Below, piece after piece: positions 1 to 64,000 of a stretch of DNA of 64,000 nt. The DNA lies in assembly GCF_014205155.1 (NCBI RefSeq), contig NZ_JACHMX010000001.1, positions 3,658,001-3,722,000 on the forward strand, in the 5' to 3' direction. Position 1 is the stretch's first letter. Each line of letters starts with the position of its first letter. This stretch comes from Amycolatopsis umgeniensis (GTDB lineage: Bacteria; Actinomycetota; Actinomycetes; Mycobacteriales; Pseudonocardiaceae). The notes beneath the pieces were generated by a model. It had not been told where the DNA came from. It saw only the letters and a list, made by a program, of their open reading frames with translations, and ran no database searches. A program made the translations under genes and the position numbers.

Positions 1-293
1 GCGAGCAGAGCGACCTGCGCTGGCTGGACGCGGTGAAGCCGGGCGGCCTGCTCATCGCGGTTCCGGGCGGCGTGAGCGAGGCTGTCGCGGCGAAGGCCGG
101 GAAGCTCGGCGTGCGGACGTCGGGGATGCTCGCCGAACCCGATCAGCTCGGCCTGCTGGCGCTGACCGAACTGATCGAGAAGGGCGAACTGCGCGTCCAC
201 GTCGAGCAGACGTTCCCGCTGGAGGACGTCGCCAAGGCCCACGAAGTCGGCGAAGGCGGCCGCGTCACCGGGAAGCTCGTCTTGACGGTCTGA
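1..293 (+). CDS. NADP-dependent alcohol dehydrogenase-like oxidoreductase, C-terminal part
   Basis: Only the last 97 or so codons are present; the gene begins before the window and is read from base 3. The segment LDAVKPGGLLIAVPGG followed by the C-terminal block GRVTGKLVLTV is typical of the Rossmann half of zinc-free quinone reductase/medium-chain dehydrogenase proteins, which reduce a quinone or enone with NADPH in the cytoplasm. The N-terminal catalytic domain cannot be seen, so the substrate is unknown. A perfect palindrome follows the stop codon by 3 bases and lies between this gene and the convergent phospholipase gene. Confidence 0.75.
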   Translation, partial: EQSDLRWLDAVKPGGLLIAVPGGVSEAVAAKAGKLGVRTSGMLAEPDQLGLLALTELIEKGELRVHVEQTFPLEDVAKAHEVGEGGRVTGKLVLTV

Positions 294-296
294 TCG

Positions 297-349
297 CGCG
301 TGAAGGCCCCCTTCCCTCGGCTCAGCCGAGGGAAGGGGGCCTTCACGCG
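297..349. repeat. 53-nt perfect palindrome (family F3), probable bidirectional terminator
   Basis: Arms 297-322 and 324-349 are exact reverse complements around a single central base (323). The arm carries TGAAGGCCCCCTTCCCT, the family-F3 signature also seen near 22081 and 29246. It sits between two convergent genes, which fits a bidirectional terminator, although there is no long U tract. Confidence 0.85.
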
Positions 350-358
350 GGGTTGTGG

Positions 359-1378
359 TCAACCGCGCGGCAGCACCTGGGGCAGGACGGTGGTCAGGCC
401 CGTCCAGTCCGAAGTGAGCACCGACGCGTGGTTCTTCGCCAGCAGAGCCGCCCGTGCGTTCGCCTGCTCCACGGTGGGCGTGCGGGAGTCGATGGCCGGC
501 GCGACGTTGTGCGCGTCGGTCATCACCACGTAGTAGTGGTTGTCGTCGTACCAGCCGGGACCGGTCCGCGTCAGGAACGCGTTCGCGTCGCCGTCGAAGA
601 CCACGAACCACGGCCGCAGCCCGGCGTCGGCGTACTTCGTCCGCGGGTCGCCGGGTGCCGCGCCGTGCACCGTCGGGAAGATCTGCGCCTCGCCGACGCG
701 TCCCGCGTCCTTGAGCGACCGCAGATACCGCGCGTACTCCACATCGGTCTTGAGCGTGTCCGTCGGATTGCCCTCCTCGACCGTGCCGGGGATGACCTCG
801 ATGATCACCTTGCCCCGCAACGCGTCCAGGGACGGCCAGTTGTCCGCTTCGGCCGCGTCGTCGAGCGTCGCGTACCCGCCGAGCAGATCCGCCGGGCGGA
901 AGACCGCGCTGCCGAGATGCGCCCTGATGGAGGCGTCGAGTTCGTCCGGGCCCAGGCCGCGGTTGTCCGCGAACCCGGTCTTCATCTCCAGTTTGAGCGT
1001 GAGCGGTTTGCTGTCCGGATGCGCGCCCAGCCAGACGCGGATGTCGTCGAGGCAGTGTTCGAGGTTCTTGTTCCGCCCACCGGAGTACAGCTGCGACGGC
1101 GAACTCGCCGCGACGCAGTTGTTGTTGTTCCCCAACGGGTTCGAGTGACTGACCTTCCACTCGCGGGTGATGATGTTGGGCCAGACGTCGAGTTCGATCA
1201 GCGAGGTACCGGCGTCCAGCGACCGCGCGAGGTAGTCGTAAGCGCCGGTTTCATAGGTGTTGTGGACGCCGACAGTGGTCACGTGGGAGACCTTCGCCGG
1301 GTCCGCGTTCGCGACCGCTCCGGACAGCGAAGCCGCCACGATCACGCCTGCCAGGGATACCGCGGGGAGGAGTTTCAT
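359..1378 (-). CDS. Secreted Ca2+-dependent phosphoinositide-type phospholipase C
   Basis: 339 aa. A signal peptide (about residues 1-25, positively charged start, hydrophobic core, ANA-D cleavage site) predicts export. The mature protein resembles the Ca2+-dependent phosphatidylinositol phospholipase C family: first catalytic His in VGVHNTYE (H39), metal-binding ELDVW (E62, D64) and second His in VSHSNP (H78) near the start of a TIM-barrel fold. By family it would cleave phosphatidylinositol lipids or related phosphodiesters outside the cell. The gene stands alone, convergent with the oxidoreductase and divergent from thiD. The exact lipid is inferred from the family only. Confidence 0.85.
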   Translation of the reverse strand: MKLLPAVSLAGVIVAASLSGAVANADPAKVSHVTTVGVHNTYETGAYDYLARSLDAGTSLIELDVWPNIITREWKVSHSNPLGNNNNCVAASSPSQLYSGGRNKNLEHCLDDIRVWLGAHPDSKPLTLKLEMKTGFADNRGLGPDELDASIRAHLGSAVFRPADLLGGYATLDDAAEADNWPSLDALRGKVIIEVIPGTVEEGNPTDTLKTDVEYARYLRSLKDAGRVGEAQIFPTVHGAAPGDPRTKYADAGLRPWFVVFDGDANAFLTRTGPGWYDDNHYYVVMTDAHNVAPAIDSRTPTVEQANARAALLAKNHASVLTSDWTGLTTVLPQVLPRG

Positions 1379-1422
1379 CCGAGCCCTTTCGCACGCGGGA
1401 AGTGCACTGGATCACACACTGT

Positions 1423-1443
1423 GCCACCGTGGTGGACGGTGGC
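1423..1443. promoter_or_regulatory. Inverted repeat in the phospholipase-thiD promoter region
   Basis: GCCACCG (1423-1429) and CGGTGGC (1437-1443) form a perfect 7-bp dyad with a 7-nt spacer, between the divergent starts at 1378 and 1488. It could be an operator for either gene. No regulator is adjacent. Confidence 0.35.
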
Positions 1444-1487
1444 CGAACCCGTGTTGAACCAAAAGGACCAGTCGGGAAAATGAACCC

Positions 1488-2318
1488 ATGAGCGAGAACC
1501 CGAGCCCGCCGTCCGCGCTGACCATCGCGGGCTCCGACTCCGGCGGCGCCGCCGGACTCCAGGCCGACCTCCGTACGTTCCTCACCTGCGGGGTGCACGG
1601 TCTGGTCGCGGTCACCGCCGTGACCGTCCAGAACACCCTCGGCGTGCACGACCGCACCGACATCCCGGCGCGGATCGTCGCGGGGCAGATCGAGGCCGTC
1701 GCGGCCGACATGGGCGTCAACGCGGCCAAGACCGGCATGCTCGCCTCGGCCGAGATCATCCACGCCGTCGCCGCAGCCTGCGACAAGGCCGAGATCGGCC
1801 GCGACGCCAAAGTGCCGTTCGTGGTCGACCCGGTCGCGGCGTCGATGCACGGGCATCCGCTGTTCGACGAGGACGGCCTGGTGGCGCTGCGCGACGAACT
1901 CCTGCCGCGCGCGACCGTCCTCACGCCGAACCTCGACGAGGTCCGGCTGCTGACCGGGATGACCGTGACCACCCGCGAACAGATGCACCAGGCGGCCGTC
2001 GTCCTGCACCGGCTCGGCCCGAAATACGTGCTCGTGAAGAGCGGTCACCTCGTCTCCGACCCCGAGTGCGTCGACGTGCTCTTCGACGGCTCCACGTTCG
2101 TCGAACTGCCCGGCGAGCGGTTCGCGACGCAGCACACGCACGGCGCCGGGGACACCATGGCGTCGGCGCTGACGGCCGGTCTCGCGAAGGGGATGTCCGT
2201 CGTGGAGGCCGCCCGCTACGGCAAGTGGTTCGTCTCACACGCGGTCGAAAACGCCTACCCCATGGGCGCGAAGGTCGGTCCGGTTTCGGCGTTTTGGCGG
2301 CTTGCGCCGGAGCACTGA
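1488..2318 (+). CDS. thiD: Bifunctional HMP kinase / HMP-phosphate kinase ThiD
   Basis: 276 aa, full length for ThiD. It phosphorylates 4-amino-5-hydroxymethyl-2-methylpyrimidine twice to give HMP-PP, the pyrimidine half of thiamine. It shows the ribokinase-type [15 protein letters not shown] block (about 14-28), the HMP-site VTAVTVQN, and HGAGDTMAS with catalytic Asp222. There is no Shine-Dalgarno sequence; GAAAAT at 1476-1481 lies 6 nt before the ATG, suggesting a leaderless message. The other thiamine genes of the window are 1.3-5 kb downstream, separated by an ion channel gene and a MarR gene. No TPP riboswitch precedes thiD. Confidence 0.93.
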
Positions 2319-2331
2319 GCACACGGCCGGT

Positions 2332-2337
2332 TACGAT
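2332..2337 (+). promoter_or_regulatory. -10 hexamer TACGAT for a leaderless ion-channel transcript
   Basis: TACGAT ends 7 nt before the GTG at 2345, so transcription would start at or next to the start codon. No Shine-Dalgarno sequence is visible. Confidence 0.5.
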
Positions 2338-2344
2338 CTGCGCC

Positions 2345-3151
2345 GTGACCGGACGCGAAACGGTGGCCAAGGTCGTCGAGGCCCGGGGCTTTCAGAACTT
2401 CATCATCGCCGTGATCGTCTTCAACGCCGTCACACTCGGCTTGGAGACTTCGACGCGGATGCTCGCCGAGTACGGGCCGCTGCTGCACGCTGTCGACTAC
2501 ATCGCGCTCACGATCTTCGTGCTCGAGCTCTGCGCGAAGTTCTACGCCTACCGCGCGAAGTTCTTCCGTGACCCGTGGAACATCTTCGACCTGCTCGTCG
2601 TCGGCATCGCGGTGATCCCCACGACCGGCCCGTTCGCGGTGCTGCGGGCGTTGCGGGTCCTGCGGGTGCTGCGGCTGATCTCGGTCGTGCCGTCGATGCG
2701 GAAGGTCGTCACCGGACTGCTCGCGGCGATCCCCGGGATGGCCTCGATCGCCGCGCTGCTCGCGCTGATCATCTTCGTCGCGGGCGTGATGGCGACGAAG
2801 CTCTTCGGGGCCATCTCACCGGAGAACTTCGGCGACCTCGGCACTTCGCTGTTCACCCTGTTCCAGGTGATGACCGGCGAGGCGTGGCCGGACATCGCCA
2901 AAGAGATCATGAAGGAAGCACCCATGGCCTGGGTGTTCTTCGTGGTCTACATCCTCGTGTCCAGCTTCGCGGTGCTGAACCTCTTCATCGCCGTTGTGGT
3001 CAGCGGGATGGAGGACGAGCTTCGCCAGGACATCCGCGAGGAAGAGGCGAAGCAGGCCGAAACCCAGGCCATGGCGAACAAGGAGATCCTCGACGAGCTT
3101 CGGGCTCTTCGCGCCGAAGTCGCGGAGCTCAGCGCTCTTCGTCAGCGATGA
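2345..3151 (+). CDS. Voltage-gated sodium channel homologue (BacNav-type ion transporter)
   Basis: 268 aa from GTG 2345; longer readings would run into thiD. The layout is that of a single-repeat six-helix channel: S1-S3 (about 18-95), an S4 with arginines every third residue (R101, R104, R107, R110, then R119), S5 (about 131-153), pore loop and S6 (about 195-220). The filter reads TLFQVMTGEAW (171-181) where NaChBac-type channels have a TLESW core. The C-terminus (about 222-268) is charged and heptad-rich, fitting the coiled coil that tetramerises such channels. By family it conducts Na+ or another cation across the plasma membrane. The stop overlaps the convergent MarR gene by 23 bp. Confidence 0.85.
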   Translation: MTGRETVAKVVEARGFQNFIIAVIVFNAVTLGLETSTRMLAEYGPLLHAVDYIALTIFVLELCAKFYAYRAKFFRDPWNIFDLLVVGIAVIPTTGPFAVLRALRVLRVLRLISVVPSMRKVVTGLLAAIPGMASIAALLALIIFVAGVMATKLFGAISPENFGDLGTSLFTLFQVMTGEAWPDIAKEIMKEAPMAWVFFVVYILVSSFAVLNLFIAVVVSGMEDELRQDIREEEAKQAETQAMANKEILDELRALRAEVAELSALRQR

Positions 3152-3563
3152 GCGCTTCGAGAGCGGGCAGAGCCGCCGCGAGCGCCGCCTGGTGCTCCGG
3201 AGTCAGCCGTTCGAGGCGCTTGCCCAGTTCGTGCACCCGCGTCGACCGGACGCCGGAAACCAGCCTCTCGCCCTCTTCGGTGGCCTCCGCGAGCCAGGCC
3301 CTCCTGTCGATCGGGTCCGACTCACGGCTGACGTAGCCCGCTTCGACGAGCGAAGCGACGATCCTCGACATGGTGGCCGCGGCGACGCCTTCCTTCGCCG
3401 CGAGATCACCCAGACGGAGCTGGCCGTAGTGCACGAGCGTGGCGAGCGCCGAGATCGCGCCGTGGCCGGGTCCGGGCACGCCCGCTTGACGGAGTGACCG
3501 GGACAACCGTCCCACCGCCAGGAACAATCTGCCCGAAACATCCTGGACCGCTGACGTGGTCAC
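3129..3563 (-). CDS. MarR-family transcriptional regulator
   Basis: 144 aa if started at GTG 3563, which has AGAGGAG about 6 nt upstream; an adjacent GTG at 3566 and a longer reading from 3617 are less likely. The centre is a winged helix: LRLGDLAAKEGVAAATMSRIVASLVEAGYVSRESDPIDRRAW, with the DxRR wing of MarR proteins. The family binds palindromic operators as a dimer and usually answers to phenolic or oxidant ligands. Its neighbours (ion channel, thiG) give no clear target. It is transcribed away from the channel promoter, so local control of that gene is not supported. Confidence 0.85.
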   Translation of the reverse strand: MTTSAVQDVSGRLFLAVGRLSRSLRQAGVPGPGHGAISALATLVHYGQLRLGDLAAKEGVAAATMSRIVASLVEAGYVSRESDPIDRRAWLAEATEEGERLVSGVRSTRVHELGKRLERLTPEHQAALAAALPALEALIADEER

Positions 3564-3672
3564 CACTGGCTCCTCTGGGTACACGGTGGCGGGTGCGCCG
3601 CCGGAGAGTGCCGTCAACCATACGGGCTCTCGGTGCGTACTCGCCGTGAAGGCCGTGAACCGTACAAAAGGG

Positions 3673-4632
<960 letters not shown>

Positions 4633-4633
<1 letters not shown>

Positions 4634-5706
4634 CACACTCGCTCCTCGCTTCGCCGCGCCGGCGTCGCCGCCGCGACCTCGTCCGGCAACGGCCCGCCGT
4701 CCAGCCAGGCGACCGCGGCGTCCGCGGTGAGCGGGGCCATCAGGAGACCGTTGCGATGGTGACCCGTCGCGGCGAAGACACCTTCGCCCAGCTCACCGAT
4801 GAAAGGCATGGTGTCGACGCTGGCCGCGCGCAATCCGGCGGCGGTCTCGACGAGTTCGTATTCGGTGATGCCCGGGAAGACGCGCTCCGCGCCTTCGAGC
4901 AGCTCACGAACGCCCCGGACGGTGACGGTCTCGTCGAAACCGGCCTCGTACTGGGTCGCGCCGAGCACGAGTTGGCCGTCTTCCCGCGGGACGAGGTAGA
5001 TCGGGCGGCCCTCGACCATCGCGCGGACGGTCCTCACCGGTGGCGGCAGGCAGCCCCGGCGCGGCCGCAGGCGGAGGATCTCGCCCTTCAGCGGGCGGAC
5101 AGCGTCGGCGAGCGCGGGGTGCAGACGTCCGGTCCAGGCTCCGGCGGCGAGGACGACGTCGCCGTCGAGGTGTTCGAGCTCGGTGACGGTTTCGTGGCGG
5201 AACGCGACCCCGCGCTCGTCGCAGGCGTGTTTGAGTGCGCGCAGCAGCCTTCTGTTGTCCACGGCCAGATCACCGGGGACCAGCAGTCCACTTCGGACAG
5301 TGGAGGCGAGACCCGGTTCGGTGCGGCGGGCCTCGCGGCCGGTCAGCCGTTCGACCTCGCGGCCGAGTTCGGTGAGGTACGCGGCGAGCATTTCGAGGTT
5401 CCCCGCGTCGGCGCCGTCCAGCGCGACGACGAGCGTGCCGTGCGGCGAAAGCCCCGGGTCGACACCTTCTTTCGCCAGGTCACGGGCGAAATCCGGCCAG
5501 CGCCGCAGCGATGCCTCGCCGAGGGTGAGGACGTCCTCCTCGCCGGGCCAGGCCTCGGTGACCGGCGCGAGCATGCCGCCCGCGAGCCAAGACGCGCCGC
5601 GGCCGGGATCAGGGTCGTACACGGTGACGCGATGGCCGCGCGCGGACGCGCGCCAAGCGACCGCGAGGCCGATGACCCCGCCGCCGACAACCGAAAGTTC
5701 CTTCAT
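4633..5706 (-). CDS. thiO: Glycine oxidase ThiO
   Basis: 357 aa FAD enzyme of the DAO family that oxidises glycine to the imine used by ThiG. The N-terminus SVVGGGVIGLAVAWRASARG is the FAD-binding GxGxxG fold; GRGASWLAGGMLAP and the late GATQYEAGFD and FIGELGEGVFAATGHHRNG blocks follow the family. It is the first gene of the thiOSG operon. A TPP riboswitch ends 5 nt before its ATG, so thiamine pyrophosphate should hide the ribosome-binding region (GGGAGCG) and shut down translation. Confidence 0.95.
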
Positions 5707-5710
5707 GGAC

Positions 5711-5800
5711 GCACGCTCCCTGCGCCGGCATGACCCGGATCAGGTTCCACGGTCGGAGCGGTTTCGGCTCCCTCTCAGCCCGTCCTCGGGCTCCCGTGCG
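5711..5800 (-). promoter_or_regulatory. TPP (THI-box) riboswitch controlling thiOSG
   Basis: Read on the minus strand, the leader contains the two diagnostic TPP-aptamer blocks: GCTGAGAGGGA (around 5771-5779) and CTGATCCGGGTCATGCCGG (within 5720-5743), followed by the closing GCGCAGGGAGCG. The 3' strand of helix P1 lies within the probable ribosome-binding region of thiO, 5 nt before its ATG, so translational control is most likely. thiE on the other strand does not carry it. Confidence 0.95.
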
Positions 5801-5809
5801 GACCACCCC

Positions 5810-5830
5810 ACCGTAGCGCGCGGGTACCGT
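5810..5830. promoter_or_regulatory. Back-to-back -10 elements for thiO (minus) and thiE (plus)
   Basis: On the minus strand TACGGT (5815-5810) would start transcription just before the riboswitch. On the plus strand TACCGT (5825-5830) ends 7 nt before the thiE ATG, pointing to a leaderless thiE message. The two promoters overlap within about 20 bp. Confidence 0.5.
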
Positions 5831-5837
5831 CGCCGCC

Positions 5838-6503
5838 ATGCCCACCCTGTCTGATCCGCGGATCCGCGCACGGCTCGCGAACGCCCGCCTGTACCTCTGC
5901 ACCGACGCCCGGTCCGGCCGCGGCGATCTCGCCGAATTCGCCGACGCGGCACTGGCCGGCGGAGTCGACATCATCCAGCTGAGGGACAAGACCGGCGGCG
6001 CCCCGATCGAGGCGAAACACGAGATCGCGGCGCTGGAAGTGCTCGCGGAGGCGTGCGAGAGGCACGGGAAGCTGCTGGCGGTGAACGACCGCGCGGACGT
6101 CGCGCTCGCCGTCGGCGCGCACGTGCTGCACCTGGGCCAGGACGACATCCCGGTGGCGCTGGCCCGCGAGATCGTCGGCGACGACGTGGTGATCGGCCGC
6201 TCCACCCATTCGGCCGAACAGGCCAAGGCGGCCGCCGAAGAGCCCGGCGTCGACTACTTCTGCACCGGCCCGTGCTGGCCGACGCCGACCAAGCCCGGCC
6301 GCTCGGCTCCGGGGCTCGACCTGGTGCGCGCTACGGCCGCTTTCGGGACGTCGCGGCCGTGGTTCGCGATCGGCGGGATCGACGCCGAGCGGCTGCCCGA
6401 GGTGCTGGACGCGGGCGCGTCGCGGATCGTCGTCGTCCGGGCGATCACCGGCGCCGAAGACCCCGAGGCGGCCGCTCGCACGCTGCGCTCCGCCCTCGCC
6501 TGA
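5838..6503 (+). CDS. thiE: Thiamine-phosphate synthase ThiE
   Basis: 221 aa TIM barrel that joins HMP-PP to thiazole phosphate, giving thiamine phosphate. DIIQLRDK (44-51) and [11 protein letters not shown] carry phosphate- and Mg-binding residues; [12 protein letters not shown] (141-152) corresponds to the family block GPvfpTpTK, and WFAIGGID lies near the end. It is divergent from thiO and shares its short promoter region, but carries no riboswitch of its own and appears leaderless. Downstream is a pair of family-F1 palindromes, then a convergent membrane protein gene. Confidence 0.95.
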
Positions 6504-6526
6504 CGCCTGCTTGCGCGTGGGCTTCG

Positions 6527-6585
6527 GGTGTCGCGAAAGCCACTTTCGGGACGTCTGGTGTCCCGAAAGTGGCTTTCGCGACACC
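6527..6585. repeat. Palindrome F1a (26-bp arms, GTCTGGT loop)
   Basis: Arms 6527-6552 and 6560-6585 are perfect reverse complements around loop GTCTGGT. Each arm itself contains CGAAAG-3 nt-CTTTCG, so two small hairpins are an alternative fold. It lies between the convergent thiE and membrane-protein genes. Confidence 0.85.
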
Positions 6586-6620
6586 AGGGTGAGGTGAGGG
6601 CCGGGGTGGGGCGTGGGCAG

Positions 6621-6677
6621 GCGTTGTGAAAGTCGCTTTCGCAACCTTCACCGTTGCGAAAGTGGCGTTCGCAACGC
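6621..6677. repeat. Degenerate palindrome F1b (GTTGCGAAAG type)
   Basis: Arms of 25 nt (6621-6645, 6653-6677) around loop CTTCACC, with four positions departing from perfect symmetry. It follows the F1a element by 35 nt, the same order as at 15.1 and 37.9 kb. Confidence 0.7.
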
Positions 6678-6694
6678 GCCTTACCCCGCGATAA

Positions 6695-6709
6695 GTCCTC
6701 TGGATGCGG
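6695..6709. repeat. Half-site of palindrome family F2
   Basis: GTCCTCTGGATGCGG matches one arm of the F2 palindromes at 18901, 29139 and 37834, but the opposite arm is missing. It looks like a decayed copy at the end of an F1a-F1b-F2 composite. Confidence 0.5.
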
Positions 6710-6714
6710 GAGTG

Positions 6715-7425
6715 TCAGGGGGCCGGGGTTCCGGAGGCGGGAGCCGACGGGGTGGTCGGGGGCGCCTGCGAGGTCGACGGCGTCGTGGAGGGCGTCGTCG
6801 GAGGCGCCTGAGTGGTCGTGGGTGCCGTCGGGGTCGTCGACGGGGTCGGCGTGGTCGACGGCTTCGTCTCGGGCCCCTCGTCCTGGCTCTCCGAAGGGGA
6901 CGTCGCGGGCGGGGTGTCGTGCTTGTCCTGCCGCTCCTGGGCCTGGCCGCCGCCGATGATCTTCCCTATGGTCGTCCCGGTCCCGCCGCCGAAGCTCTTC
7001 CCGGTCGCGCCCTCGAAACCGGTGATCGCGACGAGCGCCACCACGAACGCCACCACGCTGACACCGGCGATCACCGCCCAGCGCGGTTTGAACTTCCGCT
7101 CGGAGGGCTCGTCATCCTCCGCCGGGGTGAGCCGGACGGTCTCCTGTTCCGACGGGTCGAGCACCTTGCGCCTGCCGGGAACGGTCAGCACCACTCGCGC
7201 CTTCAGCGCCGCGTCCTTCGTCCGTTGCAGCGAGCGCAGGTACAACTCGCCACCGAGTGTGGTGATCACACTCGCCAGCCCGGCGCCGGCCACCGTGCCC
7301 GCCACGCCGAGCGTGGAACCCAGCAAGGCCGCGGTGATCGCGGCCATCGCGGCCGCCAGCACCTGGACGATCCGCCCCTGCTTTTCCGTCTTTTCGGTGT
7401 CCTTTTCGGAGGTCTCCTTGGTCAT
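6715..7425 (-). CDS. Membrane protein with Thr/Pro-rich outer tail, unknown function
   Basis: 236 aa with no recognised enzymatic motif. A charged N-terminus is followed by an Ala/Gly-rich hydrophobic stretch (about 20-57, one or two helices), a cytoplasmic-looking charged segment, a clear membrane helix (WAVIAGVSVVAFVVALVAIT), then a low-complexity tail of about 75 residues dominated by Thr, Pro and Ser. Such tails are common in actinobacterial wall-spanning or mucin-like surface proteins. Its single-gene setting gives no pathway clue. It is divergent from the dehydratase gene. Confidence 0.6.
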   Translation of the reverse strand: MTKETSEKDTEKTEKQGRIVQVLAAAMAAITAALLGSTLGVAGTVAGAGLASVITTLGGELYLRSLQRTKDAALKARVVLTVPGRRKVLDPSEQETVRLTPAEDDEPSERKFKPRWAVIAGVSVVAFVVALVAITGFEGATGKSFGGGTGTTIGKIIGGGQAQERQDKHDTPPATSPSESQDEGPETKPSTTPTPSTTPTAPTTTQAPPTTPSTTPSTSQAPPTTPSAPASGTPAP

Positions 7426-7562
7426 GATCCCGTTCTGCAGCTAGTCGGTCCTCACCCGGTCCTAACGAATAAGGCGCATGGGATGCTCCCTTCGTTGTCC
7501 GCACGTGAGGAGCGCCACCCCGTCCGTCCAAAAAGGACTGTCCAGAGTTCACAATCCCTTGA

Positions 7563-7568
7563 CATAAT
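7563..7568 (+). promoter_or_regulatory. -10 hexamer CATAAT for a leaderless dehydratase transcript
   Basis: CATAAT ends 7 nt before ATG 7576 and no Shine-Dalgarno sequence is present. This supports the ATG at 7576 over upstream alternatives in the same frame. Confidence 0.5.
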
Positions 7569-7575
7569 CGGCCGT

Positions 7576-8514
7576 ATGGAATTGGTCTCGATCGAGGAAA
7601 TCCGCGACGCGGCGAGCCGCATCAAAGGCGCCGCGGTGCGCACGCCGTTGCTGGAACAGTCGTGGGCGCCGTTGTGGCTCAAACCGGAAAGCCTGCAGCG
7701 GATCGGTGCGTTCAAGGTGCGCGGCGCCTACAACGCGATCGCCTCGCTGGACGAAGATCAGCGCGCTCGCGGAGTCGTCGCGTTCTCCAGCGGCAACCAC
7801 GCGCAAGCGGTCGCTTACTCGGCGAAACGGTTCGGAATCCCCGCGGTGATCATCGTCCCGGACGTCGCCCCGCGTGCGAAGGTCGAAGCCACCAAGGCGC
7901 TGGGCGCCGAAGTCATCGAAGTCCCGATCGACCGTCAGCAGTCCTCCGCGCTCGCCGTCGCCGAGGAACGAGGTCTCTCCTTCATCCCGCCGTACGACCA
8001 CCGCGACGTCATCGCGGGGCAGGGCACCGTCGGGCTGGAGATCGCCGAAGACCTGCCGGACGCCGCCGCCGTCCTCGTCCCGCTCAGCGGCGGCGGGCTG
8101 GCTTCGGGTGTCGGCACGGCGATCAAGGCGCTCCTCCCCGGCACGAAGGTCATCGGCGTCGAGCCCGAGCTCGCGGCCGACACCGCCGAGAGCCTGCGCG
8201 CGGGCAAGCGGATCGAATGGCCGATGGATCTGCGGGCGCGGACCAGCGCCGACGGCCTGAGGGCCCAGCCGTCGGACCTGACCTTCGCCCACCTCCAGTC
8301 GGTGCTGGACGACGTCATCACCGTTTCCGAAGAGGAGATCGGGGACGCCGTCCGGACGCTGGCGCACCGCGCCCGCCTGATCGCCGAGCCGAGCGGCGCC
8401 ACCGCGACCGCCGCGTACCTGTTCCACCGCGACGAACTGCCCGAGGGCAAGGTCGTTTCGGTCGTTTCGGGCGGCAACCTGGACCCGGCGACGCTGACCG
8501 AGCTTCTGGCTTAG
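7576..8514 (+). CDS. PLP-dependent threonine/serine dehydratase
   Basis: 312 aa fold-type II PLP enzyme. The PLP lysine is K47 in SLQRIGAFKVRGA, the substrate loop is SSGNHAQ (71-77), and the phosphate loop is LSGGGLASG. There is no C-terminal ACT regulatory domain, so this is the short catabolic form (threonine ammonia-lyase, serine dehydratase or serine racemase) rather than the isoleucine-pathway IlvA. It deaminates threonine to 2-oxobutyrate and/or serine to pyruvate; which is preferred cannot be told. It overlaps the convergent MFS gene by 4 bp. Confidence 0.88.
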   Translation: MELVSIEEIRDAASRIKGAAVRTPLLEQSWAPLWLKPESLQRIGAFKVRGAYNAIASLDEDQRARGVVAFSSGNHAQAVAYSAKRFGIPAVIIVPDVAPRAKVEATKALGAEVIEVPIDRQQSSALAVAEERGLSFIPPYDHRDVIAGQGTVGLEIAEDLPDAAAVLVPLSGGGLASGVGTAIKALLPGTKVIGVEPELAADTAESLRAGKRIEWPMDLRARTSADGLRAQPSDLTFAHLQSVLDDVITVSEEEIGDAVRTLAHRARLIAEPSGATATAAYLFHRDELPEGKVVSVVSGGNLDPATLTELLA

Positions 8515-10016
8515 CCCGGGTGACCGGCGGGGCGGACGTGCGTCGGCGGCGAGTCGACCCCGCAGTGGAGACATTCACCCGGATGCGGTGACCCGGCGGT
8601 GTCCTCGGCAGGCGTGTCGAGGACACCGTTGTGGATACCGAGCGCGATCAGCCCACCGCCGATCGCCAGCGCCGCGCACACCAGCAGCGCCGTGCGCCAG
8701 CCCGAGGTCAGCGCCACCGGATCGGTGTAGGCGGCGCCGGACAGTCCGGCGACGGCGGGCAGCACCGCGATCGCGAGCAGGCCGCCGGAGCGGGCGATGG
8801 CGTTGTTGACGCCGGAGGCCACGCCCGCGTAGCGGTCCGGCGCGGCGGCCAGCACCGTCGCGGTCACCGGCGCGACGACCGTCGCCAGCCCGGCGCCGAA
8901 CACCACGACGGCGGGCAGCACCGACCCGAGATACGACGACCCCGGCCCGACGCGCATCAGCAGGAGCATGCCCACGCCGACCAGGATCGGGCCGATGACG
9001 AGTTGCGCGCGCGGCCCGATCCGCTGCGCGAGCGCGCCGGACCGGCCGGAGAACAGCAGCATGATGACGGTGATCGGCAGTCCGGCGAGTCCGGCGGCGG
9101 TCGGCGAATAGCCCAGCGAAACCTGCAACTGCATGACCATCAGCATCATCACACCGCCGAGTGCCGCGTAGACGACGAAGGTCAGCGCGTTGGCGAGGGT
9201 GAACGTCCGGTCGCGGAACAGTTTCGGCGGCACCAGCGGATCGGCCGAGCGGTGCTGGATCACCAGGAACGCCCCCAGCCCCGCGACGCCGAGCACGATG
9301 GCCACCAGGACGACGGCGTCCCCGATACCGCGTCCGGGCGCCTCGACCAGCGCGCCGGTCAGGCCGGCGAGGCCGATCGCGCCGACGGCGGCCGCGGTGA
9401 AGTCCGGATGCCCTGTCGCCTCCTCGTCACGGGACTCGGGCACGTAGCGCCGGGCGAGCAGGACGCAGACGGCGGCCAGCGGCAGGTTGATCAGGAACGC
9501 CAGCCGCCACGACCACACCTGCACCAGCACGCCGCCGAGCAGCGGGCCGATCGCCGCCGCGATCCCGCCGAGCCCGGACCACGCGCCGATCGCGCGAGCC
9601 CGGTCTTCGTGGGCGAAGGAGGCTTGGAGGATCGCGAGCGAGCCGGGCGTGAGCAAAGCTCCCCCGATCCCTTGGAGGATCCGCGTCGCGACGAGCATCT
9701 CGGTGGTCGTCGCGGCGGCGCACAGCCCGGACGCGATCCCGAACCACACGACGCCGACGAGGAACATCCGGCGGCGGCCGTAGCGGTCGCCGAGCGAACC
9801 GGCGACGAGGATCAGCGCGGCGAGCGCGAGCAGGTAGCCGTCGAGGATCCATTGCAGGCCCGCGACGGACGCTTCGAGTTCTTCGCCGATCCTCGGCAAC
9901 GCGACGTTGATGATCGTCCCGTCGAGCATCGCCATGCCCGAGCCCACGATGGTGGTCGCGAGCACGCCGCGCGCCACCGGCGTCCCCCAGCGGATACCCG
10001 CCGCCGTGTCAGTCAT
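8511..10016 (-). CDS. MFS drug exporter, DHA2 (EmrB/QacA) type
   Basis: 501 aa with about 14 predicted membrane helices. DGTIINVALP in helix 1 and GDRYGRRRMF in loop 2-3 are DHA2 signatures, and GGALLTPGSLA resembles the antiporter motif C region. It would export hydrophobic or cationic drugs by proton antiport. After the last helix there is an odd tail of about 35 residues with ECLHCGVDSPPTH, a Cys/His cluster that could bind metal. Upstream, a perfect dyad at 10084-10101 probably binds a repressor not encoded next to it. Confidence 0.88.
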   Translation of the reverse strand: MTDTAAGIRWGTPVARGVLATTIVGSGMAMLDGTIINVALPRIGEELEASVAGLQWILDGYLLALAALILVAGSLGDRYGRRRMFLVGVVWFGIASGLCAAATTTEMLVATRILQGIGGALLTPGSLAILQASFAHEDRARAIGAWSGLGGIAAAIGPLLGGVLVQVWSWRLAFLINLPLAAVCVLLARRYVPESRDEEATGHPDFTAAAVGAIGLAGLTGALVEAPGRGIGDAVVLVAIVLGVAGLGAFLVIQHRSADPLVPPKLFRDRTFTLANALTFVVYAALGGVMMLMVMQLQVSLGYSPTAAGLAGLPITVIMLLFSGRSGALAQRIGPRAQLVIGPILVGVGMLLLMRVGPGSSYLGSVLPAVVVFGAGLATVVAPVTATVLAAAPDRYAGVASGVNNAIARSGGLLAIAVLPAVAGLSGAAYTDPVALTSGWRTALLVCAALAIGGGLIALGIHNGVLDTPAEDTAGSPHPGECLHCGVDSPPTHVRPAGHPG

Positions 10017-10083
10017 GGGACGACTGAATCACGACGGACGAGGCCGGGCCACCGCGAAATCGACACATTTCCCGGCAAAGCGA

Positions 10084-10101
10084 TATCTGACACGTCAGAT
10101 A
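10084..10101. promoter_or_regulatory. Operator-like dyad upstream of the MFS exporter
   Basis: TATCTGACACGTCAGATA is a perfect 8-bp inverted repeat with a 2-nt centre, 68-85 nt upstream of the MFS start and between it and the dasR stop. Size and symmetry fit a TetR- or GntR-type dimer. It does not resemble the dre motif of the neighbouring DasR-like protein. Confidence 0.6.
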
Positions 10102-10120
10102 ATTAAGGACCGAACCAGCG

Positions 10121-10885
10121 TCAGCGCGCCTCAGGCAAGAGCGTCGTGACGAACTTGTAACGATCACCGCGGTAGATCGCCCTCGCGAACTCGACCGGTT
10201 TTCCGTCGGTGGCGAAAGAATGCCTCGAAAGGAGCAACATCGGCATTCCGACGTCGGCGCCCAGCATCTCCGCTTCGTGCGGGCCGGCAAGCGCTGTCTC
10301 GATCGTTTCCTCGGCCCTTTCCAGCTCCACGCCGTAGTGCTCCCTCAGTACGGCGTACAGCGAACCACCTGCGGAAACGTGTTTGCGCAAACCGCGGAAC
10401 CGGCCGAGCGGGAGATGCGTGGTCTCCAGCGCCATCGGCTGCGAATCGGCCAGCCGGAGACGGCGGAGGCGAAGGATTTTCGCGCCCACCCGGATTCCGA
10501 GCAGTTTCGCCAGATCGGCCTCCACCGGCAGTTCGTCGATCTCCAGCAGTTTCGACGACGGCTTGAGGCCCTGCTTGCGCATGTCCTCGGTGTAGGACGA
10601 CAACTGCAGGCGCTGCGCGAGTTTCGGCTCGGCGGCGAAGGTGCCCTTGCCCTGGACGCGGTGGAGCCTGCCCTCGGCGGTCAGGTCGGCGAGCGCCTGC
10701 CGGACCGTGGTGCGCGAAACGGTGAATTCCCCCGCCAGCGCCCGTTCCGTCGGAATCGGCGAGCCCGGCGGCAACGCGTCGAGCAGATCGAGCAGATGCT
10801 GTTTCAGCGCCCAGTACTTGGGTTCGCGCTGTCCGCGCATCCCTGCCGTAGCGCCCGCCTCACTCGCGGTGGTTGTCTCCAACAT
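10121..10885 (-). CDS. dasR: GntR/HutC-family regulator, DasR-like
   Basis: 254 aa from ATG 10885, which has GGGAG 6 nt upstream; an in-frame start at 10909 is less likely. An N-terminal winged helix (RALAGEFTVSRTTVRQALADLTAEGRLHRVQGKGTF) is followed by a UTRA ligand domain. In Streptomyces, DasR represses chitin/GlcNAc genes and is released by glucosamine-6-phosphate. The DasR role here rests on the divergent amino-sugar genes and on a near-perfect dre site in the shared promoter region (10973-10988). Confidence 0.85.
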   Translation of the reverse strand: MLETTTASEAGATAGMRGQREPKYWALKQHLLDLLDALPPGSPIPTERALAGEFTVSRTTVRQALADLTAEGRLHRVQGKGTFAAEPKLAQRLQLSSYTEDMRKQGLKPSSKLLEIDELPVEADLAKLLGIRVGAKILRLRRLRLADSQPMALETTHLPLGRFRGLRKHVSAGGSLYAVLREHYGVELERAEETIETALAGPHEAEMLGADVGMPMLLLSRHSFATDGKPVEFARAIYRGDRYKFVTTLLPEAR

Positions 10886-10972
10886 GACCGACTCCCTAAG
10901 CCTTCCCACTCAAACGCGCACCTGCCCCGCTAGGAAACGTACCCTTCACCACAAACGTCCATTCGGGCTAGC

Positions 10973-10988
10973 ATTGGTCTAGACCTAC
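10973..10988. promoter_or_regulatory. DasR operator (dre site)
   Basis: ATTGGTCTAGACCTAC matches the Streptomyces dre consensus (A-C/T-TGGTCTAGACCA-N-T) at about 14 of 16 positions, including the central palindrome GGTCTAGACC. It lies between dasR and the divergent SIS gene, where it could control both. Confidence 0.85.
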
Positions 10989-11025
10989 TCGGGGGACGAA
11001 GTACGTCCCGGTGGAAGGGAACGAG

Positions 11026-12069
11026 ATGACCGAACAGCGCCCCGGCGAGCACATGGCCGCGGAGATCTCCCAGCAACCCGCCATTCTGGCAGGAATCGTG
11101 GAGCGACAGGCCGAAATCGCCGAGGTGGCCGAAGCCATCTCCCAGCGCCCGCCCAGGTTCGCACTGCTCGCCGCCCGCGGCTCCAGTGACCACGCCGCCT
11201 TGTATGCGAAGTACCTGATCGAAGTACTCCTCGGTCTCCCCTGCGGTCTCGTCTCTCCCTCGACCGCGACTTTGTACGGCGCCCGTCCCGATCTGCGGGA
11301 CGTTCTCTTCATCACAGTAAGCCAAAGCGGTGGTTCGCCGGATCTCATCGAGGTCACCGAAACCGCGCGTCGCCAGGGGGCGCTGACCGTCTCGGTCACC
11401 AACACCCCGGAGTCCCCGCTGCGCGCGGCCGCCGAGCTCGGCGTCGACATCGGCGCGGGGCTGGAAAAGGCGGTGGCCGCCACGAAGACGTACTCGGCCA
11501 CCTTGCTCTCCCTTTACCTGCTGATCGACGCGGTCCGCGGCGGCAAGGGCGAAGACGCGGCGAAGCTGGGCGAGCTCGCGCAGCAGACCCTCGACAGCGC
11601 GGACGAAGGCGTGCAGCGCGCGGTGGACCGGTACCGCTTCGTCGACCGGGTGCTCACCACCGGCCGCGGCTACTCCTACGCCTCGGCGCTGGAAGGTTCC
11701 TTGAAACTGGCGGAAACCAGTTACCTCGCGGCCCGCGCGTACAGCGGCGCGGACCTGTTGCACGGTCCGGTCGCCGCTGTCGACGGCGAGACCGCGGTGC
11801 TCGCCGTGACGAGTCAGGGACACGGCGTCGGCGCGATGCAGGAGGTCCTCGAGGCCGTCGGCAAACGCGGCGCGGACGTGCTCGCGGTCGGTTCCGCTTC
11901 GGCCGACGTCCCCGCGGCGCTGCGGATCGGGGTCGCCCCGTCCGCCGAAGAGGTCGCGCCGATCCTGGAGATCCTGCCCATCCAGCGGATCGCGCTCGGC
12001 CTTTCGCTGGCACGCGGCGGTGACCCGGACAGCCCCCGCGGGCTGCTCAAGGTGACCAAGACCCGGTGA
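11026..12069 (+). CDS. SIS-domain amino-sugar isomerase/deaminase (NagB-II/GlmS-like)
   Basis: 347 aa from ATG 11026, preceded by GGAAGGGAACGAG. Two tandem SIS domains: the first carries LAARGSSDHAALYAKY and TVSQSGGSPDL, the second GRGYSYASALEGSLKLAETSY and the HGP turn. This is the layout of the GlmS isomerase half and of NagB-II glucosamine-6-phosphate deaminases; the N-terminal glutaminase of GlmS is absent. With the GlcNAc kinase next door, a GlcN-6-P deaminase or related amino-sugar phosphate enzyme is the best reading. It heads a two-gene operon under the dre site. Confidence 0.82.
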   Translation: MTEQRPGEHMAAEISQQPAILAGIVERQAEIAEVAEAISQRPPRFALLAARGSSDHAALYAKYLIEVLLGLPCGLVSPSTATLYGARPDLRDVLFITVSQSGGSPDLIEVTETARRQGALTVSVTNTPESPLRAAAELGVDIGAGLEKAVAATKTYSATLLSLYLLIDAVRGGKGEDAAKLGELAQQTLDSADEGVQRAVDRYRFVDRVLTTGRGYSYASALEGSLKLAETSYLAARAYSGADLLHGPVAAVDGETAVLAVTSQGHGVGAMQEVLEAVGKRGADVLAVGSASADVPAALRIGVAPSAEEVAPILEILPIQRIALGLSLARGGDPDSPRGLLKVTKTR

Positions 12070-13016
12070 CCCACGTAGTAGGTGTGGACGCCGGAGGCAC
12101 GTCGACGCGAGCGATCGCCGTCGACGCCTCCGGCGCCGTCCTCGGCGCGGGGCGCGCGGACGGGGCGAACCCCAACTCCCATCCGCCAGCCGAGGCCGCG
12201 GCGCGGATCGCGAGCGCGATCACCGGCGCGCTGGGCGGACTGGACCCGGCCGCGACGGCGGCGTGCGTGGTCGGCATGGCGGGCGTCAGCAAGCTGAGCG
12301 ATCCGTCGGTCGCGGAGATCTTCGAAACCGCTTGGAAGAACGCGGGGATCAGTCCTGTGCGGACGGTCCCCGACGCCGAAGTCGCCTACGCGTCGGCCAC
12401 TTCCGCGCCGGACGGTTCGGTACTCGTGGCGGGCACCGGATCGATCGCCGGGCGGGTCCGCGGCAGGCGCATGGTTTCCACCGCCGGCGGCTACGGCTGG
12501 TTGCTCGGTGACGAAGGCTCGGCGTACTGGCTCGGCCGTGAGGCCGTTCGCTCCACTTTGGATGTTCTGGGCCGGGGAGGCGAACTCGGCCCGCTCGCGC
12601 GCGCCGTTCTCGCCGAGGCACTCGGACCGTCCGCAGTGGACCCGGCGGGCGGCCCGGCCGCGCTGTGGCGCGCGCTCATCACGAACGTCAACTCCGAAGC
12701 GCCGATCCGGCTCGCCAGGTTCGCCCCGTTCGTCAGCGAGGCCGACCGCGGCGGAGACCCGGCCGCGGACGGGATCACCACCCGAGCGGCCGCCTTGCTG
12801 GTGACGAACGTCATGGCCGCGCGCGAACCCGGCGAGAACACGCCGATCGTCCTGGTGGGCGCCGTGTTGTCACCCGCCGGTCCGGTGGGGGCGAAAGTCC
12901 GCGCCGAACTCGCCGGCCACGAGGTCCTGACCAGCACCGACGGGGTCCTGGGCGCCGCGTGGCTCGCCGCCGTCGACGCGTACGGAGAAGGGGCGCCGCG
13001 CCCGGTGCCCGCCTGA
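12066..13016 (+). CDS. nagK: N-acetylglucosamine kinase (BadF/BadG family)
   Basis: 316 aa, GTG start overlapping the previous stop as GTGA, so it is translationally coupled. It is an ASKHA-fold kinase: VDAGGTSTRAIAVD at the start is the phosphate-1 loop, VLVAGTGSIAGRV and GGYGWLLGDEGSAYWLG are the phosphate-2/sugar-binding region of the BadF/BcrA-type GlcNAc kinases. It would phosphorylate GlcNAc (or a related amino sugar) with ATP in the cytoplasm. Together with the SIS enzyme and the DasR-like regulator it forms a compact amino-sugar use locus; nagA is not in the window. Confidence 0.85.
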   Translation: MTHVVGVDAGGTSTRAIAVDASGAVLGAGRADGANPNSHPPAEAAARIASAITGALGGLDPAATAACVVGMAGVSKLSDPSVAEIFETAWKNAGISPVRTVPDAEVAYASATSAPDGSVLVAGTGSIAGRVRGRRMVSTAGGYGWLLGDEGSAYWLGREAVRSTLDVLGRGGELGPLARAVLAEALGPSAVDPAGGPAALWRALITNVNSEAPIRLARFAPFVSEADRGGDPAADGITTRAAALLVTNVMAAREPGENTPIVLVGAVLSPAGPVGAKVRAELAGHEVLTSTDGVLGAAWLAAVDAYGEGAPRPVPA

Positions 13017-13088
13017 AAAACACCAAAAAAGAGCGGTAAAAGACCAAACCATCGACTCCGGGCCCGAACTCCGGGTACCGTAGGACCC

Positions 13089-13120
13089 GGCCCCCGGACC
13101 CTCCCCCCTCGCCGGGGGCC
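13089..13120. terminator. Bidirectional hairpin terminator between nagK and DUF3159 gene
   Basis: GGCCCCCGG (13089-13097) pairs with CCGGGGGCC (13112-13120) across a 14-nt pyrimidine-rich loop, between two convergent genes. No U tract follows, which is usual in high-GC actinobacteria. Confidence 0.65.
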
Positions 13121-13123
13121 GCC

Positions 13124-13807
13124 TTATGTCCTGGGTAGCCCGTCGGGCTCGGAGTCCGAGGGATCCCCGTTCTCCTCCACCACCCGCAGACCGGGGTGTT
13201 CCGGCGGCAGTGTGTGGTACAGCACCCAGCCGCTGACGGCGACGGTCACCGCGACCAGCGGCCACGACAGCACCGTCCGCGCGATGCCGAGAGCGACCAC
13301 CTGTCCGCTCCACCACAGCGAGCCGTAGACGACGACGCGCAGCGTGTACTGCAGGAAGACCCACACCCAGCTGGCCCGCGAGTACGCGCGCAGCAATTCG
13401 GGATCGCGGCGCCACCGGGTCTTCTGCCCGATGACGAGCCCGACGACGACGCCGAGCAACGGCCACCGGATCACGATGCTGGCCGCCCACAACAGCGCGC
13501 TGGCCACATTGGACAGCAGCTGGATGAGGAAGAAGTCTTCGGCGCGGCCGGTGTGCAGGGCGATCAGCGCGGCGGCGATCACCGCGGCGAGGCTCACCAC
13601 GACGGCGCGCGCCTTGTCGCCGCGCGCGACGCGGTACCCGCCGAGCACCACCGCCACTCCGATGGCCACTCCGGCGCCCCAGGCGATCGACTGGCCCGCG
13701 ATCAGCCAGCCGAGGACGAAGGCCGCGGGCGGGATGCTCGCGTCGATGGCGCCACGCCGCCCGCCGAGGATCTGGGCGAGCGACTCGCGCGGGGGTCGTG
13801 AGGTCAC
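13124..13807 (-). CDS. DUF3159 membrane protein
   Basis: 227 aa from GTG 13807, where GTAAGGG lies close upstream; longer readings are antisense to the hydrolase. An Arg-rich N-terminus (SRPPRESLAQILGGRRGAID) is followed by about six hydrophobic helices and a charged tail. The motif LGGRRGAIDASIPPAAFVLGW marks the actinobacterial DUF3159 family, whose function is unknown. FFLIQLLSNVASALLWAASI and RASWVWVFLQYTLRVVVY are conserved-looking helices. It is convergent with nagK and separated from it by a strong hairpin. Confidence 0.75.
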   Translation of the reverse strand: MTSRPPRESLAQILGGRRGAIDASIPPAAFVLGWLIAGQSIAWGAGVAIGVAVVLGGYRVARGDKARAVVVSLAAVIAAALIALHTGRAEDFFLIQLLSNVASALLWAASIVIRWPLLGVVVGLVIGQKTRWRRDPELLRAYSRASWVWVFLQYTLRVVVYGSLWWSGQVVALGIARTVLSWPLVAVTVAVSGWVLYHTLPPEHPGLRVVEENGDPSDSEPDGLPRT

Positions 13808-14080
13808 CCTTACAGCCTGCCGGATCCATGACCCTCGACACCCGGGCGGGGAGACTTTCGCCACATACCGTGTCCGTTTCACGCCCACTTGAGGGGAATC
13901 TCCGCAGTCCAGAGGTGTACATCCCGGTAATGGAGATGCATGGACGTCCGACAAAATAAGAGACTGTGTCAACGGGCTGAACCACCGGTTTCGCTCAGGT
14001 GGGATTGCAGGGGCGCTCTCAGCTGTTAGTTGTGGTGTACAAGTACCAACCGGGGGCACACGGACGGAAGGGGACCCAAC

Positions 14081-14929
14081 GTGTACGGATTCGACAGCTA
14101 TGTGGCGATCGGTGACAGCTTCACCGAAGGACTCAACGATGATCTGCCCGACGGCACCTTCAGGGGCTGGGCGGACAGGTTGGCGGAGATCCTGGCCGAA
14201 GGCAGGCCCGATTTCCAGTACGCGAACCTCGCCCTCCGGGGGAAGATGCTCGACGAAATCCTCGAAGAGCAGCTGCCGATCGCGCTCGCGGTGAAGCCCG
14301 ACCTGGTCACCCTGTGCGCGGGCGGGAACGACATCATCGTGCCCGGCGCGGACGTGGACGCCGTCGCCGCGCGGCTGGAGGCGGGGGTCGCCAAGCTGCG
14401 CGAGGCCGGGATCCCGGTGCTCATCTTCAACGGGCCGGACACGAAGTACCTGTCCGTGATGCACGTCCTGCGCGGCAAGGTCGGCATCTACAACGCACAT
14501 CTGTGGGCGATCGCCGATCGCCACGGAGCGAAGATGGTCGACATGTGGGCGATGGCCCCGCTGCACGACCGCCGCGCGTGGAGCGACGACAGGCTGCACT
14601 TCACCCCCGAGGCCCACCGGCGGATCGCGTTGCGCGCGGCCGAGGTTCTCGGCGTCCCGGTCGCCGACGACTGGCGCGAGCCGTGGCCGGCGTCCGAGCA
14701 GCCGAGCACTTGGATCACTTCGCGCCGCTCCGACCTCGAGTGGACGAAGGCGCACCTGTTGCCGTGGATCCGGCGTCAGCTCAAGGGGGAGTCCATGGGC
14801 GACGGTCTGTCCCCGAAGCGCCCCGAGCTCGCGCCGTTGCTCCCGCTGGAGCAGATCGAGGCGGCGGCCGTCTCCCTCCCGGCCGAGCAGCTGCTTCCGG
14901 CCCGGGAGATCCACCACCACGCGAGCTGA
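14081..14929 (+). CDS. Cytoplasmic SGNH/GDSL-family hydrolase
   Basis: 282 aa from GTG 14081, with GGAAGGGGA 7 nt upstream. Block I is YVAIGDSFTEG (catalytic Ser), block III is LCAGGNDI (oxyanion Asn) and block V is DDRLHFTPEAH (catalytic Asp and His), so all four SGNH residues are present. No signal peptide, so it acts inside the cell as an esterase, deacetylase or lipase-like enzyme; the substrate is unknown. About 50 residues beyond the catalytic core (after SEQPSTWITSRRSDLEW) are not explained by the fold. A large palindrome array follows the stop. Confidence 0.85.
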   Translation: MYGFDSYVAIGDSFTEGLNDDLPDGTFRGWADRLAEILAEGRPDFQYANLALRGKMLDEILEEQLPIALAVKPDLVTLCAGGNDIIVPGADVDAVAARLEAGVAKLREAGIPVLIFNGPDTKYLSVMHVLRGKVGIYNAHLWAIADRHGAKMVDMWAMAPLHDRRAWSDDRLHFTPEAHRRIALRAAEVLGVPVADDWREPWPASEQPSTWITSRRSDLEWTKAHLLPWIRRQLKGESMGDGLSPKRPELAPLLPLEQIEAAAVSLPAEQLLPAREIHHHAS

Positions 14930-14953
14930 AGGGGACTTTCCCCTCATCTGGCG

Positions 14954-15004
14954 CCACGAAGGGGCCCTTCACCGCATGTGATGCGGTCAAGGGCCCCTTC
15001 GTGG
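14954..15004. repeat. Palindrome, F3-like (24-bp arms)
   Basis: Arms 14954-14977 and 14981-15004 pair with one mismatch around loop GTG. The outer arm reads CCACGAAGGGGCCCTTCA. It lies 24 nt after the SGNH hydrolase stop, a position that suits a terminator. Confidence 0.8.
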
Positions 15005-15075
15005 TCCCTGCCCACCTGACCCTGCGTTCGCGGGCGTTGCTCCCGGCCAGCCCTCACTTCCCCGGCACCTCCGCA

Positions 15076-15130
15076 TGTCGCGAAAGCCACTTTCGCGACG
15101 CCAGATGTCCCGAAAGTGGCTTTCGCGACA
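15076..15130. repeat. Palindrome F1a, copy in the 15-kb array
   Basis: 24-nt arms (15076-15099, 15107-15130) with one mismatch around loop GCCAGAT, inside the conserved GAC-7 nt-GTC core. Confidence 0.85.
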
Positions 15131-15208
15131 CCGCGACCCCACCGCGCCGCGCCGTGGAGCGACCCCTTCGGCGTTCCTGCGTCCCGACCGGCCCCGACGT
15201 CCGCGAAC

Positions 15209-15261
15209 GTTGCGAAAGTGGCTTTCGCAACGGTGAAGGTTGCGAAAGTGGCTTTCGCAAC
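15209..15261. repeat. F1b element with arms in direct orientation
   Basis: The same 23-mer (GTTGCGAAAGTGG plus CTTTCGCAAC) is present twice in direct orientation at 15209-15231 and 15239-15261, separated by GGTGAAG. Each copy is its own hairpin (10-bp stem, 3-nt loop). Other F1b elements have inverted arms. Confidence 0.8.
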
Positions 15262-15312
15262 GCGGACCCGACCAGCCCACACCCCAGACCCACTTCCCCG
15301 CCACCACCGCAC

Positions 15313-15365
15313 GTCGCGAAAGCCACTTTCGCGACGCCAGATGTCCCGAAAGTGGCTTTCGCGAC
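15313..15365. repeat. Palindrome F1a, near-identical duplicate
   Basis: 23-nt arms (15313-15335, 15343-15365) around loop GCCAGAT, identical to the copy at 15076 including its single mismatch. Confidence 0.85.
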
Positions 15366-15468
15366 ACCGCGACCCCACAGCGCCACGCCACGAAGCGGCC
15401 TTCCGGCCTCCATGTCACCCGACCGGGTTATGTCCTGAGCGTCCAATGCACGGGCGGCGTACGCGGCT

Positions 15469-15474
15469 TACAGT
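15469..15474 (+). promoter_or_regulatory. -10 hexamer TACAGT for the OmpA-like gene
   Basis: TACAGT ends 6 nt before ATG 15481, consistent with a leaderless transcript. Confidence 0.45.
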
Positions 15475-15480
15475 CCCTTC

Positions 15481-16203
15481 ATGCCCGGTACACGCTGGAG
15501 CCGCTTGCTGCCTACAGCGCTGCTGGTCACGCTCGCCCTGACGGCGATTTCCGTCTGGTCGGCCTCGGACGACATCGAGGCCGAGCTTTCGGCGCGTGCG
15601 AAAAGCGCGCTCGCCGACGTCGGCGTCACCGGCGGTCAGGTGAGCTTCTCCGGCCGCGACGCGAGCCTCGCCGGCTTCCCGCCGGACAAGGCCGCGCAGG
15701 CGATGGACGCCATCCAGCGGATCGACGGGGTCCGCACGGTCGAGATCTCCGGCGACACCGCCCCGCCCGCCGGACCGGTGACGACCAGCGGCGAGCCGTC
15801 GAGCCCGCCGCCCGCGCCGCCGAGCCCGCCGCCCAGTCCCACGCCGACTTCGGCCAAACCGACGGACAAGGCCGGTTTCCAGGCCGAAATCGACCGCCTG
15901 CTGACCGCCACGCCGATCACGTTCGAACCGGACACCACCGAACTGACCGCGGACGGCGAACGCGGCGCGCTGGAGATCGCGAAGCTGCTCGAGGACGCGC
16001 CTCCCGAACTGCGGTTCCGGATCACCGGGCAGGTGGCGTCCGGTTCGGACAAGAAGCTCTCGCTGAGCCGGGCGCTGACTGTGGAGCGGCTGCTGGAGCG
16101 CAGCGGGGTCAAACGCGACCAGGCGTACTCCACCCAACGCAGGAACTCCGACGGCGCGAGCGGCGAGGGCCGCCGCGTCGACATCACGGCTGAACAGAGG
16201 TGA
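15481..16203 (+). CDS. ArfA-like BON/OmpA-domain envelope protein
   Basis: 240 aa. An N-terminal membrane anchor (about 9-28), a BON-like domain (about 30-95, ARAKSALADVGVTGGQVSFSGRDASLAGF), a Pro/Ser linker (about 97-125) and a C-terminal OmpA-like domain (ITFEPDTTELTADG to the end) give the order seen in Mycobacterium tuberculosis ArfA/OmpATb. OmpA domains bind peptidoglycan; ArfA is linked to acid adaptation and ammonia release. Here the role is inferred from domain order only. The next gene, 7 nt on, is a small membrane protein that could be its partner. Confidence 0.78.
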   Translation: MPGTRWSRLLPTALLVTLALTAISVWSASDDIEAELSARAKSALADVGVTGGQVSFSGRDASLAGFPPDKAAQAMDAIQRIDGVRTVEISGDTAPPAGPVTTSGEPSSPPPAPPSPPPSPTPTSAKPTDKAGFQAEIDRLLTATPITFEPDTTELTADGERGALEIAKLLEDAPPELRFRITGQVASGSDKKLSLSRALTVERLLERSGVKRDQAYSTQRRNSDGASGEGRRVDITAEQR

Positions 16204-16210
16204 TGGCTGA

Positions 16211-16636
16211 ATGCTCTGGCTCTTCGGGCAGATCTGGCTCTGGCTGCTCATCTCGTTCGCTCTCGGCTGCGGCGTCACCTGGCTGTTGATGCGCGGCGAG
16301 CGACAGGAGCGTCCGGCACCCGAGCCGGAACGCGTCGCCGCGGCGCCCGTCGAGCCGGAACCCGAACCCGTGCCCGAACTGCTGTCCACCGAACAGACGC
16401 AGTTCATCCCGCCCGCGCGGGTCCAGGACGAAGACGAGCCGTACGACCAGGAAGCGGAAGGCCACCGCGAAGGTCAGCTGACCCCGGAACCGGTGTGGGC
16501 CCACCACCCGCGGGAGCCGGAACCGGCGGGCCGGAACGGCGACCGCGGCAACGAACCCGAGCCTGTCTGGCCCAGTGACGAGGACTGGCCGCCCGCCGGA
16601 CGCGCGTCCGAACACCGGCCGGGGCAGGGCGGCTGA
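16211..16636 (+). CDS. Small membrane protein, probable partner of the OmpA-like protein
   Basis: 141 aa: one N-terminal membrane helix (LFGQIWLWLLISFALGCGVTWLLM) and a long acidic, Pro/Glu-rich tail with repeated EPEPV and EPVW patterns. No enzymatic motif. It starts 7 nt after the OmpA-like gene and is surely co-transcribed. In mycobacterial arf operons small single-helix proteins follow arfA, which is the only basis for suggesting a related partnership; sequence identity to them is not claimed. Confidence 0.65.
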   Translation: MLWLFGQIWLWLLISFALGCGVTWLLMRGERQERPAPEPERVAAAPVEPEPEPVPELLSTEQTQFIPPARVQDEDEPYDQEAEGHREGQLTPEPVWAHHPREPEPAGRNGDRGNEPEPVWPSDEDWPPAGRASEHRPGQGG

Positions 16637-16727
16637 CACTCGCCTGGTAAATTCGGCTACGCACTGTGAGCGTGAAGCCGGGTACGTTTCTTCGATCGGG
16701 AGCTCCGGCACACGAAGGAGGCTCCGA

Positions 16728-17204
16728 TTGGCGCTCCCCTATTGGACGCCGCACAACCTGCTGCCTCCGGGCCGCCACCCCGCCGATCTGGCCGACGTCT
16801 ACGAGCGGCTGGTGTTCGACGCACCGCACCAGAACGACCGTGAAATCCTGTTCAGCGCGTTGAACAGTTATCTGGGGGTCGCCCGGCGGATCATGCCGAC
16901 CGGCCGCGCCTGGATCGGCGGCGATCTGACCGCCAGGACCCCGCACGCGCCGCTCGGGCTCGACGTGGTGCTGATCCCGGACGAATGGGGCGCGCTCAAA
17001 CGGCTCGACGGCGCGGGCCGCTCCGCGCTCTACGGTCTGTTGACGCTGCGGGGGGTCATCGTCGGCCAGCCCGCCATGTATCTCGACCAGGTCCAGCCCG
17101 TCGGCGGCATGCTCGACGGCTTCCTCTGCCGCCCCGGCGACGAGGAGATCTGGGAAGAAGTGTGGGCATCGGGTGGCAGGGGAATTCCGGAAGTGATCTG
17201 GTGA
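16728..17204 (+). CDS. DUF6932-like (minimal nucleotidyltransferase-type) protein
   Basis: 158 aa from TTG 16728, chosen because AAGGAGG lies just upstream (about 16715-16721). The start PYWTPHNLLPPGRHPADLADVYERLV matches DUF6932 proteins, which are thought to have a nucleotidyltransferase-like core of the type GS...DxD. Here the core reads AWIGGDLTARTPHAPLGLDVVLIPD, so the GS and second Asp are not canonical and activity is doubtful. It overlaps the next gene by GTGA, indicating a two-protein unit. Function unknown. Confidence 0.6.
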   Translation: MALPYWTPHNLLPPGRHPADLADVYERLVFDAPHQNDREILFSALNSYLGVARRIMPTGRAWIGGDLTARTPHAPLGLDVVLIPDEWGALKRLDGAGRSALYGLLTLRGVIVGQPAMYLDQVQPVGGMLDGFLCRPGDEEIWEEVWASGGRGIPEVIW

Positions 17205-18085
17205 GGAACGAATTCCGGCGTATCGCCGACGAGATCCCCGGCGGCACCTGGCTCGACGACCTCGCCCGCGCGTCGGCGATGGCCGCGAACGCGAAGTTCG
17301 AGCGGACGTCCCGTTCGCCGCTGCTTCGCGTGTCCGTGATCGGTGAGTCGCATCTCGACGCGTACACCTTCTCCGACATCAGCCGCGCGTTGCAGGACGC
17401 GACGGCGAAGATCGGGCACATCATCCGCAACCCGTCGGGCGAGGTGACCATCGTCCAGCCCGCGGACCGGGAGAAGGCCCCGCTGATCCAGCGCGGCCAA
17501 GCGGGGAACGCGATCTTCTTCGGCTTCCCCGAACCGGCGCTCGACGACGCGCTCATCCACGACGGGATCGAGTCGCTGTCCGAGCGCGCGGTCAAGGAGC
17601 TGTGCGACTTCCTGCCGGCCAACGGCTCGGACGACGGCGCGCTGGACGCGGTGCTGCTGCAGCGCGACACCGTCCGCAACGCGGTCAGCGACATCGTCAA
17701 CGCTGTCAGCAAACACGCCGGGGTCGGCATGGCGCTGACCCCGACCGCGGGCGACGAACTGACCCGCAGCATGACCACCGAGCAGGCGAGGATCCTGTCC
17801 GGGAGCCTGCGCGAGTCGCGGGAGGCCGTCGGCTACGAGACGGTCAGCGGCAGACTGGACGGGGTCCGCACCCGGCGCCGGATCTTCTATCTCGAACGCG
17901 AATCGGGCGGCACGATCCAGGGCGCGGTCGCGCCGGATCTGCTCGACGAGATCAAGGAGAACCTGGACCGGCCGGTCACCGCGCGGCTGCGCGTCGTGCG
18001 CACCACGACCATCGACGGCCGCCGCGGCCGCCCGGTGCACGAACTGCTGGAGATCACCCCGGAAGTCAGCCTGTTCGATCAGTGA
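17201..18085 (+). CDS. Unknown protein coupled to the DUF6932-like gene
   Basis: 294 aa from GTG 17201, overlapping the upstream stop by 4 bp. No family recognised. The first 200 residues are mixed helix with LLRVSVIGESHLDAYTFSDISRALQDATAKIGHIIRNPSG, resembling part of an OB- or RNA-binding fold only loosely. The C-terminal third (RRRIFYLERESGGTIQGAVAPDLL, then ARLRVVRTTTIDGRRGRPVHELLEI) looks like a small beta-rich domain. No signal peptide or membrane helix. Tight coupling suggests that the two proteins act together. Confidence 0.6.
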   Translation: MRNEFRRIADEIPGGTWLDDLARASAMAANAKFERTSRSPLLRVSVIGESHLDAYTFSDISRALQDATAKIGHIIRNPSGEVTIVQPADREKAPLIQRGQAGNAIFFGFPEPALDDALIHDGIESLSERAVKELCDFLPANGSDDGALDAVLLQRDTVRNAVSDIVNAVSKHAGVGMALTPTAGDELTRSMTTEQARILSGSLRESREAVGYETVSGRLDGVRTRRRIFYLERESGGTIQGAVAPDLLDEIKENLDRPVTARLRVVRTTTIDGRRGRPVHELLEITPEVSLFDQ

Positions 18086-18246
18086 TCGGGTTTCCGACAT
18101 TCGGCGATGCCACAATTCTCGTCAGAAAATATCGATAACCGCATGATCATCGTTCAATAATGACTTTTTCCGGCAGGTAACAATTTCGGCCATTGCCCCG
18201 AACGATGGGTTAACGTCTTCGGACGGAAGCCTCCGAAAGGGCACGC

Positions 18247-18897
18247 ATGCCGACCGATCCACCACTCCCGCACCCGCCGGCCACCCGGTACGGCCCGGGG
18301 TTCGCCACGCACGGGACCAGGCACCGGAAGCCCAAGAACGGCCTGGTCATCGCCGGTTTCCTGATCGGACTGGCGGCACTCGGAGTCGCCTTCGTCCCGG
18401 TCGCGGGCCTGGCCGCTTGGCCGCTCGCCGTAGTCGGAATGATTCTTTCCGTGATTGGTTTGACCAAAATCAAGAAGGGCGAAGCGGACAAGAAGGGAAT
18501 GGGCGTCGCGGGGCTCGCGCTTTCCGTCGCCGGTTTGCTGGCCGCGAGCGGGTTACTGGTCTACACCAACTTCTTTGCTACCGGCGAGTCGGGACTGCAC
18601 ATCCCGGCGGTCTCCGGGGACAAGCACACCGTCGAGTTCGTCGTCAGCGCCTCCGGCGGCGCGACCGTCCGGTTCGGCGCGCTCAACGACCAGCGGACCG
18701 AAACGACCCCGGCCAGCACCGACGAATGGCGCGGTACGGCGTCGTTCAACTCGGGCGACTACCTGCTCACCGTCACCGCGGACACCCGGAACGCGTCGGT
18801 CAGCAACCAGATCGCCTGCACGATCCTCGTCAACGGCCAGAAGGTCGCGGAAAACAAGGGCCAGACCATCGCCTTGTGCACCGCGAGCACCGGCTGA
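18247..18897 (+). CDS. DUF4190 membrane protein with MmpS-like outer domain
   Basis: 216 aa. After a Pro-rich N-terminus come two membrane helices in the DUF4190 arrangement (GLVIAGFLIGLAALGVAFVPVAGLAAWPLAVVG, then KKGMGVAGLALSVAGLLAASGLLVY), separated by the short basic loop KIKKGEADKK. The rest (about 115-216) is an external beta-sandwich with TASFNSGDYLLTVTA and NQIACTILVNGQKV, similar to the MmpS transport-accessory domain, with two Cys that may form a disulfide. GAAAGGG precedes the ATG. Function unknown; the combination suggests an envelope role. Confidence 0.7.
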   Translation: MPTDPPLPHPPATRYGPGFATHGTRHRKPKNGLVIAGFLIGLAALGVAFVPVAGLAAWPLAVVGMILSVIGLTKIKKGEADKKGMGVAGLALSVAGLLAASGLLVYTNFFATGESGLHIPAVSGDKHTVEFVVSASGGATVRFGALNDQRTETTPASTDEWRGTASFNSGDYLLTVTADTRNASVSNQIACTILVNGQKVAENKGQTIALCTASTG

Positions 18898-18900
18898 TCC

Positions 18901-18964
18901 CGCGTTCCGTCCTCTGGATGCGGTACTTGCACGCGCAACGACCGCATCCAGAGGACGGAACGCG
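18901..18964. repeat. Palindrome F2 between convergent genes
   Basis: Arms of 24 nt (18901-18924 and 18941-18964) are perfect reverse complements carrying GTCCTCTGGATGCGGT; the inner TTGC/GCAA pairs extend the stem. It starts 4 nt after the upstream stop, as a terminator would. Confidence 0.85.
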
Positions 18965-19172
18965 GAAGGCCGCCTGGCGGCCGGCCGGTATCGCCCCCAC
19001 CTCCACCGGCCGGACCGCCACGAGCCGCTCCTGGCGGCTCTTCAGACGGATCCCGAAGGGTCCGCCCGAGCGTCGATCTTTACCTCTTGCCCCTCCCCTA
19101 GGGCTCGATCGACGCTGAACAGGACCCTACGCGCGCGAGAGGCGAGGCCACTAAGAATCCGCTAAGGATCAC

Positions 19173-21962
19173 TCACGGACCTTCGCCGAGGTCGGTGAGT
19201 TCCGCACGGACCAGCCCGGCGAGCTTCGGATTGGCGTCGGAAAGGATCTTCAGCGCGAGCGCGAACTGCTCGCGGGCACCGTCCACATCCGACCCGGCGC
19301 GCAGGACCCTGCCGAGCGTCAACCGCAGCACGCCCTCCTGGAGAACGAACCGCCTGCTGATCGTCAGGTCGACGGCCTCCCAGACGTACCGCTCGGCGGC
19401 GGCGAGTTCGCCGATCCGCATGCTCAGCTCGGCGAGGTTGTTCAGTGAGACGACGACGTAGCTCTCGTCGCCGAGGGTCCGGTCGATCTCCAGCGAGGCG
19501 ACCTGGTGCCCGATCGCCTCGATGAATCGGCCCGCCCGTTTTTCGGCCTCCGCGCAGTTGTTGAGCGCCTGCCCGCGCAATTCGAGATCGCCGGTCCGGT
19601 CGGTCTCCTCGACCGCCCGCCGCAGCGTGCCGATGGCCTCGTCGTGCCGCCCGAGCAGGGTCAGCGCGCTGCCGAGGTGGATGTTCGCCGAGACCACCAG
19701 CCGGTTGTCGCCGATCGCGCTCGCGAGTTCGAGCGCGCGTTCGGCGTCGGCGAGACAACCCTGCGGCAGCTCGAAAGTGAGCGCGATGGCGCAGCGCGAA
19801 ATCAGCATCCAGCACCGTCCGAGGACGTCGCCGGACCGCTCGGCGGCCTCCAGTCCGATCTCGACCAGCCGCGTCCACTCGTCGAGCAACGGGTACACGG
19901 CGCGATAGGTGTGCGCGACCCTGGCCAGCCGCCAGACGTCGTCGTGACGCCCGCCGGCGCGGGCGGCTTCGAGGACCTCGAGCAGGTTCGCCCATTCCGC
20001 GGTGAACCAGTCCTGCGCTTCGGTGAAGGAGCCGATCAGCGGGGTCTGCGCGTCGGTCAGCACTTCGGTGAAGTCGAGCGGGTCGACGATCCGCAGCATC
20101 TTCCGCCGCGCCCGGTCGGCGACGGCCTGATAGAACCGCACCGAGCGCGTCAGCACGTCTTCCCTGTCTTCCTCGTCGAGTTCGTTCTCCGCGAGCTCAC
20201 GGAGGAACAGCCGGACGAGGTCGTGCGGGACGAAGGAGTCACGGCCGGTTTCGGCGAGCAGATTGTGCGCGGCGAGCACCCGCAGATGCCGCCGCGCCTC
20301 GGCGACGGTGATCCCGGTGATCGCCGCCGTCAGATGCGAACCGGCCGAAACGCACTGGACCACACCGAGCCGCAGGAACGTGTTCGCGACGTCGGCGGGC
20401 AGACCGCGGAACGAGACGTCGAAAGCCGCGCGGACGCCGTCGTCCGGGCCCTCGACGTCGAGTGCGGCCAGCCTGGTCCGTTCGTTGCCGAGTTCGTCGA
20501 CGAGATCCTGCGCGGACCACTGCGCGCTGGCGGCGAGCCGGGCGCCCGCGATCCGCAGCGCGAGCGGGAGATAGCCGCAAAGCCGGGCGAGCGCGTGGTT
20601 GAGGTCGAATCCGGCGGGCCCGGCGAGCTCTTCGATCAGCCGGACGGCGTCACCAGGCGCGAGCGTGCCGAGGACGCGCAGTTTGGCGGCGTTGGACACG
20701 GCGAGCCCGTCGAGGCGGGAGCGGCTGGTCACCAGCGCCATCGACCGGGAACCGGGCGGCAGCAGCGGGCGGACCTGCTCGGCGGTGCGGGCGTTGTCGA
20801 GGATCACCAGCATCCGGCGCCCGGCGATCATCGAGCGGTAGAGCGCGATGCGTTCGTGGACCTGCTCGGGGATGCCGTCGGCGGGGACGCCGAGCCCGAG
20901 CAGGAACTGGGTGAGCAGATCGGCGGGTTCCAGCGGCGGGTGATGCGGGTCGAAACCCCGCAGCGAGGCGAAAAGGATGCCGTCGGGGAAGCGGCGGGCG
21001 GCGCGATGCGCCCACCACACCACCAGGCTGCTCTTGCCGATTCCGGCGGTCCCGGTGACCACGCCGACCGCGGTCTCGCCCGCCTCGGCCCGTTCGGCGA
21101 GTTCGTCGAGCCAGGCCAGATCGGCCTCGCGCCCGGCCAAGTTCGGCACGGCGGGCGGCAGTTGCTGGACGGGCTGCGCTTCGGATTTCGCTTCCGCGAC
21201 GACCTTGATCGGCAGGTCGTCGTTCAAGACGCGCTCGTGCAGCCAGCGCAGATCCGCGCCGGGCTCGACGCCCAGGGTTCGCAGGGTCGCGCGGGACACC
21301 GTGCGGTAGAGCTCGAGCGCGTCGCCGCGGCGCCCGGCGTGATAGAGCGCGCGCATCAACTGACCGGCCGTACGTTCGGCGAGCGGTTTGGCCCGGACCA
21401 GCGGGCTGAGCTCGACGATCAGCTCCGCGTGCCTGCCGAGTTCGAGATCCGCGTCGACCCTGGCGCCGTGGACGGCGAGCCGCAGGTCCTCGAGTTCGGG
21501 AGCGCGGACCGACCCGGGCACCCCGGCCAGCGCGGGCCCCTGCCAAAGCGCGAGGGCCTCGGCGAGCAACTCGGACGCCTTGTCCGGATCTTCGGTGGAC
21601 GCCCGCTCCAGCAGCGAACGGGCACGGTGCACGTCGATCCGGCCGGGCTCGACGGTCAGCTGATAGCCGGGCGGCGCGGTGAGGATCTGGGCGCCGCGCG
21701 GATGGTCGCCCTGGATGTCACGGAGCACGCGCCGCAGGTGGGAGACGTTGCCGTGGACGATCGTGCGGGCGGTGGCAGGCGGATCGTGCCCCCAGAGCGC
21801 GTCGATGATCTCGTCGAGCGCGACGACTTTGTTGACCTTCAAGGCCAGGAGCGCGAGCAGACCGCGGACGCCGGGACCGCCGACGGGAACCGGCCGATCG
21901 CCGTCGAGGAGGCGCACGGGGCCGAGGAGTTGGAAACGGGCCGGGGAACCGCTTTCGCCCAT
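19173..21962 (-). CDS. SARP-family transcriptional activator with NB-ARC and TPR domains
   Basis: 929 aa, the large AfsR/RedD-like form. The N-terminal OmpR-type winged helix (LLALLALKVNKVVALDEIIDALWGHDPPATARTIVHGNVSHLRR) and bacterial transcriptional activation domain (about 100-255) are followed by an NB-ARC ATPase (Walker A GTAGIGKSS, GYLPLALRIAG motif) and C-terminal TPR repeats (about 640-929). Such proteins bind direct repeats in promoters and activate secondary-metabolite genes; the ATPase/TPR part integrates signals. GGGAGGGGG precedes the ATG. No biosynthetic cluster is adjacent, so its targets are likely elsewhere. Confidence 0.9.
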   Translation of the reverse strand: MGESGSPARFQLLGPVRLLDGDRPVPVGGPGVRGLLALLALKVNKVVALDEIIDALWGHDPPATARTIVHGNVSHLRRVLRDIQGDHPRGAQILTAPPGYQLTVEPGRIDVHRARSLLERASTEDPDKASELLAEALALWQGPALAGVPGSVRAPELEDLRLAVHGARVDADLELGRHAELIVELSPLVRAKPLAERTAGQLMRALYHAGRRGDALELYRTVSRATLRTLGVEPGADLRWLHERVLNDDLPIKVVAEAKSEAQPVQQLPPAVPNLAGREADLAWLDELAERAEAGETAVGVVTGTAGIGKSSLVVWWAHRAARRFPDGILFASLRGFDPHHPPLEPADLLTQFLLGLGVPADGIPEQVHERIALYRSMIAGRRMLVILDNARTAEQVRPLLPPGSRSMALVTSRSRLDGLAVSNAAKLRVLGTLAPGDAVRLIEELAGPAGFDLNHALARLCGYLPLALRIAGARLAASAQWSAQDLVDELGNERTRLAALDVEGPDDGVRAAFDVSFRGLPADVANTFLRLGVVQCVSAGSHLTAAITGITVAEARRHLRVLAAHNLLAETGRDSFVPHDLVRLFLRELAENELDEEDREDVLTRSVRFYQAVADRARRKMLRIVDPLDFTEVLTDAQTPLIGSFTEAQDWFTAEWANLLEVLEAARAGGRHDDVWRLARVAHTYRAVYPLLDEWTRLVEIGLEAAERSGDVLGRCWMLISRCAIALTFELPQGCLADAERALELASAIGDNRLVVSANIHLGSALTLLGRHDEAIGTLRRAVEETDRTGDLELRGQALNNCAEAEKRAGRFIEAIGHQVASLEIDRTLGDESYVVVSLNNLAELSMRIGELAAAERYVWEAVDLTISRRFVLQEGVLRLTLGRVLRAGSDVDGAREQFALALKILSDANPKLAGLVRAELTDLGEGP

Positions 21963-22080
21963 GACAAGCCCCCTCCCCCGATCTCTCCCCTTACCGGAGT
22001 AGCCAACCTACCGCGCGAAGACGCCGCCAACCAGAAAACGCGAGAGAAGAGAGACATAGCGGGTAATCCGGCGCCCGGAA

Positions 22081-22128
22081 GTGAAGGTCGCCTTACCTAC
22101 CTTGAGCGTAGGGAAAGGGGACTTTCAC
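22081..22128. repeat. Imperfect palindrome F3
   Basis: Arms GTGAAGGTCGCCTTACCTAC (22081-22100) and 22108-22128 pair with a few mismatches around loop CTTGAGC. It is related to the F3 elements at 297 and 29246. Confidence 0.65.
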
Positions 22129-22134
22129 TCCCTT

Positions 22135-22173
22135 GTGTGGATTTCGGGACGTTGGATGTCCAGAAATCCACAC
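22135..22173. repeat. Palindrome F4 with GTTGGAT loop
   Basis: 16-nt arms (22135-22150, 22158-22173) with one mismatch, GTGTGGATTTCGGGAC on the left. The loop region GAC-GTTGGAT-GTC has the same plan as the F1a elements although the arms are unrelated. Confidence 0.75.
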
Positions 22174-22224
22174 GGTCCCGCGTGACCGGCCGGGTCACGT
22201 CGAGTGGCCGTGGCGCCGAAGACA

Positions 22225-22279
22225 TGTGGGGTGTGTGGAAATAGGGACGTTGAACGTCCCTATTTCCACACACCCCACA
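22225..22279. repeat. 55-nt perfect palindrome F4 with GTTGAAC core
   Basis: 24-bp perfect arms (22225-22248, 22256-22279) around GTTGAAC, whose outer bases also pair, so the symmetry runs to a single central base. The core is GAC-GTTGAAC-GTC. Confidence 0.85.
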
Positions 22280-22400
22280 CCCCGCACGCACACCAGCCAC
22301 GCCGGGTAGGCGCCGGTGACGGATCGTGAGGGGCGAGTCTCGTGCTCTCAGCGACCGACATGGGGAGCAGGAGCCGGTAACAGCGGCCCGAAAACTAGAA

Positions 22401-22441
22401 CGGCTCCGTGCCATCAGTCCCGATCTGATGGCACGGAGCCG
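22401..22441. repeat. 17-bp perfect hairpin
   Basis: CGGCTCCGTGCCATCAG (22401-22417) pairs exactly with 22425-22441 around loop TCCCGAT. It belongs to none of the other families. Confidence 0.8.
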
Positions 22442-22557
22442 GGGGGATGTCCGATTTGGGCCACCTGGGGGCGCGACCCACACCGGACATCGGCGTCCAC
22501 GTCCGTCCGGGTGGGCTCACCCCGAGCGAAGAACCCGTGCGGTCGTCGACAACACCT

Positions 22558-22587
22558 ACGTGAGCAAACCCACTGGCCCGCTCACGT
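22558..22587. repeat. 8-bp inverted repeat ACGTGAGC/GCTCACGT
   Basis: Perfect arms at 22558-22565 and 22580-22587 with a 14-nt loop, about 70 nt beyond the ectD stop codon, so it could be part of the ect operon terminator. Confidence 0.5.
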
Positions 22588-22658
22588 GGCGACAACGTAA
22601 CAGGGCGCACATCAACGGCTACAGGCGCCCCGCCATGGCCTTCGCTACCTGCGGTTCG

Positions 22659-23558
22659 TCAGCGCGACAGGGGAGTCGAGTCGCGGCCGGCGATGAACGT
22701 CGGACGCGGTTCGATCGCGGCGAACGGCTCCCGCAGCGCGTTCTCGACGCTGTTGAACACGACGAAGATGTTCGACCTCGGGTACGGCGTGATGTTGTTC
22801 GACGAACCGTGCATCACATTCGAATCGAACCAGAGCGCCGAACCGGCCTGCCCGGTGAATTGGTCGATTCCGTATTCGGCGGCGAGTTTGGTGATGTCTT
22901 CCTCGCTGGGAACACCGACCCGCTGCTCTTTCAGTGAACTCTTGTAGTTGTCCTCGGGGGTTTCCCCCGCGCATTGGACGAAGGTCCGCTGCGAACCCGG
23001 CATCACCATCAGCCCGCCGTTGAACGGGTAGTTGTCGGTGAGCGCGATGGAGCAGCTGACCGCACGCGGCGCGGGCATGCCGTCCTCGGCGTGCCACGTC
23101 TCGAAGTCCGAGTGCCAGTAGAACCCGGTGCCCTTGAAACCGGGCATGTAGTTCACCCGGCTCTGGTGGATGTAGACCTCGGAGCCGAGGATCTGCCGGG
23201 CCCGGTCGAGCACGCGGGGATCGCGGACGAGTTCCGCGATCAGCTCGCTGGTCTCGTGGACGTCGAAGATGGAGCGGACCTCACCGGTCTTGGCTTCGGT
23301 GATGACGCGCTCGTCGTCGCGATGGTCGCCCGAAGACATCCGGACGAGTTCCTGCCAGTACGTCTGGATCTCGCCAGGCGACAACAACTGGTCGACGACG
23401 GTGTAACCACGGGCTTCGTGGTTGGCGAGCGCGGCCGCGTCGATGGGACCGTCGGCCTCGGCGCCCCAGACGGTGGGGTGTGTCCTGGGGAGGTGTTCGG
23501 GCTTACCCGCGATGCGCGTCGGGTAGCTGTCGTCGACTCGGGTGTCGGTCAGCGTCAA
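22659..23558 (-). CDS. ectD: Ectoine hydroxylase EctD
   Basis: 299 aa Fe(II)/2-oxoglutarate dioxygenase that converts ectoine to 5-hydroxyectoine. The iron ligands H149, D151 and H250 are present, within the EctD signature FYWHSDFETWHAEDGMP (146-162). The start is TTG 23558, supported by GAGGAGG 9 nt upstream. It is the last gene of ectABCD, 24 nt after ectC, so the strain should make hydroxyectoine as a compatible solute under salt or heat stress. Confidence 0.96.
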   Translation of the reverse strand: MTLTDTRVDDSYPTRIAGKPEHLPRTHPTVWGAEADGPIDAAALANHEARGYTVVDQLLSPGEIQTYWQELVRMSSGDHRDDERVITEAKTGEVRSIFDVHETSELIAELVRDPRVLDRARQILGSEVYIHQSRVNYMPGFKGTGFYWHSDFETWHAEDGMPAPRAVSCSIALTDNYPFNGGLMVMPGSQRTFVQCAGETPEDNYKSSLKEQRVGVPSEEDITKLAAEYGIDQFTGQAGSALWFDSNVMHGSSNNITPYPRSNIFVVFNSVENALREPFAAIEPRPTFIAGRDSTPLSR

Positions 23559-23582
23559 TGCAGTCGCCTCCTCGAGCGTTTT

Positions 23583-23972
23583 TTAGGGTTCGGTTACGAG
23601 CGGGTACACGCCGTTTTCGTCGTGGACCTCTCGTCCGGTGATCGGCGGGTTGAACACGCAGACGCACTTGATCTCGGTCTTGGGCCGGACCTGGTGCTTG
23701 TCGTGGTCGTTCAACAGGTACAACGTGCCCGGCTTCAGCTGGAAGACCTCGCCGGTCGCGGTGTTCTCGAGCTCGCCTTCACCGGAGGTGATGAAGACCG
23801 CTTCGATGTGGTTCGCGTACCAGAAATCGTTGACCGTCCCGGCGTAAAGCGTGGTCTCGTGCACCGAGAAACCGACGCCCTCCTTGGCCAGCACGATGCG
23901 TTTGCTGCGCCAGTTCGGGGTCTTGATGTCGGCGTCGGTGTCGGTGACCTCGTCGAGTGTTCTGACAAGCAA
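23583..23972 (-). CDS. ectC: Ectoine synthase EctC
   Basis: 129 aa cupin-fold enzyme that closes N-gamma-acetyl-diaminobutyrate to ectoine. The start is TTG 23972 (the second residue onward reads LVRTLDEVT), with GAAGGAG about 8 nt upstream. Family blocks include [27 protein letters not shown] and [16 protein letters not shown]. Length is normal. It follows ectB by 44 nt and precedes ectD by 24 nt in one operon. Confidence 0.96.
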
Positions 23973-24016
23973 CGGAAAACTCCTTCTCGTTCTCGGTTGA
24001 GGGCGGTCGGTTCGGG

Positions 24017-25270
24017 TCAGGTGAGGACAGCGGCGATGGACTCGTCGATGATCGACAGGCCCTTCGTGAGTTCCTCGTCGGTGAGCGTCAGCGGCGGCAG
24101 CAGCTTCATGACCTCGCCATCGGGGCCGGAGGTCTCCATCAGCAGCCCGCGCTCGAACGCGGCGGCGCAGACCTTGCCCGCGAGGTCGCCGTTGGGGAAC
24201 TCGATGCCCCTGGCGAGGCCGCGGCCCTTCGCGAACAGGTTCGCGTCCGGGTACGCCTCGACGATGCCTTCGAAAGCGGCGGCGATGCGCTCGCCCTTGG
24301 CCTTGGTCGACTTCTCCAGCTCGTCGTCGCTCCAGTAGACGCGCAGCGCCTCGGTCGCGGTGACGAACGCCGGGCTGATGCCGCGGAAGGTGCCGTTGTG
24401 CTCGCCGGGCTCCCAGACGTCGAGGTCCGGGCGGATCAGCGTCAGCGCCATCGGGATGCCGTAGCCGCCGATGGACTTCGAGAGGCAGACGATGTCGGGC
24501 TTGATGCCCGCGTCCTCGAAGCTGAAGAACGGGCCGGTGCGGCCGCAGCCCATCTGGACGTCGTCGAGGATCAGCAGGATGCCGTGCTTCTTGCACAGAT
24601 CATCCAGCGCCTTGAGCCATTCGATGCGCGCGGCGTTGATGCCGCCCTCGCCCTGCACACCTTCGACGATAACGGCGGCGGGCTCGTTCAGGCCGCTTCC
24701 GGAGTCTTCGAGAAGTTTCTCGAAGTAGAGGAAGTCCGGGATCGAGCCGTCGAAGTAGTTGTCGTACGGCATCGGGGTGGCGTGCACCAGCGGGACACCC
24801 GCGCCGCCGCGCTTCATCGAGTTACCGGTCACCGAGAGGGCGCCCAGCGTCATCCCGTGAAAGGCGTTGGTGAAGTTGATGACGGCTTCCTTGCCCGTCA
24901 CCTTGCGCGCGAGTTTCAGCGCGGCCTCGACCGCGTTCGCGCCACCCGGGCCGGGGAAGACGACCTTGTAGTCGAGATCGCGCGGCGCGAGGATCTTGTC
25001 CTTGAACGTCTGGAGGAAGTCCCGCTTGGCCACGGTGAACATGTCCAGCGCGTGCGTGACGCCGTCACGGGCGATGTAGTCGATCAGGGCCCGCTTGAGC
25101 GCCGGGTTGTTGTGCCCGTAGTTCAGCGCGCCGGCACCGGCGAAGAAGTCGAGGTAGGCCTTGCCGTCCTCGTCGTACAGGTAGCTCCCCTGGGCCCTGT
25201 CGAACACCACGGGCCAGCCACGGCTGTAACTGCGTACTTCGGATTCGAGTTCCTCGAAAATGCTCATCAC
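24017..25270 (-). CDS. ectB: Diaminobutyrate-2-oxoglutarate transaminase EctB
   Basis: 417 aa class-III PLP aminotransferase that makes L-2,4-diaminobutyrate from aspartate semialdehyde and glutamate, the first step of ectoine synthesis. [34 protein letters not shown] is the typical N-terminal block; [14 protein letters not shown] holds the PLP-ring Asp and [15 protein letters not shown] the Schiff-base Lys. GTG 25270 and ATG 25267 are adjacent candidate starts behind AGGGAG. Second gene of ectABCD, 35 nt after ectA. Confidence 0.96.
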
Positions 25271-25305
25271 GTTTTCTTTCTCCCTGGGATCCCCGGATTT
25301 ACGTT

Positions 25306-25797
25306 CTATTGACTGCTGAGCGGACCGATTCGGTACAGGTCCTCCTGCTCATGCGTTCCGTCCTCGGCCGGGAAATCCTTGGCGGTGAACAGATCCCGGC
25401 GTTCCAAAGTGGTGTTCCACCGCTTGGCGAACGAGGCGAACAACCGGATCGAAGCCTCGTTGTCCGGCGTGATCGTGGTTTCGAGGTATCGCACACCCTG
25501 GGCGGTGAGCTGGCTGAACAGCTCGTCGAGCAGTGCCCCGGCCAGGCCTTTTCCACGCTGGGACGCGTCGACCGCGACCTGCCAGACGAAGCCGGTGTCC
25601 TGCTTCCGATACCCGATCACGAAGCCGACCGGGGTGCCGTCGACTTTCGCGACGACCGAGGTGTCCGCGAAATCGTGGCACCACAGCAAATAGGCGTAAG
25701 GCGTGTTGAGATCGAGCTTCTTCGAATCGCGGGCGATTCTCCAGAGCGCGGCACCGTCTGCCTTGGTCGGGTTTTCGATCAAGTGCTTTCCGGACAT
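25306..25797 (-). CDS. ectA: Diaminobutyrate acetyltransferase EctA
   Basis: 163 aa GNAT enzyme that acetylates diaminobutyrate at the gamma amino group. The acetyl-CoA loop is [18 protein letters not shown], followed by [19 protein letters not shown], both conserved in EctA. The start is ATG 25797; a TTG two codons earlier is possible. It is the first gene of the operon. Upstream, tandem and inverted GTTACC units lie in the promoter region. No dedicated aspartokinase gene is attached to the cluster. Confidence 0.95.
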
Positions 25798-25892
25798 GTC
25801 CAAGAAACGTACCGGAGGATTCGGGCGCGGTCAGATCAGCGCGGCGGCGGCAACGCGGCTACCTGCAACAACCCCGAAACACACGTGACAAA

Positions 25893-25978
25893 GGTAACGG
25901 TAACGTTTGAAGCGCAGCACTTGTGGGTAAGGCCGCTTCGTCGCGGTCTCACTGGATGTGACGATACCAACCGTTACC
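25893..25978. promoter_or_regulatory. GTTACC repeats in the ectA promoter region
   Basis: GGTAACGGTAACG (25893-25905) holds two tandem GGTAACG units, and CGTTACC (25972-25978) is the same unit inverted, 67 nt further upstream. The set lies 95-180 nt from the ectA start, where an osmotic-stress regulator could bind. No regulator gene is adjacent. Confidence 0.4.
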
Positions 25979-26012
25979 ACTCGGTCGCAGGACCAGGACA
26001 CAATTCGGCGGT

Positions 26013-28982
26013 TCAGCGGCGGTGGCGCCGCCGGAATACGGAACCCAGCGGCGTCCAGACGGCGGGCAGCAGAATCAGCAGACAGACCACCAGCCACCAG
26101 ACCGGCGCCTCGCCGCGCCGCCAGCCCGCGACGACGTCGCCGAGCCAGCCGAACAGCGGGTCCCGGATCGGTGGCAGGAAGGCGGCAAACAGCAGACCGG
26201 CTCCCACCAGTACGCCGAGCACCGTGAGCACCATCCGCCACGTCTTGCGCAACGTCATCAGGCTGACCACCAGGAACACGATCGCGCCCGCGGCGACCGG
26301 CACGCCGACCCACTGGAGGACGGGGCCGCCCTGCCCGCCGATGACGAACCCGGCCAGCACGGTGATGAGCGCGACGAGCACGTTCCACGGGGACGGCAGC
26401 GTGGCGGCGCCGCGCGTGATCCACCACGCGCTGCGGCTCGCGGCTTTGGCGAAGGTCGCGGCGGGCTGGACCGACTTCGGCACCCTGGTCGCCCCCGCGG
26501 CCGCGTTGATCCCGGCGGCACCGGCTTTGACCAGCGTCTTCGTCAGCAGCATCGTCCCGCGTTCGTGCTCGAAGCGCTCGCCGGAGACCTGGCAGGCCTG
26601 GAACGCGCGCTGCGTATGCTCGGCGGTCTCCGGTTCGGTCTCGATGAGTTTTCTGAACCGCTCCGACGGTTTCCCGTTCCCCTTGGCCGTTTTGGCGTCG
26701 TGTCCACAGTGGAGTCCGACGCAGGGCAGTTCCTCGCGCGCGATCTCCGTTTGCCGGACCCTGGCGAGCACCATCGCCGTCACCGGCATGCTGATCGGGA
26801 GGACGGCTTCCTTTTCCACGTCACCGAGTTCTCCGTCGAGACCGAGGAACGCGAGCTCACCGGCCAGTTGCGCGCGCAACGCCTCCGCTTCCTCCTGCGA
26901 CAGGCCGTCTTCGGTCCCCGGCTGACGCCAGCCGATCTTCTCGAACGCGCCCCGGACCTGCTCGCGGAAGGTCTCACGGCCGACGACGTCGCGCAGCAGC
27001 CGCAGGCGTTTCGGGTCGAGCAGGCACTGGATCAGCCAGCCCGCGCCGTCGACGCGACCCCACATCCAGTCGTTCGCGCGCCACGACGCCTTGTAGAACG
27101 CGCCGAAGTAGTCGGCCTGCATCCCGGTGAGCTTGTCCCACGAACGGCGCCGCTTCATGTCCAGCAACGTCCGGGAATCCGCGCTCACCTGCACGAGATC
27201 GACCCGCTGGTCGACAGACGGCGGTTGCGCGAGCAGCCCCCGGGTCGCGATGTGCAGGCGCACCAGGCGCGAGGTGACGACCGCGTCGCCGGCGCTCTTG
27301 TCGTCGGAGGTCAGGCCGGTCCACGCCAGGAGCGTGGTGACCGTGTCGGCGGCTTCGGTGTCGGGTTTCGCCTGTGCCAGCGGCAAAAGGATCGGTGTCG
27401 CCTGCCGGATCGCGGCGACCACCAGTGGCCAAGCCTCCTTCAGCGTGTCCGCCCGGCCCCTTTCCGCCCACTTCTCGGCGAGGCCCTCGATCCAGGCCGC
27501 GAGCGTGACTTCGGCATCCGGCGGATCTTGTCGGGTGACCCAGCCCGCGAGCCGCTCGCCCCGAGCGGCCTTGTGCCGTGCCTCGTGCAGCAGCACGCGG
27601 CAGCGGTTGAGCTGCACCGCCCGCTCCGGCGACGGATCGAGCCGGAAACCCGCGTTCACCAGCTGGAGACCGGTGGCGACCGAATCGTCCAGCGCGGTGG
27701 TGCGGAAGGCGATCAGGTCCTGGAGTTCGCAGGTGTCCTTCGGCGGCTCGGCGGGCAGGCCGTCGCGCAGTCCCGCCGCCGCGGCCGCGCGCAGCTGCGC
27801 GGCGGTACCGGACGCCCATTGACGGCCCGGATCCTCCACATCGGACAGTGAGAGCCTGCGGGTCGCCTCGCGGACCAGCGCGGTGGCGTCCTCCTGCACC
27901 CGCCGATCGCGGTAGTCGTTCATCAGCCGCTGATCGACCAGTGTGTCCGGGCCGCCGCGAACCCCCATCGCGGCAAGGGAAACACGGGTTCCCCTGGTCC
28001 GGACCACGGCGTCGTTGTGGCGGGTCAGGTCTTCGAGTTCGGCGCTGATCGTCTGGCTCAGGACGGTGCCGACGACCTTGCTCATCGCGCTGCCCAGCAG
28101 TGGCGGCCGGTCCGGATCGACCTCGACCCGCTCGGCTTCGCGTTCCGCCGTCGGCACCACGTACAGCAGCAGCCGCCGGACGTCCGAATGCGACTGCCGT
28201 TCGAAGATCTCCCGCAACGCAGGGCGCAACGGCTTGTTCAGCAGCACGCCGCCGTCGGTCAGCCAATGCGACCGCGTGACGTCGGTGTAGCGGGTCATGT
28301 CCGGATGAAGCGGCCCGGTCTTCTCGCCGATCGGCATCCGGGAGAGTTCGAACGCGCCGGGGAAAGACGCGGTGGAGCGCGCCGCCAGCGCAAGCGGGCC
28401 GACGACGTCATCAGTCCACAAAGGACCGTCGAAACGGAACAGGAGCCGGTGTTCGGTGTCCCGCACCAGGTTTCCGAGCGCGTCGTCGAACCTGGTCGTC
28501 TCGCCGTCGATCATCGTGCCGGTGAGCAGCACGGTGATGTCGGGGCAGTCCGGTTTCACTGTCGCCTTGTCGGTGATCCGGTGCAGCGCGTCCTTGAGGT
28601 CCGCCAGCAGCACCTTGTCGCCGTCGAGCAGCGAGCGCGGTTCCTTCTCGCCGGGATCGCGGATCAGGTTGTCGAGCGATCCCGTGCTGATCCACGTGTC
28701 GCGCAGCACCTGCGGACTCGACCGGAACGCCTCGGCGAGCCCGAGGCACGCCGCGTTGATGCCGCCCGCGCTCGTGCCCGTGAGCACGTCGAGCGAGACA
28801 GTCGCGTTGAGGAGGTCGAGCAGGACGCGGTACGGCCCCTCGGATTCCGGCGTTCTCGACGCGTGCAGCAGATGCGAGGTCTCGGTGGCGACCCCGCCCA
28901 TCCAGACCGCGAGGCTCGCCCCGCCCACCATGGTCATCGCCAGCCGGATCTCCTGCGGCCACGGACTCCCCGCGTCGGCCAT
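26013..28982 (-). CDS. Very large patatin-like phospholipase (DUF3376 type)
   Basis: 989 aa from ATG 28982, with GGGGAGGG 5 nt upstream. The N-terminal patatin domain shows the oxyanion segment VGGASLAVWMGG, the nucleophile elbow GTSAGG and the dyad Asp in WLTDGGVL, so a Ser-Asp lipid acyl hydrolase is expected. The long middle part matches DUF3376 patatin relatives of actinobacteria. The C-terminus (about 860-989) holds several hydrophobic helices (VLVALITVLAGFVIGGQGGPVLQWVGVPVAAGAIVFL and following), so the enzyme is membrane-anchored. A perfect dyad at 29003-29018 is a likely operator. Confidence 0.85.
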   Translation of the reverse strand: MADAGSPWPQEIRLAMTMVGGASLAVWMGGVATETSHLLHASRTPESEGPYRVLLDLLNATVSLDVLTGTSAGGINAACLGLAEAFRSSPQVLRDTWISTGSLDNLIRDPGEKEPRSLLDGDKVLLADLKDALHRITDKATVKPDCPDITVLLTGTMIDGETTRFDDALGNLVRDTEHRLLFRFDGPLWTDDVVGPLALAARSTASFPGAFELSRMPIGEKTGPLHPDMTRYTDVTRSHWLTDGGVLLNKPLRPALREIFERQSHSDVRRLLLYVVPTAEREAERVEVDPDRPPLLGSAMSKVVGTVLSQTISAELEDLTRHNDAVVRTRGTRVSLAAMGVRGGPDTLVDQRLMNDYRDRRVQEDATALVREATRRLSLSDVEDPGRQWASGTAAQLRAAAAAGLRDGLPAEPPKDTCELQDLIAFRTTALDDSVATGLQLVNAGFRLDPSPERAVQLNRCRVLLHEARHKAARGERLAGWVTRQDPPDAEVTLAAWIEGLAEKWAERGRADTLKEAWPLVVAAIRQATPILLPLAQAKPDTEAADTVTTLLAWTGLTSDDKSAGDAVVTSRLVRLHIATRGLLAQPPSVDQRVDLVQVSADSRTLLDMKRRRSWDKLTGMQADYFGAFYKASWRANDWMWGRVDGAGWLIQCLLDPKRLRLLRDVVGRETFREQVRGAFEKIGWRQPGTEDGLSQEEAEALRAQLAGELAFLGLDGELGDVEKEAVLPISMPVTAMVLARVRQTEIAREELPCVGLHCGHDAKTAKGNGKPSERFRKLIETEPETAEHTQRAFQACQVSGERFEHERGTMLLTKTLVKAGAAGINAAAGATRVPKSVQPAATFAKAASRSAWWITRGAATLPSPWNVLVALITVLAGFVIGGQGGPVLQWVGVPVAAGAIVFLVVSLMTLRKTWRMVLTVLGVLVGAGLLFAAFLPPIRDPLFGWLGDVVAGWRRGEAPVWWLVVCLLILLPAVWTPLGSVFRRRHRR

Positions 28983-29002
28983 GTGCGCCCTCCCCAAGGC
29001 TT

Positions 29003-29018
29003 AAGTGCACGAGCACTT
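29003..29018. promoter_or_regulatory. Operator-like dyad upstream of the patatin gene
   Basis: AAGTGCACGAGCACTT is a perfect 6-bp inverted repeat with a 4-nt spacer, only 21-36 nt upstream of the ATG and thus over the likely promoter or leader. The size and AAGTGC half-sites are typical of TetR-family repressors; none is encoded nearby. Confidence 0.55.
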
Positions 29019-29138
29019 TAGACCGGACGGGCGATGCGGTGTACCGCCGTTGGTGCCGCGATTCGTTCACCCATAAGGGCAATTTCATGCCCTTGCAGTC
29101 AGGTGCCCGGCCGCGGGGGCTGGATACGCCGGTCCCGC

Positions 29139-29196
29139 GTTTTGTCCTCTGGATGCGGTAGTTGCACGCGCAAGGACCGCATCCAGAGGACGAAAC
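29139..29196. repeat. Palindrome F2
   Basis: 21-nt arms (29139-29159, 29176-29196) carrying GTCCTCTGGATGCGGT, with one unpaired position; the loop contains TTGC/GCAA as in the 18901 copy. Confidence 0.8.
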
Positions 29197-29245
29197 TCAG
29201 ACGGTCAGGCGACACGCCTCACCCTCGGACATCGCCTCAGGTAGG

Positions 29246-29288
29246 GAAGGCCTCCTTCGCTACCTTCAGGGTAGGGAAGGAGGCCTTC
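29246..29288. repeat. Palindrome F3
   Basis: 18-nt arms (29246-29263, 29271-29288) with one mismatch around CTTCAGG, arm signature GAAGGCCTCCTTC. It lies 62 nt beyond the DUF445 stop and may terminate that operon. Confidence 0.75.
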
Positions 29289-29349
29289 ACGGACAGCTGA
29301 CGCGACTGGTGAGGCCACTGAGGCCAAAGCGCACGAAACGTGGGGAGGG

Positions 29350-30594
29350 TCAGGCGGCGAAGTGCTCCAGCAGCAGCACCTGCGCTTCACCGACGGCGAA
29401 GCCGAGGACGGCGCCCGTCGCGATCAGGATCCATTCGTCCTGCTGGAACGCCGGCCGCAGCAGTCCCTCGAACTCGCGCGGCGACAGCTCCTTCATCTTG
29501 GTCACCAGCACGTTCCGGATGTCCATCGCGTCGTTCGCGTAGTCCTCGATGTAGCGCATGGTCTCCGGCAGCTTGTCCATGATCTTCTCGGCGATGTTCA
29601 GTTTCATGTCCTGATACCGCCTGCTGCCGACGGCGAACACCACCAGCGGTTTCCCGACCCCGACACGGCGCCCGAGCTGTTCGTCGAGCTGGCGCTGGAT
29701 CAGCCCGAGCACCCGGTCCGACAGCGGGCCGTGCAGCACCGCCTCGATCACGTTGTGCGGGGTGATGATCTCCTTCGCGATCAACGCCCCGTACGCCTCC
29801 GCGACCTCGCCGCGCCGCTTCAGGAACAGGCCTTGCCAGCGCACGCCGAAATACCGGCGCTCTTCGATCGGGTAGAAGATCATCCGCAACGCCAGCCAGT
29901 CGGTGAACCAGCCGGTGAACAGGCCGAACAGCGGCATGATCAGCGGGAACTTGAACAGCACCCACGCGATCATCTGGATCACGCCGATCAGCCCGCCGAA
30001 GAAGATGCCGGAGCGGGCGATGAACTTGAACTCCTTGTCGCCCGCCTCCTGGAAGATCCGGTTCAGCAGCCGTTTGTCCTTGACCAGTGCGGTGACCACC
30101 ATGCCCTTGAGGTCGAACACACTGTCCACATCGGACTTGATCAGCTCGAGCACGGCGGCGACCATCTTCGGCGTCTCGGCCTGGACGCGCTGGATCACCA
30201 GCCGCTGCATCCCCACCGGCAGCGATTCCCACAGCCCCGGCTGGTAGTGGCCTGCGACGTCGCGCACGATGTCCTCGACCGCCGCCTGCAGCGGTTTTTC
30301 GATCTCCCGCGCGATTCTCTGCGGATCGAGCCTGGCGACGACCTCCGCCGGTTTGATCAGCTGCTCGGTCATCGTGTCGCAGGCGATGCTCGCCATCCGC
30401 GCGGCGCGTTTGGGCACGATGCCCTGCCAGCCGAGGAACGGTTTGATCCCGACGAATTCGACCGGCTGGAACATCATCCGGATCGCGACGAGTTTGGTGG
30501 TGTAGCCGATCAGCGCGGCGACGATCGGGATCGAGACGTAGATCGGCCAATGCTCGGCGAAGTCGGCGAGGATCCCGTCGAGGAACGCACCCAT
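29350..30594 (-). CDS. DUF445 membrane protein with internally repeated motif
   Basis: 414 aa. Hydrophobic helices lie at the N-terminus, centre (IGVIQMIAWVLFKFPLIMPLFGLFTGWFTDWLAL) and C-terminus. Two stretches look like copies of one unit: GYTTKLVAIRMMFQPVEF...GWQGIVPKRA near the start and GWFTDWLALRMIFYPIEE...RWQGLFLKRR in the middle. This is typical of DUF445 (YheB-like) proteins, whose biochemical role is not known. It is the second gene of an operon with the Abi-alpha-like gene, 7 nt apart. Confidence 0.82.
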   Translation of the reverse strand: MGAFLDGILADFAEHWPIYVSIPIVAALIGYTTKLVAIRMMFQPVEFVGIKPFLGWQGIVPKRAARMASIACDTMTEQLIKPAEVVARLDPQRIAREIEKPLQAAVEDIVRDVAGHYQPGLWESLPVGMQRLVIQRVQAETPKMVAAVLELIKSDVDSVFDLKGMVVTALVKDKRLLNRIFQEAGDKEFKFIARSGIFFGGLIGVIQMIAWVLFKFPLIMPLFGLFTGWFTDWLALRMIFYPIEERRYFGVRWQGLFLKRRGEVAEAYGALIAKEIITPHNVIEAVLHGPLSDRVLGLIQRQLDEQLGRRVGVGKPLVVFAVGSRRYQDMKLNIAEKIMDKLPETMRYIEDYANDAMDIRNVLVTKMKELSPREFEGLLRPAFQQDEWILIATGAVLGFAVGEAQVLLLEHFAA

Positions 30595-30601
30595 GCCCGG
30601 G

Positions 30602-31384
30602 TCAGCCGGCGCTCGGGTCGCAGGCCTGCCAGAACTGGGCGCCGAGCCGGGAAATGTGGACCGTGCGTTTGACGAACTTGGCCCGCTTGACAGCCTTCTC
30701 CGCCTCGCGGACGGTCTCGTCGGTCAGCAGGATCTCGTACTGCGTCTCCAGCGACGGCACCTCTTCGTCCAGCTCGACCAGGCCGAGCCCGATCAGCCTG
30801 GTGAGGTAGCCGGGCACCTGGTCGGGCAGCGAGACCCCGGCGGCCTTGCCGACGGTGGAGGCGTTGCGCAGCACGAACCGCCCGGCGCCGCCGAGGTTGG
30901 TCCGCTCGGCGACGTCGACGGCGGGGAACGGCGAGCCGTCCGAAAGCGCGGAGAGGATGCGCGCCTCGTCCGGCGTCAGCTGCCGCAGGATGATCGCGTA
31001 GAGGTACTCGCGGGCCCGCTCACGGCCGAAACCGATCGAGTGGTTCAGCAGTTCGGCCATCGCCGCGCGGAGCGGTTCGAGCTGGGCGCGCGTGTGCACG
31101 AGGGTGATGGTCGCCTCGACCGGGCGCGAACCGTTGGCGTCGGGCCGGTTCATCGCGGACGCGGCGGTGAGCGCGGCGTGGTACGGGTCGTCGACCTCGT
31201 CGAGACGGCGGCGCAGCTCCGAAAGCAGCTGCCGCTCACCTTGTTTGATGACCTGCTCCGCGATTTCGACGCCGGGGAGCTTGCGGGTGAATTCGAAACC
31301 CGTGCGCGCGGCCCAGCCCGCCAGCTGCCCCGCGCGTTTGGCGAAAGCGGCCAGGTCGTCACCGGCGGGTCGATCGTTGCTCAC
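30602..31384 (-). CDS. Abi-alpha (DUF4393) family protein
   Basis: 260 aa from GTG 31384, with GAGGGGAG 5 nt upstream. The block EYLYAIILRQLTPDEARILSALSDG and the following YLTRLIGLGLVELDEE, TVHISRLGAQFWQACDP segments match the Abi-alpha family, named for abortive phage infection in lactococci. In actinobacteria these are common chromosomal genes and a defence role is unproven. It contains no membrane helix. It heads an operon with the DUF445 membrane protein, which could be its partner. Confidence 0.7.
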   Translation of the reverse strand: MSNDRPAGDDLAAFAKRAGQLAGWAARTGFEFTRKLPGVEIAEQVIKQGERQLLSELRRRLDEVDDPYHAALTAASAMNRPDANGSRPVEATITLVHTRAQLEPLRAAMAELLNHSIGFGRERAREYLYAIILRQLTPDEARILSALSDGSPFPAVDVAERTNLGGAGRFVLRNASTVGKAAGVSLPDQVPGYLTRLIGLGLVELDEEVPSLETQYEILLTDETVREAEKAVKRAKFVKRTVHISRLGAQFWQACDPSAG

Positions 31385-31473
31385 TGGCACTCCCCTCACG
31401 TTCGCGCTGATGCTACCTGCGAGTAGGCCGAATGGCCGAAATTGTGATGGACCTGGGTGTTTGGATGGTCACC

Positions 31474-32319
31474 ATGAGCTTCACGCGCTGGGGTCCGCCG
31501 ATCGACGTCCTCCCGCTGTTCGCGCGGGAGGAGCAGGCCTTGCTGGACGTCCTCACCGGACTGGACGCGGAACAGTGGGCCGCGCCGACGGTCTGCGCGG
31601 GCTGGACGGTGCACGATCTCGCCGCCCACATCCTGGGAGACAAACTCGGTAGGCTGTCCCGCGACCGCGACGACTATCGGACGACGGCGCCCCGCGAGGG
31701 CGAACGCTTCGGGAAGTTCCTCGACCGGATCAACGACGAATGGGTGGTCGCGTGCCGTCGGCTGTCTCCCGAGGTGCTGTTCGCGATGCTGGTGGACAGC
31801 ACTTCGCAACTCGCCGAGATGTGGGGTCACGCCGATCTCGACGCCATCGGCGAGCCGGTGAGCTGGGCCGGGGACGAACCGGCGCCGGTCTGGCTCGACG
31901 TCGCCCGCGAGTACACCGAGTTCTGGGTGCACCAGCAGCAGATCCGCGAGGCGGTCTGTGTACATGGGCCGCTCGACGATTCAGAGTTCCGAGGACCGGT
32001 GATCGACACGTTCATGCGGGCGCTTCCGCATACGCTGCGTGATGTCGGAGCGCGCACAGGGCGGCAGGTCGTCTACACCGTCACGGGTCAGGGCGGCGGC
32101 AAATGGACGGCGCAGCGGACCCCCGACGGCTGGTCGATCGACCGCGTCGCGCCGACGTCCCGTTCGCCGCTGGCCTCGGTGACCACGGACGCCGACACGT
32201 TCTGGCGGCTCTGCACCCGGAACCCGGCGGACCGGGAGCGGGTCACCGCCAAGGGCGACGAAAACGTTTGCGCCACCGTGCTCGGGATGACGTCGATCAT
32301 CACATCGAGTAGCGGCTGA
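31474..32319 (+). CDS. DinB-like maleylpyruvate isomerase family protein (mycothiol-dependent type)
   Basis: 281 aa from ATG 31474. The family signature is TVCAGWTVHDLAAHILGD, whose histidines, with the later EYTEFWVHQQQIREAV, form the DinB metal site. Relatives are mycothiol-dependent maleylpyruvate isomerases and S-transferases; which reaction occurs is unknown. An upstream in-frame ATG (31432) adds 14 residues that look non-coding. It overlaps the convergent PPOX gene by 20 bp. Confidence 0.8.
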   Translation: MSFTRWGPPIDVLPLFAREEQALLDVLTGLDAEQWAAPTVCAGWTVHDLAAHILGDKLGRLSRDRDDYRTTAPREGERFGKFLDRINDEWVVACRRLSPEVLFAMLVDSTSQLAEMWGHADLDAIGEPVSWAGDEPAPVWLDVAREYTEFWVHQQQIREAVCVHGPLDDSEFRGPVIDTFMRALPHTLRDVGARTGRQVVYTVTGQGGGKWTAQRTPDGWSIDRVAPTSRSPLASVTTDADTFWRLCTRNPADRERVTAKGDENVCATVLGMTSIITSSSG

Positions 32320-32698
32320 CCTTCTCCGGGTGGATCACGAGCCGGAGGAGTTCCAGGTCCTGGATCCCGGCGAGTTCGCCTGCGTGAGCCGGGTCTTCGA
32401 GGTCCCAGTAGCGCTCGGCGAGGCGGGCGGCCAGCTCGTGGGCTCCGTCGGGCTCCACCGTGACACGGCCGGCGACCGAAACCCAGCGCTCACGTTCACC
32501 CACCGGCGCGGCCACGATGATCGAGGCACGGGGATCGCCGTCCAGCCGCCGCACCTTGGGCGAGTCGTGGGGCGTGAACAGCTGGACCGTGCCCTCGCCG
32601 GTGGCTTCGAACCACACCGGCCGGACCGGCCCGTCGGCGACGGTCAGGAAACCGTGCAGGGGACGGCGGAGGAATTCGAGGTCTTCGACGGTCAGCAT
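32300..32698 (-). CDS. Pyridoxamine-phosphate-oxidase-like flavin/F420-binding protein
   Basis: 132 aa split-barrel protein: LRRPLHGFLTVADGPVRPVWFEATGEGTVQLFT, then VRRLDGDPRASIIVAAPVGERERWVSVAGRVTVEP, the usual PPOX-class order. Small actinobacterial members often bind F420 or FMN and reduce unsaturated or quinone-like compounds. The exact cofactor cannot be told from this sequence. It is convergent with the DinB-like gene and divergent from the AraC regulator. Confidence 0.78.
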   Translation of the reverse strand: MLTVEDLEFLRRPLHGFLTVADGPVRPVWFEATGEGTVQLFTPHDSPKVRRLDGDPRASIIVAAPVGERERWVSVAGRVTVEPDGAHELAARLAERYWDLEDPAHAGELAGIQDLELLRLVIHPEKVSRYSM

Positions 32699-32767
32699 GA
32701 GCTCGATTCAACACGGCCCGCTTGGACGAGCCCATAGGCGAGAAGCCGGATCACCTGTGTATTCGTC

Positions 32768-32773
32768 TAACGT
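32768..32773 (+). promoter_or_regulatory. -10 hexamer TAACGT for the AraC-type regulator
   Basis: TAACGT ends 7 nt before GTG 32781. No Shine-Dalgarno sequence is present, so a leaderless transcript is likely. Confidence 0.5.
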
Positions 32774-32780
32774 CGAGGGC

Positions 32781-33713
32781 GTGGACGTGTTCAGTGACCT
32801 GATCCGCGGGGTGCGGTCCCACGGCTCGTTGTTCGGCAGTTCGGCCCTGTCCCCGCCCTGGTCCTTGCGTTTCGTGGACGGCGCGCCGCTGACCCTGTGC
32901 GCCGTCCTCACCGGGGCGGGCTGGATCGTGCCGGAGGACGGCGAGCCCGAACCGCTCCGCGCGGGCGAGACGATCATCGTGCGCGGCCCCGGAACCTTCA
33001 CTTTCGTCGACGAGGTCGGCACTCTGGCCGAGCCGATCGCTTGCGGCGAGCACTGCGCGACACCCGACCAGGGCGGGACGCGGCATCGTCTCGGCTGGGC
33101 CGACGATCCCGGCGGCGCCGAGACGACCTTGATCGTCGGCGCGTATCCGGTCCGCGGTGAGATCGGCCGTCCGCTGCTGGACGCGCTGCCCGTCGTGGTG
33201 CGCGTGGACGCCGGAGGCGCGGGTGACCCCGTGCTGGACCATCTCGCCGCCGAGGTCGCCATCGACGCGCCGGGTCAGCAAGTGGTCCTCGACAGGCTGT
33301 TGGACTGGATGCTGGTCTGCTCGCTGCGTGAATGGTTCGACAGGCCCGGTGGCGAGCCCCCGGCGTGGTGGGCGGCCCAGCGGGATCCGGTGGTCGGCGA
33401 CGCGCTGCGCCTGCTGCACGCGGAACCGGCCGCGCCGTGGACGGTCGGCTCGCTGGCCGGGCGGACAGGGGTCTCGAGGTCGACGCTGGCCAAGCGGTTC
33501 GCCGATCTGGTCGGCGAGCCACCGCTGACCTATCTGACCCGCTGGCGGATGACGCTCGCGGCGGATCTGTTGGCGGGCCGGGAATCCGTGACCATCTCGG
33601 ATGTCGCCCGTACCGTCGGCTACTCCGACCCGTTCGGTTTCAGCGCGGCGTTCAAACGCGTGCGCGGCGTCAACCCGAGCGAGTTCCGGCGCGTGGGCCC
33701 TCAGCGCAGCTGA
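32781..33713 (+). CDS. AraC-family regulator with cupin ligand domain
   Basis: 310 aa from GTG 32781. The N-terminal half (about 1-180) is a cupin_6-type sensor: SLRFVDGAPLTLCAVLTGAGWIVPEDGEPEPLRAGETIIVRGPG. The C-terminal half has two helix-turn-helix units (TVGSLAGRTGVSRSTLAKRFADLVGEPPLTYLTRWRM and ISDVARTVGYSDPFGFSAAFKRVRGVNPSEFR). Such proteins often control a divergently placed redox gene, so the PPOX gene is a possible target. It overlaps the convergent LapA-like gene by 13 bp. Confidence 0.87.
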   Translation: MDVFSDLIRGVRSHGSLFGSSALSPPWSLRFVDGAPLTLCAVLTGAGWIVPEDGEPEPLRAGETIIVRGPGTFTFVDEVGTLAEPIACGEHCATPDQGGTRHRLGWADDPGGAETTLIVGAYPVRGEIGRPLLDALPVVVRVDAGGAGDPVLDHLAAEVAIDAPGQQVVLDRLLDWMLVCSLREWFDRPGGEPPAWWAAQRDPVVGDALRLLHAEPAAPWTVGSLAGRTGVSRSTLAKRFADLVGEPPLTYLTRWRMTLAADLLAGRESVTISDVARTVGYSDPFGFSAAFKRVRGVNPSEFRRVGPQRS

Positions 33714-34066
33714 TGCCGGGACTTCTTGGCCTGCTTGCGCAACTGCAGGATCCGGGCGCCGCCGACGAGCGCGACCAGCGCGCCGCCGGCGATCACGGAG
33801 AACAGCATCGCGACGGCCAGCGGCATGCTGCCGGACATGCCGAGGAAGTGGACGGTGGCGGTGTCCTGGTTCTGCAGGATGAACACGAGCAGGAACACCA
33901 GCACGACCAGCGCCACGATGACGGCGATCCACGTACCGCTCACCCGCGTGCGCTTGAGTTTCGGGCCCGCGTCGAACTTACCGCTGTGGCGCGCGCCGCC
34001 GGCGGCTTCGGGTGGTTTGACGGGCTCGACCGGAACCTCGGCGGCACCCTCCTGCGGCTGAGTCAT
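33701..34066 (-). CDS. LapA (DUF1049) domain membrane protein
   Basis: 121 aa from ATG 34066. About 45 polar residues precede two membrane helices (VSGTWIAVIVALVVLVFLLVFILQNQD and MPLAVAMLFSVIAGGALVALVGGARI) and a basic tail. The QNQDTATVHFLGMSGSMPLAVAML stretch between and into helix 2 is diagnostic of DUF1049. In enterobacteria the LapA protein helps assemble lipopolysaccharide, which this organism lacks, so the actinobacterial role is unknown. Confidence 0.78.
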   Translation of the reverse strand: MTQPQEGAAEVPVEPVKPPEAAGGARHSGKFDAGPKLKRTRVSGTWIAVIVALVVLVFLLVFILQNQDTATVHFLGMSGSMPLAVAMLFSVIAGGALVALVGGARILQLRKQAKKSRHQLR

Positions 34067-34104
34067 GCACGACAGTGTCCGCCGAAGTGGGCTTGATCGC
34101 GCTC

Positions 34105-35253
34105 TCAAGCGTCCGAACGGGTGACCTCGTCCGCCGCGCGCAGCACGCGCAAGGTGTTCTTCCCGGCCAGTTTCGCGCAATCCTCGTCGCTCCAGCCGCG
34201 TTCCATCAGCGCGGCGAACAGCACCGGGTACTTCGACACGTCTTCGAGGCCCTCGGGCAGTGTCGCGACTCCGTCGTAGTCGCCGCCGAGGCCGATGTGA
34301 TCGACTCCGGCCACTTCGCGCGCGTGCTCGATGTGCGCGACGACGTCGTCGATGCTCGCCTTCGGCTTCTCCGGGCCACCTCGCTCCGCGGTGAACTTCG
34401 TGCGCTGGTCGAGGTTCCGGTAGTCCTGACCCGCGGCTTCCATGTCCAGGCGCAGCTGGTCGTCCCACTCGGCGACCTTCGGCGAGATGAAGCCCGGCAC
34501 GAACGTCACCATCGCGACGCCGTCCTTGGCGGCCAGGGTTTCCAGGACGTCGTCGGGGATGTTGCGGGCGTGGTCGTTGACCGCGACGCACGAGGAGTGG
34601 CTGAAGATCACCGGCGCGGAACTGACCTCCAGCGCGGCGCGCATCGTGCTCGGCGCGACGTGCGAAAGGTCGACCAGCATGCCGATCTTGTTCATCTCAC
34701 GGACGACGTCGCGGCCGAAATCGGTGAGCCCGCCGTGCGCGGGTTCGTCGGTGGCGGAGTCGGCCCAGGTGGTGTTGTAGTTGTGCGTCAGCGTCATGTA
34801 GCGGACACCGAGACGGCGCAGGATCCTCAGCACGCCAAGGGATTCGGCGATGCTGTGGCCGCCTTCGGCGCCCAGCAGCGAAGCGATCTTGCCGTCGCGG
34901 AACGCGGCCTCGGCCTGATCGGCGGTGTCGGCGAAGGCGAGCCGATCGGGGTACCGCTCGATCATCTGGTGCACGATCTCGATCTGTTCGAGGACCGCGG
35001 TGACCGCGCTGTGCCCCTCGAACTGGCAAGGCACGTAGACGGACCAGAACTGCATCCCGAGCCTGCCTTCGGCGAGCTTCGGGAAGTCGGTGTGCAGATG
35101 CGGCTGGCGGACCGTGAGGTCCGTGCCCGCCACGGCCTCGACCGGATCCGGCCCGGTCGTGACCCGCAGCTCCCATGGCAGATCGTTGTGCCCGTCCGCG
35201 AGGAGCACCGTTTCGAGCAGGGCCTGGGCTCGGACGAGGTCACCGTTAGTCAT
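34105..35253 (-). CDS. Membrane-dipeptidase-type (M19) dipeptidase
   Basis: 382 aa zinc TIM-barrel peptidase. Zinc ligands are visible in LADGHNDLP (H22, D24), LLGAEGGHS (bridging Glu), the later VDLSHVAPST and IFSHSS histidines, and GLGGDYDG (Asp). No signal peptide, so it is cytoplasmic, unlike the mammalian renal enzyme. It would cleave dipeptides, with wide side-chain tolerance, and may act on D-residues. The gene is 36 nt from the next gene and runs in the same direction as the MhqD-like hydrolase. Confidence 0.9.
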   Translation of the reverse strand: MTNGDLVRAQALLETVLLADGHNDLPWELRVTTGPDPVEAVAGTDLTVRQPHLHTDFPKLAEGRLGMQFWSVYVPCQFEGHSAVTAVLEQIEIVHQMIERYPDRLAFADTADQAEAAFRDGKIASLLGAEGGHSIAESLGVLRILRRLGVRYMTLTHNYNTTWADSATDEPAHGGLTDFGRDVVREMNKIGMLVDLSHVAPSTMRAALEVSSAPVIFSHSSCVAVNDHARNIPDDVLETLAAKDGVAMVTFVPGFISPKVAEWDDQLRLDMEAAGQDYRNLDQRTKFTAERGGPEKPKASIDDVVAHIEHAREVAGVDHIGLGGDYDGVATLPEGLEDVSKYPVLFAALMERGWSDEDCAKLAGKNTLRVLRAADEVTRSDA

Positions 35254-35289
35254 CCGACGATGTTACGTTCGGCTACTTTGCTCTCCCCG

Positions 35290-35895
35290 CTACGGGTTGA
35301 GCCACCCCGCGGCCGCTACCAAACCGTTGCCGGTCACCTGGTGCCCGCCGGGATGACGGTGGGCGACGACCTCCGCGGACCGCTCGCGCAGGTCCCGGAC
35401 GAGTGTCTCCGCCGAAGCCAGCGGCGCCATCGGATCGTGTTCACCGTTCGACAGGAAGACCCGCGTGCCGGACAGATCGTTTCGTGGCGGCGACGGGAGC
35501 GGGGACATCGCCGCGAACAGCGCGGCCTCGCCGACGGCGTCCGGGCGGAGCAGGGTCACCGCGGCGGCGATGTTGGCGCCGTTGGAGAACCCGATGGCGA
35601 CCAGCCGCCTGCCCTCGAGCCCGTATTCCTTGCGCGAGGCGAGCACGAAATCGGCCAGCTGGTTCGCGCGGAAGACGACGTCCTCGTGATCGAAAACGCC
35701 CTCCTCCAGCCGCCGGAACCACCGCGGGGCACCGTGTTCCGACACCGGCCCGGCCGGCGCGAGCAGCGCGGACGCCGGGCTCAGCCGGCGGGCGAGCGGC
35801 ACGAGATCGTCCGGCCCGCCGCCGGTGCCGTGCAGGAGCAGCAGCACCGGCTCGTCCGGCGATCCCTCGACGTACTTGTGCTCTAGAGACTTCAT
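35290..35895 (-). CDS. MhqD-like alpha/beta hydrolase (carboxylesterase)
   Basis: 201 aa with a complete triad: S104 in IGFSNGANIA, D154 in SNGEHDPMAP and H185 in HPGGHQV; LLLHGTGGGPDD forms the oxyanion hole. It overlaps the upstream ring-cleaving dioxygenase by 4 bp (ATGA). In Bacillus, the MhqO dioxygenase and MhqD hydrolase pair detoxifies quinones and hydroquinones under MhqR (MarR) control, and the same three types of gene occur together here. The role is thus inferred mainly from this arrangement. Confidence 0.85.
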   Translation of the reverse strand: MKSLEHKYVEGSPDEPVLLLLHGTGGGPDDLVPLARRLSPASALLAPAGPVSEHGAPRWFRRLEEGVFDHEDVVFRANQLADFVLASRKEYGLEGRRLVAIGFSNGANIAAAVTLLRPDAVGEAALFAAMSPLPSPPRNDLSGTRVFLSNGEHDPMAPLASAETLVRDLRERSAEVVAHRHPGGHQVTGNGLVAAAGWLNP

Positions 35896-36851
35896 CGCGG
35901 GTTGTTCTCGCTCGGGAGGTCCAGCTTCGGCAGCATCGCCTCGATGTCCTCGCGTTTCGGCTCCAGCCACGGCGGCAGCTTCAGCGCGCGGCCGAGTTCG
36001 AGCAGCGGCTCGTCGATCGCGAACCCGGGTTCGTCGGTCGCGACTTCGAGCAGGGTGCCGCCCGGCTCGCGGAAGTAGATCGAGCGGAAGTACTGACGGT
36101 CCAAAATGGACGTCACGTTCACGCCGTCGTCGATCAGCTCGTCGCGCCACGCGGCCTGGGTCGCCTCGTCCGGGGCGCGCCAGGCGACGTGGTGCACGGT
36201 GCCCGCCGCCACCAGACCGCGCGGGGCGTCCGGCGTCACGAGGACGTCGACGAGCGCGCCGGGGCCGCCTTCACCGGCGGAGAACCGCAGGCGGTTGTCC
36301 GCCTGGTGCTCGAAGGTCAGGCCGAGTCCGTCGGTCAGCATCCCGGCGGTCGCGTCCTCTTTGGACACCGAGAGCGTGACGGAGTGCAGCCCGCGGATCG
36401 CGTGTTCGGCGGGGACGAGTTTCGTGTCCCACGGGTCGCGCGGGTCGCCCTGGGGATGTGCGACGAGCGCGAGCTTCAAGCCGTCCGGGTCGAGGAAGGC
36501 GAGCGTCTCCTCGCCGTCGGAGTTGCGGATCTGGCTCGTCTCGACGCGGCTCTCGGCGAGGTGCCGTTTCCACCAGCCGAGCGAGGCTTCCGGTACCGAG
36601 AACGACGTCGTGGTCGCCTGACCGGTGCCGTGACGGCCCTTCGGCGCGTCCTTCCACGGGAAGAACGTCATCAGCGAACCGGGTTTGCCGGAGCCGTCGC
36701 CGTAATAGAGGTGGTACGTGCCGGGGTCGTCGAAGTTCACGGTGGTCTTCACCAGCCGCAGGCCGAGGGCCCGGGTGTAGAAGTCCGCGTTGCGCTGGGG
36801 ATCGCCACCGATGGCGGTGACGTGGTGCAGGCCCGAAGTCTTGATCGACAT
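35892..36851 (-). CDS. Ring-cleaving VOC dioxygenase (MhqO-like)
   Basis: 319 aa with two vicinal-oxygen-chelate halves: GLHHVTAIGGDPQRNADFYTRALGLRLV at the start and GLHSVTLSVSKEDATAGMLTDGLG in the second half, and a late metal Glu in PGGTLLEVATDEPGF. The family cleaves hydroquinones or catechols with Fe(II) and O2. It is the first gene of a two-gene operon with the hydrolase and is divergent from a MarR-type regulator; the intergenic dyad at 36919-36935 could switch both. Confidence 0.87.
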   Translation of the reverse strand: MSIKTSGLHHVTAIGGDPQRNADFYTRALGLRLVKTTVNFDDPGTYHLYYGDGSGKPGSLMTFFPWKDAPKGRHGTGQATTTSFSVPEASLGWWKRHLAESRVETSQIRNSDGEETLAFLDPDGLKLALVAHPQGDPRDPWDTKLVPAEHAIRGLHSVTLSVSKEDATAGMLTDGLGLTFEHQADNRLRFSAGEGGPGALVDVLVTPDAPRGLVAAGTVHHVAWRAPDEATQAAWRDELIDDGVNVTSILDRQYFRSIYFREPGGTLLEVATDEPGFAIDEPLLELGRALKLPPWLEPKREDIEAMLPKLDLPSENNPR

Positions 36852-36918
36852 GGTGCCCCTCCTCTGGGAGCCGGTGAACTCAAGCTAGCCCGATAACCTC
36901 TCGCGCGCAAGATATATT

Positions 36919-36935
36919 CCAGGAAGAGTTCTTGG
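36919..36935. promoter_or_regulatory. Probable MarR operator between the mhqO-like and marR genes
   Basis: CCAGGAAGAGTTCTTGG is a 7-bp inverted repeat with a 3-nt centre and one mismatch. It ends 2 nt before the -10 hexamer of the MarR gene, so binding there would block RNA polymerase. Confidence 0.6.
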
Positions 36936-36937
36936 TG

Positions 36938-36943
36938 TACCCT
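36938..36943 (+). promoter_or_regulatory. -10 hexamer TACCCT for the MarR gene
   Basis: TACCCT ends 7 nt before GTG 36951; the transcript is probably leaderless. Confidence 0.5.
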
Positions 36944-36950
36944 CGCTCGC

Positions 36951-37403
36951 GTGACAGCCGCGGAACCGAACGACGACGAAGTGGTCACGTGGTGGGGCCT
37001 GGTGATCGAGGGCTACCTGGCCACGCAGAACAAGCTGATGGGCGAGATAGCCGAACGGTTCGGCCTGGCGCCGGCGTCGTTCGACATCCTGCTGAGGCTC
37101 GTGCGATCACCTGAGCACCGGATGCCGATGACGCGGCTGGCCGTCGAGGCGGCGTTGTCCAGCGGCGGGTTCACCAAGGTCGCGGACCGGCTGGTGGCCG
37201 CGGATCTGATCTGCCGCGTGCCCAGCCCGGACGACCGCCGCGTCACGTTCGCGGCGCTCACCGAGCACGGCCTCGACGTCGCGCAGCAGGCGCGGGAGGC
37301 GTGTGCGGAGATCCTGCGGCGCATCGTTTTGGCTCCGCTGGGTGACGACGCGTCCGGCCTCGCCGAGGCCATGCGCACCTTGCGCACCGTCAACGGGGCT
37401 TGA
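36951..37403 (+). CDS. MarR-family regulator of the MhqO/MhqD-like operon
   Basis: 150 aa from GTG 36951. Winged-helix core MTRLAVEAALSSGGFTKVADRLVAADLICRVPSPDDRRVTFAALTEHG with the DDRR wing motif. It has no cysteine in the N-terminal half, so a direct thiol switch of the OhrR type there is unlikely; C101 (REACAEILRR) lies in a late helix. Divergent placement and the shared dyad support control of the dioxygenase-hydrolase operon, as MhqR does in Bacillus. Confidence 0.85.
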   Translation: MTAAEPNDDEVVTWWGLVIEGYLATQNKLMGEIAERFGLAPASFDILLRLVRSPEHRMPMTRLAVEAALSSGGFTKVADRLVAADLICRVPSPDDRRVTFAALTEHGLDVAQQAREACAEILRRIVLAPLGDDASGLAEAMRTLRTVNGA

Positions 37404-37449
37404 AAAACCGCCTCTGGCCTGCCGCTTTCGCGGAGCGCACGCTAGGGGG

Positions 37450-37830
37450 ATGCTCACCGAATCGACGATCACGACGATGCTCCCGGTGACCGACGCCGAA
37501 CGCGCCGGCCGCTTCTACGCGGATTCCCTCGGTCTGCGCCGGACTTCCACCGGCGAAGACGGGACCGTCTACTTCGAGGCGGGCGCGGGCTCGATCGGCC
37601 TGCGCCCGATGCCCGCCGGATCTCAGAGCGAGAACACCGCGCTGAGTTTCGAGGTCGGCGACCTGGCTGCCGAGGTGCGGGTGCTGGAGGACCGCGGCGT
37701 GCGGTTCCAGGACTTCGAGGCGGACGGCATCAAAACCGTCGGCCATATCGCCGACCTCGGCAAGGAACGCGCGGCCTGGTTCACCGACAGCGAGGGGAAC
37801 GTCCTCTGCCTGCACGAGGTTCTCGCCTGA
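37450..37830 (+). CDS. VOC-family (glyoxalase-like) protein
   Basis: 126 aa single-unit VOC protein. It begins TMLPVTDAERAGRFYADSLGLRRT and ends with ERAAWFTDSEGNVLCLHEVLA, the usual two beta-alpha-beta modules with a final Glu that can bind metal. The usual N-terminal metal His is replaced (TTMLPV), so it may not be a glyoxalase I and could be a binding or resistance protein. ATG 37450 follows AGGGGG without the usual gap. A long palindrome array begins 3 nt after the stop. Confidence 0.72.
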   Translation: MLTESTITTMLPVTDAERAGRFYADSLGLRRTSTGEDGTVYFEAGAGSIGLRPMPAGSQSENTALSFEVGDLAAEVRVLEDRGVRFQDFEADGIKTVGHIADLGKERAAWFTDSEGNVLCLHEVLA

Positions 37831-37833
37831 CCC

Positions 37834-37897
37834 CGCGTTTCGTCCTCTGGATGCGGTACTTGCGCGCGCAAGTACCGCATCCAGAGGACGAAACGCG
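37834..37897. repeat. 64-nt perfect palindrome F2
   Basis: 32-bp perfect arms with no loop (centre between 37865 and 37866). The arm contains GTCCTCTGGATGCGGTACTT. It starts 3 nt after the VOC stop. Confidence 0.9.
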
Positions 37898-37930
37898 TGA
37901 GGGTGCGCTGGCCGGTGAGGGTGCTGCACA

Positions 37931-37985
37931 TGTCGCGAAAGCCACTTTCGGGACGTCTGATGTCCCGAAAGTGGCTTTCGCGACA
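37931..37985. repeat. Palindrome F1a (perfect, GTCTGAT loop)
   Basis: 24-bp perfect arms (37931-37954, 37962-37985) around GTCTGAT; core GAC-7 nt-GTC. Confidence 0.9.
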
Positions 37986-38031
37986 CCCGAGATGGCGGTG
38001 AGGCGGGCTCCGGGCGGAGACGCACCTGCGC

Positions 38032-38084
38032 GTTGCGAAAGCCACTTTCGCAACGTTCAAGGTTGCGAAAGTGGCTTTCGCAAC
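38032..38084. repeat. Palindrome F1b (perfect, GTTCAAG loop)
   Basis: 23-bp perfect arms (38032-38054, 38062-38084) around GTTCAAG. It follows the F1a copy by 46 nt. Confidence 0.9.
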
Positions 38085-38135
38085 CCCTTCCCAAGGAGCA
38101 CCCGCCGCGGCGGGCACCGGCCAGGATGCCTCGCC

Positions 38136-38200
38136 CGCATTCAGTCCTCTAGATGCGGTAGTTCGCGCGACGAACTACCGCATTCAGAGGACTAAATGCG
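38136..38200. repeat. Palindrome F2 overlapping the end of the ligase gene
   Basis: 30-nt arms (38136-38165, 38171-38200) with three mismatches around CGCGA. The right arm covers the last codons and stop of the benzoate-CoA ligase gene, so the palindrome is partly coding. Confidence 0.8.
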
Positions 38201-39782
38201 GAGGGGCGGGAGCCTGGATGTCGTACATGTCCCGCACCAGTTCGCGGATGACGTTGCGCCGGATCTTCCCGGTCGCCGTCTTCGGTAGTTCGCCCAGCTC
38301 GACGACGCCACGCGGCCGTTTGAACGACGCCAGCCCGGACCGGCAGAACTCGATCAGCTCGTCCGCGTCCAGCCTCCTGCCGGGCACGCCGACCACGCAC
38401 GCGACCGGTTTCTCGATGCCGTCGGCGTCGAAGGCGGCCACGACCGCGACCTCGGCGACCGCCGGATGCTGCAGCAGCCTCTCCTCGACTTCGGAGGGCG
38501 ACACCCAGATCCCGCCTGGCTTCAGCATGTCGTTGAAGCGCCCGAGACAGGTGTAACTCCCGTCGGCGTTCCGTACGAAGCTGTCGCCCGTCCGCAGCCA
38601 TTCGCCCTGGAAGACCCGCTTCGTCGTCTCGTAGCGCGCCCAATACCCCGTCGCGATCGACGGCCCGGCCACGAACAGCTCACCGGGCTGCCCGTCGGGC
38701 ACGGGCGCGCCGTGTTCGTCGCGCAGGGCGACCTCGTAGCCGGGCACCGGCACCCCGGTGCTGCCGGGGCGCACCTGACGCGGGCGATTGGACAGGAAGA
38801 TGTGCAACGCCTCCGTCGAGCCGATCCCGTCGATGATCTCGACGCCGAACCGGTCACGGAACCGTTCGTACAGCACGGCGGGCAGCGGTTCCCCCGCCGA
38901 AACCGCTTGGCGCACCGAGGCGAACGTGTCGTCCGGGATGTCACTGGCGAGCAGCGCCGCGTAGAAGGTGGGGACTCCGAAGAACAGCGTGGGCCGCTCC
39001 GCGCGGACCCTGGCGGCGATCAGTCCCGGGGTCGGCCGCGCCGGTTCGAGCAGCGTCGTCCCGCCCGCCGCGAGCGGGAAGAAGGCCGAATTCCCCAAGC
39101 CGTAGGCGAAGAACAGCTTCGGCACGGAAAGGAACTTGTCGTTCGGGCCTGTGTCCAGCACGCCGCGCGCGTACGTCTCGCAGACCGCGCGGATCCCCGC
39201 GTGCCGGTGCATCGCCCCCTTGGGCTTGCCCGTCGTCCCCGACGTGTACAGCCAGAGCGCGGGCGAGTCCTCCCAGGTCGGCGCCGGTTCGAAACCGTGA
39301 TCGTCCACTGTGGACAGATCGTTCCAGTCGTGCGCGCGGACCCCGGACGGCAGTTCGGCCGCCTTGGCCCTGTCCAGCACGACGTCGGTGACCTCCGGCG
39401 CCAGCCCCAGCGCGATCGCCGCCTGCCCGGCGAACTCGCCGGAAACGCACAGGACCCTCGCCCGCGCATCGGCGAGCACCTTGCCGAGGTCCAGCCCGGT
39501 GACCATGGTGGACACGGGTACCGCGACCGCTCCGGCCAGCATCGCGCCGAGAATCCCGGTGAGCAGTTCGACGTCGTCGACCATGCAGAACAGGACCCGC
39601 TCCTCGGGGCGGACCCCGAGCGCCTTCAGCCCCGCCGCGACCCGGCGGGATTCGGCCGCGAGCCCGGCGTACGTGAGACTCCGCCGCGGGGAGACGACCG
39701 CGTCCTTCCCCCCGTGCCCTTCCGCGAGATGCCTGTCGAGCAGGTAGCTCGCCGCGTTGAACCCGGTAGCGGCAGCGGTCAC
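38184..39782 (-). CDS. bclA: Benzoate-CoA ligase
   Basis: 532 aa acyl-adenylate enzyme that activates benzoate to benzoyl-CoA with ATP. Motifs: WLYTSGTTGKPKGAMHRH (P-loop), IDGIGSTEALHIFLSN (A5), GEWLRTGDSF (A7) and LPKTATGKIRRNVIRE with the catalytic Lys (A10). FFAYGLGNSAFFPLAAGGTTLL is typical of benzoate-CoA ligases. GTG 39782 is preceded by GAAGG, 20 nt after boxB. The final residues (HLVL-stop) are encoded inside an F2 palindrome, so the C-terminus has probably been rewritten by the repeat. Confidence 0.9.
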   Translation of the reverse strand: MTAAATGFNAASYLLDRHLAEGHGGKDAVVSPRRSLTYAGLAAESRRVAAGLKALGVRPEERVLFCMVDDVELLTGILGAMLAGAVAVPVSTMVTGLDLGKVLADARARVLCVSGEFAGQAAIALGLAPEVTDVVLDRAKAAELPSGVRAHDWNDLSTVDDHGFEPAPTWEDSPALWLYTSGTTGKPKGAMHRHAGIRAVCETYARGVLDTGPNDKFLSVPKLFFAYGLGNSAFFPLAAGGTTLLEPARPTPGLIAARVRAERPTLFFGVPTFYAALLASDIPDDTFASVRQAVSAGEPLPAVLYERFRDRFGVEIIDGIGSTEALHIFLSNRPRQVRPGSTGVPVPGYEVALRDEHGAPVPDGQPGELFVAGPSIATGYWARYETTKRVFQGEWLRTGDSFVRNADGSYTCLGRFNDMLKPGGIWVSPSEVEERLLQHPAVAEVAVVAAFDADGIEKPVACVVGVPGRRLDADELIEFCRSGLASFKRPRGVVELGELPKTATGKIRRNVIRELVRDMYDIQAPAPPHLVL

Positions 39783-39801
39783 GGGCGCACCTTCAATCGG
39801 C

Positions 39802-41223
39802 TCAGCTCAGGTAAACGTATTCGTAATCGAACGGTTTCCCATTGATGCCCTGGCGTGGCGGTGCCACCCAGCTCGCGATCTTTCCTCGCTCGTACACCGG
39901 GTGCATCAGCGATCGGACGAAGGTCAGGTCTTCGGGAGTGGGCAGCCACTTGCGTTTGCCGGCCAGCCAGGTCCGCTCGTCGACAACCGTGCCGTCGGGC
40001 GTCACATGGTGGCCGGAGTTTATGCCGACTTCGCGATTGAATCCAGGGTGCGGGAGGACGAATCGGAAGTCGATTCCGGCCTCGTCCAGAATCTTGTTCC
40101 AGCGGTTGACCCCGGTCTGGCAGTCGGCGCGGTACTCCTCCCGCAGGTCGAGGTTCAGCAGCAGGATGGCCTGGAGTTCCTCGGTCTCCCAGGTGCCGTC
40201 CGCTCGCGGCCGGGCCAGCGAACCGGCCGCGTCGGTGAGCTTGTGGTCGTCCTTGCGGCGGGTCTCCTGCCAGCGGCCTTTCAGCCCGGCGGTGTAGTAG
40301 TTCGCCGCGTTGGTCGAGGTCTCGCTGCCGAACAGGTCGAGCGAGACGGTGTAGTGGAAGTTGAGGTAACGCTGGATGAGATCGAGCGGGATCCCGCCGT
40401 GCCCGGCGATGTCGAAGGTGTCGTGCTCGCGGATCAGTTCGGCACTGCGGGTGACCACGCGGTCGACCCCGGTGGTGCCGACGAACATGTGGTGCGCCTC
40501 TTCCTTGAGCATGAATTCACAAGTGCGGGAAAGCGGGTCGAAGCCGCTTTCCTTGAGGGTGCCGAGCTGATATTTGCCATCGCGGTCGGTGAAATAGGTG
40601 AACATGTAGAACGCGAGCCAATCCGCGGTCTCTTCGTTGAAGGCGCCGAGGATACGCGGGGCGTCCGGACTTCCGGAATTCCGGAGCAGGAGACTTTCCG
40701 CTTCGTCGCGGCCTTCCCTGCCGAAGTAGGCGTGCAGCAGATAGACCATCGCCCACAGGTGACGGCCTTCTTCGACGTTGACCTGGAACAGGTTCCGCAG
40801 GTCGTAAAGGCTCGGCGCGGTGAGCCCCAGCAGTTTCTGCTGCTCGACCGACGCGGGTTCGGTGTCACCCTGGATGACGATGAGACGTTGCAGGTCGGCG
40901 CGGTACTCGCCGGGGACCTGCTGCCAGACCGGTTCGCCCTGGTGCTCGCCGAACGTGATGACGCGATCCGGATCCCGTTCCGCGAGGAAGATCCCCCACC
41001 GGTAGTCGGGCACGTTGACGTGGTCGAAATGCGCCCAGCCGTCGCGGCCGACGCTGACCGCGGTGCGCAGATACACCCCTTGGGTTCGCAGGGTGGGGCC
41101 CATCTCGCCCCACCAGTCCAGGAATTTCGGTTGCCAGCCCTCCAGCGCCCGCTGGAGCCGCCGGTCCCCGGAGAGATCGACGTTGTTGGGGATCTTGGCG
41201 TCGTAATCGATCTTGGTGGGCAT
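39802..41223 (-). CDS. boxB: Benzoyl-CoA 2,3-epoxidase, oxygenase subunit BoxB
   Basis: 473 aa diiron oxygenase that epoxidises benzoyl-CoA, the key step of aerobic CoA-dependent benzoate breakdown. Diiron ligands appear in FQVNVEEGRHLWAMVYLLH and EFMLKEEAHHMFVG, with a further Glu in FNEETADWLAFYMFTYF. Length and sequence pattern are those of BoxB. It lies between boxC (7 nt upstream) and the ligase gene. The BoxA reductase, needed to deliver electrons, is not encoded in the window. Confidence 0.94.
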   Translation of the reverse strand: MPTKIDYDAKIPNNVDLSGDRRLQRALEGWQPKFLDWWGEMGPTLRTQGVYLRTAVSVGRDGWAHFDHVNVPDYRWGIFLAERDPDRVITFGEHQGEPVWQQVPGEYRADLQRLIVIQGDTEPASVEQQKLLGLTAPSLYDLRNLFQVNVEEGRHLWAMVYLLHAYFGREGRDEAESLLLRNSGSPDAPRILGAFNEETADWLAFYMFTYFTDRDGKYQLGTLKESGFDPLSRTCEFMLKEEAHHMFVGTTGVDRVVTRSAELIREHDTFDIAGHGGIPLDLIQRYLNFHYTVSLDLFGSETSTNAANYYTAGLKGRWQETRRKDDHKLTDAAGSLARPRADGTWETEELQAILLLNLDLREEYRADCQTGVNRWNKILDEAGIDFRFVLPHPGFNREVGINSGHHVTPDGTVVDERTWLAGKRKWLPTPEDLTFVRSLMHPVYERGKIASWVAPPRQGINGKPFDYEYVYLS

Positions 41224-41230
41224 GGTTCTT

Positions 41231-42823
41231 TCAAACCCGCTTCCTGTCGAAGACGGCCTTCTGACCAGTACCGTAGCGACGCAGAGTGCCCTCGGCCCCG
41301 GATGCGTTCGGACGAGTGAAGATCCAGTTCTGCCACGCGGCCAAGCGGCCGAAGATCTTGCTTTCCAGTGTCTCGGGGCCGACGAACCGGTGGTTCGCCT
41401 CCATCCCGGTCAGGGCGTCCGGGCTGAGCGAAGCCCGCCCCTCCAACGCGATCCGGATCTCGTCCTCCCAGTCGAGATCGTCCGGGGCGTCGGTGACCAG
41501 CCCGAGATCGTTCACCTCCGCCGGGCGCAACGGTTTGCCGCACTCGTCCGCGAGCCTCGTGACGTGGTCCGGGTCGCCGAAGAAGCGGGACTCGAGGCGG
41601 GACAGGCCGTTACCCATCGGAAAGCGGCCGAAGTTGGCTTCGGACAACGTGATCGACGCACGTTCTTCACTGTCTTCGTCGTCGATCGGCGGACCGTCCA
41701 AGATGTACTGCCGGTCGGCGGCGAGCGCGAGCTCCAGCAGGAGCCCGGCGAAGCAGCTGCCAGGCTCGACGAGCGCGATCAGGCTGCGGCTGGTGACGTC
41801 GAGCCGTTTGAGCGTCCGCTTCCAGTAGTGGACGATTTCGTTGCTCAGACAGTCTTTCGCGTCGAACACGGCGCGTTCGTGCTCGAGGACCTTCGCGGGA
41901 TCACCCTCGGTGCGGAGCACCCAGGTACCGAGCGCGGGTTCGTTGGTGCGCAAGCGAAGGATCGCGTCGTCCAGTTCGCGGGTGACGTCCAGCAGCCAGC
42001 CCTTGTCGTCCTGCGGCCCTTTGACGGTGATCGTCGCTTCGGCCGCGCCGAGGACGACGTCGACATAACGGTGTGCGAGTGGCGCCAGCTCGATCCCTTC
42101 ACCGTCGAGCCGCTCACTCGTCCGCGCGAGTTCCTTGGCCCTGGCGAGGACGGCTTCGCGAAACCCCTGCCGCGGCACGAGTTCGTCGACCAGCCGCCAG
42201 TCGACGGCCGTCCGCCCCTTGATCCCGTCGGGGCGGGTGGCGAAGACGTCGGCGAGATCCCGCCGGACGCCGCGTTTGTCGACCACCCTGGTGAGCCCGC
42301 CGGTCCCGGGGAGGACGCCGAGGAGCGGCACCTCCGGCAGCGCGACGGTCGAGGAGTTGTCGTCGACCAGCAGGATCTTTTCGCAGGCGAGCGCGATTTC
42401 GTACCCGCCGCCGGCGCAGGTGCCGTTGACCGCGGCGACGTACAGCTGCCCGGAGTGCGCGGTGGCGTCCTCCATGGCGTTACGGGTCTCGTTGGTGAAC
42501 TTGCAGAAGTTCACCTTCCACTCGTGCGAAGACGACGCCAGCATGCGGATGTTCGCCCCGGCGCAGAAGACGTTGTCCTTCGCGCTGGTCACGATGACCA
42601 CGCGGACCTCGGGATGCTCGAACCGCAGCCGCTGCGTCGCGTCGTACAACTCGATGTCGACGCCGAGGTCGTACGAGTTGAGCTTGAGCTCATAACCCGG
42701 TACGAGACCCCCGTCGGCGTCGACATCGAGTTCGAGCCACGCGACGTCGCCGTCGGTGGACAGTTTCCAGTGCCGGTAGCCGCCGGGATGACGTTCGAAC
42801 GTCACCGTTGTGGTCCGCGTCAC
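41231..42823 (-). CDS. boxC: 2,3-epoxybenzoyl-CoA dihydrolase BoxC
   Basis: 530 aa, two-part crotonase-fold enzyme that hydrolyses and opens epoxybenzoyl-CoA to the semialdehyde and formate. The crotonase blocks VVIVTSAKDNVFCAGANIRML (oxyanion hole) and YVAAVNGTCAGGGYEIALACEKILLVDD (second oxyanion and catalytic region) lie in the first third; the rest is the BoxC-specific part. It is the first structural gene of the box operon, 32 nt after a TetR regulator gene. The start is GTG 42823. Confidence 0.93.
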   Translation of the reverse strand: MTRTTTVTFERHPGGYRHWKLSTDGDVAWLELDVDADGGLVPGYELKLNSYDLGVDIELYDATQRLRFEHPEVRVVIVTSAKDNVFCAGANIRMLASSSHEWKVNFCKFTNETRNAMEDATAHSGQLYVAAVNGTCAGGGYEIALACEKILLVDDNSSTVALPEVPLLGVLPGTGGLTRVVDKRGVRRDLADVFATRPDGIKGRTAVDWRLVDELVPRQGFREAVLARAKELARTSERLDGEGIELAPLAHRYVDVVLGAAEATITVKGPQDDKGWLLDVTRELDDAILRLRTNEPALGTWVLRTEGDPAKVLEHERAVFDAKDCLSNEIVHYWKRTLKRLDVTSRSLIALVEPGSCFAGLLLELALAADRQYILDGPPIDDEDSEERASITLSEANFGRFPMGNGLSRLESRFFGDPDHVTRLADECGKPLRPAEVNDLGLVTDAPDDLDWEDEIRIALEGRASLSPDALTGMEANHRFVGPETLESKIFGRLAAWQNWIFTRPNASGAEGTLRRYGTGQKAVFDRKRV

Positions 42824-42837
42824 CTTTCCGATTGTCT

Positions 42838-42862
42838 ACATTGCACTGACTAACGTCAATGT
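42838..42862. promoter_or_regulatory. Nested dyad between the TetR gene and boxC
   Basis: ACATTG (42838-42843) and CAATGT (42857-42862) form a perfect outer dyad, and TGAC/GTCA (42847-42850, 42855-42858) an inner one. It overlaps the TetR stop and lies 15-39 nt upstream of boxC, so a benzoate-responsive regulator could bind here. Confidence 0.45.
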
Positions 42863-43416
42863 TGTGTAGAAACTTGGTCACGCAGCGCGGGAAGGAGCAG
42901 GTCGAGGAAGCGACCCCAGTCGGAACCCGCGCGGATGACCGACGAAAGGGCTCCGACCAGCAGATAGACGTCGGAGACCGCGCAGTCCGCGCGAAGGAGC
43001 CCTGCGGCCTGATCGTGGGCGATGACCTCGGCGACCACGCTTTCGAGGCGTCCACGGGCGCCACCCCTGGGCTCACTTCCAGGGCGCCCGCGGGCCGAGT
43101 CGATGGCCGCGGTGAGGCCGCGATCGCCGGACAGCAGTTCGCCGACATGGCGGAAGTAGCGCTCCAGACCGGAACCCTCACCGAAGCAGTGGGCCCGGGC
43201 GTACTCCTCGATTTCCGCGAATCGATGCTCCGCGGCCGCCTCGACCAGCGCTTGGCGATCCGGGAAATGCCGGTACACGGTCCCCACGCCGACACCGGCC
43301 GCGCGGGCGATCTCCGGCATCTGCACGTCGTCCCCGCGTTCGGCGAACAGCGCACGCGCGGCCTCCAGCACCCGTGCCCGATTGCGCTCCGCGTCCGCTC
43401 GCGGCTTGGTTGACAA
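42856..43416 (-). CDS. TetR-family regulator, upstream of the box operon
   Basis: 186 aa. N-terminal helix-turn-helix ARALFAERGDDVQMPEIARAAGVGVGTVYRHFPDRQALVEAAAEHRF; the C-terminal half is a helical ligand domain with LVGALSSVIRAGSDWGRFLDLLL near the end. It runs in the same direction as boxC-boxB-bclA and directly precedes them, but its own operator (43439-43457) faces a divergent cupin gene. It may thus control the cupin gene, the box operon or both. Confidence 0.87.
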   Translation of the reverse strand: MSTKPRADAERNRARVLEAARALFAERGDDVQMPEIARAAGVGVGTVYRHFPDRQALVEAAAEHRFAEIEEYARAHCFGEGSGLERYFRHVGELLSGDRGLTAAIDSARGRPGSEPRGGARGRLESVVAEVIAHDQAAGLLRADCAVSDVYLLVGALSSVIRAGSDWGRFLDLLLPALRDQVSTQH

Positions 43417-43438
43417 CCCGACTCCCTCACGATTAAGT

Positions 43439-43457
43439 GGAAACGGAATCCGCTTCC
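43439..43457. promoter_or_regulatory. TetR operator between tetR and the cupin gene
   Basis: GGAAACGGAATCCGCTTCC is a 9-bp inverted repeat about one central base with one mismatch, placed in the 60-nt divergent region and 20 nt from the cupin start. Such A/C-rich GGAATCC sites are typical of TetR autoregulation. Confidence 0.7.
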
Positions 43458-43476
43458 GATTGAAGGAGAGAATACC

Positions 43477-43929
43477 ATGTCGAAGGATCGTTTCGTCCTG
43501 CTGAAACCCGGCGAGGCGCGACCAGGCCGCGTGCCGCTGCCGCCCGCTTTCAGCGTCAAGGCGATGACCGAAGACACCGAGACGAGGTTCTCGCTACTCG
43601 AGGTCACCGTCGCCATGGACATCCCGCGGCACGTGCACCACGAGGCCGACGAGTGCATCTACGTGCTCGAAGGCGAGCTCGGGATCGATTTCGACGACGA
43701 GAGCCACATCGCGACCAAGGGCATGTTCGCCCTGCTGCCGCGCGGCGTCCCGCACGCCCTGCGCCGCGTCTCCGAGCCGCCCCGGGTTCTCCAGATCTCG
43801 TCCCCCGGCGGCTGGGAGCACTATCTGGAGGACCTGTTCGAGGCGGGACCGGCCGTCTTCACCCAGGGCGCGATCGATCCGGCGAAGATCAACGAGGTCG
43901 CCGCGCCCCACCACATCACCTACGGCTAG
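43477..43929 (+). CDS. Cupin-domain protein
   Basis: 150 aa, single cupin: MDIPRHVHHEADECIYVLEGELGIDF holds the metal-binding HxH..E motif 1, and GMFALLPRGVPHALRRVSEPPRVLQISSPGGWEHY motif 2. Such small cupins are often quercetinase-like, sugar-binding or enzyme-like; the substrate is unknown. Good Shine-Dalgarno (GAAGGAGAG). It is divergent from TetR across an operator and is probably its main target. It overlaps a convergent membrane protein gene by 4 bp. Confidence 0.8.
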   Translation: MSKDRFVLLKPGEARPGRVPLPPAFSVKAMTEDTETRFSLLEVTVAMDIPRHVHHEADECIYVLEGELGIDFDDESHIATKGMFALLPRGVPHALRRVSEPPRVLQISSPGGWEHYLEDLFEAGPAVFTQGAIDPAKINEVAAPHHITYG

Positions 43930-44348
43930 GCCACGGCGGTGGGCATCCGATTGAGTTTCGCCGACGCCCAGGTCACGAAGCCCCACAGCAGCAGCGCGGC
44001 CGCGCCGTCGGTGAAGATCGTGACGAACCAGAACGCCGGGATCTGCGGCACCCCGGTCAGGAAGTGCCCGAGGCTCGCCAGCCCCGACAGCGAGAAGACC
44101 ATCAGGAACACGAGCGCCCGCCAGTAACGTCCGCGCAGGTAGTCGCGGTAGCCGAGCAGGCCGATCGCGGTCAGGACGAAGTACACGACGGCGACCAAGG
44201 TGGCGGCGACCCCGACCGGGATCCCCTCGATCTGCGGGTAGTCCGCCGCCCTGATCACGTTGTGCGCGTAGTGCAGCGTGGTGGACAACAGCGTGAAGGC
44301 CAGGATCAGCCGCAACGCGGTGAGTCCTCGGTCCCGAAGAGCTTCCAT
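43926..44348 (-). CDS. Four-helix membrane protein, unknown function
   Basis: 140 aa with four predicted helices (LTALRLILAFTLLSTTLHYAHNVI, VGVAATLVAVVYFVLTAIGLLGY, ALVFLMVFSLSGLASLGHFLTG, IPAFWFVTIFTDGAAALLLWGFVTW). Family not recognised. AAGGGGGCG lies before the ATG. An operator-like dyad lies at 44375-44390, so it is probably repressed by a TetR-type protein. It is convergent with the cupin gene. Confidence 0.6.
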   Translation of the reverse strand: MEALRDRGLTALRLILAFTLLSTTLHYAHNVIRAADYPQIEGIPVGVAATLVAVVYFVLTAIGLLGYRDYLRGRYWRALVFLMVFSLSGLASLGHFLTGVPQIPAFWFVTIFTDGAAALLLWGFVTWASAKLNRMPTAVA

Positions 44349-44374
44349 GTTCGCCCCCTTGCGATTTGATAGAT

Positions 44375-44390
44375 CGCTCTAGCGAGAGCG
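44375..44390. promoter_or_regulatory. Operator-like dyad upstream of the four-helix protein
   Basis: CGCTCTAGCGAGAGCG is a perfect 6-bp inverted repeat with a 4-nt spacer, 27-42 nt upstream of the ATG at 44348. A second perfect dyad, TAGA-4 nt-TCTA, overlaps it on the minus strand. Confidence 0.55.
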
Positions 44391-44422
44391 TAGCGCATGG
44401 CGGGCGGGGGCTGAAGGCGTGA

Positions 44423-44535
44423 CTCGCGTGATTGGGGACGGAACTCATGTGATTGGGGACAGAACTCGCGTGATTGGAGGCCGCACTCGGGTGTGCGGTG
44501 CTTGATCACGTGAGTTCCGTCCCCAATCACGCGAG
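44423..44535. repeat. Tandem and inverted 21-nt repeats (family F5)
   Basis: Three tandem 21-nt units start at 44423, 44444 and 44465 (first unit CTCGCGTGATTGGGGACGGA plus A). An exact reverse complement of unit 1 lies at 44515-44535, so the array can fold on itself. A further hairpin (GTGAG...CTCAC) is at 44552-44571. It occupies the divergent region upstream of the ABC gene. Confidence 0.85.
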
Positions 44536-44632
44536 ATCCGGGCTTGAGCACGTGAGTGCGGTGCCGCTCACGAGACCCGATCGAACCCTTCGGGTCTCGG
44601 AACTGTCGGTGGGGGCGCGTAAAGAGAGAGGA

Positions 44633-46534
44633 GTGCCCGAAGCGACCGTGCCCCTGATCGGGGTCGAGAACCTGAAGATGCCCGAGTGGGCCACGCCCGA
44701 TGAGGCCGTTGCCGACGCGGGGATGGTCAAGGCCATCCGCGCGCTCCCTTCCGCCGTGGCGATCGTGCTGCGGCTGGCCTGGCGGACGTCGACGCGGCTG
44801 ACCCTGCTCGCCGGCGTCGTCCACGTTCTTTCCGGTTGTGTCACGGCGTTCGGCCTGCTGGCGACGGCGAACGTGTTCACCGCCCTGCTGGAGAACGGGC
44901 CGACCCCGGACAGGGTGCTGGAATCGCTGCCCGCGCTGGCGATCGTCATCGGCTCGTATGCCTTGCGCGCACTGCTGGACACGGCGGTGGCCGCGGTCGA
45001 GGGCACGCTCCGGCCGCGGGTCGTGACCTCGGCGGGCGACGAGGTCACCGCCGCCATGGTCAGGGTCCGGTTGCTGGCCTTCGAGGACGCCGATTTCCGG
45101 GAGCTGGCCAGGCAGGGCGCGCGGGACGGGGTCCGGTCGATCGAGATGAGCCTGCGCTGGATCGCGGATCTGATGTCGGCGCTGATCTCGCTGATCGCCG
45201 CGCTGGTGGCGGCGGGCCTGCTGAATCCGTGGCTCGCGCCGGTGCTGCTGCTCGCGGCGGCGGCCGACGGCTGGGCGGCGGCCAAGGTCGCGCGGCTGAA
45301 CTACCGGCATTATCTCGACACCGTCGGCCGGAACATCCGGAAGAGGATCGTCGAAGAGGTGGCCACCTGGCGCGCCTTCGCCCTCGAACGGCACGCGCTC
45401 ACCCTCCAGGAGCCGTTGCTGAGCGAGTACCGGCGGATCACCGAAAGCCTGATGCGCGAGGAGGTCCGGCTCGCGCATCGCAGCAACCTGGTCAGGCTGA
45501 CCGGTCGCGCCGCCGCCGGGGTGGGCACCGCGATCGCGTATCTGGTGCTCGGTCTCCTGCTCTACAGCGGGCAGATGGAACTCGCCCTCGCCGGGACGGC
45601 CGCGCTCGCCATGCGGACGGCGTCGAACTCGCTGTCCGTCACGATGCGCGCGGTGAACGCCATGTACGAGGAGTCGTTCTACATCGCCTTCTTCCAGCGG
45701 CTGCTTCGGGAATCCGTGAAACGCAGCCCGGTGAAGGACGGGGTCCTCGCGCCGCCGGATCCGGCGGAGATCCGGCTGGAGAACGTGAGTTTCACCTATC
45801 CCGGCCAGGAAACCCCGGCATTGCGCGAGGTTTCGCTGACCATCCGGCGCGGCGAGGTGATCGCCCTCGTCGGCGAGAACGGTTCGGGCAAGACCACGCT
45901 CGGCAAACTGCTCACCGGGCTGTATCCGCCCACGGAGGGGAAAGTCTCCTGGGACGACGTCGATCTCGCGGGAGCCGATCACGAGTCGGTGCACGCGAAC
46001 ATCGCCGTGATCGCCCAGGATCCCGCCGAGTGGCCGATGACGGCCGAGCACAATGTGACCGTCGGCCGCCTCGGCCGGGCGGATCCGGACCGCGCGGCCT
46101 GGCAGGACGCGATCCTCTCCTCCGGCGCCGACGAGGTGATCGAATCCTTGCCCGCCAAGGAGAAAACGGTGCTGTCCAAGAAGTTCAACGACGGCCAGGA
46201 CCTCTCCGGCGGGCAATGGCAGCGGATGGGCATCGCCCGCGGGATCTACCGCGACGCCGCAGTCCTGGTCGCCGACGAGCCGACGGCCGCGCTCGACGCG
46301 AAGGCCGAGGCACGGGTCTTCGCCGGGCTGCGGCACGCGAGCGTGTCCGGAGCCGGCAGGCGCACGACGATCCTGGTGACCCACCGGCTGGCCAACATCC
46401 GTTCCGCCGACCGGATCCTGGTACTGGAGAAAGGACGGCTGATCGAACAGGGCACGCACACCGAACTCATCGAGGAAGGGGGTCTCTATCACGAGCTCTA
46501 CGAAATCCAGGCTCGCGCGTATCGCGGTGAGTAG
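44633..46534 (+). CDS. ABC exporter, fused permease and ATPase
   Basis: 633 aa from GTG 44633, just behind AAGAGAGAGG; another GTG (44648) is possible. An N-terminal six-helix exporter domain (about 35-330) is followed by an ATPase with Walker A GENGSGKTT (near 45875), signature LSGGQWQRMGIARG, Walker B AAVLVADEPTAALD and the H-loop VTHRLA. It would work as a homodimer that pumps a peptide, lipid or drug out of the cell; no substrate gene is adjacent. It overlaps the next hydrolase gene by 8 bp, so the two are coupled. Confidence 0.87.
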   Translation: MPEATVPLIGVENLKMPEWATPDEAVADAGMVKAIRALPSAVAIVLRLAWRTSTRLTLLAGVVHVLSGCVTAFGLLATANVFTALLENGPTPDRVLESLPALAIVIGSYALRALLDTAVAAVEGTLRPRVVTSAGDEVTAAMVRVRLLAFEDADFRELARQGARDGVRSIEMSLRWIADLMSALISLIAALVAAGLLNPWLAPVLLLAAAADGWAAAKVARLNYRHYLDTVGRNIRKRIVEEVATWRAFALERHALTLQEPLLSEYRRITESLMREEVRLAHRSNLVRLTGRAAAGVGTAIAYLVLGLLLYSGQMELALAGTAALAMRTASNSLSVTMRAVNAMYEESFYIAFFQRLLRESVKRSPVKDGVLAPPDPAEIRLENVSFTYPGQETPALREVSLTIRRGEVIALVGENGSGKTTLGKLLTGLYPPTEGKVSWDDVDLAGADHESVHANIAVIAQDPAEWPMTAEHNVTVGRLGRADPDRAAWQDAILSSGADEVIESLPAKEKTVLSKKFNDGQDLSGGQWQRMGIARGIYRDAAVLVADEPTAALDAKAEARVFAGLRHASVSGAGRRTTILVTHRLANIRSADRILVLEKGRLIEQGTHTELIEEGGLYHELYEIQARAYRGE

Positions 46535-47432
46535 TCACACTGTGCTGATGCCGGAGACAATCGCCGAGGTGAACGGCATCGAGCTGTGTCACGAGACGTT
46601 CGGTTCGCCGGACGGCAGGCCGCTGTTGATGATCATGGGCCTGGCCTCGCAGATGATCTGGTGGGACGACGAATTCTGCGAGCACCTCGCGGCCGAGGGT
46701 TTCTTCGTCATCCGCTACGACAACAGGGACGCCGGCCGGTCCAGCCGGATGACCGGACGGGTGAGCCTGCCGCTGGCGTACACCCTGCGCACGGCGCCGT
46801 ACTCCCTGGCGGACATGGCGGGCGACGCCGCCGGATTGCTGACCGAACTCGGCATCGGGAGTGCGCACGTCGTGGGCGCGTCGATGGGTGGGATGGTCGC
46901 GCAGACGCTGGCCATCGAGTACCCGTCGCGGGTGCGCTCGCTGACGTCGATCATGTCGACCACCGGCAACCGGTTCGTCGGACGGCCGAGCGCCAAGGCG
47001 ATGACGATGCTGCTTTCGGCGCCCCCTCGCGGCCGCGAGGAGTACGTCGATTCCCTGGTGCGCACGTTCCGTGTCATCGGCTCGCCGGGTTACCCCTTCG
47101 ACGAGGCCCGGATGCGTGAACGCGCGGAACGGTCCTTCGATCGCGGCGTCGATCCCGGCGGGTCCGCCCGGCAGCTGGCGGCGATCCTGTCCGGTCGGGA
47201 CCGCTTCCGCGCGTTGCGGAAGGTCGAAGTGCCCGCCCTCGTCGTGCACGGCGCGAAGGATCCGCTTGTGCACGTGTCCGGCGGCCGGGCGACGGCCCGC
47301 GCGCTGCGGGAGTCCGAATTGGACGTCGTCCCCGGGATGGGGCACGACCTCCCGCGCGCGATCTGGCCGCGGCTGGTGCGTGGTCTGATCCGGACGACGG
47401 AGCGCGCCGACGTCAAGACCCGGCGAGCGTGA
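46527..47432 (+). CDS. Alpha/beta-fold hydrolase
   Basis: 301 aa from GTG 46527; ATG 46548 is an alternative. The nucleophile elbow is VVGASMGGMVAQ, the oxyanion segment LMIMGLASQM, the acid is D in HGAKDPLVHV, and the His lies in VVPGMGHDLP. It resembles esterases of the aclacinomycin methylesterase (RdmC) group by the GLASQMIWWDDEF segment, but the substrate is unknown. It is coupled to the ABC exporter gene, so it may process or inactivate whatever is exported. Confidence 0.82.
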   Translation: MSSHTVLMPETIAEVNGIELCHETFGSPDGRPLLMIMGLASQMIWWDDEFCEHLAAEGFFVIRYDNRDAGRSSRMTGRVSLPLAYTLRTAPYSLADMAGDAAGLLTELGIGSAHVVGASMGGMVAQTLAIEYPSRVRSLTSIMSTTGNRFVGRPSAKAMTMLLSAPPRGREEYVDSLVRTFRVIGSPGYPFDEARMRERAERSFDRGVDPGGSARQLAAILSGRDRFRALRKVEVPALVVHGAKDPLVHVSGGRATARALRESELDVVPGMGHDLPRAIWPRLVRGLIRTTERADVKTRRA

Positions 47433-48174
47433 TCGAGCCCAGATGCGAGAAATGCGCCGCCACCCGTGATCCAGGGTGCAGCTCGACGGCGTCGGTCATC
47501 CCGCCGGTGAGCACGATCCAGCCCGGCTCCAGCGCGAGCCCACGGGCTCCCAGGGCGTTGGCCGCCAGCGCCAAGGCTTCCGCCGGGTGCCCCTGCACGG
47601 CGGCACCGGTGGCGGTGTCGACGATGGCACCATCGACCTCCAGGAGCGCCGCCTCCAGCGAAAGGTCCACTGTGGACGGATCGACGCCGATGGGACCCAA
47701 CGTGAAGTACGCGGAGAAACCGTTGTCCGCCACGGCGTCCGGCAGTTCGAAGCGGTAGTCGCGATACCGGCTGTCGATGATCTCGATGCCACCGTGGACC
47801 CGGTCGACCGCCGCCATCGCGGTCGCCGCCGTCACGCCGGGGCCCGCGAGCCGTTTGCCCAGCACGAAAACCAGCTCGGGCTCCGCGCGCGGGTGGATCA
47901 ACGACGGCACCGGGACGCCGGCGGGCAAGACCATCGCGTCGGTCAGCCACGCGAGCAACGGCGTGTCGACACCCATGCTTCGCTGCATCGCCCGCGAGGT
48001 CATCCCCAACTTGACACCGACGACGGTCTCGCCGCGCGCCCGCCGAAGCCGCAGCGCCTCGGCCTGGATCGCGTACGCCGTTTCGACGTCCAAATCGGGC
48101 CACTCGTCTGTCAGCGGCTCGCGCTCTTCACCGGACAGCAGCGCTTCCGCGGCCTCCCTCACGTCAAGGCTCAC
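47413..48174 (-). CDS. 2-oxo-hexenedioate decarboxylase / hydratase-family enzyme
   Basis: 253 aa from GTG 48174 (GTGA overlap with the gene before it). It is a member of the fumarylacetoacetate hydrolase-like hydratase/decarboxylase group: VVGVKLGMTSRAMQRSMGVDTPL, PRAEPELVFVLGKRL and VHGGIEIIDSRYRDYRF. In meta-cleavage pathways the 4-oxalocrotonate decarboxylase forms a complex with the hydratase, and the two paralogues here fit that pairing. The Glu in AEPELVF is expected to bind metal. It overlaps the convergent hydrolase gene by 20 bp. Confidence 0.83.
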   Translation of the reverse strand: MSLDVREAAEALLSGEEREPLTDEWPDLDVETAYAIQAEALRLRRARGETVVGVKLGMTSRAMQRSMGVDTPLLAWLTDAMVLPAGVPVPSLIHPRAEPELVFVLGKRLAGPGVTAATAMAAVDRVHGGIEIIDSRYRDYRFELPDAVADNGFSAYFTLGPIGVDPSTVDLSLEAALLEVDGAIVDTATGAAVQGHPAEALALAANALGARGLALEPGWIVLTGGMTDAVELHPGSRVAAHFSHLGSITLAGS

Positions 48175-48968
48175 GGCCGCTCCTCCCCGGAGAACTTCGC
48201 GGTGACACTGCCGAGGCCCGCCATCGTCGCGACGACGGTGTCGCCAGGGCTCACCGGGATCGCGCGCGTCATCGAACCCGGCAGCACGACGTGCCCCGGT
48301 TCGAGCGCGACACCGAGCGGCCCGACCGTGTTCGCGAGCCACACCAGCGCGTTCACCGGCGAGCCGAGTACCGCGCCACCGGCTCCGGTGGCCGCGATCT
48401 CGCCGTTCTGGTGCAGGACGCAGCCCACCAGCCGCAGGTCGATGTCGCCGATCGCGGTCGGCCTGCTGCCGAGGACGACCCCACCGGAGGACGCGTTGTC
48501 CGCGATGGTGTCGACGATGCTGATCCTCCAGTCCTGGATGCGGGAGTCGACGATCTCCAGCGCTGGCACCACGAAGTCCACCGCCCGCAGCGCGTCCGCC
48601 ACCGTGACTCCGGGACCGCGCAGCCGCGAACCGAGTACGAACGCGATCTCCGGTTCGATCTTCGGCTGCAGGAAACCGCCGATCGGGATCGGCTGGTGTT
48701 CGAGGTGGAACATCGAGCCGGTCAGATGACCGTAGTCGGGCTGGTCGACGCCCATCTGCCGCTGCATGGCGGCGGACGCGAGGCCGACCTTGTGCCCGCG
48801 CACGCCGTCGCCGCGTTCGGCCCAGTGGCGGACGACCCGCTGCTGGATGCGGTACGCGTCCTCGAGGGTCGCGGCCGGATACGTTTCGATCAGGGGTGCG
48901 ATCGGCTTGCCGGTCTCGTACGCGCTGAGCAGCGCGGCCGCGGCCTCCTGCAGCGTGCTGGCGTCCAT
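48171..48968 (-). CDS. 2-oxopent-4-enoate hydratase family enzyme
   Basis: 265 aa from ATG 48968, preceded by GGAAGGAG. The same fold and order as the next gene: VRGHKVGLASAAMQRQMGVDQPDYGHL, QPKIEPEIAFVLGSRL and VPALEIVDSRIQDWR. By family it adds water to 2-hydroxypenta-2,4-dienoate, a late step in catechol meta-cleavage. The paired gene overlaps by 4 bp. Other meta-pathway genes (aldolase, acylating aldehyde dehydrogenase, ring dioxygenase) are not nearby, so the two may serve a pathway elsewhere. Confidence 0.84.
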   Translation of the reverse strand: MDASTLQEAAAALLSAYETGKPIAPLIETYPAATLEDAYRIQQRVVRHWAERGDGVRGHKVGLASAAMQRQMGVDQPDYGHLTGSMFHLEHQPIPIGGFLQPKIEPEIAFVLGSRLRGPGVTVADALRAVDFVVPALEIVDSRIQDWRISIVDTIADNASSGGVVLGSRPTAIGDIDLRLVGCVLHQNGEIAATGAGGAVLGSPVNALVWLANTVGPLGVALEPGHVVLPGSMTRAIPVSPGDTVVATMAGLGSVTAKFSGEERP

Positions 48969-49086
48969 GGGCTCCTTCCGACAGCCGAACTCTGCCCCCT
49001 CGCTGTGGCCCGCACAAGGTGCCCGTTCCACTGGCCGGTACGACGAGATTAGGCCGAAAGGGTCTCGCACGACCCCGATCTTCACC

Positions 49087-49092
49087 TAGCCT
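49087..49092 (+). promoter_or_regulatory. -10 hexamer TAGCCT for a hypothetical gene
   Basis: TAGCCT ends 6 nt before ATG 49099, consistent with a leaderless transcript. Confidence 0.4.
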
Positions 49093-49098
49093 GCTCCC

Positions 49099-49671
49099 AT
49101 GTCCGATTGGTCGCTGTCACGGGCGAAGACCAGGATCGACCGCCGCGAGGAGCTCGACGAGCTCACCGCGCGCATCCGGTACGAGGTACGCGTGCACCTC
49201 AACGAGCCCACCGTGCACAACGCCTACGACGAGCTGACCGACATCTTCGCGATCGGGCACGCGGAGTGTTCGGCGCTGCTCAAGCACCGCCGCGTCCTCC
49301 CGTTGTGGGAGCGGCTGCTGCTCAGGCGCTACACCCGCCGCCTCTACGGCAAGGCGATCTCGGCGACCGTCGGCGATCTCCCCGCCGACGCGGGCCCGGC
49401 GCCGGCGACCGCTTTCGGCCCGGAGATCGCGTCACTGACCCCGGATTCCGGCGACACCGGCGCGAAGTACGACATGCAGGGCCGCGGCCTGGTCAACGTC
49501 TTCCGGATCGCCGCCGGAAGACACGGCGAGAGCTGGCCGGACCGCCACGACGTCGCGACGACGTCCGCGCGCAGCGTCCTGACCTGTTCCGCGGTCTTCC
49601 TGCGGCGCCGCGCCTGGCACGTCGTCTGGCCGGTGTACCGCGTGCGCGGCCTGCGGCTCTGGAAACTCTAG
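49099..49671 (+). CDS. Hypothetical cytoplasmic protein
   Basis: 190 aa, family not recognised. The N-terminal half is helical and charged (SRAKTRIDRREELDELTARIRYEVRVHLNEPTVHNAYDELTDIFAIGHAECSALLKHRRVLPLWERLLLRRYTRRLYG); the C-terminal part ends in RRAWHVVWPVYRVRGLRLWKL, with several Trp and Arg. There is no signal peptide or membrane helix. It probably forms a single-gene unit ahead of the CoA-binding protein gene, 34 nt away. Confidence 0.6.
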   Translation: MSDWSLSRAKTRIDRREELDELTARIRYEVRVHLNEPTVHNAYDELTDIFAIGHAECSALLKHRRVLPLWERLLLRRYTRRLYGKAISATVGDLPADAGPAPATAFGPEIASLTPDSGDTGAKYDMQGRGLVNVFRIAAGRHGESWPDRHDVATTSARSVLTCSAVFLRRRAWHVVWPVYRVRGLRLWKL

Positions 49672-49705
49672 GAATTCCCGCCCGCCCCGCGTGGTTGAAC
49701 CCGGT

Positions 49706-50113
49706 ATGACCGATCGCGCCACCGAGATCCTCGCCGGATCGAAGACGATCGCCGTCGTAGGGCTGAGCCGCGATCCGGCCAAGGCCTCGCACGGGGTCGC
49801 CGCCGTACTGCAGGAACACGGGTTCCGGATCATCCCCGTCCATCCTTCGGCCGACGAGCTGCTGGGCGAAAAGGTCTACCGCTCGCTCACCGACATCCCG
49901 GAGCCCGTCGACCTCGTCGACGTCTTCCGCCCGTCCGCGGACACCCCGCCGATCGCCGAACAGGCCGTCGCGATCGGGGCGAAGGCGCTCTGGCTCCAGC
50001 AGGGCATCGTGTCCGCCGAGGCCCGCCGGATCGCCGAAGAAGGCGGCTTGGACTACGTCGAAGACCGCTGCACCGCGGTCGTCCGAGCGGTCGCGAACCT
50101 CTCAGTCCGTTAG
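49706..50113 (+). CDS. CoA-binding domain protein (YccU type)
   Basis: 135 aa Rossmann-like CoA-binding domain: TIAVVGLSRDPAKASHGVAAVLQEHGFRIIPVHPSADELLGEKVYRSLTDIPEPVDLVDVFRPS, the hallmark of the stand-alone family related to the N-terminus of acyl-CoA synthetases. GAKALWLQQGIVSAEARRIAEEGGLDYVEDRCTAVV closes the fold. The family is widespread but has no established reaction. The gene ends at a clear hairpin terminator. Confidence 0.85.
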   Translation: MTDRATEILAGSKTIAVVGLSRDPAKASHGVAAVLQEHGFRIIPVHPSADELLGEKVYRSLTDIPEPVDLVDVFRPSADTPPIAEQAVAIGAKALWLQQGIVSAEARRIAEEGGLDYVEDRCTAVVRAVANLSVR

Positions 50114-50130
50114 AAACACACTCCAGGCCG

Positions 50131-50160
50131 AACCCTCGCCGCGTTTTTCCGGCGAGGGTT
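50131..50160 (+). terminator. Intrinsic terminator after the CoA-binding protein gene
   Basis: AACCCTCGCC (50131-50140) pairs with GGCGAGGGTT (50151-50160) and is followed by CTTTC. The loop GCGTTTTTCC contains five T. Confidence 0.85.
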
Positions 50161-50337
50161 CTTTCATATCCGTGAATAGAAAAATGGACCCTGAACTCAT
50201 ACACCCAATCGGAACCGCCGAACGGATTGGTCCAAACCGGTGATCTTGACCGCAAGGCCACGAGCTGGGAAAACTTGTCCGGTCGACAGTTCGTTAAGAA
50301 ACCTTCCCAACGTTGGATCGAGCTGTTAACGTCCGAA

Positions 50338-50350
50338 TCCGCTTAGCGGA
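50338..50350. promoter_or_regulatory. Palindrome upstream of the IclR gene
   Basis: TCCGCTTAGCGGA is a 6-bp inverted repeat about a central T, with the first G of the IclR reading frame 44 nt downstream. It lies over the likely promoter and may be the IclR autoregulatory site. The nearby GTTAAC (50326-50331) is another possible element. Confidence 0.5.
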
Positions 50351-50393
50351 AACAGGTGCCGATCATCGGTACCCCGGTCCAACGGAGGGCGAA

Positions 50394-51176
50394 GTGGGCA
50401 CACCACGCGGCCTGGATTCCAGTGGCACACTCGAGCGCGGACTAGCGGTTCTCGAGCACGTCGGCCAGAACCAGGAGATTTCCACCAACGCGATCGCCAG
50501 GCAACTGGGTCTCTCCCGGAGCGCCGCCTACCGCATCGTCGGCACCCTCAAGAACCTCGAATACCTCGAAGCCGATCGCGCCACCGGCCGCGTGCGGCTC
50601 GGCACCCGGCTGGTCGAACTCGGCGCCCGCGCGATGGCGGCGACCGATCTCCACCGGTGCGCGCCGCGCTATCTGGCGTCGCTCGCCGAGCGGAGCGGAG
50701 AGACGACGTACCTCGCCGTGCCGGACAACGACACGATGGTCTACGTCGCCACCGAACGCAGCGCCAACGCCGTCACCCTCGCTTGCCGCCTCGGCACTCG
50801 GCGTCCGCAGCACGCGACGTCGCTGGGCAAGGCGTGGCTGGCGGCGCTGCCCGAACAGGACCGCGTCGAACGCATCCGCCGGATGAAACTCGACAGTCTC
50901 ACGCTCAAGACGATCAACGACCCCGCCCGGCTGCTCGACGACCTGGCCAGGACGAGCCGTCGCGGCTGGGCCGTGGACGAGATCGAGAACGAACCGGACG
51001 TCGGCTGCGTGGCCGCCGCCGTCCGCGACCACACCGGACGGCCGATCGCCGCGATCAGCATCGCGGGCCCCGCGGGCCGGGTGCTCCGCCGCACCGACGA
51101 ACTGGGCGCGACAGTGGCCGGAACCGCCGCCGCACTGTCGCTCCGGCTGGGTTACGTCCGCGCGCAAAGGGGCTGA
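50394..51176 (+). CDS. IclR-family regulator of the permease operon
   Basis: 260 aa from GTG 50394, with ACGGAGGG 5 nt upstream. N-terminal helix-turn-helix ISTNAIARQLGLSRSAAYRIVGTLKNLEYLEADRATGRVRLG, then the IclR effector domain with CRLGTRRPQHATSLGKAWLAALP and DEIENEPDVGCVAAAVRDHTGRPIAAISIAGP. The permease gene follows 1 nt after the stop, so this is probably the local regulator of lactate/glycolate uptake. Confidence 0.87.
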   Translation: MGTPRGLDSSGTLERGLAVLEHVGQNQEISTNAIARQLGLSRSAAYRIVGTLKNLEYLEADRATGRVRLGTRLVELGARAMAATDLHRCAPRYLASLAERSGETTYLAVPDNDTMVYVATERSANAVTLACRLGTRRPQHATSLGKAWLAALPEQDRVERIRRMKLDSLTLKTINDPARLLDDLARTSRRGWAVDEIENEPDVGCVAAAVRDHTGRPIAAISIAGPAGRVLRRTDELGATVAGTAAALSLRLGYVRAQRG

Positions 51177-51177
51177 A

Positions 51178-52869
51178 GTGGGCTGGATCCAGGACTACCA
51201 GCCGGCGGGCGGGCTGTGGCTGTCCGCCGCGCTCGCCGCACTCCCGATCATCGTGCTGCTGGTGACACTGGGCGTCCTGCGCCGATCGGCGCGGCTCTCG
51301 GCCGCGCTCGCGCTGATCACCGCGCTGCTGGTCGCGGTACTGCTGTACCGCATGCCCGCCGGGCTCGCCTTCGACTCCGCGGCCATGGGGCTGGTGTTCG
51401 GGGTGTGGTCGGTGGCCTGGATCGCTTTCCACGCCGTGTACTTCCACAACGTCACCGTCGCGACCGGACGGTTCGACGACATCAAGGCGGTCCTCGCCGG
51501 GTTCAGCGAGGACCGCCGCCTCCAGGCGCTGCTGATCGCGTTCGGCTTCGGCGCGCTGCTGGAAGGGATCGCGGGCGGCGGCTCGCCGATCGCGATCACC
51601 GCGGCGATGATGGCCGCGCTCGGTTTCCCGCCGGTGAAGGCGGTCGTGCTCGCGTTGCTGGCGAACACCGCGCCGGTCGCGTTCGGCGGCCTCGGCAACC
51701 CGCTCATCGTGCTGGGCAGGCTGACCGCGCCGATCCTCGGTATGAAACAGGACCAGGCGACGGATCTGTTCTCGTCGATGGTCGGTCGCCAGCTCCCGTT
51801 GCTCGCGTTGATCGTCCCCGGTTTCCTGATCGTGGTCCTCGCGGGCTGGAAACGGATGATCGAGGTCTGGCCCGCGGTGCTGACGGCGGGCCTGTCGTTC
51901 GCGGTCATGCAGTTCGTCACCTCGAACTTCATCAGCCCGAGCCTCGTGGACGTCGTCGCCGCGCTGGCCGCGATGGCCTCGCTATGGATCCTCACGCGCT
52001 TCTGGCAACCGCCGGCGGTTTGGCGTTTCGACGGCGAAGAACCGGTGAAGGCCGGGGCGAGTCTCGGCGCGGCGAAGGCCGAACGCGGCGCGCTGTACGC
52101 GTGGGCGCCGTACGTCGTCCTGATCGCGGCGATCTTCCTTTCCCGGATCGGCACGATCTTCAAGAACCTGCCCGAATGGCTGGACCTGACGAAGCTGCTG
52201 CACAAGGCCGACTGGGTGTTCGCGTGGCCGGGGCTGCACAAGGAGGTCGTCCAGCACGCGCCGATCACGCCCAAGGACTCCCCGTACGCGGCGACGCTGA
52301 CCGTCGATTTCCTTTACTCTCCCGGAACCGTGGCCCTGATCGCGGCGATCGTCGCGGGTTTCGCGATGGGCGCGAAACCGGGTCTGCTGCTGGCCACCTA
52401 CCGGCGGACGCTGCACCAGATGCGGTGGGCGCTGGCGACGATCTTCATGATCCTCGCGATCGCGTTCGTCATGAACTATTCGGGTGCGACGCAGACCCTC
52501 GGCCTCGCGCTCGCGACCACCGGCGTGCTGTTCCCGTTGTTCTCCGCCTACATCGGCTGGCTCGGCGTCTTCCTCACCGGCTCGGACGCGTCGACGAACA
52601 GTCTCTTCGGGCCGATGCAGGTGATCTCGGCGCAGCAACTGCACGTCGACCCGATCCTCGCCGGCGCCACGAACACCTCCGGCGGCGTGATGGGCAAGAT
52701 GATCTCGCCCCAGAACCTGTCCATCGGCGCCACCGCGATCGGGCAGAGCGGGCAGGAAGGCGCGCTGCTGCGGCAGACGTTCCTGTGGTCGGTCGTCCTG
52801 ACCGCCGTGGTCGGGGTGATCTCACTGCTCCAGGCGACCGTGCTGAGCTTCATGATCCCGAGCCCGTGA
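51178..52869 (+). CDS. L-lactate/glycolate permease (LctP family)
   Basis: 563 aa with about 13-14 helices. ALLEGIAGGGSPIAITAAMMAALGFPPVKAVVLALLANTAPVAFGGLGNPLIVLG is the signature of the LctP family, and the C-terminal GSDASTNSLFGPMQVISAQQLHVDPILAGATNTSGGVMGKMISPQNLSIGATA matches too. It imports L-lactate, D-lactate or glycolate with protons. GTG 51178 directly follows the IclR gene. No lactate dehydrogenase gene is next to it. It overlaps the convergent GNAT remnant by 20 bp. Confidence 0.9.
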   Translation: MGWIQDYQPAGGLWLSAALAALPIIVLLVTLGVLRRSARLSAALALITALLVAVLLYRMPAGLAFDSAAMGLVFGVWSVAWIAFHAVYFHNVTVATGRFDDIKAVLAGFSEDRRLQALLIAFGFGALLEGIAGGGSPIAITAAMMAALGFPPVKAVVLALLANTAPVAFGGLGNPLIVLGRLTAPILGMKQDQATDLFSSMVGRQLPLLALIVPGFLIVVLAGWKRMIEVWPAVLTAGLSFAVMQFVTSNFISPSLVDVVAALAAMASLWILTRFWQPPAVWRFDGEEPVKAGASLGAAKAERGALYAWAPYVVLIAAIFLSRIGTIFKNLPEWLDLTKLLHKADWVFAWPGLHKEVVQHAPITPKDSPYAATLTVDFLYSPGTVALIAAIVAGFAMGAKPGLLLATYRRTLHQMRWALATIFMILAIAFVMNYSGATQTLGLALATTGVLFPLFSAYIGWLGVFLTGSDASTNSLFGPMQVISAQQLHVDPILAGATNTSGGVMGKMISPQNLSIGATAIGQSGQEGALLRQTFLWSVVLTAVVGVISLLQATVLSFMIPSP

Positions 52870-53163
52870 GCCGGATCAGGCCCGCCTCGGTCGCCCGGAA
52901 ACCACAGGCGTCGAAGTAGAACGAACGCAGCCCCGGCACGAAGTCGACGTGCAGCCCAGGAAGGCGTGGTCCCCACCGTCCCAGGCGACGTTCACGAAAC
53001 CGACCAGTTTCCCGGCGGGATCCCGGGCGGTGACCCAGCCGAGACTGTGCCGCCGGATGCCGTTCCACCAGCCGGGCACGGGCTCGCCGCCGTGCGAACG
53101 GACGAGATCGGACATCTCGTCGTCGGTGACCGGGTCACGCCAGCGGAAGGAGAAGTCGGTCAT
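52850..53163 (-). pseudogene. GNAT acetyltransferase remnant with internal deletion and frameshift
   Basis: Reading from ATG 53163, the first part (MTDFSFRWRDPVTDDEMSDL ... GFVNVAWDGGDHAFLG) is the start of a GNAT acetyltransferase. It then runs directly into a second reading frame that gives LHVDFVPGLRSFYFDACGFRATEAGLIRLTGSGS and stops at 52850. The acetyl-CoA-binding segment (RxxGxG region, normally about 30-35 residues in relatives) that should lie between them is missing. No intact reading is possible, so the gene is broken. Confidence 0.75.
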
Positions 53164-53312
53164 CCCGCCAGCATCGGCGAAATGATCATTTCGCGCCAAC
53201 CATTTGAAGATCTCCGAGAATGTCCACAATGGTCATCTGATCTTTACCGGCGACTGGTCTGGATGGATGAACGGAAGGTTCGTTCACCGGAATGGGAACT
53301 ACCGTTGTCCAC

Positions 53313-54185
53313 ATGCCCATGACGCTGATCAAAGGTACGTTCCAGCTTGTCGGAGCCTCACCGGACGGCGATTCGGTGCGGTTCTATCCCGACGATCCCC
53401 AAGCGACCAAGAAGGCGGGCCTGAAAGTCCGGCTGAATTCGCGGGGCGGGATGCAGTTGCGGCTCGACGCGATCGACGCGCTCGAAACGCATTACCAGGC
53501 CAGGGGAACCGGCGGGATGTGGCATCAGCCCGCGGAATTCGCCGACGCCGCCTCGGCGAACCTGCTGAAGGTCCTCGGCTTCAAAACGGTCCAACGCGAC
53601 GACCGGGGAAGGGTCACTTCCTCGACCCCGATCAAGGTACCGGGTCACATACTGACGCGATTCGCCGACAAATACGGACGAGCGGTCGCGTTCGCCTTTC
53701 CCGGGCAACAGCCGGGAAGGTCGGCCGACCTTTCCAAGGTCCATCTCGACGTCAAAACGCTGAAGAACTCCGCGAACTACCGGCAGGTCGCGGACGGACT
53801 CGTCTACCCGACGTTCTATTCCCTGCTTTACCCCGATCTCCGTGACGCCTTGGCCGAGGCCGCCGTCAAAGCGCGCCAGGACGGACTCGGGCTGTGGCCG
53901 GACGACGTCACGAACTCCGGGTTCAAGCTCTCGTCGCGACGGCAACTGGCCGACGAACTGGTGATCCTGCCGAAACTGTTCCGCAGGCTCGTCGACTACC
54001 TCGCGCTCGACGAGAGCGGCGGCGTCTCGCTGACCGGCTTCTCCGACTTCCTCGATTCCCGCAACGACCGGCTGTTCACCGTCCCGGACGGGCACGCCAC
54101 GGAATTCGAGACGCTGGTGAGCGTGAAGCGGCAGACCGTGAACCTGACGATCGAACCGGAACGGATCGTCTTCATCGAGGCCTGA
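53313..54185 (+). CDS. Staphylococcal-nuclease-like (SNase/OB-fold) protein
   Basis: 290 aa from ATG 53313, chosen because TACCGT ends 7 nt before it (leaderless); an ATG at 53292 is also in frame. SPDGDSVRFYPDDPQATKKAGLKVRLNSRGGMQLRLDAIDALETHYQA resembles the first part of the SNase fold (DGDSV ... RLxxIDAPE), and ARQDGLGLWPDD the last helix. The Arg/Glu catalytic residues of staphylococcal nuclease cannot be matched confidently, so it may be a non-catalytic relative. The C-terminal about 90 residues are unexplained. Confidence 0.7.
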   Translation: MPMTLIKGTFQLVGASPDGDSVRFYPDDPQATKKAGLKVRLNSRGGMQLRLDAIDALETHYQARGTGGMWHQPAEFADAASANLLKVLGFKTVQRDDRGRVTSSTPIKVPGHILTRFADKYGRAVAFAFPGQQPGRSADLSKVHLDVKTLKNSANYRQVADGLVYPTFYSLLYPDLRDALAEAAVKARQDGLGLWPDDVTNSGFKLSSRRQLADELVILPKLFRRLVDYLALDESGGVSLTGFSDFLDSRNDRLFTVPDGHATEFETLVSVKRQTVNLTIEPERIVFIEA

Positions 54186-54263
54186 CCGGCCCCGGTGTGG
54201 GCAAAAAGACCGTACCTCCGTCCCCCTCCACCGTGCTCATCTGAAAGGTGGGAGAGGGAGCCG

Positions 54264-54704
54264 ATGCGAGTACACGGTTCGCGGCGGTCGGAGGAGACCG
54301 GCGGGCGGATGGAGACAGCTTCGAAGCTTGTCGACGCCATCCGCGTCTTGGTCGTGCGCTACTGCCGGGCGCGGATCGGACGACGTTCGGGCACCTACGA
54401 AACCGCCGACGCGGTGGCGAAGGACAGCTGTCTCGAGATCCTCGCCGGGGCGGCCCAAGCGCCCGCGCTCATCACTTTCGCCTACGACGTCACGCGTGGT
54501 TTGGTCGACGACTTCCACCGGACCGCCGCCGAACTGCCGAATCCGCTTTCGGGGCTGCCGGGGCAGCAGCGCGAGATCATGGTGCTGCGGTCGCTCGTCG
54601 GGCTTTCCACCGACGACACCGCGCTGGCGCTCGGCTGCTCCGTGCAGGCGGTCCGGCTGGGCCAGCACCGCGCCCTGACCGCGCTGCGCCCCACCCCGGC
54701 CTGA
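54264..54704 (+). CDS. Short SigD-like ECF sigma factor
   Basis: 146 aa from ATG 54264, preceded by GGGAGAGGGAG. The start VRYCRARIGRRSGTYETADAVAKDSCLEIL resembles region 2 of the SigD group of actinobacterial ECF sigma factors, where the consensus has DDVAQEV. The region 4 helix-turn-helix is LSGLPGQQREIMVLRSLVGLSTDDTALALGCSVQAVRLGQHRALTALR. The linker between them is very short, so promoter recognition may differ. No anti-sigma gene is adjacent. It is convergent with the ECF42-type gene. Confidence 0.65.
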   Translation: MRVHGSRRSEETGGRMETASKLVDAIRVLVVRYCRARIGRRSGTYETADAVAKDSCLEILAGAAQAPALITFAYDVTRGLVDDFHRTAAELPNPLSGLPGQQREIMVLRSLVGLSTDDTALALGCSVQAVRLGQHRALTALRPTPA

Positions 54705-54710
54705 CCCGGG

Positions 54711-55970
54711 TCAGGGGGTGCACTCGGCGGCGCGGTTCAGCAGGAGGGTGCGTTCGCGGTCGTTCCCGGTCATCTCCGCGGCACGCTCGAACTCGGCGCG
54801 GGCCTCGTCGAGGCGGCCGAGCTTCGCCAGGAAGTCGCCGCGCACGCTCGGCAGCAGGTGGTACGACTTCAGCGCGGGCTCCGAAGTCAGCTTGTCGACG
54901 ACCTCGAGCCCCGCCTCCGGCCCGACGGCCATCGACAGCGCCACCGCGCGGTTCAGTTCGATCACCGGGGACGGGTTCAGCGTCCCGAGGCCCTCGTACA
55001 GGACGGCGATGCGTCCCCAGTCGGTCTCCTCGCCCGTTCGCGCCCGCGCGTGGCAGGCGGCGATGGCGGCTTGCGCGGCGTAGACGCCGAAAGCGCCGCC
55101 GGTGAGCGACTCGGCGAGGTCCAGTGCGGCGAGGCCACGGCCGATCAGGAGCCGGTTCCATTTCGTCCGGTCCTGGTCCAGCAGCAGCACGGGTTCACCG
55201 TTCGGCCCGACCCGCGCGGCGGATCGCGAGACCTGGATCTCCATCAGCGCGACGAGCCCGTGCACCTCGGGTTCCTTCGGCATCAGCCCGGCCAGGATCC
55301 GGCCGAGCCGCAGCGCCTCCTCGCACAACGCCGGCCGCATCCAGTCCTCGCCCGCCGTCGCCGAGTAGCCCTCGTTGAAGATCAGGTAGATGACTTCGAG
55401 CACCGAAGACAGGCGCGCGACCCTGTCCGCCCCCTCGGGCACCTCGAACGGCACCTTGGCGTCGCCGAGCGTCTTCTTCGCACGGACGATCCGCTGCGCG
55501 ATGGCGGTTTCCTTGGCGAGGAACGCCCGCGCGATCTCGTGCGTCTGCAGCCCGCCGATCATCTTCAGCGTCAGGGCCACTCGCGCCTCGGTGGAAAGCA
55601 CCGGGTGGCAGGCGGTGAACACCAGCCGCAGCAGATCGTCCTCGATGTGGTCGTCGAGGCCCGCGGTGAAGTCGGGTTCCTCCTCGAACTCCTGCTCGCG
55701 GCCGATCTCGCCGAGTTTCCGGTCGTACCGCTCGTTGCGCCGGAAGGTGTCGACGGCACGACGTTTGGCCGTGGTCATGAGCCAGGCGCCCGGATTCCTC
55801 GGGACGCCCGACTCAGGCCACTGCTCGAGCGCGGCGACCAGCGCGTCCTGCGCCAGTTCCTCCGCGAGGCCGACGTCGCGCGTCATCCGCGCGAGACCCG
55901 CGATGAGGCGGGCCGATTCGATCCGCCACACCGCGTCGATCGCCGAACGGGGGTCTGCTGTAGCCGTCAC
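54711..55970 (-). CDS. ECF42-type RNA polymerase sigma factor (DUF6596)
   Basis: 419 aa from GTG 55970; a TTG three codons earlier is possible. Regions 2 and 4 are GLAEELAQDALVAALEQWPESGVPRNPGAWLMTTAKRRAVDTFRR and HEIARAFLAKETAIAQRIVRAKKTL, followed by a long C-terminal extension (about 190-419) with repeated helical units, which is the mark of ECF42. In this group the extension replaces the anti-sigma factor, and the gene is usually paired with a DGPF/YCII-like gene, as here. Confidence 0.88.
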   Translation of the reverse strand: MTATADPRSAIDAVWRIESARLIAGLARMTRDVGLAEELAQDALVAALEQWPESGVPRNPGAWLMTTAKRRAVDTFRRNERYDRKLGEIGREQEFEEEPDFTAGLDDHIEDDLLRLVFTACHPVLSTEARVALTLKMIGGLQTHEIARAFLAKETAIAQRIVRAKKTLGDAKVPFEVPEGADRVARLSSVLEVIYLIFNEGYSATAGEDWMRPALCEEALRLGRILAGLMPKEPEVHGLVALMEIQVSRSAARVGPNGEPVLLLDQDRTKWNRLLIGRGLAALDLAESLTGGAFGVYAAQAAIAACHARARTGEETDWGRIAVLYEGLGTLNPSPVIELNRAVALSMAVGPEAGLEVVDKLTSEPALKSYHLLPSVRGDFLAKLGRLDEARAEFERAAEMTGNDRERTLLLNRAAECTP

Positions 55971-56009
55971 GCCGACCAATCAACATCGTCCGCGCGACGA
56001 CCGCAACCA

Positions 56010-56426
56010 CTAGTTCGCCTCGGCCTGCTCCCGCAGCTTCTTCTCGTGCTCGACGATCTCGGGGGTGGCGTGGTCGAAGTCCTCCATCTCGGCGATCTGG
56101 CGGATCTCGATCTCACCCTCGCGGAACGGAGCGCGCTTCATCCATTCGACGACCTCGGCCCTGTCCTTGACCTGCAGGATCCAGAAACCGGCGATGAGCT
56201 CCTTGCTCTCGGCGAACGGCCCGTCGACGACCCTGGCCTCGGTGTCGCCGGAGTACTGGATGCGGAAACCCTGGGCGCTCGGGAGCAGTCCTTCACCCGC
56301 GAGCATGACGCCGGCCTTCACCAGCTCCTCGTTGAACTTCCCCATCTCCTGCAGTTCCTCAGCGCTCGGCTGGGCGCCGGCCACGTCGGTCTTCTCGTCG
56401 CTCTTCACGATCACCATGAACCGCAT
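56010..56426 (-). CDS. YCII/DGPF-domain protein paired with the ECF42 sigma factor
   Basis: 138 aa from ATG 56426, with ACGGAGACC upstream. The motif VDGPFAESKELIAGFWILQVKDRAEVVEWMKRAPFREGEIEIRQI contains the DGPF signature of the YCII-related family. It is encoded 39 nt upstream of the sigma gene, in the same direction, which is the standard ECF42 arrangement. The sensing role is inferred from that association; no ligand is known. Confidence 0.87.
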   Translation of the reverse strand: MRFMVIVKSDEKTDVAGAQPSAEELQEMGKFNEELVKAGVMLAGEGLLPSAQGFRIQYSGDTEARVVDGPFAESKELIAGFWILQVKDRAEVVEWMKRAPFREGEIEIRQIAEMEDFDHATPEIVEHEKKLREQAEAN

Positions 56427-56580
56427 CTCAGGTCTCCGTTCCCGGCGGGGGCTCGTCCCCTGCCTCACCAACGCGTCGATCGGGCACCCCAGGTTTCGAC
56501 ACGGTCCCCGAACTTTTTTCCGCGAGTATTCGAGCAGGCGGAAAACCGCAGGTCAACCACCCGTGAGAGAATCTTCCCCC

Positions 56581-57570
56581 GTGTCCGCTCTCCCCGAAAA
56601 CCTCCGCTCCGCCCTCGATGAGGAGCTGGGCCGATACCCCCAGCACAGGTTGACGCAGTCCGTCGAGCGGCTCAGCGCGCGGTACCGGGAGAACAACCCG
56701 GCCACGGCGCCGATCCTGTCCTCCGAAGCCGACATCGCGGCGTACGCGGGCTACCGGATGCCCGCCACCTACGCGGCCGTGCACGCCGTCCTCGCCGAAG
56801 CCGCCCTCCGCGCTCCCGGGTTCACCCCGCGCACGCAGGTCGACATCGGCGGCGGCACCGGTGCCGCGATCTGGGCGGCGGCCGACGTGTGGCCGTCGCT
56901 GGAGGAGAGCACCGTCGTCGAGCAGGTCCCCGGCGCGATCGCGCTGGGGCGGCGGCTCGCGGGGAGCGCCGACGGCAAGGCCGTCCGCGGCTCGACCTGG
57001 CAACGCGGCCTGATCGACCCGGCCGCGCCCGCGCCGGACGCCGATCTGGTGACCCTCTCCTACGTCCTCGGCGAGCTCCCCGAAGCCCGCCGGGCCGACG
57101 TCGTCCGCTGGCTGTCGGCCAAGGCCGGGATGCTGGTGCTGATCGAGCCCGGCACCCCCGCGGGCTACGAACGGATCGTCGAGGCGCGGGATCAGCTCGT
57201 CGAACTCGGGCTCTCCCTCGTCGCGCCCTGCCCGCACGAAGGCGCCTGCCCGATCCCGCGCGGCAAGGACTGGTGCCATTTCTCCGCCCGCCTCCCGCGC
57301 ACCGGCCTGCACCGCCAGCTCAAGTCCGGGACGCTCGGCTTCGAGGACGAGAAGTTCTCGTACGTCGTCGCCTCACGCACGGCACCGGAACGGGCCGAGG
57401 GCCGGATCCTGCGGCATCCGGTCAAACGCAAGGGCATGGTCAGCCTCGCCCTGTGCACCGCATCCGGGCTCACCGAAACGATCGTCACCAAACGGCACGG
57501 CACCGCCTATCGCGCGGCCCGTGACGCCGAATGGGGAGACGGCTGGCCCGGTCAGTCCACAAGGGACTGA
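56581..57570 (+). CDS. Rsm22-like ribosomal small-subunit methyltransferase
   Basis: 329 aa from GTG 56581; GAATCT lies 6 nt upstream, so it may be leaderless. VDIGGGTGAAIWAAADVWP is the SAM-binding loop of a class-I methyltransferase. PCPHEGACPIPRGKDWCHFSARLPRT holds a Cys cluster of the Rsm22 family, in which relatives bind an iron-sulfur cluster. By homology it acts in mitochondrial-type ribosome assembly or rRNA modification; the bacterial substrate is unproven. It is convergent with the LysR gene (19 bp overlap). Confidence 0.78.
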   Translation: MSALPENLRSALDEELGRYPQHRLTQSVERLSARYRENNPATAPILSSEADIAAYAGYRMPATYAAVHAVLAEAALRAPGFTPRTQVDIGGGTGAAIWAAADVWPSLEESTVVEQVPGAIALGRRLAGSADGKAVRGSTWQRGLIDPAAPAPDADLVTLSYVLGELPEARRADVVRWLSAKAGMLVLIEPGTPAGYERIVEARDQLVELGLSLVAPCPHEGACPIPRGKDWCHFSARLPRTGLHRQLKSGTLGFEDEKFSYVVASRTAPERAEGRILRHPVKRKGMVSLALCTASGLTETIVTKRHGTAYRAARDAEWGDGWPGQSTRD

Positions 57571-58466
57571 CGGCCGCGGCGGGCCAGTTTGCCGATGGCG
57601 GTGAGCAGCGCGCCGAGCGCCGGATTGTCATTTCCCCGCCGCCACATCAGTTCGAGTTCCACCGGACGGCCGTCGATGCCGTCCACCGGACGGAGCACGA
57701 CACCCTCGAACCGCAGCGCGGCAGCGGCGGCGGGCACCAGTGCGACGCCGAGATCCGCTTTGACCAGCACGAGCACCGTATGCACCTGACTGGGGTACTG
57801 CGTGTACGACGGCAGCACGCGCGCCGCGCGGAACACCGCCACGAGCAGATCGTGGAAGTACCGGCCCTCCGACGGCGAATACATGATGAACCGCTCGCCG
57901 TCGAAGTCGCGGATTTCGGGATTCTTTTTTCGCCGCGCCAAAGGATGCGCCGACGGCAGGGCGGCCAGCAGCGGCTCTCGCCACAGCGGCAGGGTCACGA
58001 TGTCGCCGCCGATGACCGGCGGGCGGATCATGCCGAGGTCGAGCCCGTCCGCCAGCAGCTCCTCCACCTGCGCCGACGTCGTCATTTCGCGGAGCACCAG
58101 ATCGACCCCGGGCACTTCGGCGGTGGCCGCGGCGAGAACGCGCTCGAGATACGAGTAGGCCGCGGTGGCGGTGAAGCCGAGAGTGACGACTCCGACCTCA
58201 CCCCTTTTCGCCCGGCGGACGTACAGGGTCGCTTCTTGCGACGAACGCAGTATTTTCCTTGCCTCGGCGAGAAAAACCCGTCCGGCGGGTGTCAGCCGGA
58301 CGGTGCGGTGCGTACGGTCGAAAAGTTCGACTCCCAGCTCCCGCTCCAGTAGCTGGATCCGCCTGCTCAACGGCGGCTGGGTCATCGAGAGCCGCTCCGC
58401 CGCCCGGCCGTAGTGCAGTTCCTCGGCCACCGCGACGAAACTCACGAGCTGCTCCAGGGAAAACAC
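57552..58466 (-). CDS. LysR-family transcriptional regulator
   Basis: 304 aa from GTG 58466. N-terminal helix-turn-helix LVSFVAVAEELHYGRAAERLSMTQPPLSRRIQLLERELGVELFDRT, then a two-lobe effector domain with TLGFTATAAYSYLERVLAAAT, VLREMTTSAQVEELLADGLDLGMIRPP and ALVPAAAAALRFEGVVLRPVDG. A LysR effector acts through a divergent target, but no gene faces this one within 50 nt; the next genes upstream run in the same direction. The target is unknown. Confidence 0.87.
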   Translation of the reverse strand: MFSLEQLVSFVAVAEELHYGRAAERLSMTQPPLSRRIQLLERELGVELFDRTHRTVRLTPAGRVFLAEARKILRSSQEATLYVRRAKRGEVGVVTLGFTATAAYSYLERVLAAATAEVPGVDLVLREMTTSAQVEELLADGLDLGMIRPPVIGGDIVTLPLWREPLLAALPSAHPLARRKKNPEIRDFDGERFIMYSPSEGRYFHDLLVAVFRAARVLPSYTQYPSQVHTVLVLVKADLGVALVPAAAAALRFEGVVLRPVDGIDGRPVELELMWRRGNDNPALGALLTAIGKLARRGRQSLVD

Positions 58467-58472
58467 CCATCC

Positions 58473-58478
58473 ATTTTA
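58473..58478 (-). promoter_or_regulatory. -10 hexamer TAAAAT for the LysR gene
   Basis: On the minus strand TAAAAT ends 6 nt before GTG 58466. No Shine-Dalgarno sequence. Confidence 0.5.
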
Positions 58479-58518
58479 GGTATCGCCGGACGGCGGACAA
58501 GCGCCGAATCGGTATCGT

Positions 58519-59231
58519 TCAGCGCGGGAGTTCCACCGTGCGATCGATGATTCCGTTCGCCACGGCGAGAATTCTGACGTGGTTGGTCCGCGCGTAGGCG
58601 CGCAGTACGCCGAACGCCTCGTCCACCGAGATCCGGAGCCTTTCGGCGAGTACGCCTTTCGCCTGTTCGATGATCACGCGGCTGTTGAGCGCCGTCTGCA
58701 ACTGCGCGGTGACTATTCCTGCCGCCGCACCAGACGGTGGTGCAGGATGCCGATCGTGGCGATGTCCGCGAGCGCCTGCCCCAGCCGTAATCCGGCGTCG
58801 CCGAGCAGCGCAGGCCGGGTGCCGAACAGGTTCAGCGCGCCGATCACCTCCTCGCGCAGCCGCATCGGCAAGGCGTACACGGAACGGAATCCCGAGGCTT
58901 CCGCCTCTCGCGTGAACTTCGGCCATCTTCCGCTCGCACGCACCAGATCCGGGCAGGCCACCGGTTCCGCGTGCTGGTAGCTGTCCAGGCACGGGCCCTC
59001 GGAATTCTGCAACTGGAACAATTCGAGCAGCCGGGTCTGTTCATCGGACGCGGCCACCATGGTGAGCGTGCCGTACTGATCGGCGAGCAACAGCCCGGCG
59101 GTGCAGACGTCGAGCAGTTCGACACACCGGACCGTGAGCAGATCGAGGAATTCGATGAGATCGAAATCATCGACGAGGGTGTCCGCCAGTTGCACGAAGG
59201 TTTCCCTCAGGACCGTCGCCGGGTCGTTCAT
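58519..59231 (-). pseudogene. GAF-ANTAR gene split by a frameshift
   Basis: From ATG 59231 (GGAGAGG upstream) the reading gives 172 aa: a GAF domain (about 20-160) ending IATIGILHHRLVRRQE and then a TAG at 58713. In another frame the ANTAR RNA-binding domain continues directly: IVTAQLQTALNSRVIIEQAKG ... IIDRTVELPR, stop at 58519. Joining the frames needs one inserted base near GGAATAGTC. Either the gene is a recent pseudogene, or a sequencing error is present, or the ANTAR part is made separately. ANTAR proteins act as antiterminators by binding paired hairpins. Confidence 0.75.
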
Positions 59232-59262
59232 CGTTCTCGCCTCTCCTCGGGCACATGTCTCC

Positions 59263-59988
59263 TCAGTGCACGGGCCGGAAAGTGACCCGACGCAGAACCA
59301 CGTCCTCGGCGACGTCACCGAGCTTCCGGTCGTTCACGTAGGCGTGGGCACGCAAGCGGGCGAGCGCGTCGCCGAGACCGATGCAGAGCTGGACCGACAC
59401 CATGCCCGTGGCCTGGTGCACCTGGGCGCGGTGCTCGGTGAATTCGAGATCGATCACTTCGGCGAGACCGGGCCTGCCGACGTCGACATCGGCGACGGCG
59501 AGGGTGATCGCGGCTTCCGCGCAGACCAGAGCCTCCGCCTGGCCTTCCCGCGAAGGGAACCCGGCGAGATCGCGATAACAGTCGACAACGCCCATTTTGA
59601 TCGCACCGGCCTGAATGGGCACCGCGATGATCGATTTCACGCCTCTGTCGATCGCCTCGGGCGCGAACATCGGCCATCGGAGTGCCGCCTCTGAACTGGT
59701 CACATCCGTTACGACGAGGAGCATACCGCCGTTCAGCACTTCCAGAGCCGGTCCTTCGCCCAAGGTGAACTGCAGATCTTCCAATTCGCGGCTGCGTTCG
59801 TCGGTGGCGAAGACCGGCTCGGCCAGCCCTCCCCCCGTGACGAGCGTGAGCCCGACTCCGGCGGCTTCGAGAACGTCTCCGCAGACGACGCAGGTGTGTT
59901 CCACCGTCACCGCCGAATCGGTTTCCGAAGCGAGAAAACGCAGCTTCGCCCAGACTCGGGCGGCGCGATCGGGCCGTTGAGGCCTCAT
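59263..59988 (-). CDS. GAF and ANTAR domain protein, intact
   Basis: 241 aa. A GAF sensor (about 35-170, VTVEHTCVVCGDVLEAAGVGLTLVTGGGLAEPVFATDE ... MGVVDCYRDLAGFPSREGQAEAL) is followed by ANTAR (EHRAQVHQATGMVSVQLCIGLGDALARLRAHAYVNDRKLGDVAEDVV). The family binds RNA double-hairpins to prevent termination, gated by the GAF ligand. GAAAGG lies upstream of the ATG. The frameshifted paralogue follows by 31 nt in the same direction, so they are a tandem duplicate or a paired system. Confidence 0.86.
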   Translation of the reverse strand: MRPQRPDRAARVWAKLRFLASETDSAVTVEHTCVVCGDVLEAAGVGLTLVTGGGLAEPVFATDERSRELEDLQFTLGEGPALEVLNGGMLLVVTDVTSSEAALRWPMFAPEAIDRGVKSIIAVPIQAGAIKMGVVDCYRDLAGFPSREGQAEALVCAEAAITLAVADVDVGRPGLAEVIDLEFTEHRAQVHQATGMVSVQLCIGLGDALARLRAHAYVNDRKLGDVAEDVVLRRVTFRPVH

Positions 59989-60359
59989 GGCGTGCCTTTC
60001 GGCGTGTCCGGGATCGGACGAGCCCGCCGGGGCCAGGGCGAACGGCGCGGACAGTTTGCGCGCGCCACGGCCATTCTCTCACGATTTCGTCTCTTTGCCG
60101 TCCTCGCAACGACTTCTTCGGCACCAACGCAGTAGTCCGATGAGCTGAATCACCTTCGTCGGAACGGCTCAGGCGGGCTCCAATCGTCCGTTCAGCCGGT
60201 TTCGGCTCCCTGGTCCGCGCCTAGGGTGGGACTCACGTCCGCTTGTCCTGGTCCTCGGCAACGGCGCTCGTCAGCGAGCTCTGGAGGGGCCATGTGCGTT
60301 CGCATTCTCGAAACCCGGACCAAGCGGGAGAATCCGCTGCTCCGGCTGTTGATCCGTAT
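59989..60359. other. 371-nt spacer ahead of the GAF-ANTAR pair
   Basis: Contains the GAF-ANTAR promoter, a possible small ORF (60292-60384) and a weak -10-like TAGGGT near 60223. Nothing else was recognised. Confidence 0.5.
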
Positions 60360-60384
60360 TCAGCTCAAGGCGTCCTGGCGCTGA
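60292..60384 (+). CDS. Possible 30-aa peptide
   Basis: ATG 60292 with GGAGGGG 3-4 nt upstream opens a 30-codon reading frame, MCVRILETRTKRENPLLRLL then IRIQLKASWR, rich in Arg and Leu. It overlaps the convergent sigma-factor gene by 25 bp. The only support is the good Shine-Dalgarno and spacing, so it could be a leader or regulatory peptide, or chance. Confidence 0.3.
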   Translation: MCVRILETRTKRENPLLRLLIRIQLKASWR

Positions 60385-60983
60385 GCGCAGGCGCGCAGCC
60401 TGCTGATCGCCCGGTGTTTGGTCACTCGCACGCGTGATGACGTCGTGCCGAGCGCCGCCGCCGTCTCGTTCGACGTCAGCTGGCCGATCACCCGCATTCC
60501 CAGCACTTCCCGGTGCGAGACCGGCAGCATCCGCAGCAGTTTGCCGAGCCGGACCCCGAGTTCGGTCCGCAGGGCGCGCTGCTCGGGCTCGTCCGCCGCG
60601 ACAGCCGGATGCTCGGGGAGTTCGCCGGTCAGGATCTGCCTGCTCCGCGCCGCCTTCCGGAAGACGTCGGCGACCTTGTTCGCCGCGATGGCGCGCATCA
60701 GGAACAGGAAAGAACCTCCGCGCAGGCCGTACCCGGGAACCGCGACGAAGACCGCGAGGCAGATCTCCTGCGCGACGTCGGCGGGTTCGAGATAGGTCAA
60801 TTCATGGCCGCCTAGGCGGGATTCGGCGTACTGCCTCGCCCACGGCGAGAGGGCGGCCATGAGGTCGTCCATGCCTTGCGGCCCGCCGTTCGCCGCGGCC
60901 TTGGCCAGTTCGTCCCAGCAGGCAGGCGAAATCCACGTCTCACCGCCGCCGGTTCTTCGCACCGGAAAATCGCCGCCGTCCAT
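60360..60983 (-). CDS. ECF sigma factor (SigD-like)
   Basis: 207 aa with GGGGAGCGG upstream of ATG 60983. Region 2: DDLMAALSPWARQYAESRLGGHELTYLEPADVAQEICLAVFVAVPGYGLRGGSFLFLMRAIAANKVADVFRKAARSR; region 4: LRMLPVSHREVLGMRVIGQLTSNETAAALGTTSSRVRVTKHRAISRLR. No anti-sigma gene adjacent. It shares a 304-nt divergent region with the glucanase gene, so it may control it. Confidence 0.82.
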   Translation of the reverse strand: MDGGDFPVRRTGGGETWISPACWDELAKAAANGGPQGMDDLMAALSPWARQYAESRLGGHELTYLEPADVAQEICLAVFVAVPGYGLRGGSFLFLMRAIAANKVADVFRKAARSRQILTGELPEHPAVAADEPEQRALRTELGVRLGKLLRMLPVSHREVLGMRVIGQLTSNETAAALGTTSSRVRVTKHRAISRLRACAQRQDALS

Positions 60984-61287
60984 GCCCCGCTCCCCACGGA
61001 TGAGAAAACCCGGCCGCCGGGGTCCAGGACGGAACGCCGACCACGGTAGTCGAGATATCCGGCCACCTCAATCGACGAACGTCCGAGACAAATTGTCCGC
61101 CCCGGCGCGAAACCGGACAGATTCCCACTGCTGGTCTAGACATGTTGCGGCCCGGGACGTAACTTTCCGTGCTGAGACCCCTCGCCAAGGTCACACCCAG
61201 GCCGGGAACGCGCCCCCGGCCGACATCCGCAAGCACCGCCGCGGCGCGTTCGCGCTCCCGCGGCGGGATTCAGCCGAGGAGTGCACT
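60984..61287. other. 304-nt divergent promoter region of the sigma and glucanase genes
   Basis: Holds a dre-like site (61130-61145) and no gene. No other structure was recognised. Confidence 0.6.
61130..61145. promoter_or_regulatory. DasR operator (dre)-like site upstream of the GH64 glucanase
   Basis: GCTGGTCTAGACATGT has the core TGGTCTAGAC and about 13 of 16 consensus positions. It is 143 nt before the glucanase start and 147 nt before the sigma start. Confidence 0.6.
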
Positions 61288-62475
61288 GTGCGCATCCGTC
61301 AGAAGATCCGGCGCGTCTTGACCGCGTTGGCGGTCGTTCTCCCCCTGGTCACCGGAGTCGTGACCCTCGCGGCACCCACCGCGGTCGCCGCCGGTCCCGA
61401 TCCGCTGCCGCTCACCGTCACCAACAATTCGAACCGCTCCGACGCGGTCTACCTCTACGTGCTCGGCACGAACCTCAACACCGGCAGGCTCGGCTACGTC
61501 AACTCCGGCGGTGCCTTCACCCCGTGGCCGCCGGGCGCGAACCCACCGAGCCCCGCGCCGGACGTCGCGATCGCGGGCCCCGGCAACGGCGGCTCGACCA
61601 CGCTGCGGATCCCGCGCATGCTCTCGGGCCGCGTCTACATGTCGTTCGGGCAGAAGATCAAGTTCTTCCTGACCCCGGACGGGCTGGTGCAGCCGGCGCC
61701 GTGGGCCGGCGGCGACCCGAACCGCGACATCCTGTTCGACTGGAGCGAGTTCACCTACGACAACGGCGGACTGTTCATCAACAGCTCGCAGGTGGACATG
61801 TTCAGCGTCCCGCACGCCGTCGGGCTGACCAACGGCGCCGGGGTGAACAAAGAGGCCGGGCGCCTCAAGGCGGGCGGCCGCGAAAACATCTTCAACGCGA
61901 TCCAAGGGCAGTCCGGTTTCTCGAACCTGGCGTACAACCGGCTGCGGGTCCTCGCGCCGGGCAAGGGCCTCGATTCCGGCAAGTTCAGCGGGAACTACTT
62001 CGACGGCTACGTCACGAACGCCTGGAACACCTACAAGTCGACGCCGTTGACCGTCGTCCCGTTCGAAGCCGAACCCGGCAAGAAGTTCACCGGCCGGACC
62101 GGCGGGGACGACGTCATGCGGTTCACGAACACCTCGGGCGCGACGGTGGCCTCTTTCGGCAAACCGAGCACCCGCGACGTCTTCAACTGCGACGGGCGGC
62201 TGCAGGCGCCGAACGACCAGGTCGTCGGCCCGATCGCGCGGACGCTGTGCGCGGCGCTGCACCGGTCGACCCTCGGCTCCCTGCACACGCAGCCGACGTA
62301 TGACGCGGGCCAGTTCTACAAGCAGTCCGTGACCGACCACTACTCGCGGATCGTGCACGAGCAGATGGTCGACGGCAAGGCGTACGGGTTCGCCTTCGAC
62401 GACGTCGGGCATTTCGAGTCGCTGGTGCACGACGGGGATCCGCGCACCGCGCGGATCATCCTGACGGCGTTCTAG
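61288..62475 (+). CDS. Secreted beta-1,3-glucanase, GH64
   Basis: 395 aa from GTG 61288, with GAGGAG 6 nt upstream. An Arg-rich start and hydrophobic core give a signal peptide (about 1-35, AVAA-GPD). The GH64 domain shows ILFDWSEFTYDNGGLFINSSQVDMF: E154 and D170 lie 16 residues apart, like the catalytic Glu and Asp of the Streptomyces laminaripentaose-producing enzyme. It would release oligosaccharides from fungal or algal beta-1,3-glucan. No carbohydrate-binding domain follows. A dre-like site upstream suggests DasR control, linking it to chitin/GlcNAc sensing. Confidence 0.88.
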   Translation: MRIRQKIRRVLTALAVVLPLVTGVVTLAAPTAVAAGPDPLPLTVTNNSNRSDAVYLYVLGTNLNTGRLGYVNSGGAFTPWPPGANPPSPAPDVAIAGPGNGGSTTLRIPRMLSGRVYMSFGQKIKFFLTPDGLVQPAPWAGGDPNRDILFDWSEFTYDNGGLFINSSQVDMFSVPHAVGLTNGAGVNKEAGRLKAGGRENIFNAIQGQSGFSNLAYNRLRVLAPGKGLDSGKFSGNYFDGYVTNAWNTYKSTPLTVVPFEAEPGKKFTGRTGGDDVMRFTNTSGATVASFGKPSTRDVFNCDGRLQAPNDQVVGPIARTLCAALHRSTLGSLHTQPTYDAGQFYKQSVTDHYSRIVHEQMVDGKAYGFAFDDVGHFESLVHDGDPRTARIILTAF

Positions 62476-62478
62476 GGC

Positions 62479-64000
62479 TCAGCGCGCCGCACTCCCGATC
62501 CGCCAGGCCGAGAAGCCGATCCCGCTCGGCACGAGCGAGAACGACGGCGGCTCGGGAGTGTGGGCGCGCTCCAGCTCCTCCGGTGTGTACCGGGCACAGT
62601 TCCGGTGCCATTCCAGGATTCCGGACATCCAGTCCTTCAGGTTGTCCACGTACCTGGTCAACACCGCGCGGACCTCGTCGTCGAGCCCGAGGTCGTCGCA
62701 CATCCGCGGCAGCTCCTCGTCCGCGAGCTGCTCGAACTGTTCCATCCGCGCGTTCATCAGCCGGGCGGCGATGTCGCGGGCTTCGATCCGGTCCACCGCG
62801 AGGAACCGCTCGACGACGTAGACGAGGTTGTGCGTCTCGCCCTCGTACTCGATCTCCTTCTGGTACGAGAACAGGTCGTTGGAGAAGGCCGCGTAGTCCT
62901 GCGCCGCGGTGTCGAGTTCGAACAGCACGCGGTTCTGGAAGAGCTCCGGCGGCACGACGTCGCCGAGTTCGAGGAGGGCGAGGCTCTTCGTGAGATCGGA
63001 GCCGAACGTGCGCCGCCGCATCTCCACGTAGTCGACCGGGTCGGGGACGCGGTTCTGCGTCCGGTTCGCCACCTCCCAGACCCAGCTCGCGGTCATCCTC
63101 TCGACAGCCCGCCGGAACCCCGCGCGCGCGTGCGGGCTCAGCGGTCCCGCGGTGCGGTTCCAGAGATCGGCGAGCCCACGCTCGATCGGATCCGCGGCCT
63201 CGGGCACCCGCTCGCCGTCGAGCGGCATGAAGAGGGAAAGGCGGTCACTGCACAGTTTCGCCGCGACGGGGTCCTTCTTCGTCCCGAAGACCAGGGGGAA
63301 GTAGTCGTCGGCGTAGGTGCCCCACGTGAGCCAGCCCGTGGACAGCTCGAGCCGGTCCGGGTCGGCGTCGGGATGGATCATCGCGGCACAGTGCGCCAGG
63401 TCGGCGGCGCGGCACCGGCGCTCGTCCCAGATCGCGCCGTCGCCGAGCATGCCCATCTCCCGCGCCCAGCCGGGCGCGTACTCGCGGGCGGCGGCGAGAT
63501 GCGGGCTGGTGCGGACGGGGTACGGCATACGGAATTCCGGCAACGGCAGCCGTCCCACCTTCGGATGCGGCGCGGGCGCCTGCTGCCGCGTCCGCTGGAC
63601 GAGGCCCAGCCGGTTCGGCGAAAGCCACGGCGACCCGGTGCCCTCTTTCATGTACCGGCTCGACCGGCGGTGCCATTCGTGGCCGCCGGACTGCCAGTCC
63701 TGCAGGCCTTTGACGTACAGGCCGACCGCGATCTGCCCGGGCAGCGAGACGTCGTGTTCGGCGAGCGACGCGGGCACCTCGACGAGCGCGGTGTTCTCGA
63801 ACTGCTGCAACCGCGAGGTCAGCAGGTCGTTGGTGAGCTCGGCGGCCTCCTGCGTCGGGCAATCGAGGAACTTTTCGAGGACCAGGACGGCGTTGGAGTT
63901 CTCGCCCTCTTCACGCACTTCGCGTTGGTAGGAAAAGAGGTCGTTGCGGAGGTGGACGGCGTCGGCGAAGGTGTCGCGCAGGACTTCCATCGGCCTGGTC
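62479..64000 (-). CDS. geoA: Germacradienol/geosmin synthase, C-terminal part
   Basis: The gene enters from beyond the right edge; about 507 codons are visible (a TRPMEVLRDTFADAVHLRND reading crosses the edge). The visible part spans the end of the N-terminal terpene synthase domain (NSE-type motif NDLFSYQREVREEGEN) and the C-terminal domain (aspartate motif DDYFP, NSE motif NDLFSYQKEIEYEGE). Full geosmin synthases have two such domains that convert farnesyl diphosphate to germacradienol and then geosmin. The stop lies 4 nt from the glucanase stop; the two genes converge. Confidence 0.9.
   Translation of the reverse strand, partial: TRPMEVLRDTFADAVHLRNDLFSYQREVREEGENSNAVLVLEKFLDCPTQEAAELTNDLLTSRLQQFENTALVEVPASLAEHDVSLPGQIAVGLYVKGLQDWQSGGHEWHRRSSRYMKEGTGSPWLSPNRLGLVQRTRQQAPAPHPKVGRLPLPEFRMPYPVRTSPHLAAAREYAPGWAREMGMLGDGAIWDERRCRAADLAHCAAMIHPDADPDRLELSTGWLTWGTYADDYFPLVFGTKKDPVAAKLCSDRLSLFMPLDGERVPEAADPIERGLADLWNRTAGPLSPHARAGFRRAVERMTASWVWEVANRTQNRVPDPVDYVEMRRRTFGSDLTKSLALLELGDVVPPELFQNRVLFELDTAAQDYAAFSNDLFSYQKEIEYEGETHNLVYVVERFLAVDRIEARDIAARLMNARMEQFEQLADEELPRMCDDLGLDDEVRAVLTRYVDNLKDWMSGILEWHRNCARYTPEELERAHTPEPPSFSLVPSGIGFSAWRIGSAAR

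Follow-up and report, generated by a model that had tools for sequence, protein, structure and literature searches.

The strong hairpins found at gene ends in the Amycolatopsis umgeniensis genome are best explained as REPIN-like elements, in which a doublet is copied, each genome holds a library of families and bursts occur in particular lineages. We give this explanation about an even chance of being correct. In its favour are the copy numbers, the doublet geometry, the conserved cores beside variable flanks, the siting and the turnover described below. The window, meaning the whole stretch of 64,000 nucleotides that was analysed, covers positions 3658001-3722000 of a single-contig genome of 9,225,930 bp (9.23 Mb). 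In the proposed scheme, the unit would be a short conserved core (approximately 23 nt in F1 and 15-24 nt in F2) placed twice, head to head, and the core pair would fold into one hairpin of 50-65 nt in single-stranded DNA or RNA. The doublet would be the copied unit, with solo arms as probable remnants. Of the several families in a genome's library, a few would burst in each lineage and displace the others. Copies would survive almost only where insertion is harmless: directly past the stop codon of a gene, and most of all in the gap between two convergent genes. The hairpins, which carry no T-tract, are probably also two-way barriers to read-through. Copying is most likely performed in trans on single-stranded DNA by a hairpin-recognising enzyme other than a RAYT or Y1 transposase.

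Three array sites in the window were read directly from the sequence, and the palindromes were computed (Table 1). The array at 15076-15365 has the order F1a-F1b-F1a, with both F1a copies residing inside a local tandem duplication (15055-15164 and 15291-15400) that is 92% identical and 236-bp spaced. The group at 37834-38201 has the order F2-F1a-F1b-F2 and occupies the convergent slot between the glyoxalase gene and the AMP-binding gene.

Table 1. Hairpins, arms and neighbouring genes, in window coordinates
Feature	Position	Strand	Description
F3 hairpin (GTGAAGGCCCCCTTCCCTCGG)	297-349		slot called convergent
thiE-type gene	5838-6503	+	left neighbour of the 6527 convergent slot
F1a doublet hairpin	6527-6585		arms 6527-6552 and 6560-6585, 26 nt, 100% complementary, 7-nt spacer
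F1b doublet hairpin, decayed	6621-6677		arms 25 nt, 84% complementary
Solo F2 arm (GTCCTCTGGATGCGG)	6695-6709	+	without partner, half an element
Gene without Pfam match	6715-7425	-	right neighbour of the 6527 convergent slot
GDSL lipase gene	14030-14929	+	upstream neighbour of the 15076 tandem slot
F3-like hairpin (GAAGGGGCCCTTCACCGCAT)	14954-15004
F1a doublet	15076-15130		tandem (+,+) slot
F1b doublet	15208-15262		rare direct type (TGG..TGG)
F1a doublet	15313-15365		second copy within the local duplication
OmpA-domain gene	15481-16203	+	downstream neighbour of the 15076 tandem slot
F2 hairpin	18900-18965		starts 3 nt past the + gene 18247-18897
F5 hairpin (GTGTGTGGAAATAGGGACGTT)	22225-22279		diverged copy at 22134-22173
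F2 hairpin	29139-29196
F3-class hairpin (GAAGGCCTCCTTC)	29246-29288
F2 hairpin	37834-37897		perfect 32-bp arms; starts 4 nt past the glyoxalase-family gene (end 37830)
F1a doublet hairpin	37931-37985
F1b doublet hairpin	38032-38084
F2 hairpin	38135-38201		right arm covers 38184-38186, where the AMP-binding gene (38184-39782, -) has its stop codon

A comparison with Rfam gave five matches, none of which identifies the hairpins. Only one of them exceeds its gathering score, a TPP riboswitch away from the hairpins, at 5700-5807 on the minus strand (64.5 bits against a gathering score of 54.3), at the start of an FAD-dependent oxidoreductase gene (4633-5706). Sub-threshold matches overlapping the palindromes at 296-350 and 14953-15004 were taken as chance. 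A separate hairpin at 22401-22441 (GGCTCCGTGCCATCAGTCCCGATCTGATGGCACGGAGCC) belongs to a group of 18 with one member in each of 18 clade sequence sets, and a BTAD/TPR regulator gene (19173-21962, minus strand) starts approximately 440 nt downstream of it. By eye, its stem is altered and its loop is similar in the outgroup species. It is a putative conserved single-locus cis element or RNA outside the dispersed families.

The position of the palindromes relative to genes was studied in the 424 kb around the window, where a simple codon-usage model called 395 genes (89% coding). This region holds 60 palindromes with a score of at least 15, versus 0 in each of five first-order Markov sequences of equal length, and 58 of the 60 lie outside called genes. 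The 74 convergent slots hold 36 of them, the 247 tandem slots 19 and the 73 divergent slots three, with two in coding sequence. The palindromes thus lie at gene ends, and the proposal in the initial annotation that these are not a random set of terminators is supported. Convergent slots with at least three palindromes are only mildly above random (5 of 74; simulated mean 2.08, with 152 of 5000 simulations at least as high). In the clade that carries F1 and F2, 423 palindromes were collected after merging of copies with identical flanks, part of the loci having been fetched by an F1/F2 match: 197 are convergent, 179 tandem, 8 divergent and 22 coding, and 17 lie at sequence edges. The convergent ones have a median distance of 15 nt to the nearest stop, and 128 of the 179 tandem ones are closer to the end of the upstream gene. 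For slots with at least 30 nt of room both here and in the sister species G050, a palindrome is present in one or both genomes at 29 of 34 convergent sites, at 24 of 109 tandem sites and at 4 of 62 divergent sites. As loci L001-L060 and L106-L185 were fetched by exact F1/F2 match, the clade family sizes, the context counts and the slot-based core invariance lean to F1/F2; the counts in the 424 kb and the core-versus-flank profile are independent of these loci.

Clustering of the clade palindromes placed 353 of the 423 in groups of at least three. The largest groups are F1 (100), the F3 class (83), F2 with its variant F4 (61), F8 (27) and the F3-like class (25), followed by smaller ones, with F1 and F2 inflated by the locus fetching; a few small groups are orthologous loci or coding sequences, like the single-locus group of 18. 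Rough sorting of 88 palindromes from the unselected 424 kb gave 28 F3, nine F1a, nine F2, eight F1b, three F5, one F8 and 30 others. At least five further palindrome families share the same type of slot, besides those named in the initial annotation.

Among 121 F1 doublets, 111 are inverted, seven direct and three neither; the centre triplets read CCA..TGG in 108 and TGG..CCA in none, many of these loci having been fetched by the F1 core on either strand. The F1 units are head-to-head doublets with a polarity. In the A. umgeniensis genome, 30 pairs of F2 arms are spaced at 32-33 nt and a 31st at 19 nt, all inward-facing, while 31 F2 arms have no exact partner. Across arms found by structure (19 of F2 and 42 of F1, with 19/32 or 18/29 matches required, respectively), the core is conserved and the outer bases and those near the loop are variable. 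A single F1 arm clearly folds alone (mean z -4.3), with weak values for F3 and F2 (approximately -1.2), 0 to -0.7 in other groups of at least four, and -1.4 to -2.1 in three groups of one to three. The general rule that each arm is its own hairpin was dropped, because it is clear for F1 only.

Several relatives show a further architecture at slots 8510 and 37403, where a family of tandem units of approximately 21 nt (ACTCGCGTGATTGGAGGCGTA) is mirrored on the other side to give hairpin arms of up to 67 nt. In G035, a hairpin of another family (GCGTTTAGCCCGCTAAAGGCG) replaces the loop of the F2 element at slot 37403, and by eye a second nearby copy lies between two near-identical 14-nt stretches. 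At slot 29049 in G045, there is a 1.5-kb two-gene insertion bounded by palindromes (genes 317-1301, minus, and 1427-1799, plus). By eye, these genes are quinone-oxidoreductase-like and an HxlR-like regulator, and fragments persist in G026 and G061.

It had been suggested from the window that F1a, F1b and F2 recur together as composites. This was examined at a looser threshold with the 88 palindromes, which form 23 adjacent pairs, by shuffling the labels 5000 times. F1a and F1b are adjacent in five of the 23 pairs, against a shuffled mean of 0.44 and with no shuffle as high. The suggestion holds in part: this adjacency exceeds chance, but the order and the gaps (30-97 nt) vary. At 6527-6709, F1a and F1b are present as described, and F2 is represented by a single unpaired arm (6695-6709). 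The further idea of a fixed composite unit was not supported. Order and gaps are variable, the spacers show no resemblance by eye, and other families also combine (F1-F3, F3-F1 and F1-F2), so that the arrangement is one of co-location. In G050, no F1a-F1b pair was found in the 440 kb searched, which has one F1a and no F1b among 81 palindromes.

The same annotation had inferred a dispersed, duplicating repeat family, and copy numbers support this. The exact F1 core GCGAAAGTGGCTTTCGC occurs 124 times genome-wide (61 forward and 63 reverse) and the exact F2 arm GTCCTCTGGATGCGGT 93 times (46 and 47 per strand), with 0 matches for either reversed-pattern control. F1 is present in 20 and F2 in 19 of 80 genus genomes, and both are present in 19 genomes of one clade. 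The remaining 61 have neither, except for a single F1 match in G063 that equals its control (1); the F2 control gave one match each in G040 and G062, both without F2. A 2.5-kb anchor (window 19300-21800) matches at 88-93% identity in the other 18 positive genomes and at no more than 78% in the remaining 61, and the positive genomes are therefore taken as one group. They also stay together in a tree that includes two outgroups and is based on 16.5 kb of aligned coding sequence. Among the matches listed, motif-bearing records include A. azurea, A. keratiniphila, A. decaplanina, A. roodepoortensis and A. thailandensis. The F2 loci are unevenly distributed along the A. umgeniensis chromosome and are densest at approximately 2-5 Mb (62 loci, chi-square p 0.0009).

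Elsewhere in Amycolatopsis, 80-100 kb per genome yielded nine palindromes in G070, two in G065, ten in G003, seven in G074 and four in G010. In G070, G003 and G074, several copies have a common core by eye, with a similar layout and different letters. The core from G003 (CGAATGTGGCTTTCG) has 646 matches in G003, 132 in G027, 43 in G058, 10 in G054 and five in G071, and 0-2 in each of the other 75 genomes. An apparent strand bias of this core was attributed to a listing of plus-strand matches only, as 100 kb of G003 shows both strands. Ten other genera of Pseudonocardiaceae (40 kb each) gave 11 palindromes, with arms of 15-19 nt in all but one.

Within the clade, F2 is written in genome-wide "dialects": the ratio of GTTGCG to GGATGCGG arms is 315:1 in G013 and 17:93 in the A. 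umgeniensis genome. Counted in the order GGATGCGGT/RGTTGCGRT/GAATGCGGT/F4, the variants number 93/17/18/0 in A. umgeniensis, 9/121/2/0 in its sister G050, 1/315/0/2 in G013, 4/0/0/58 in G064, 3/3/3/65 in G015, 138/4/147/1 in G034, 202/6/21/0 in G035 and 14/1/2/1 in G002. The other eleven clade genomes hold mixes, and none of the four variants occurs in the 61 genomes outside the clade. Neither the genomes with the GTT dialect (G050 and G013) nor those with the F4 dialect (G064 and G015) form single tree branches. When slot-based F2 arms were compared, leaving out arms below 19/24 matches, arms from different slots of the same species have an identity of 0.877 (66 pairs), against 0.818 (sd 0.009) when species labels are shuffled within slots, with 0 of 2000 shuffles as high. 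When species differ, sharing a slot raises the identity of two arms very little (0.829, against 0.815 for arms that share neither slot nor species). The copies evolve in concert. The DNA uptake sequences of the Neisseriaceae also occur in dialects, which those of F2 resemble.

Turnover is rapid between sister species. Family F11 (GGCCCGTTACTTGCAAA) has 174 arm matches in G050 and 125 in G038, two each in A. umgeniensis, G013 and G075, and none in the other 75 genomes; this amounts to one copy here against approximately 87 in G050. The two sisters are 95.2% identical over 16.5 kb, and 329 orthologous slots were compared. Their convergent slots are occupied in both in 17 cases, in A. umgeniensis only in six, in G050 only in ten and in neither in 24. 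Among the 28 slots of all kinds that are occupied in both, 14 are like and 14 unlike in sequence. As the likeness rate of random pairs is 0.055, many copies are inherited rather than new, a point against the REPIN-like reading. At the slot at 6504/6527, A. umgeniensis has F1a, F1b and half an F2, and 18 relatives have, by eye, an F2 hairpin in 11, an F4 hairpin in three, unrelated palindromes in three and nothing in one. From one species to the next, a given slot can thus pass from one family to another. These comparisons are of species-level genomes (at most 95% identity to A. umgeniensis), in which no insertion was seen in action, and this also weighs against the REPIN-like reading. A clade of 19 species with conserved gene order is in effect a natural experiment, in which one junction carries different hairpin families or dialects.

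It could be postulated instead that the hairpins are two-way terminators selected at convergent ends, the likeness of copies arising by ectopic gene conversion that overwrites the letters and keeps the hairpin. We consider this unlikely. It accounts for the siting at convergent and 3′ ends, with 29 of 34 roomy convergent slots filled in at least one sister, and for the stable folds predicted for the three hairpins of the window on which this was computed (-42 to -62 kcal/mol). At the 18897 slot, an F2 or F4 hairpin is found in 15 of the 19 clade genomes, and short footprints remain by eye in two of the four without it. Paired changes occur there at 9 of 27 base pairs, a number reached in 0 of 500 shuffles, and a hairpin at position 3551379 has a compensated change with almost unchanged flanks. 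Both cases support the terminators, and the paired changes at 18897 count against the REPIN-like reading because selection on the hairpin would give the same result.

Other evidence runs against the terminators. An intrinsic terminator joins a hairpin to a U-tract, and T is not enriched on the coding strand after the stems (0.185 over 573 tails versus 0.174 in intergenic DNA, with at least five T in ten nucleotides in 30 of the 573). There is no sign of tolerance for RNA wobble, as sense-strand mismatches in tandem slots comprise 42 G.U and 59 A.C; this is a weak test with arms shorter than 18 nt left out, and many mismatches are shared family features. Within an F2 element, the two arms resemble each other no more closely than they resemble the arms of other F2 elements (0.903 versus 0.896, sd 0.007, 22 elements of the A. 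umgeniensis genome). Structural selection alone leaves the shared sequence and the bursts unexplained. Co-occupancy of convergent slots by the sisters (odds ratio 6.8, p 0.0013) is not claimed, because the 24 doubly empty slots have a median length of approximately 6 nt; among slots with at least 30 nt of room, the counts become 17/5/7/5, not clearly above independence, which again speaks against selected terminators. The mechanism tests together favour copying of a conserved doublet over selection on RNA pairing alone. If the hairpins do end transcription, a genus of high-GC antibiotic producers would have gene-end barriers that are renewed as mobile DNA.

A second rival sees the hairpins as binding sites of a sequence-specific DNA protein, such as gyrase or a protein of the nucleoid or of segregation. 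The protein would relieve or anchor the supercoils that lie between convergent genes, and the dialects would track it. The conserved cores in variable surroundings, the inverted doublets in a single orientation, the uneven density of F2 along the chromosome (p 0.0009 for the 62 loci) and the genome-wide dialect shifts would all be expected of such sites. We nevertheless judge it improbable, since at least six families separated by clustering occur in such slots, unlike families fill one orthologous slot, and a swing from one to approximately 87 copies between sisters is unlike a needed site. Least credible is an origin with no special enzyme, in which template switching and slippage during replication perfect palindromes and copy them elsewhere: perfect symmetry, hybrid and multi-arm forms (L-L-R and L-R-R), solo arms and footprints after loss and the failure to find a Y1 transposase fit it, but the equal likeness of arms within and between elements argues against ongoing arm-by-arm correction, and dispersal over megabases and the F1 polarity of 108:0 need more than slippage.

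The REPIN-like reading leads to the question of what copies the doublets. The initial annotation had looked to a linked RAYT or Y1 transposase, and none was found in the 80 genus genomes. The RAYT profile (PF01797) has matches in 0 of 80, with control rings positive in 5 of 14, and it works in the family, where it was found in 16 of 100 genomes drawn. No constant target-site duplication or fixed insertion point was consistent in 38 comparisons of empty and occupied sites, approximately half of which come from one slot: there is one case of 13 nt, two of 7 nt at the same slot and none in the other 35. Among 148 palindrome neighbours in the A. umgeniensis genome, clustered rather than annotated singly, there is no multi-copy protein family; in one cluster of three (ABC-type ATPase by eye), two entries come from overlapping loci. 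These three results count against the REPIN-like reading.

Carriers of the elements were also sought. A transposon with F2 ends was considered for two loci at which F2 arms are separated by 1.9 kb, and rejected, as these show, at the level of gene calls, like gene runs in two species and no sign of an IS; no autonomous element with the same ends was seen at either. Phage carriage was rejected as well: one stretch of viral contigs has the F1 core and 17 have the F2 arm, which are probably chance because each lists a single exact match. Plasmid sequences gave no matches at E 0.001. The spread of REPINs is tied to RAYT, yet doublets are abundant here, with RAYT found in none of the 80 genomes. 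This raises a testable question, whether the hairpins are copied by another agent or without a dedicated enzyme. One possible answer, which we hold tentatively and consider doubtful, is a RAYT-free mobile system. In such a system, a hairpin-recognising activity would copy a library of doublets into convergent ends, homogenise the dialects and swap families at the same junctions within sister-species time, so that the gene-end barriers would be mobile DNA.

Among the open-licence papers listed, screened by title and the start of the abstract, no description of such repeats in Amycolatopsis or other actinobacteria was found; an earlier account may exist elsewhere. MITEs resemble the present elements as short, non-coding, dispersed inverted repeats, and differ in that here target duplication is not consistent and the two 1.9-kb F2-arm loci show no sign of an IS. 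The 3′ ends mapped by Term-seq in Streptomyces clavuligerus (PMC8269248) likewise have stable hairpins without a U-tract, and those acting in two directions have longer stems. In the part of that account used here, no dispersed sequence families are described, unlike in Amycolatopsis. The CGTC-tagged REPs (Di Nocera et al. 2013, PMC3733652) also form head-to-head dimers with no dedicated transposase known, and their convergent copies mostly lie within 20 bp of both 3′ ends. They are listed in five phyla without Actinobacteria, and the main text of that paper has no mention of Actinobacteria, Streptomyces or Amycolatopsis. As far as that source describes them, they have stems of 8-9 bp and a CGTC tag that stays unpaired, whereas CGTC or TGTC in F1a and F5 lies inside the stem by eye; no unpaired GTAG or CGTC tag was found in F1b or F2.

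The comparison with REPINs rests on the description by Bertels and Rainey (2011, PMC3116915). The clean contrast with REP sequences drawn earlier from arm length and symmetry is not sustained, as inverted doublets of similar build are known from that source. Differences from REPINs as given there include the failure to find RAYT in any of the 80 genus genomes, the presence of several unlike families in one genome, long stems of 23-32 bp and a high-GC actinobacterial host. As in REP sequences and REPINs, there are many extragenic copies of a core and these pair in inverted orientation into a hairpin. Within what that source reports, the likeness extends to units that are present outside genes in high copy number and consist of two inverted REP-like cores with a variable spacer, and to compensated changes in the hairpin. 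The inverted arrangement is found there in 93% of 430 doublets, with singlets held to be remnants, and here in 111 of 121 F1 doublets.
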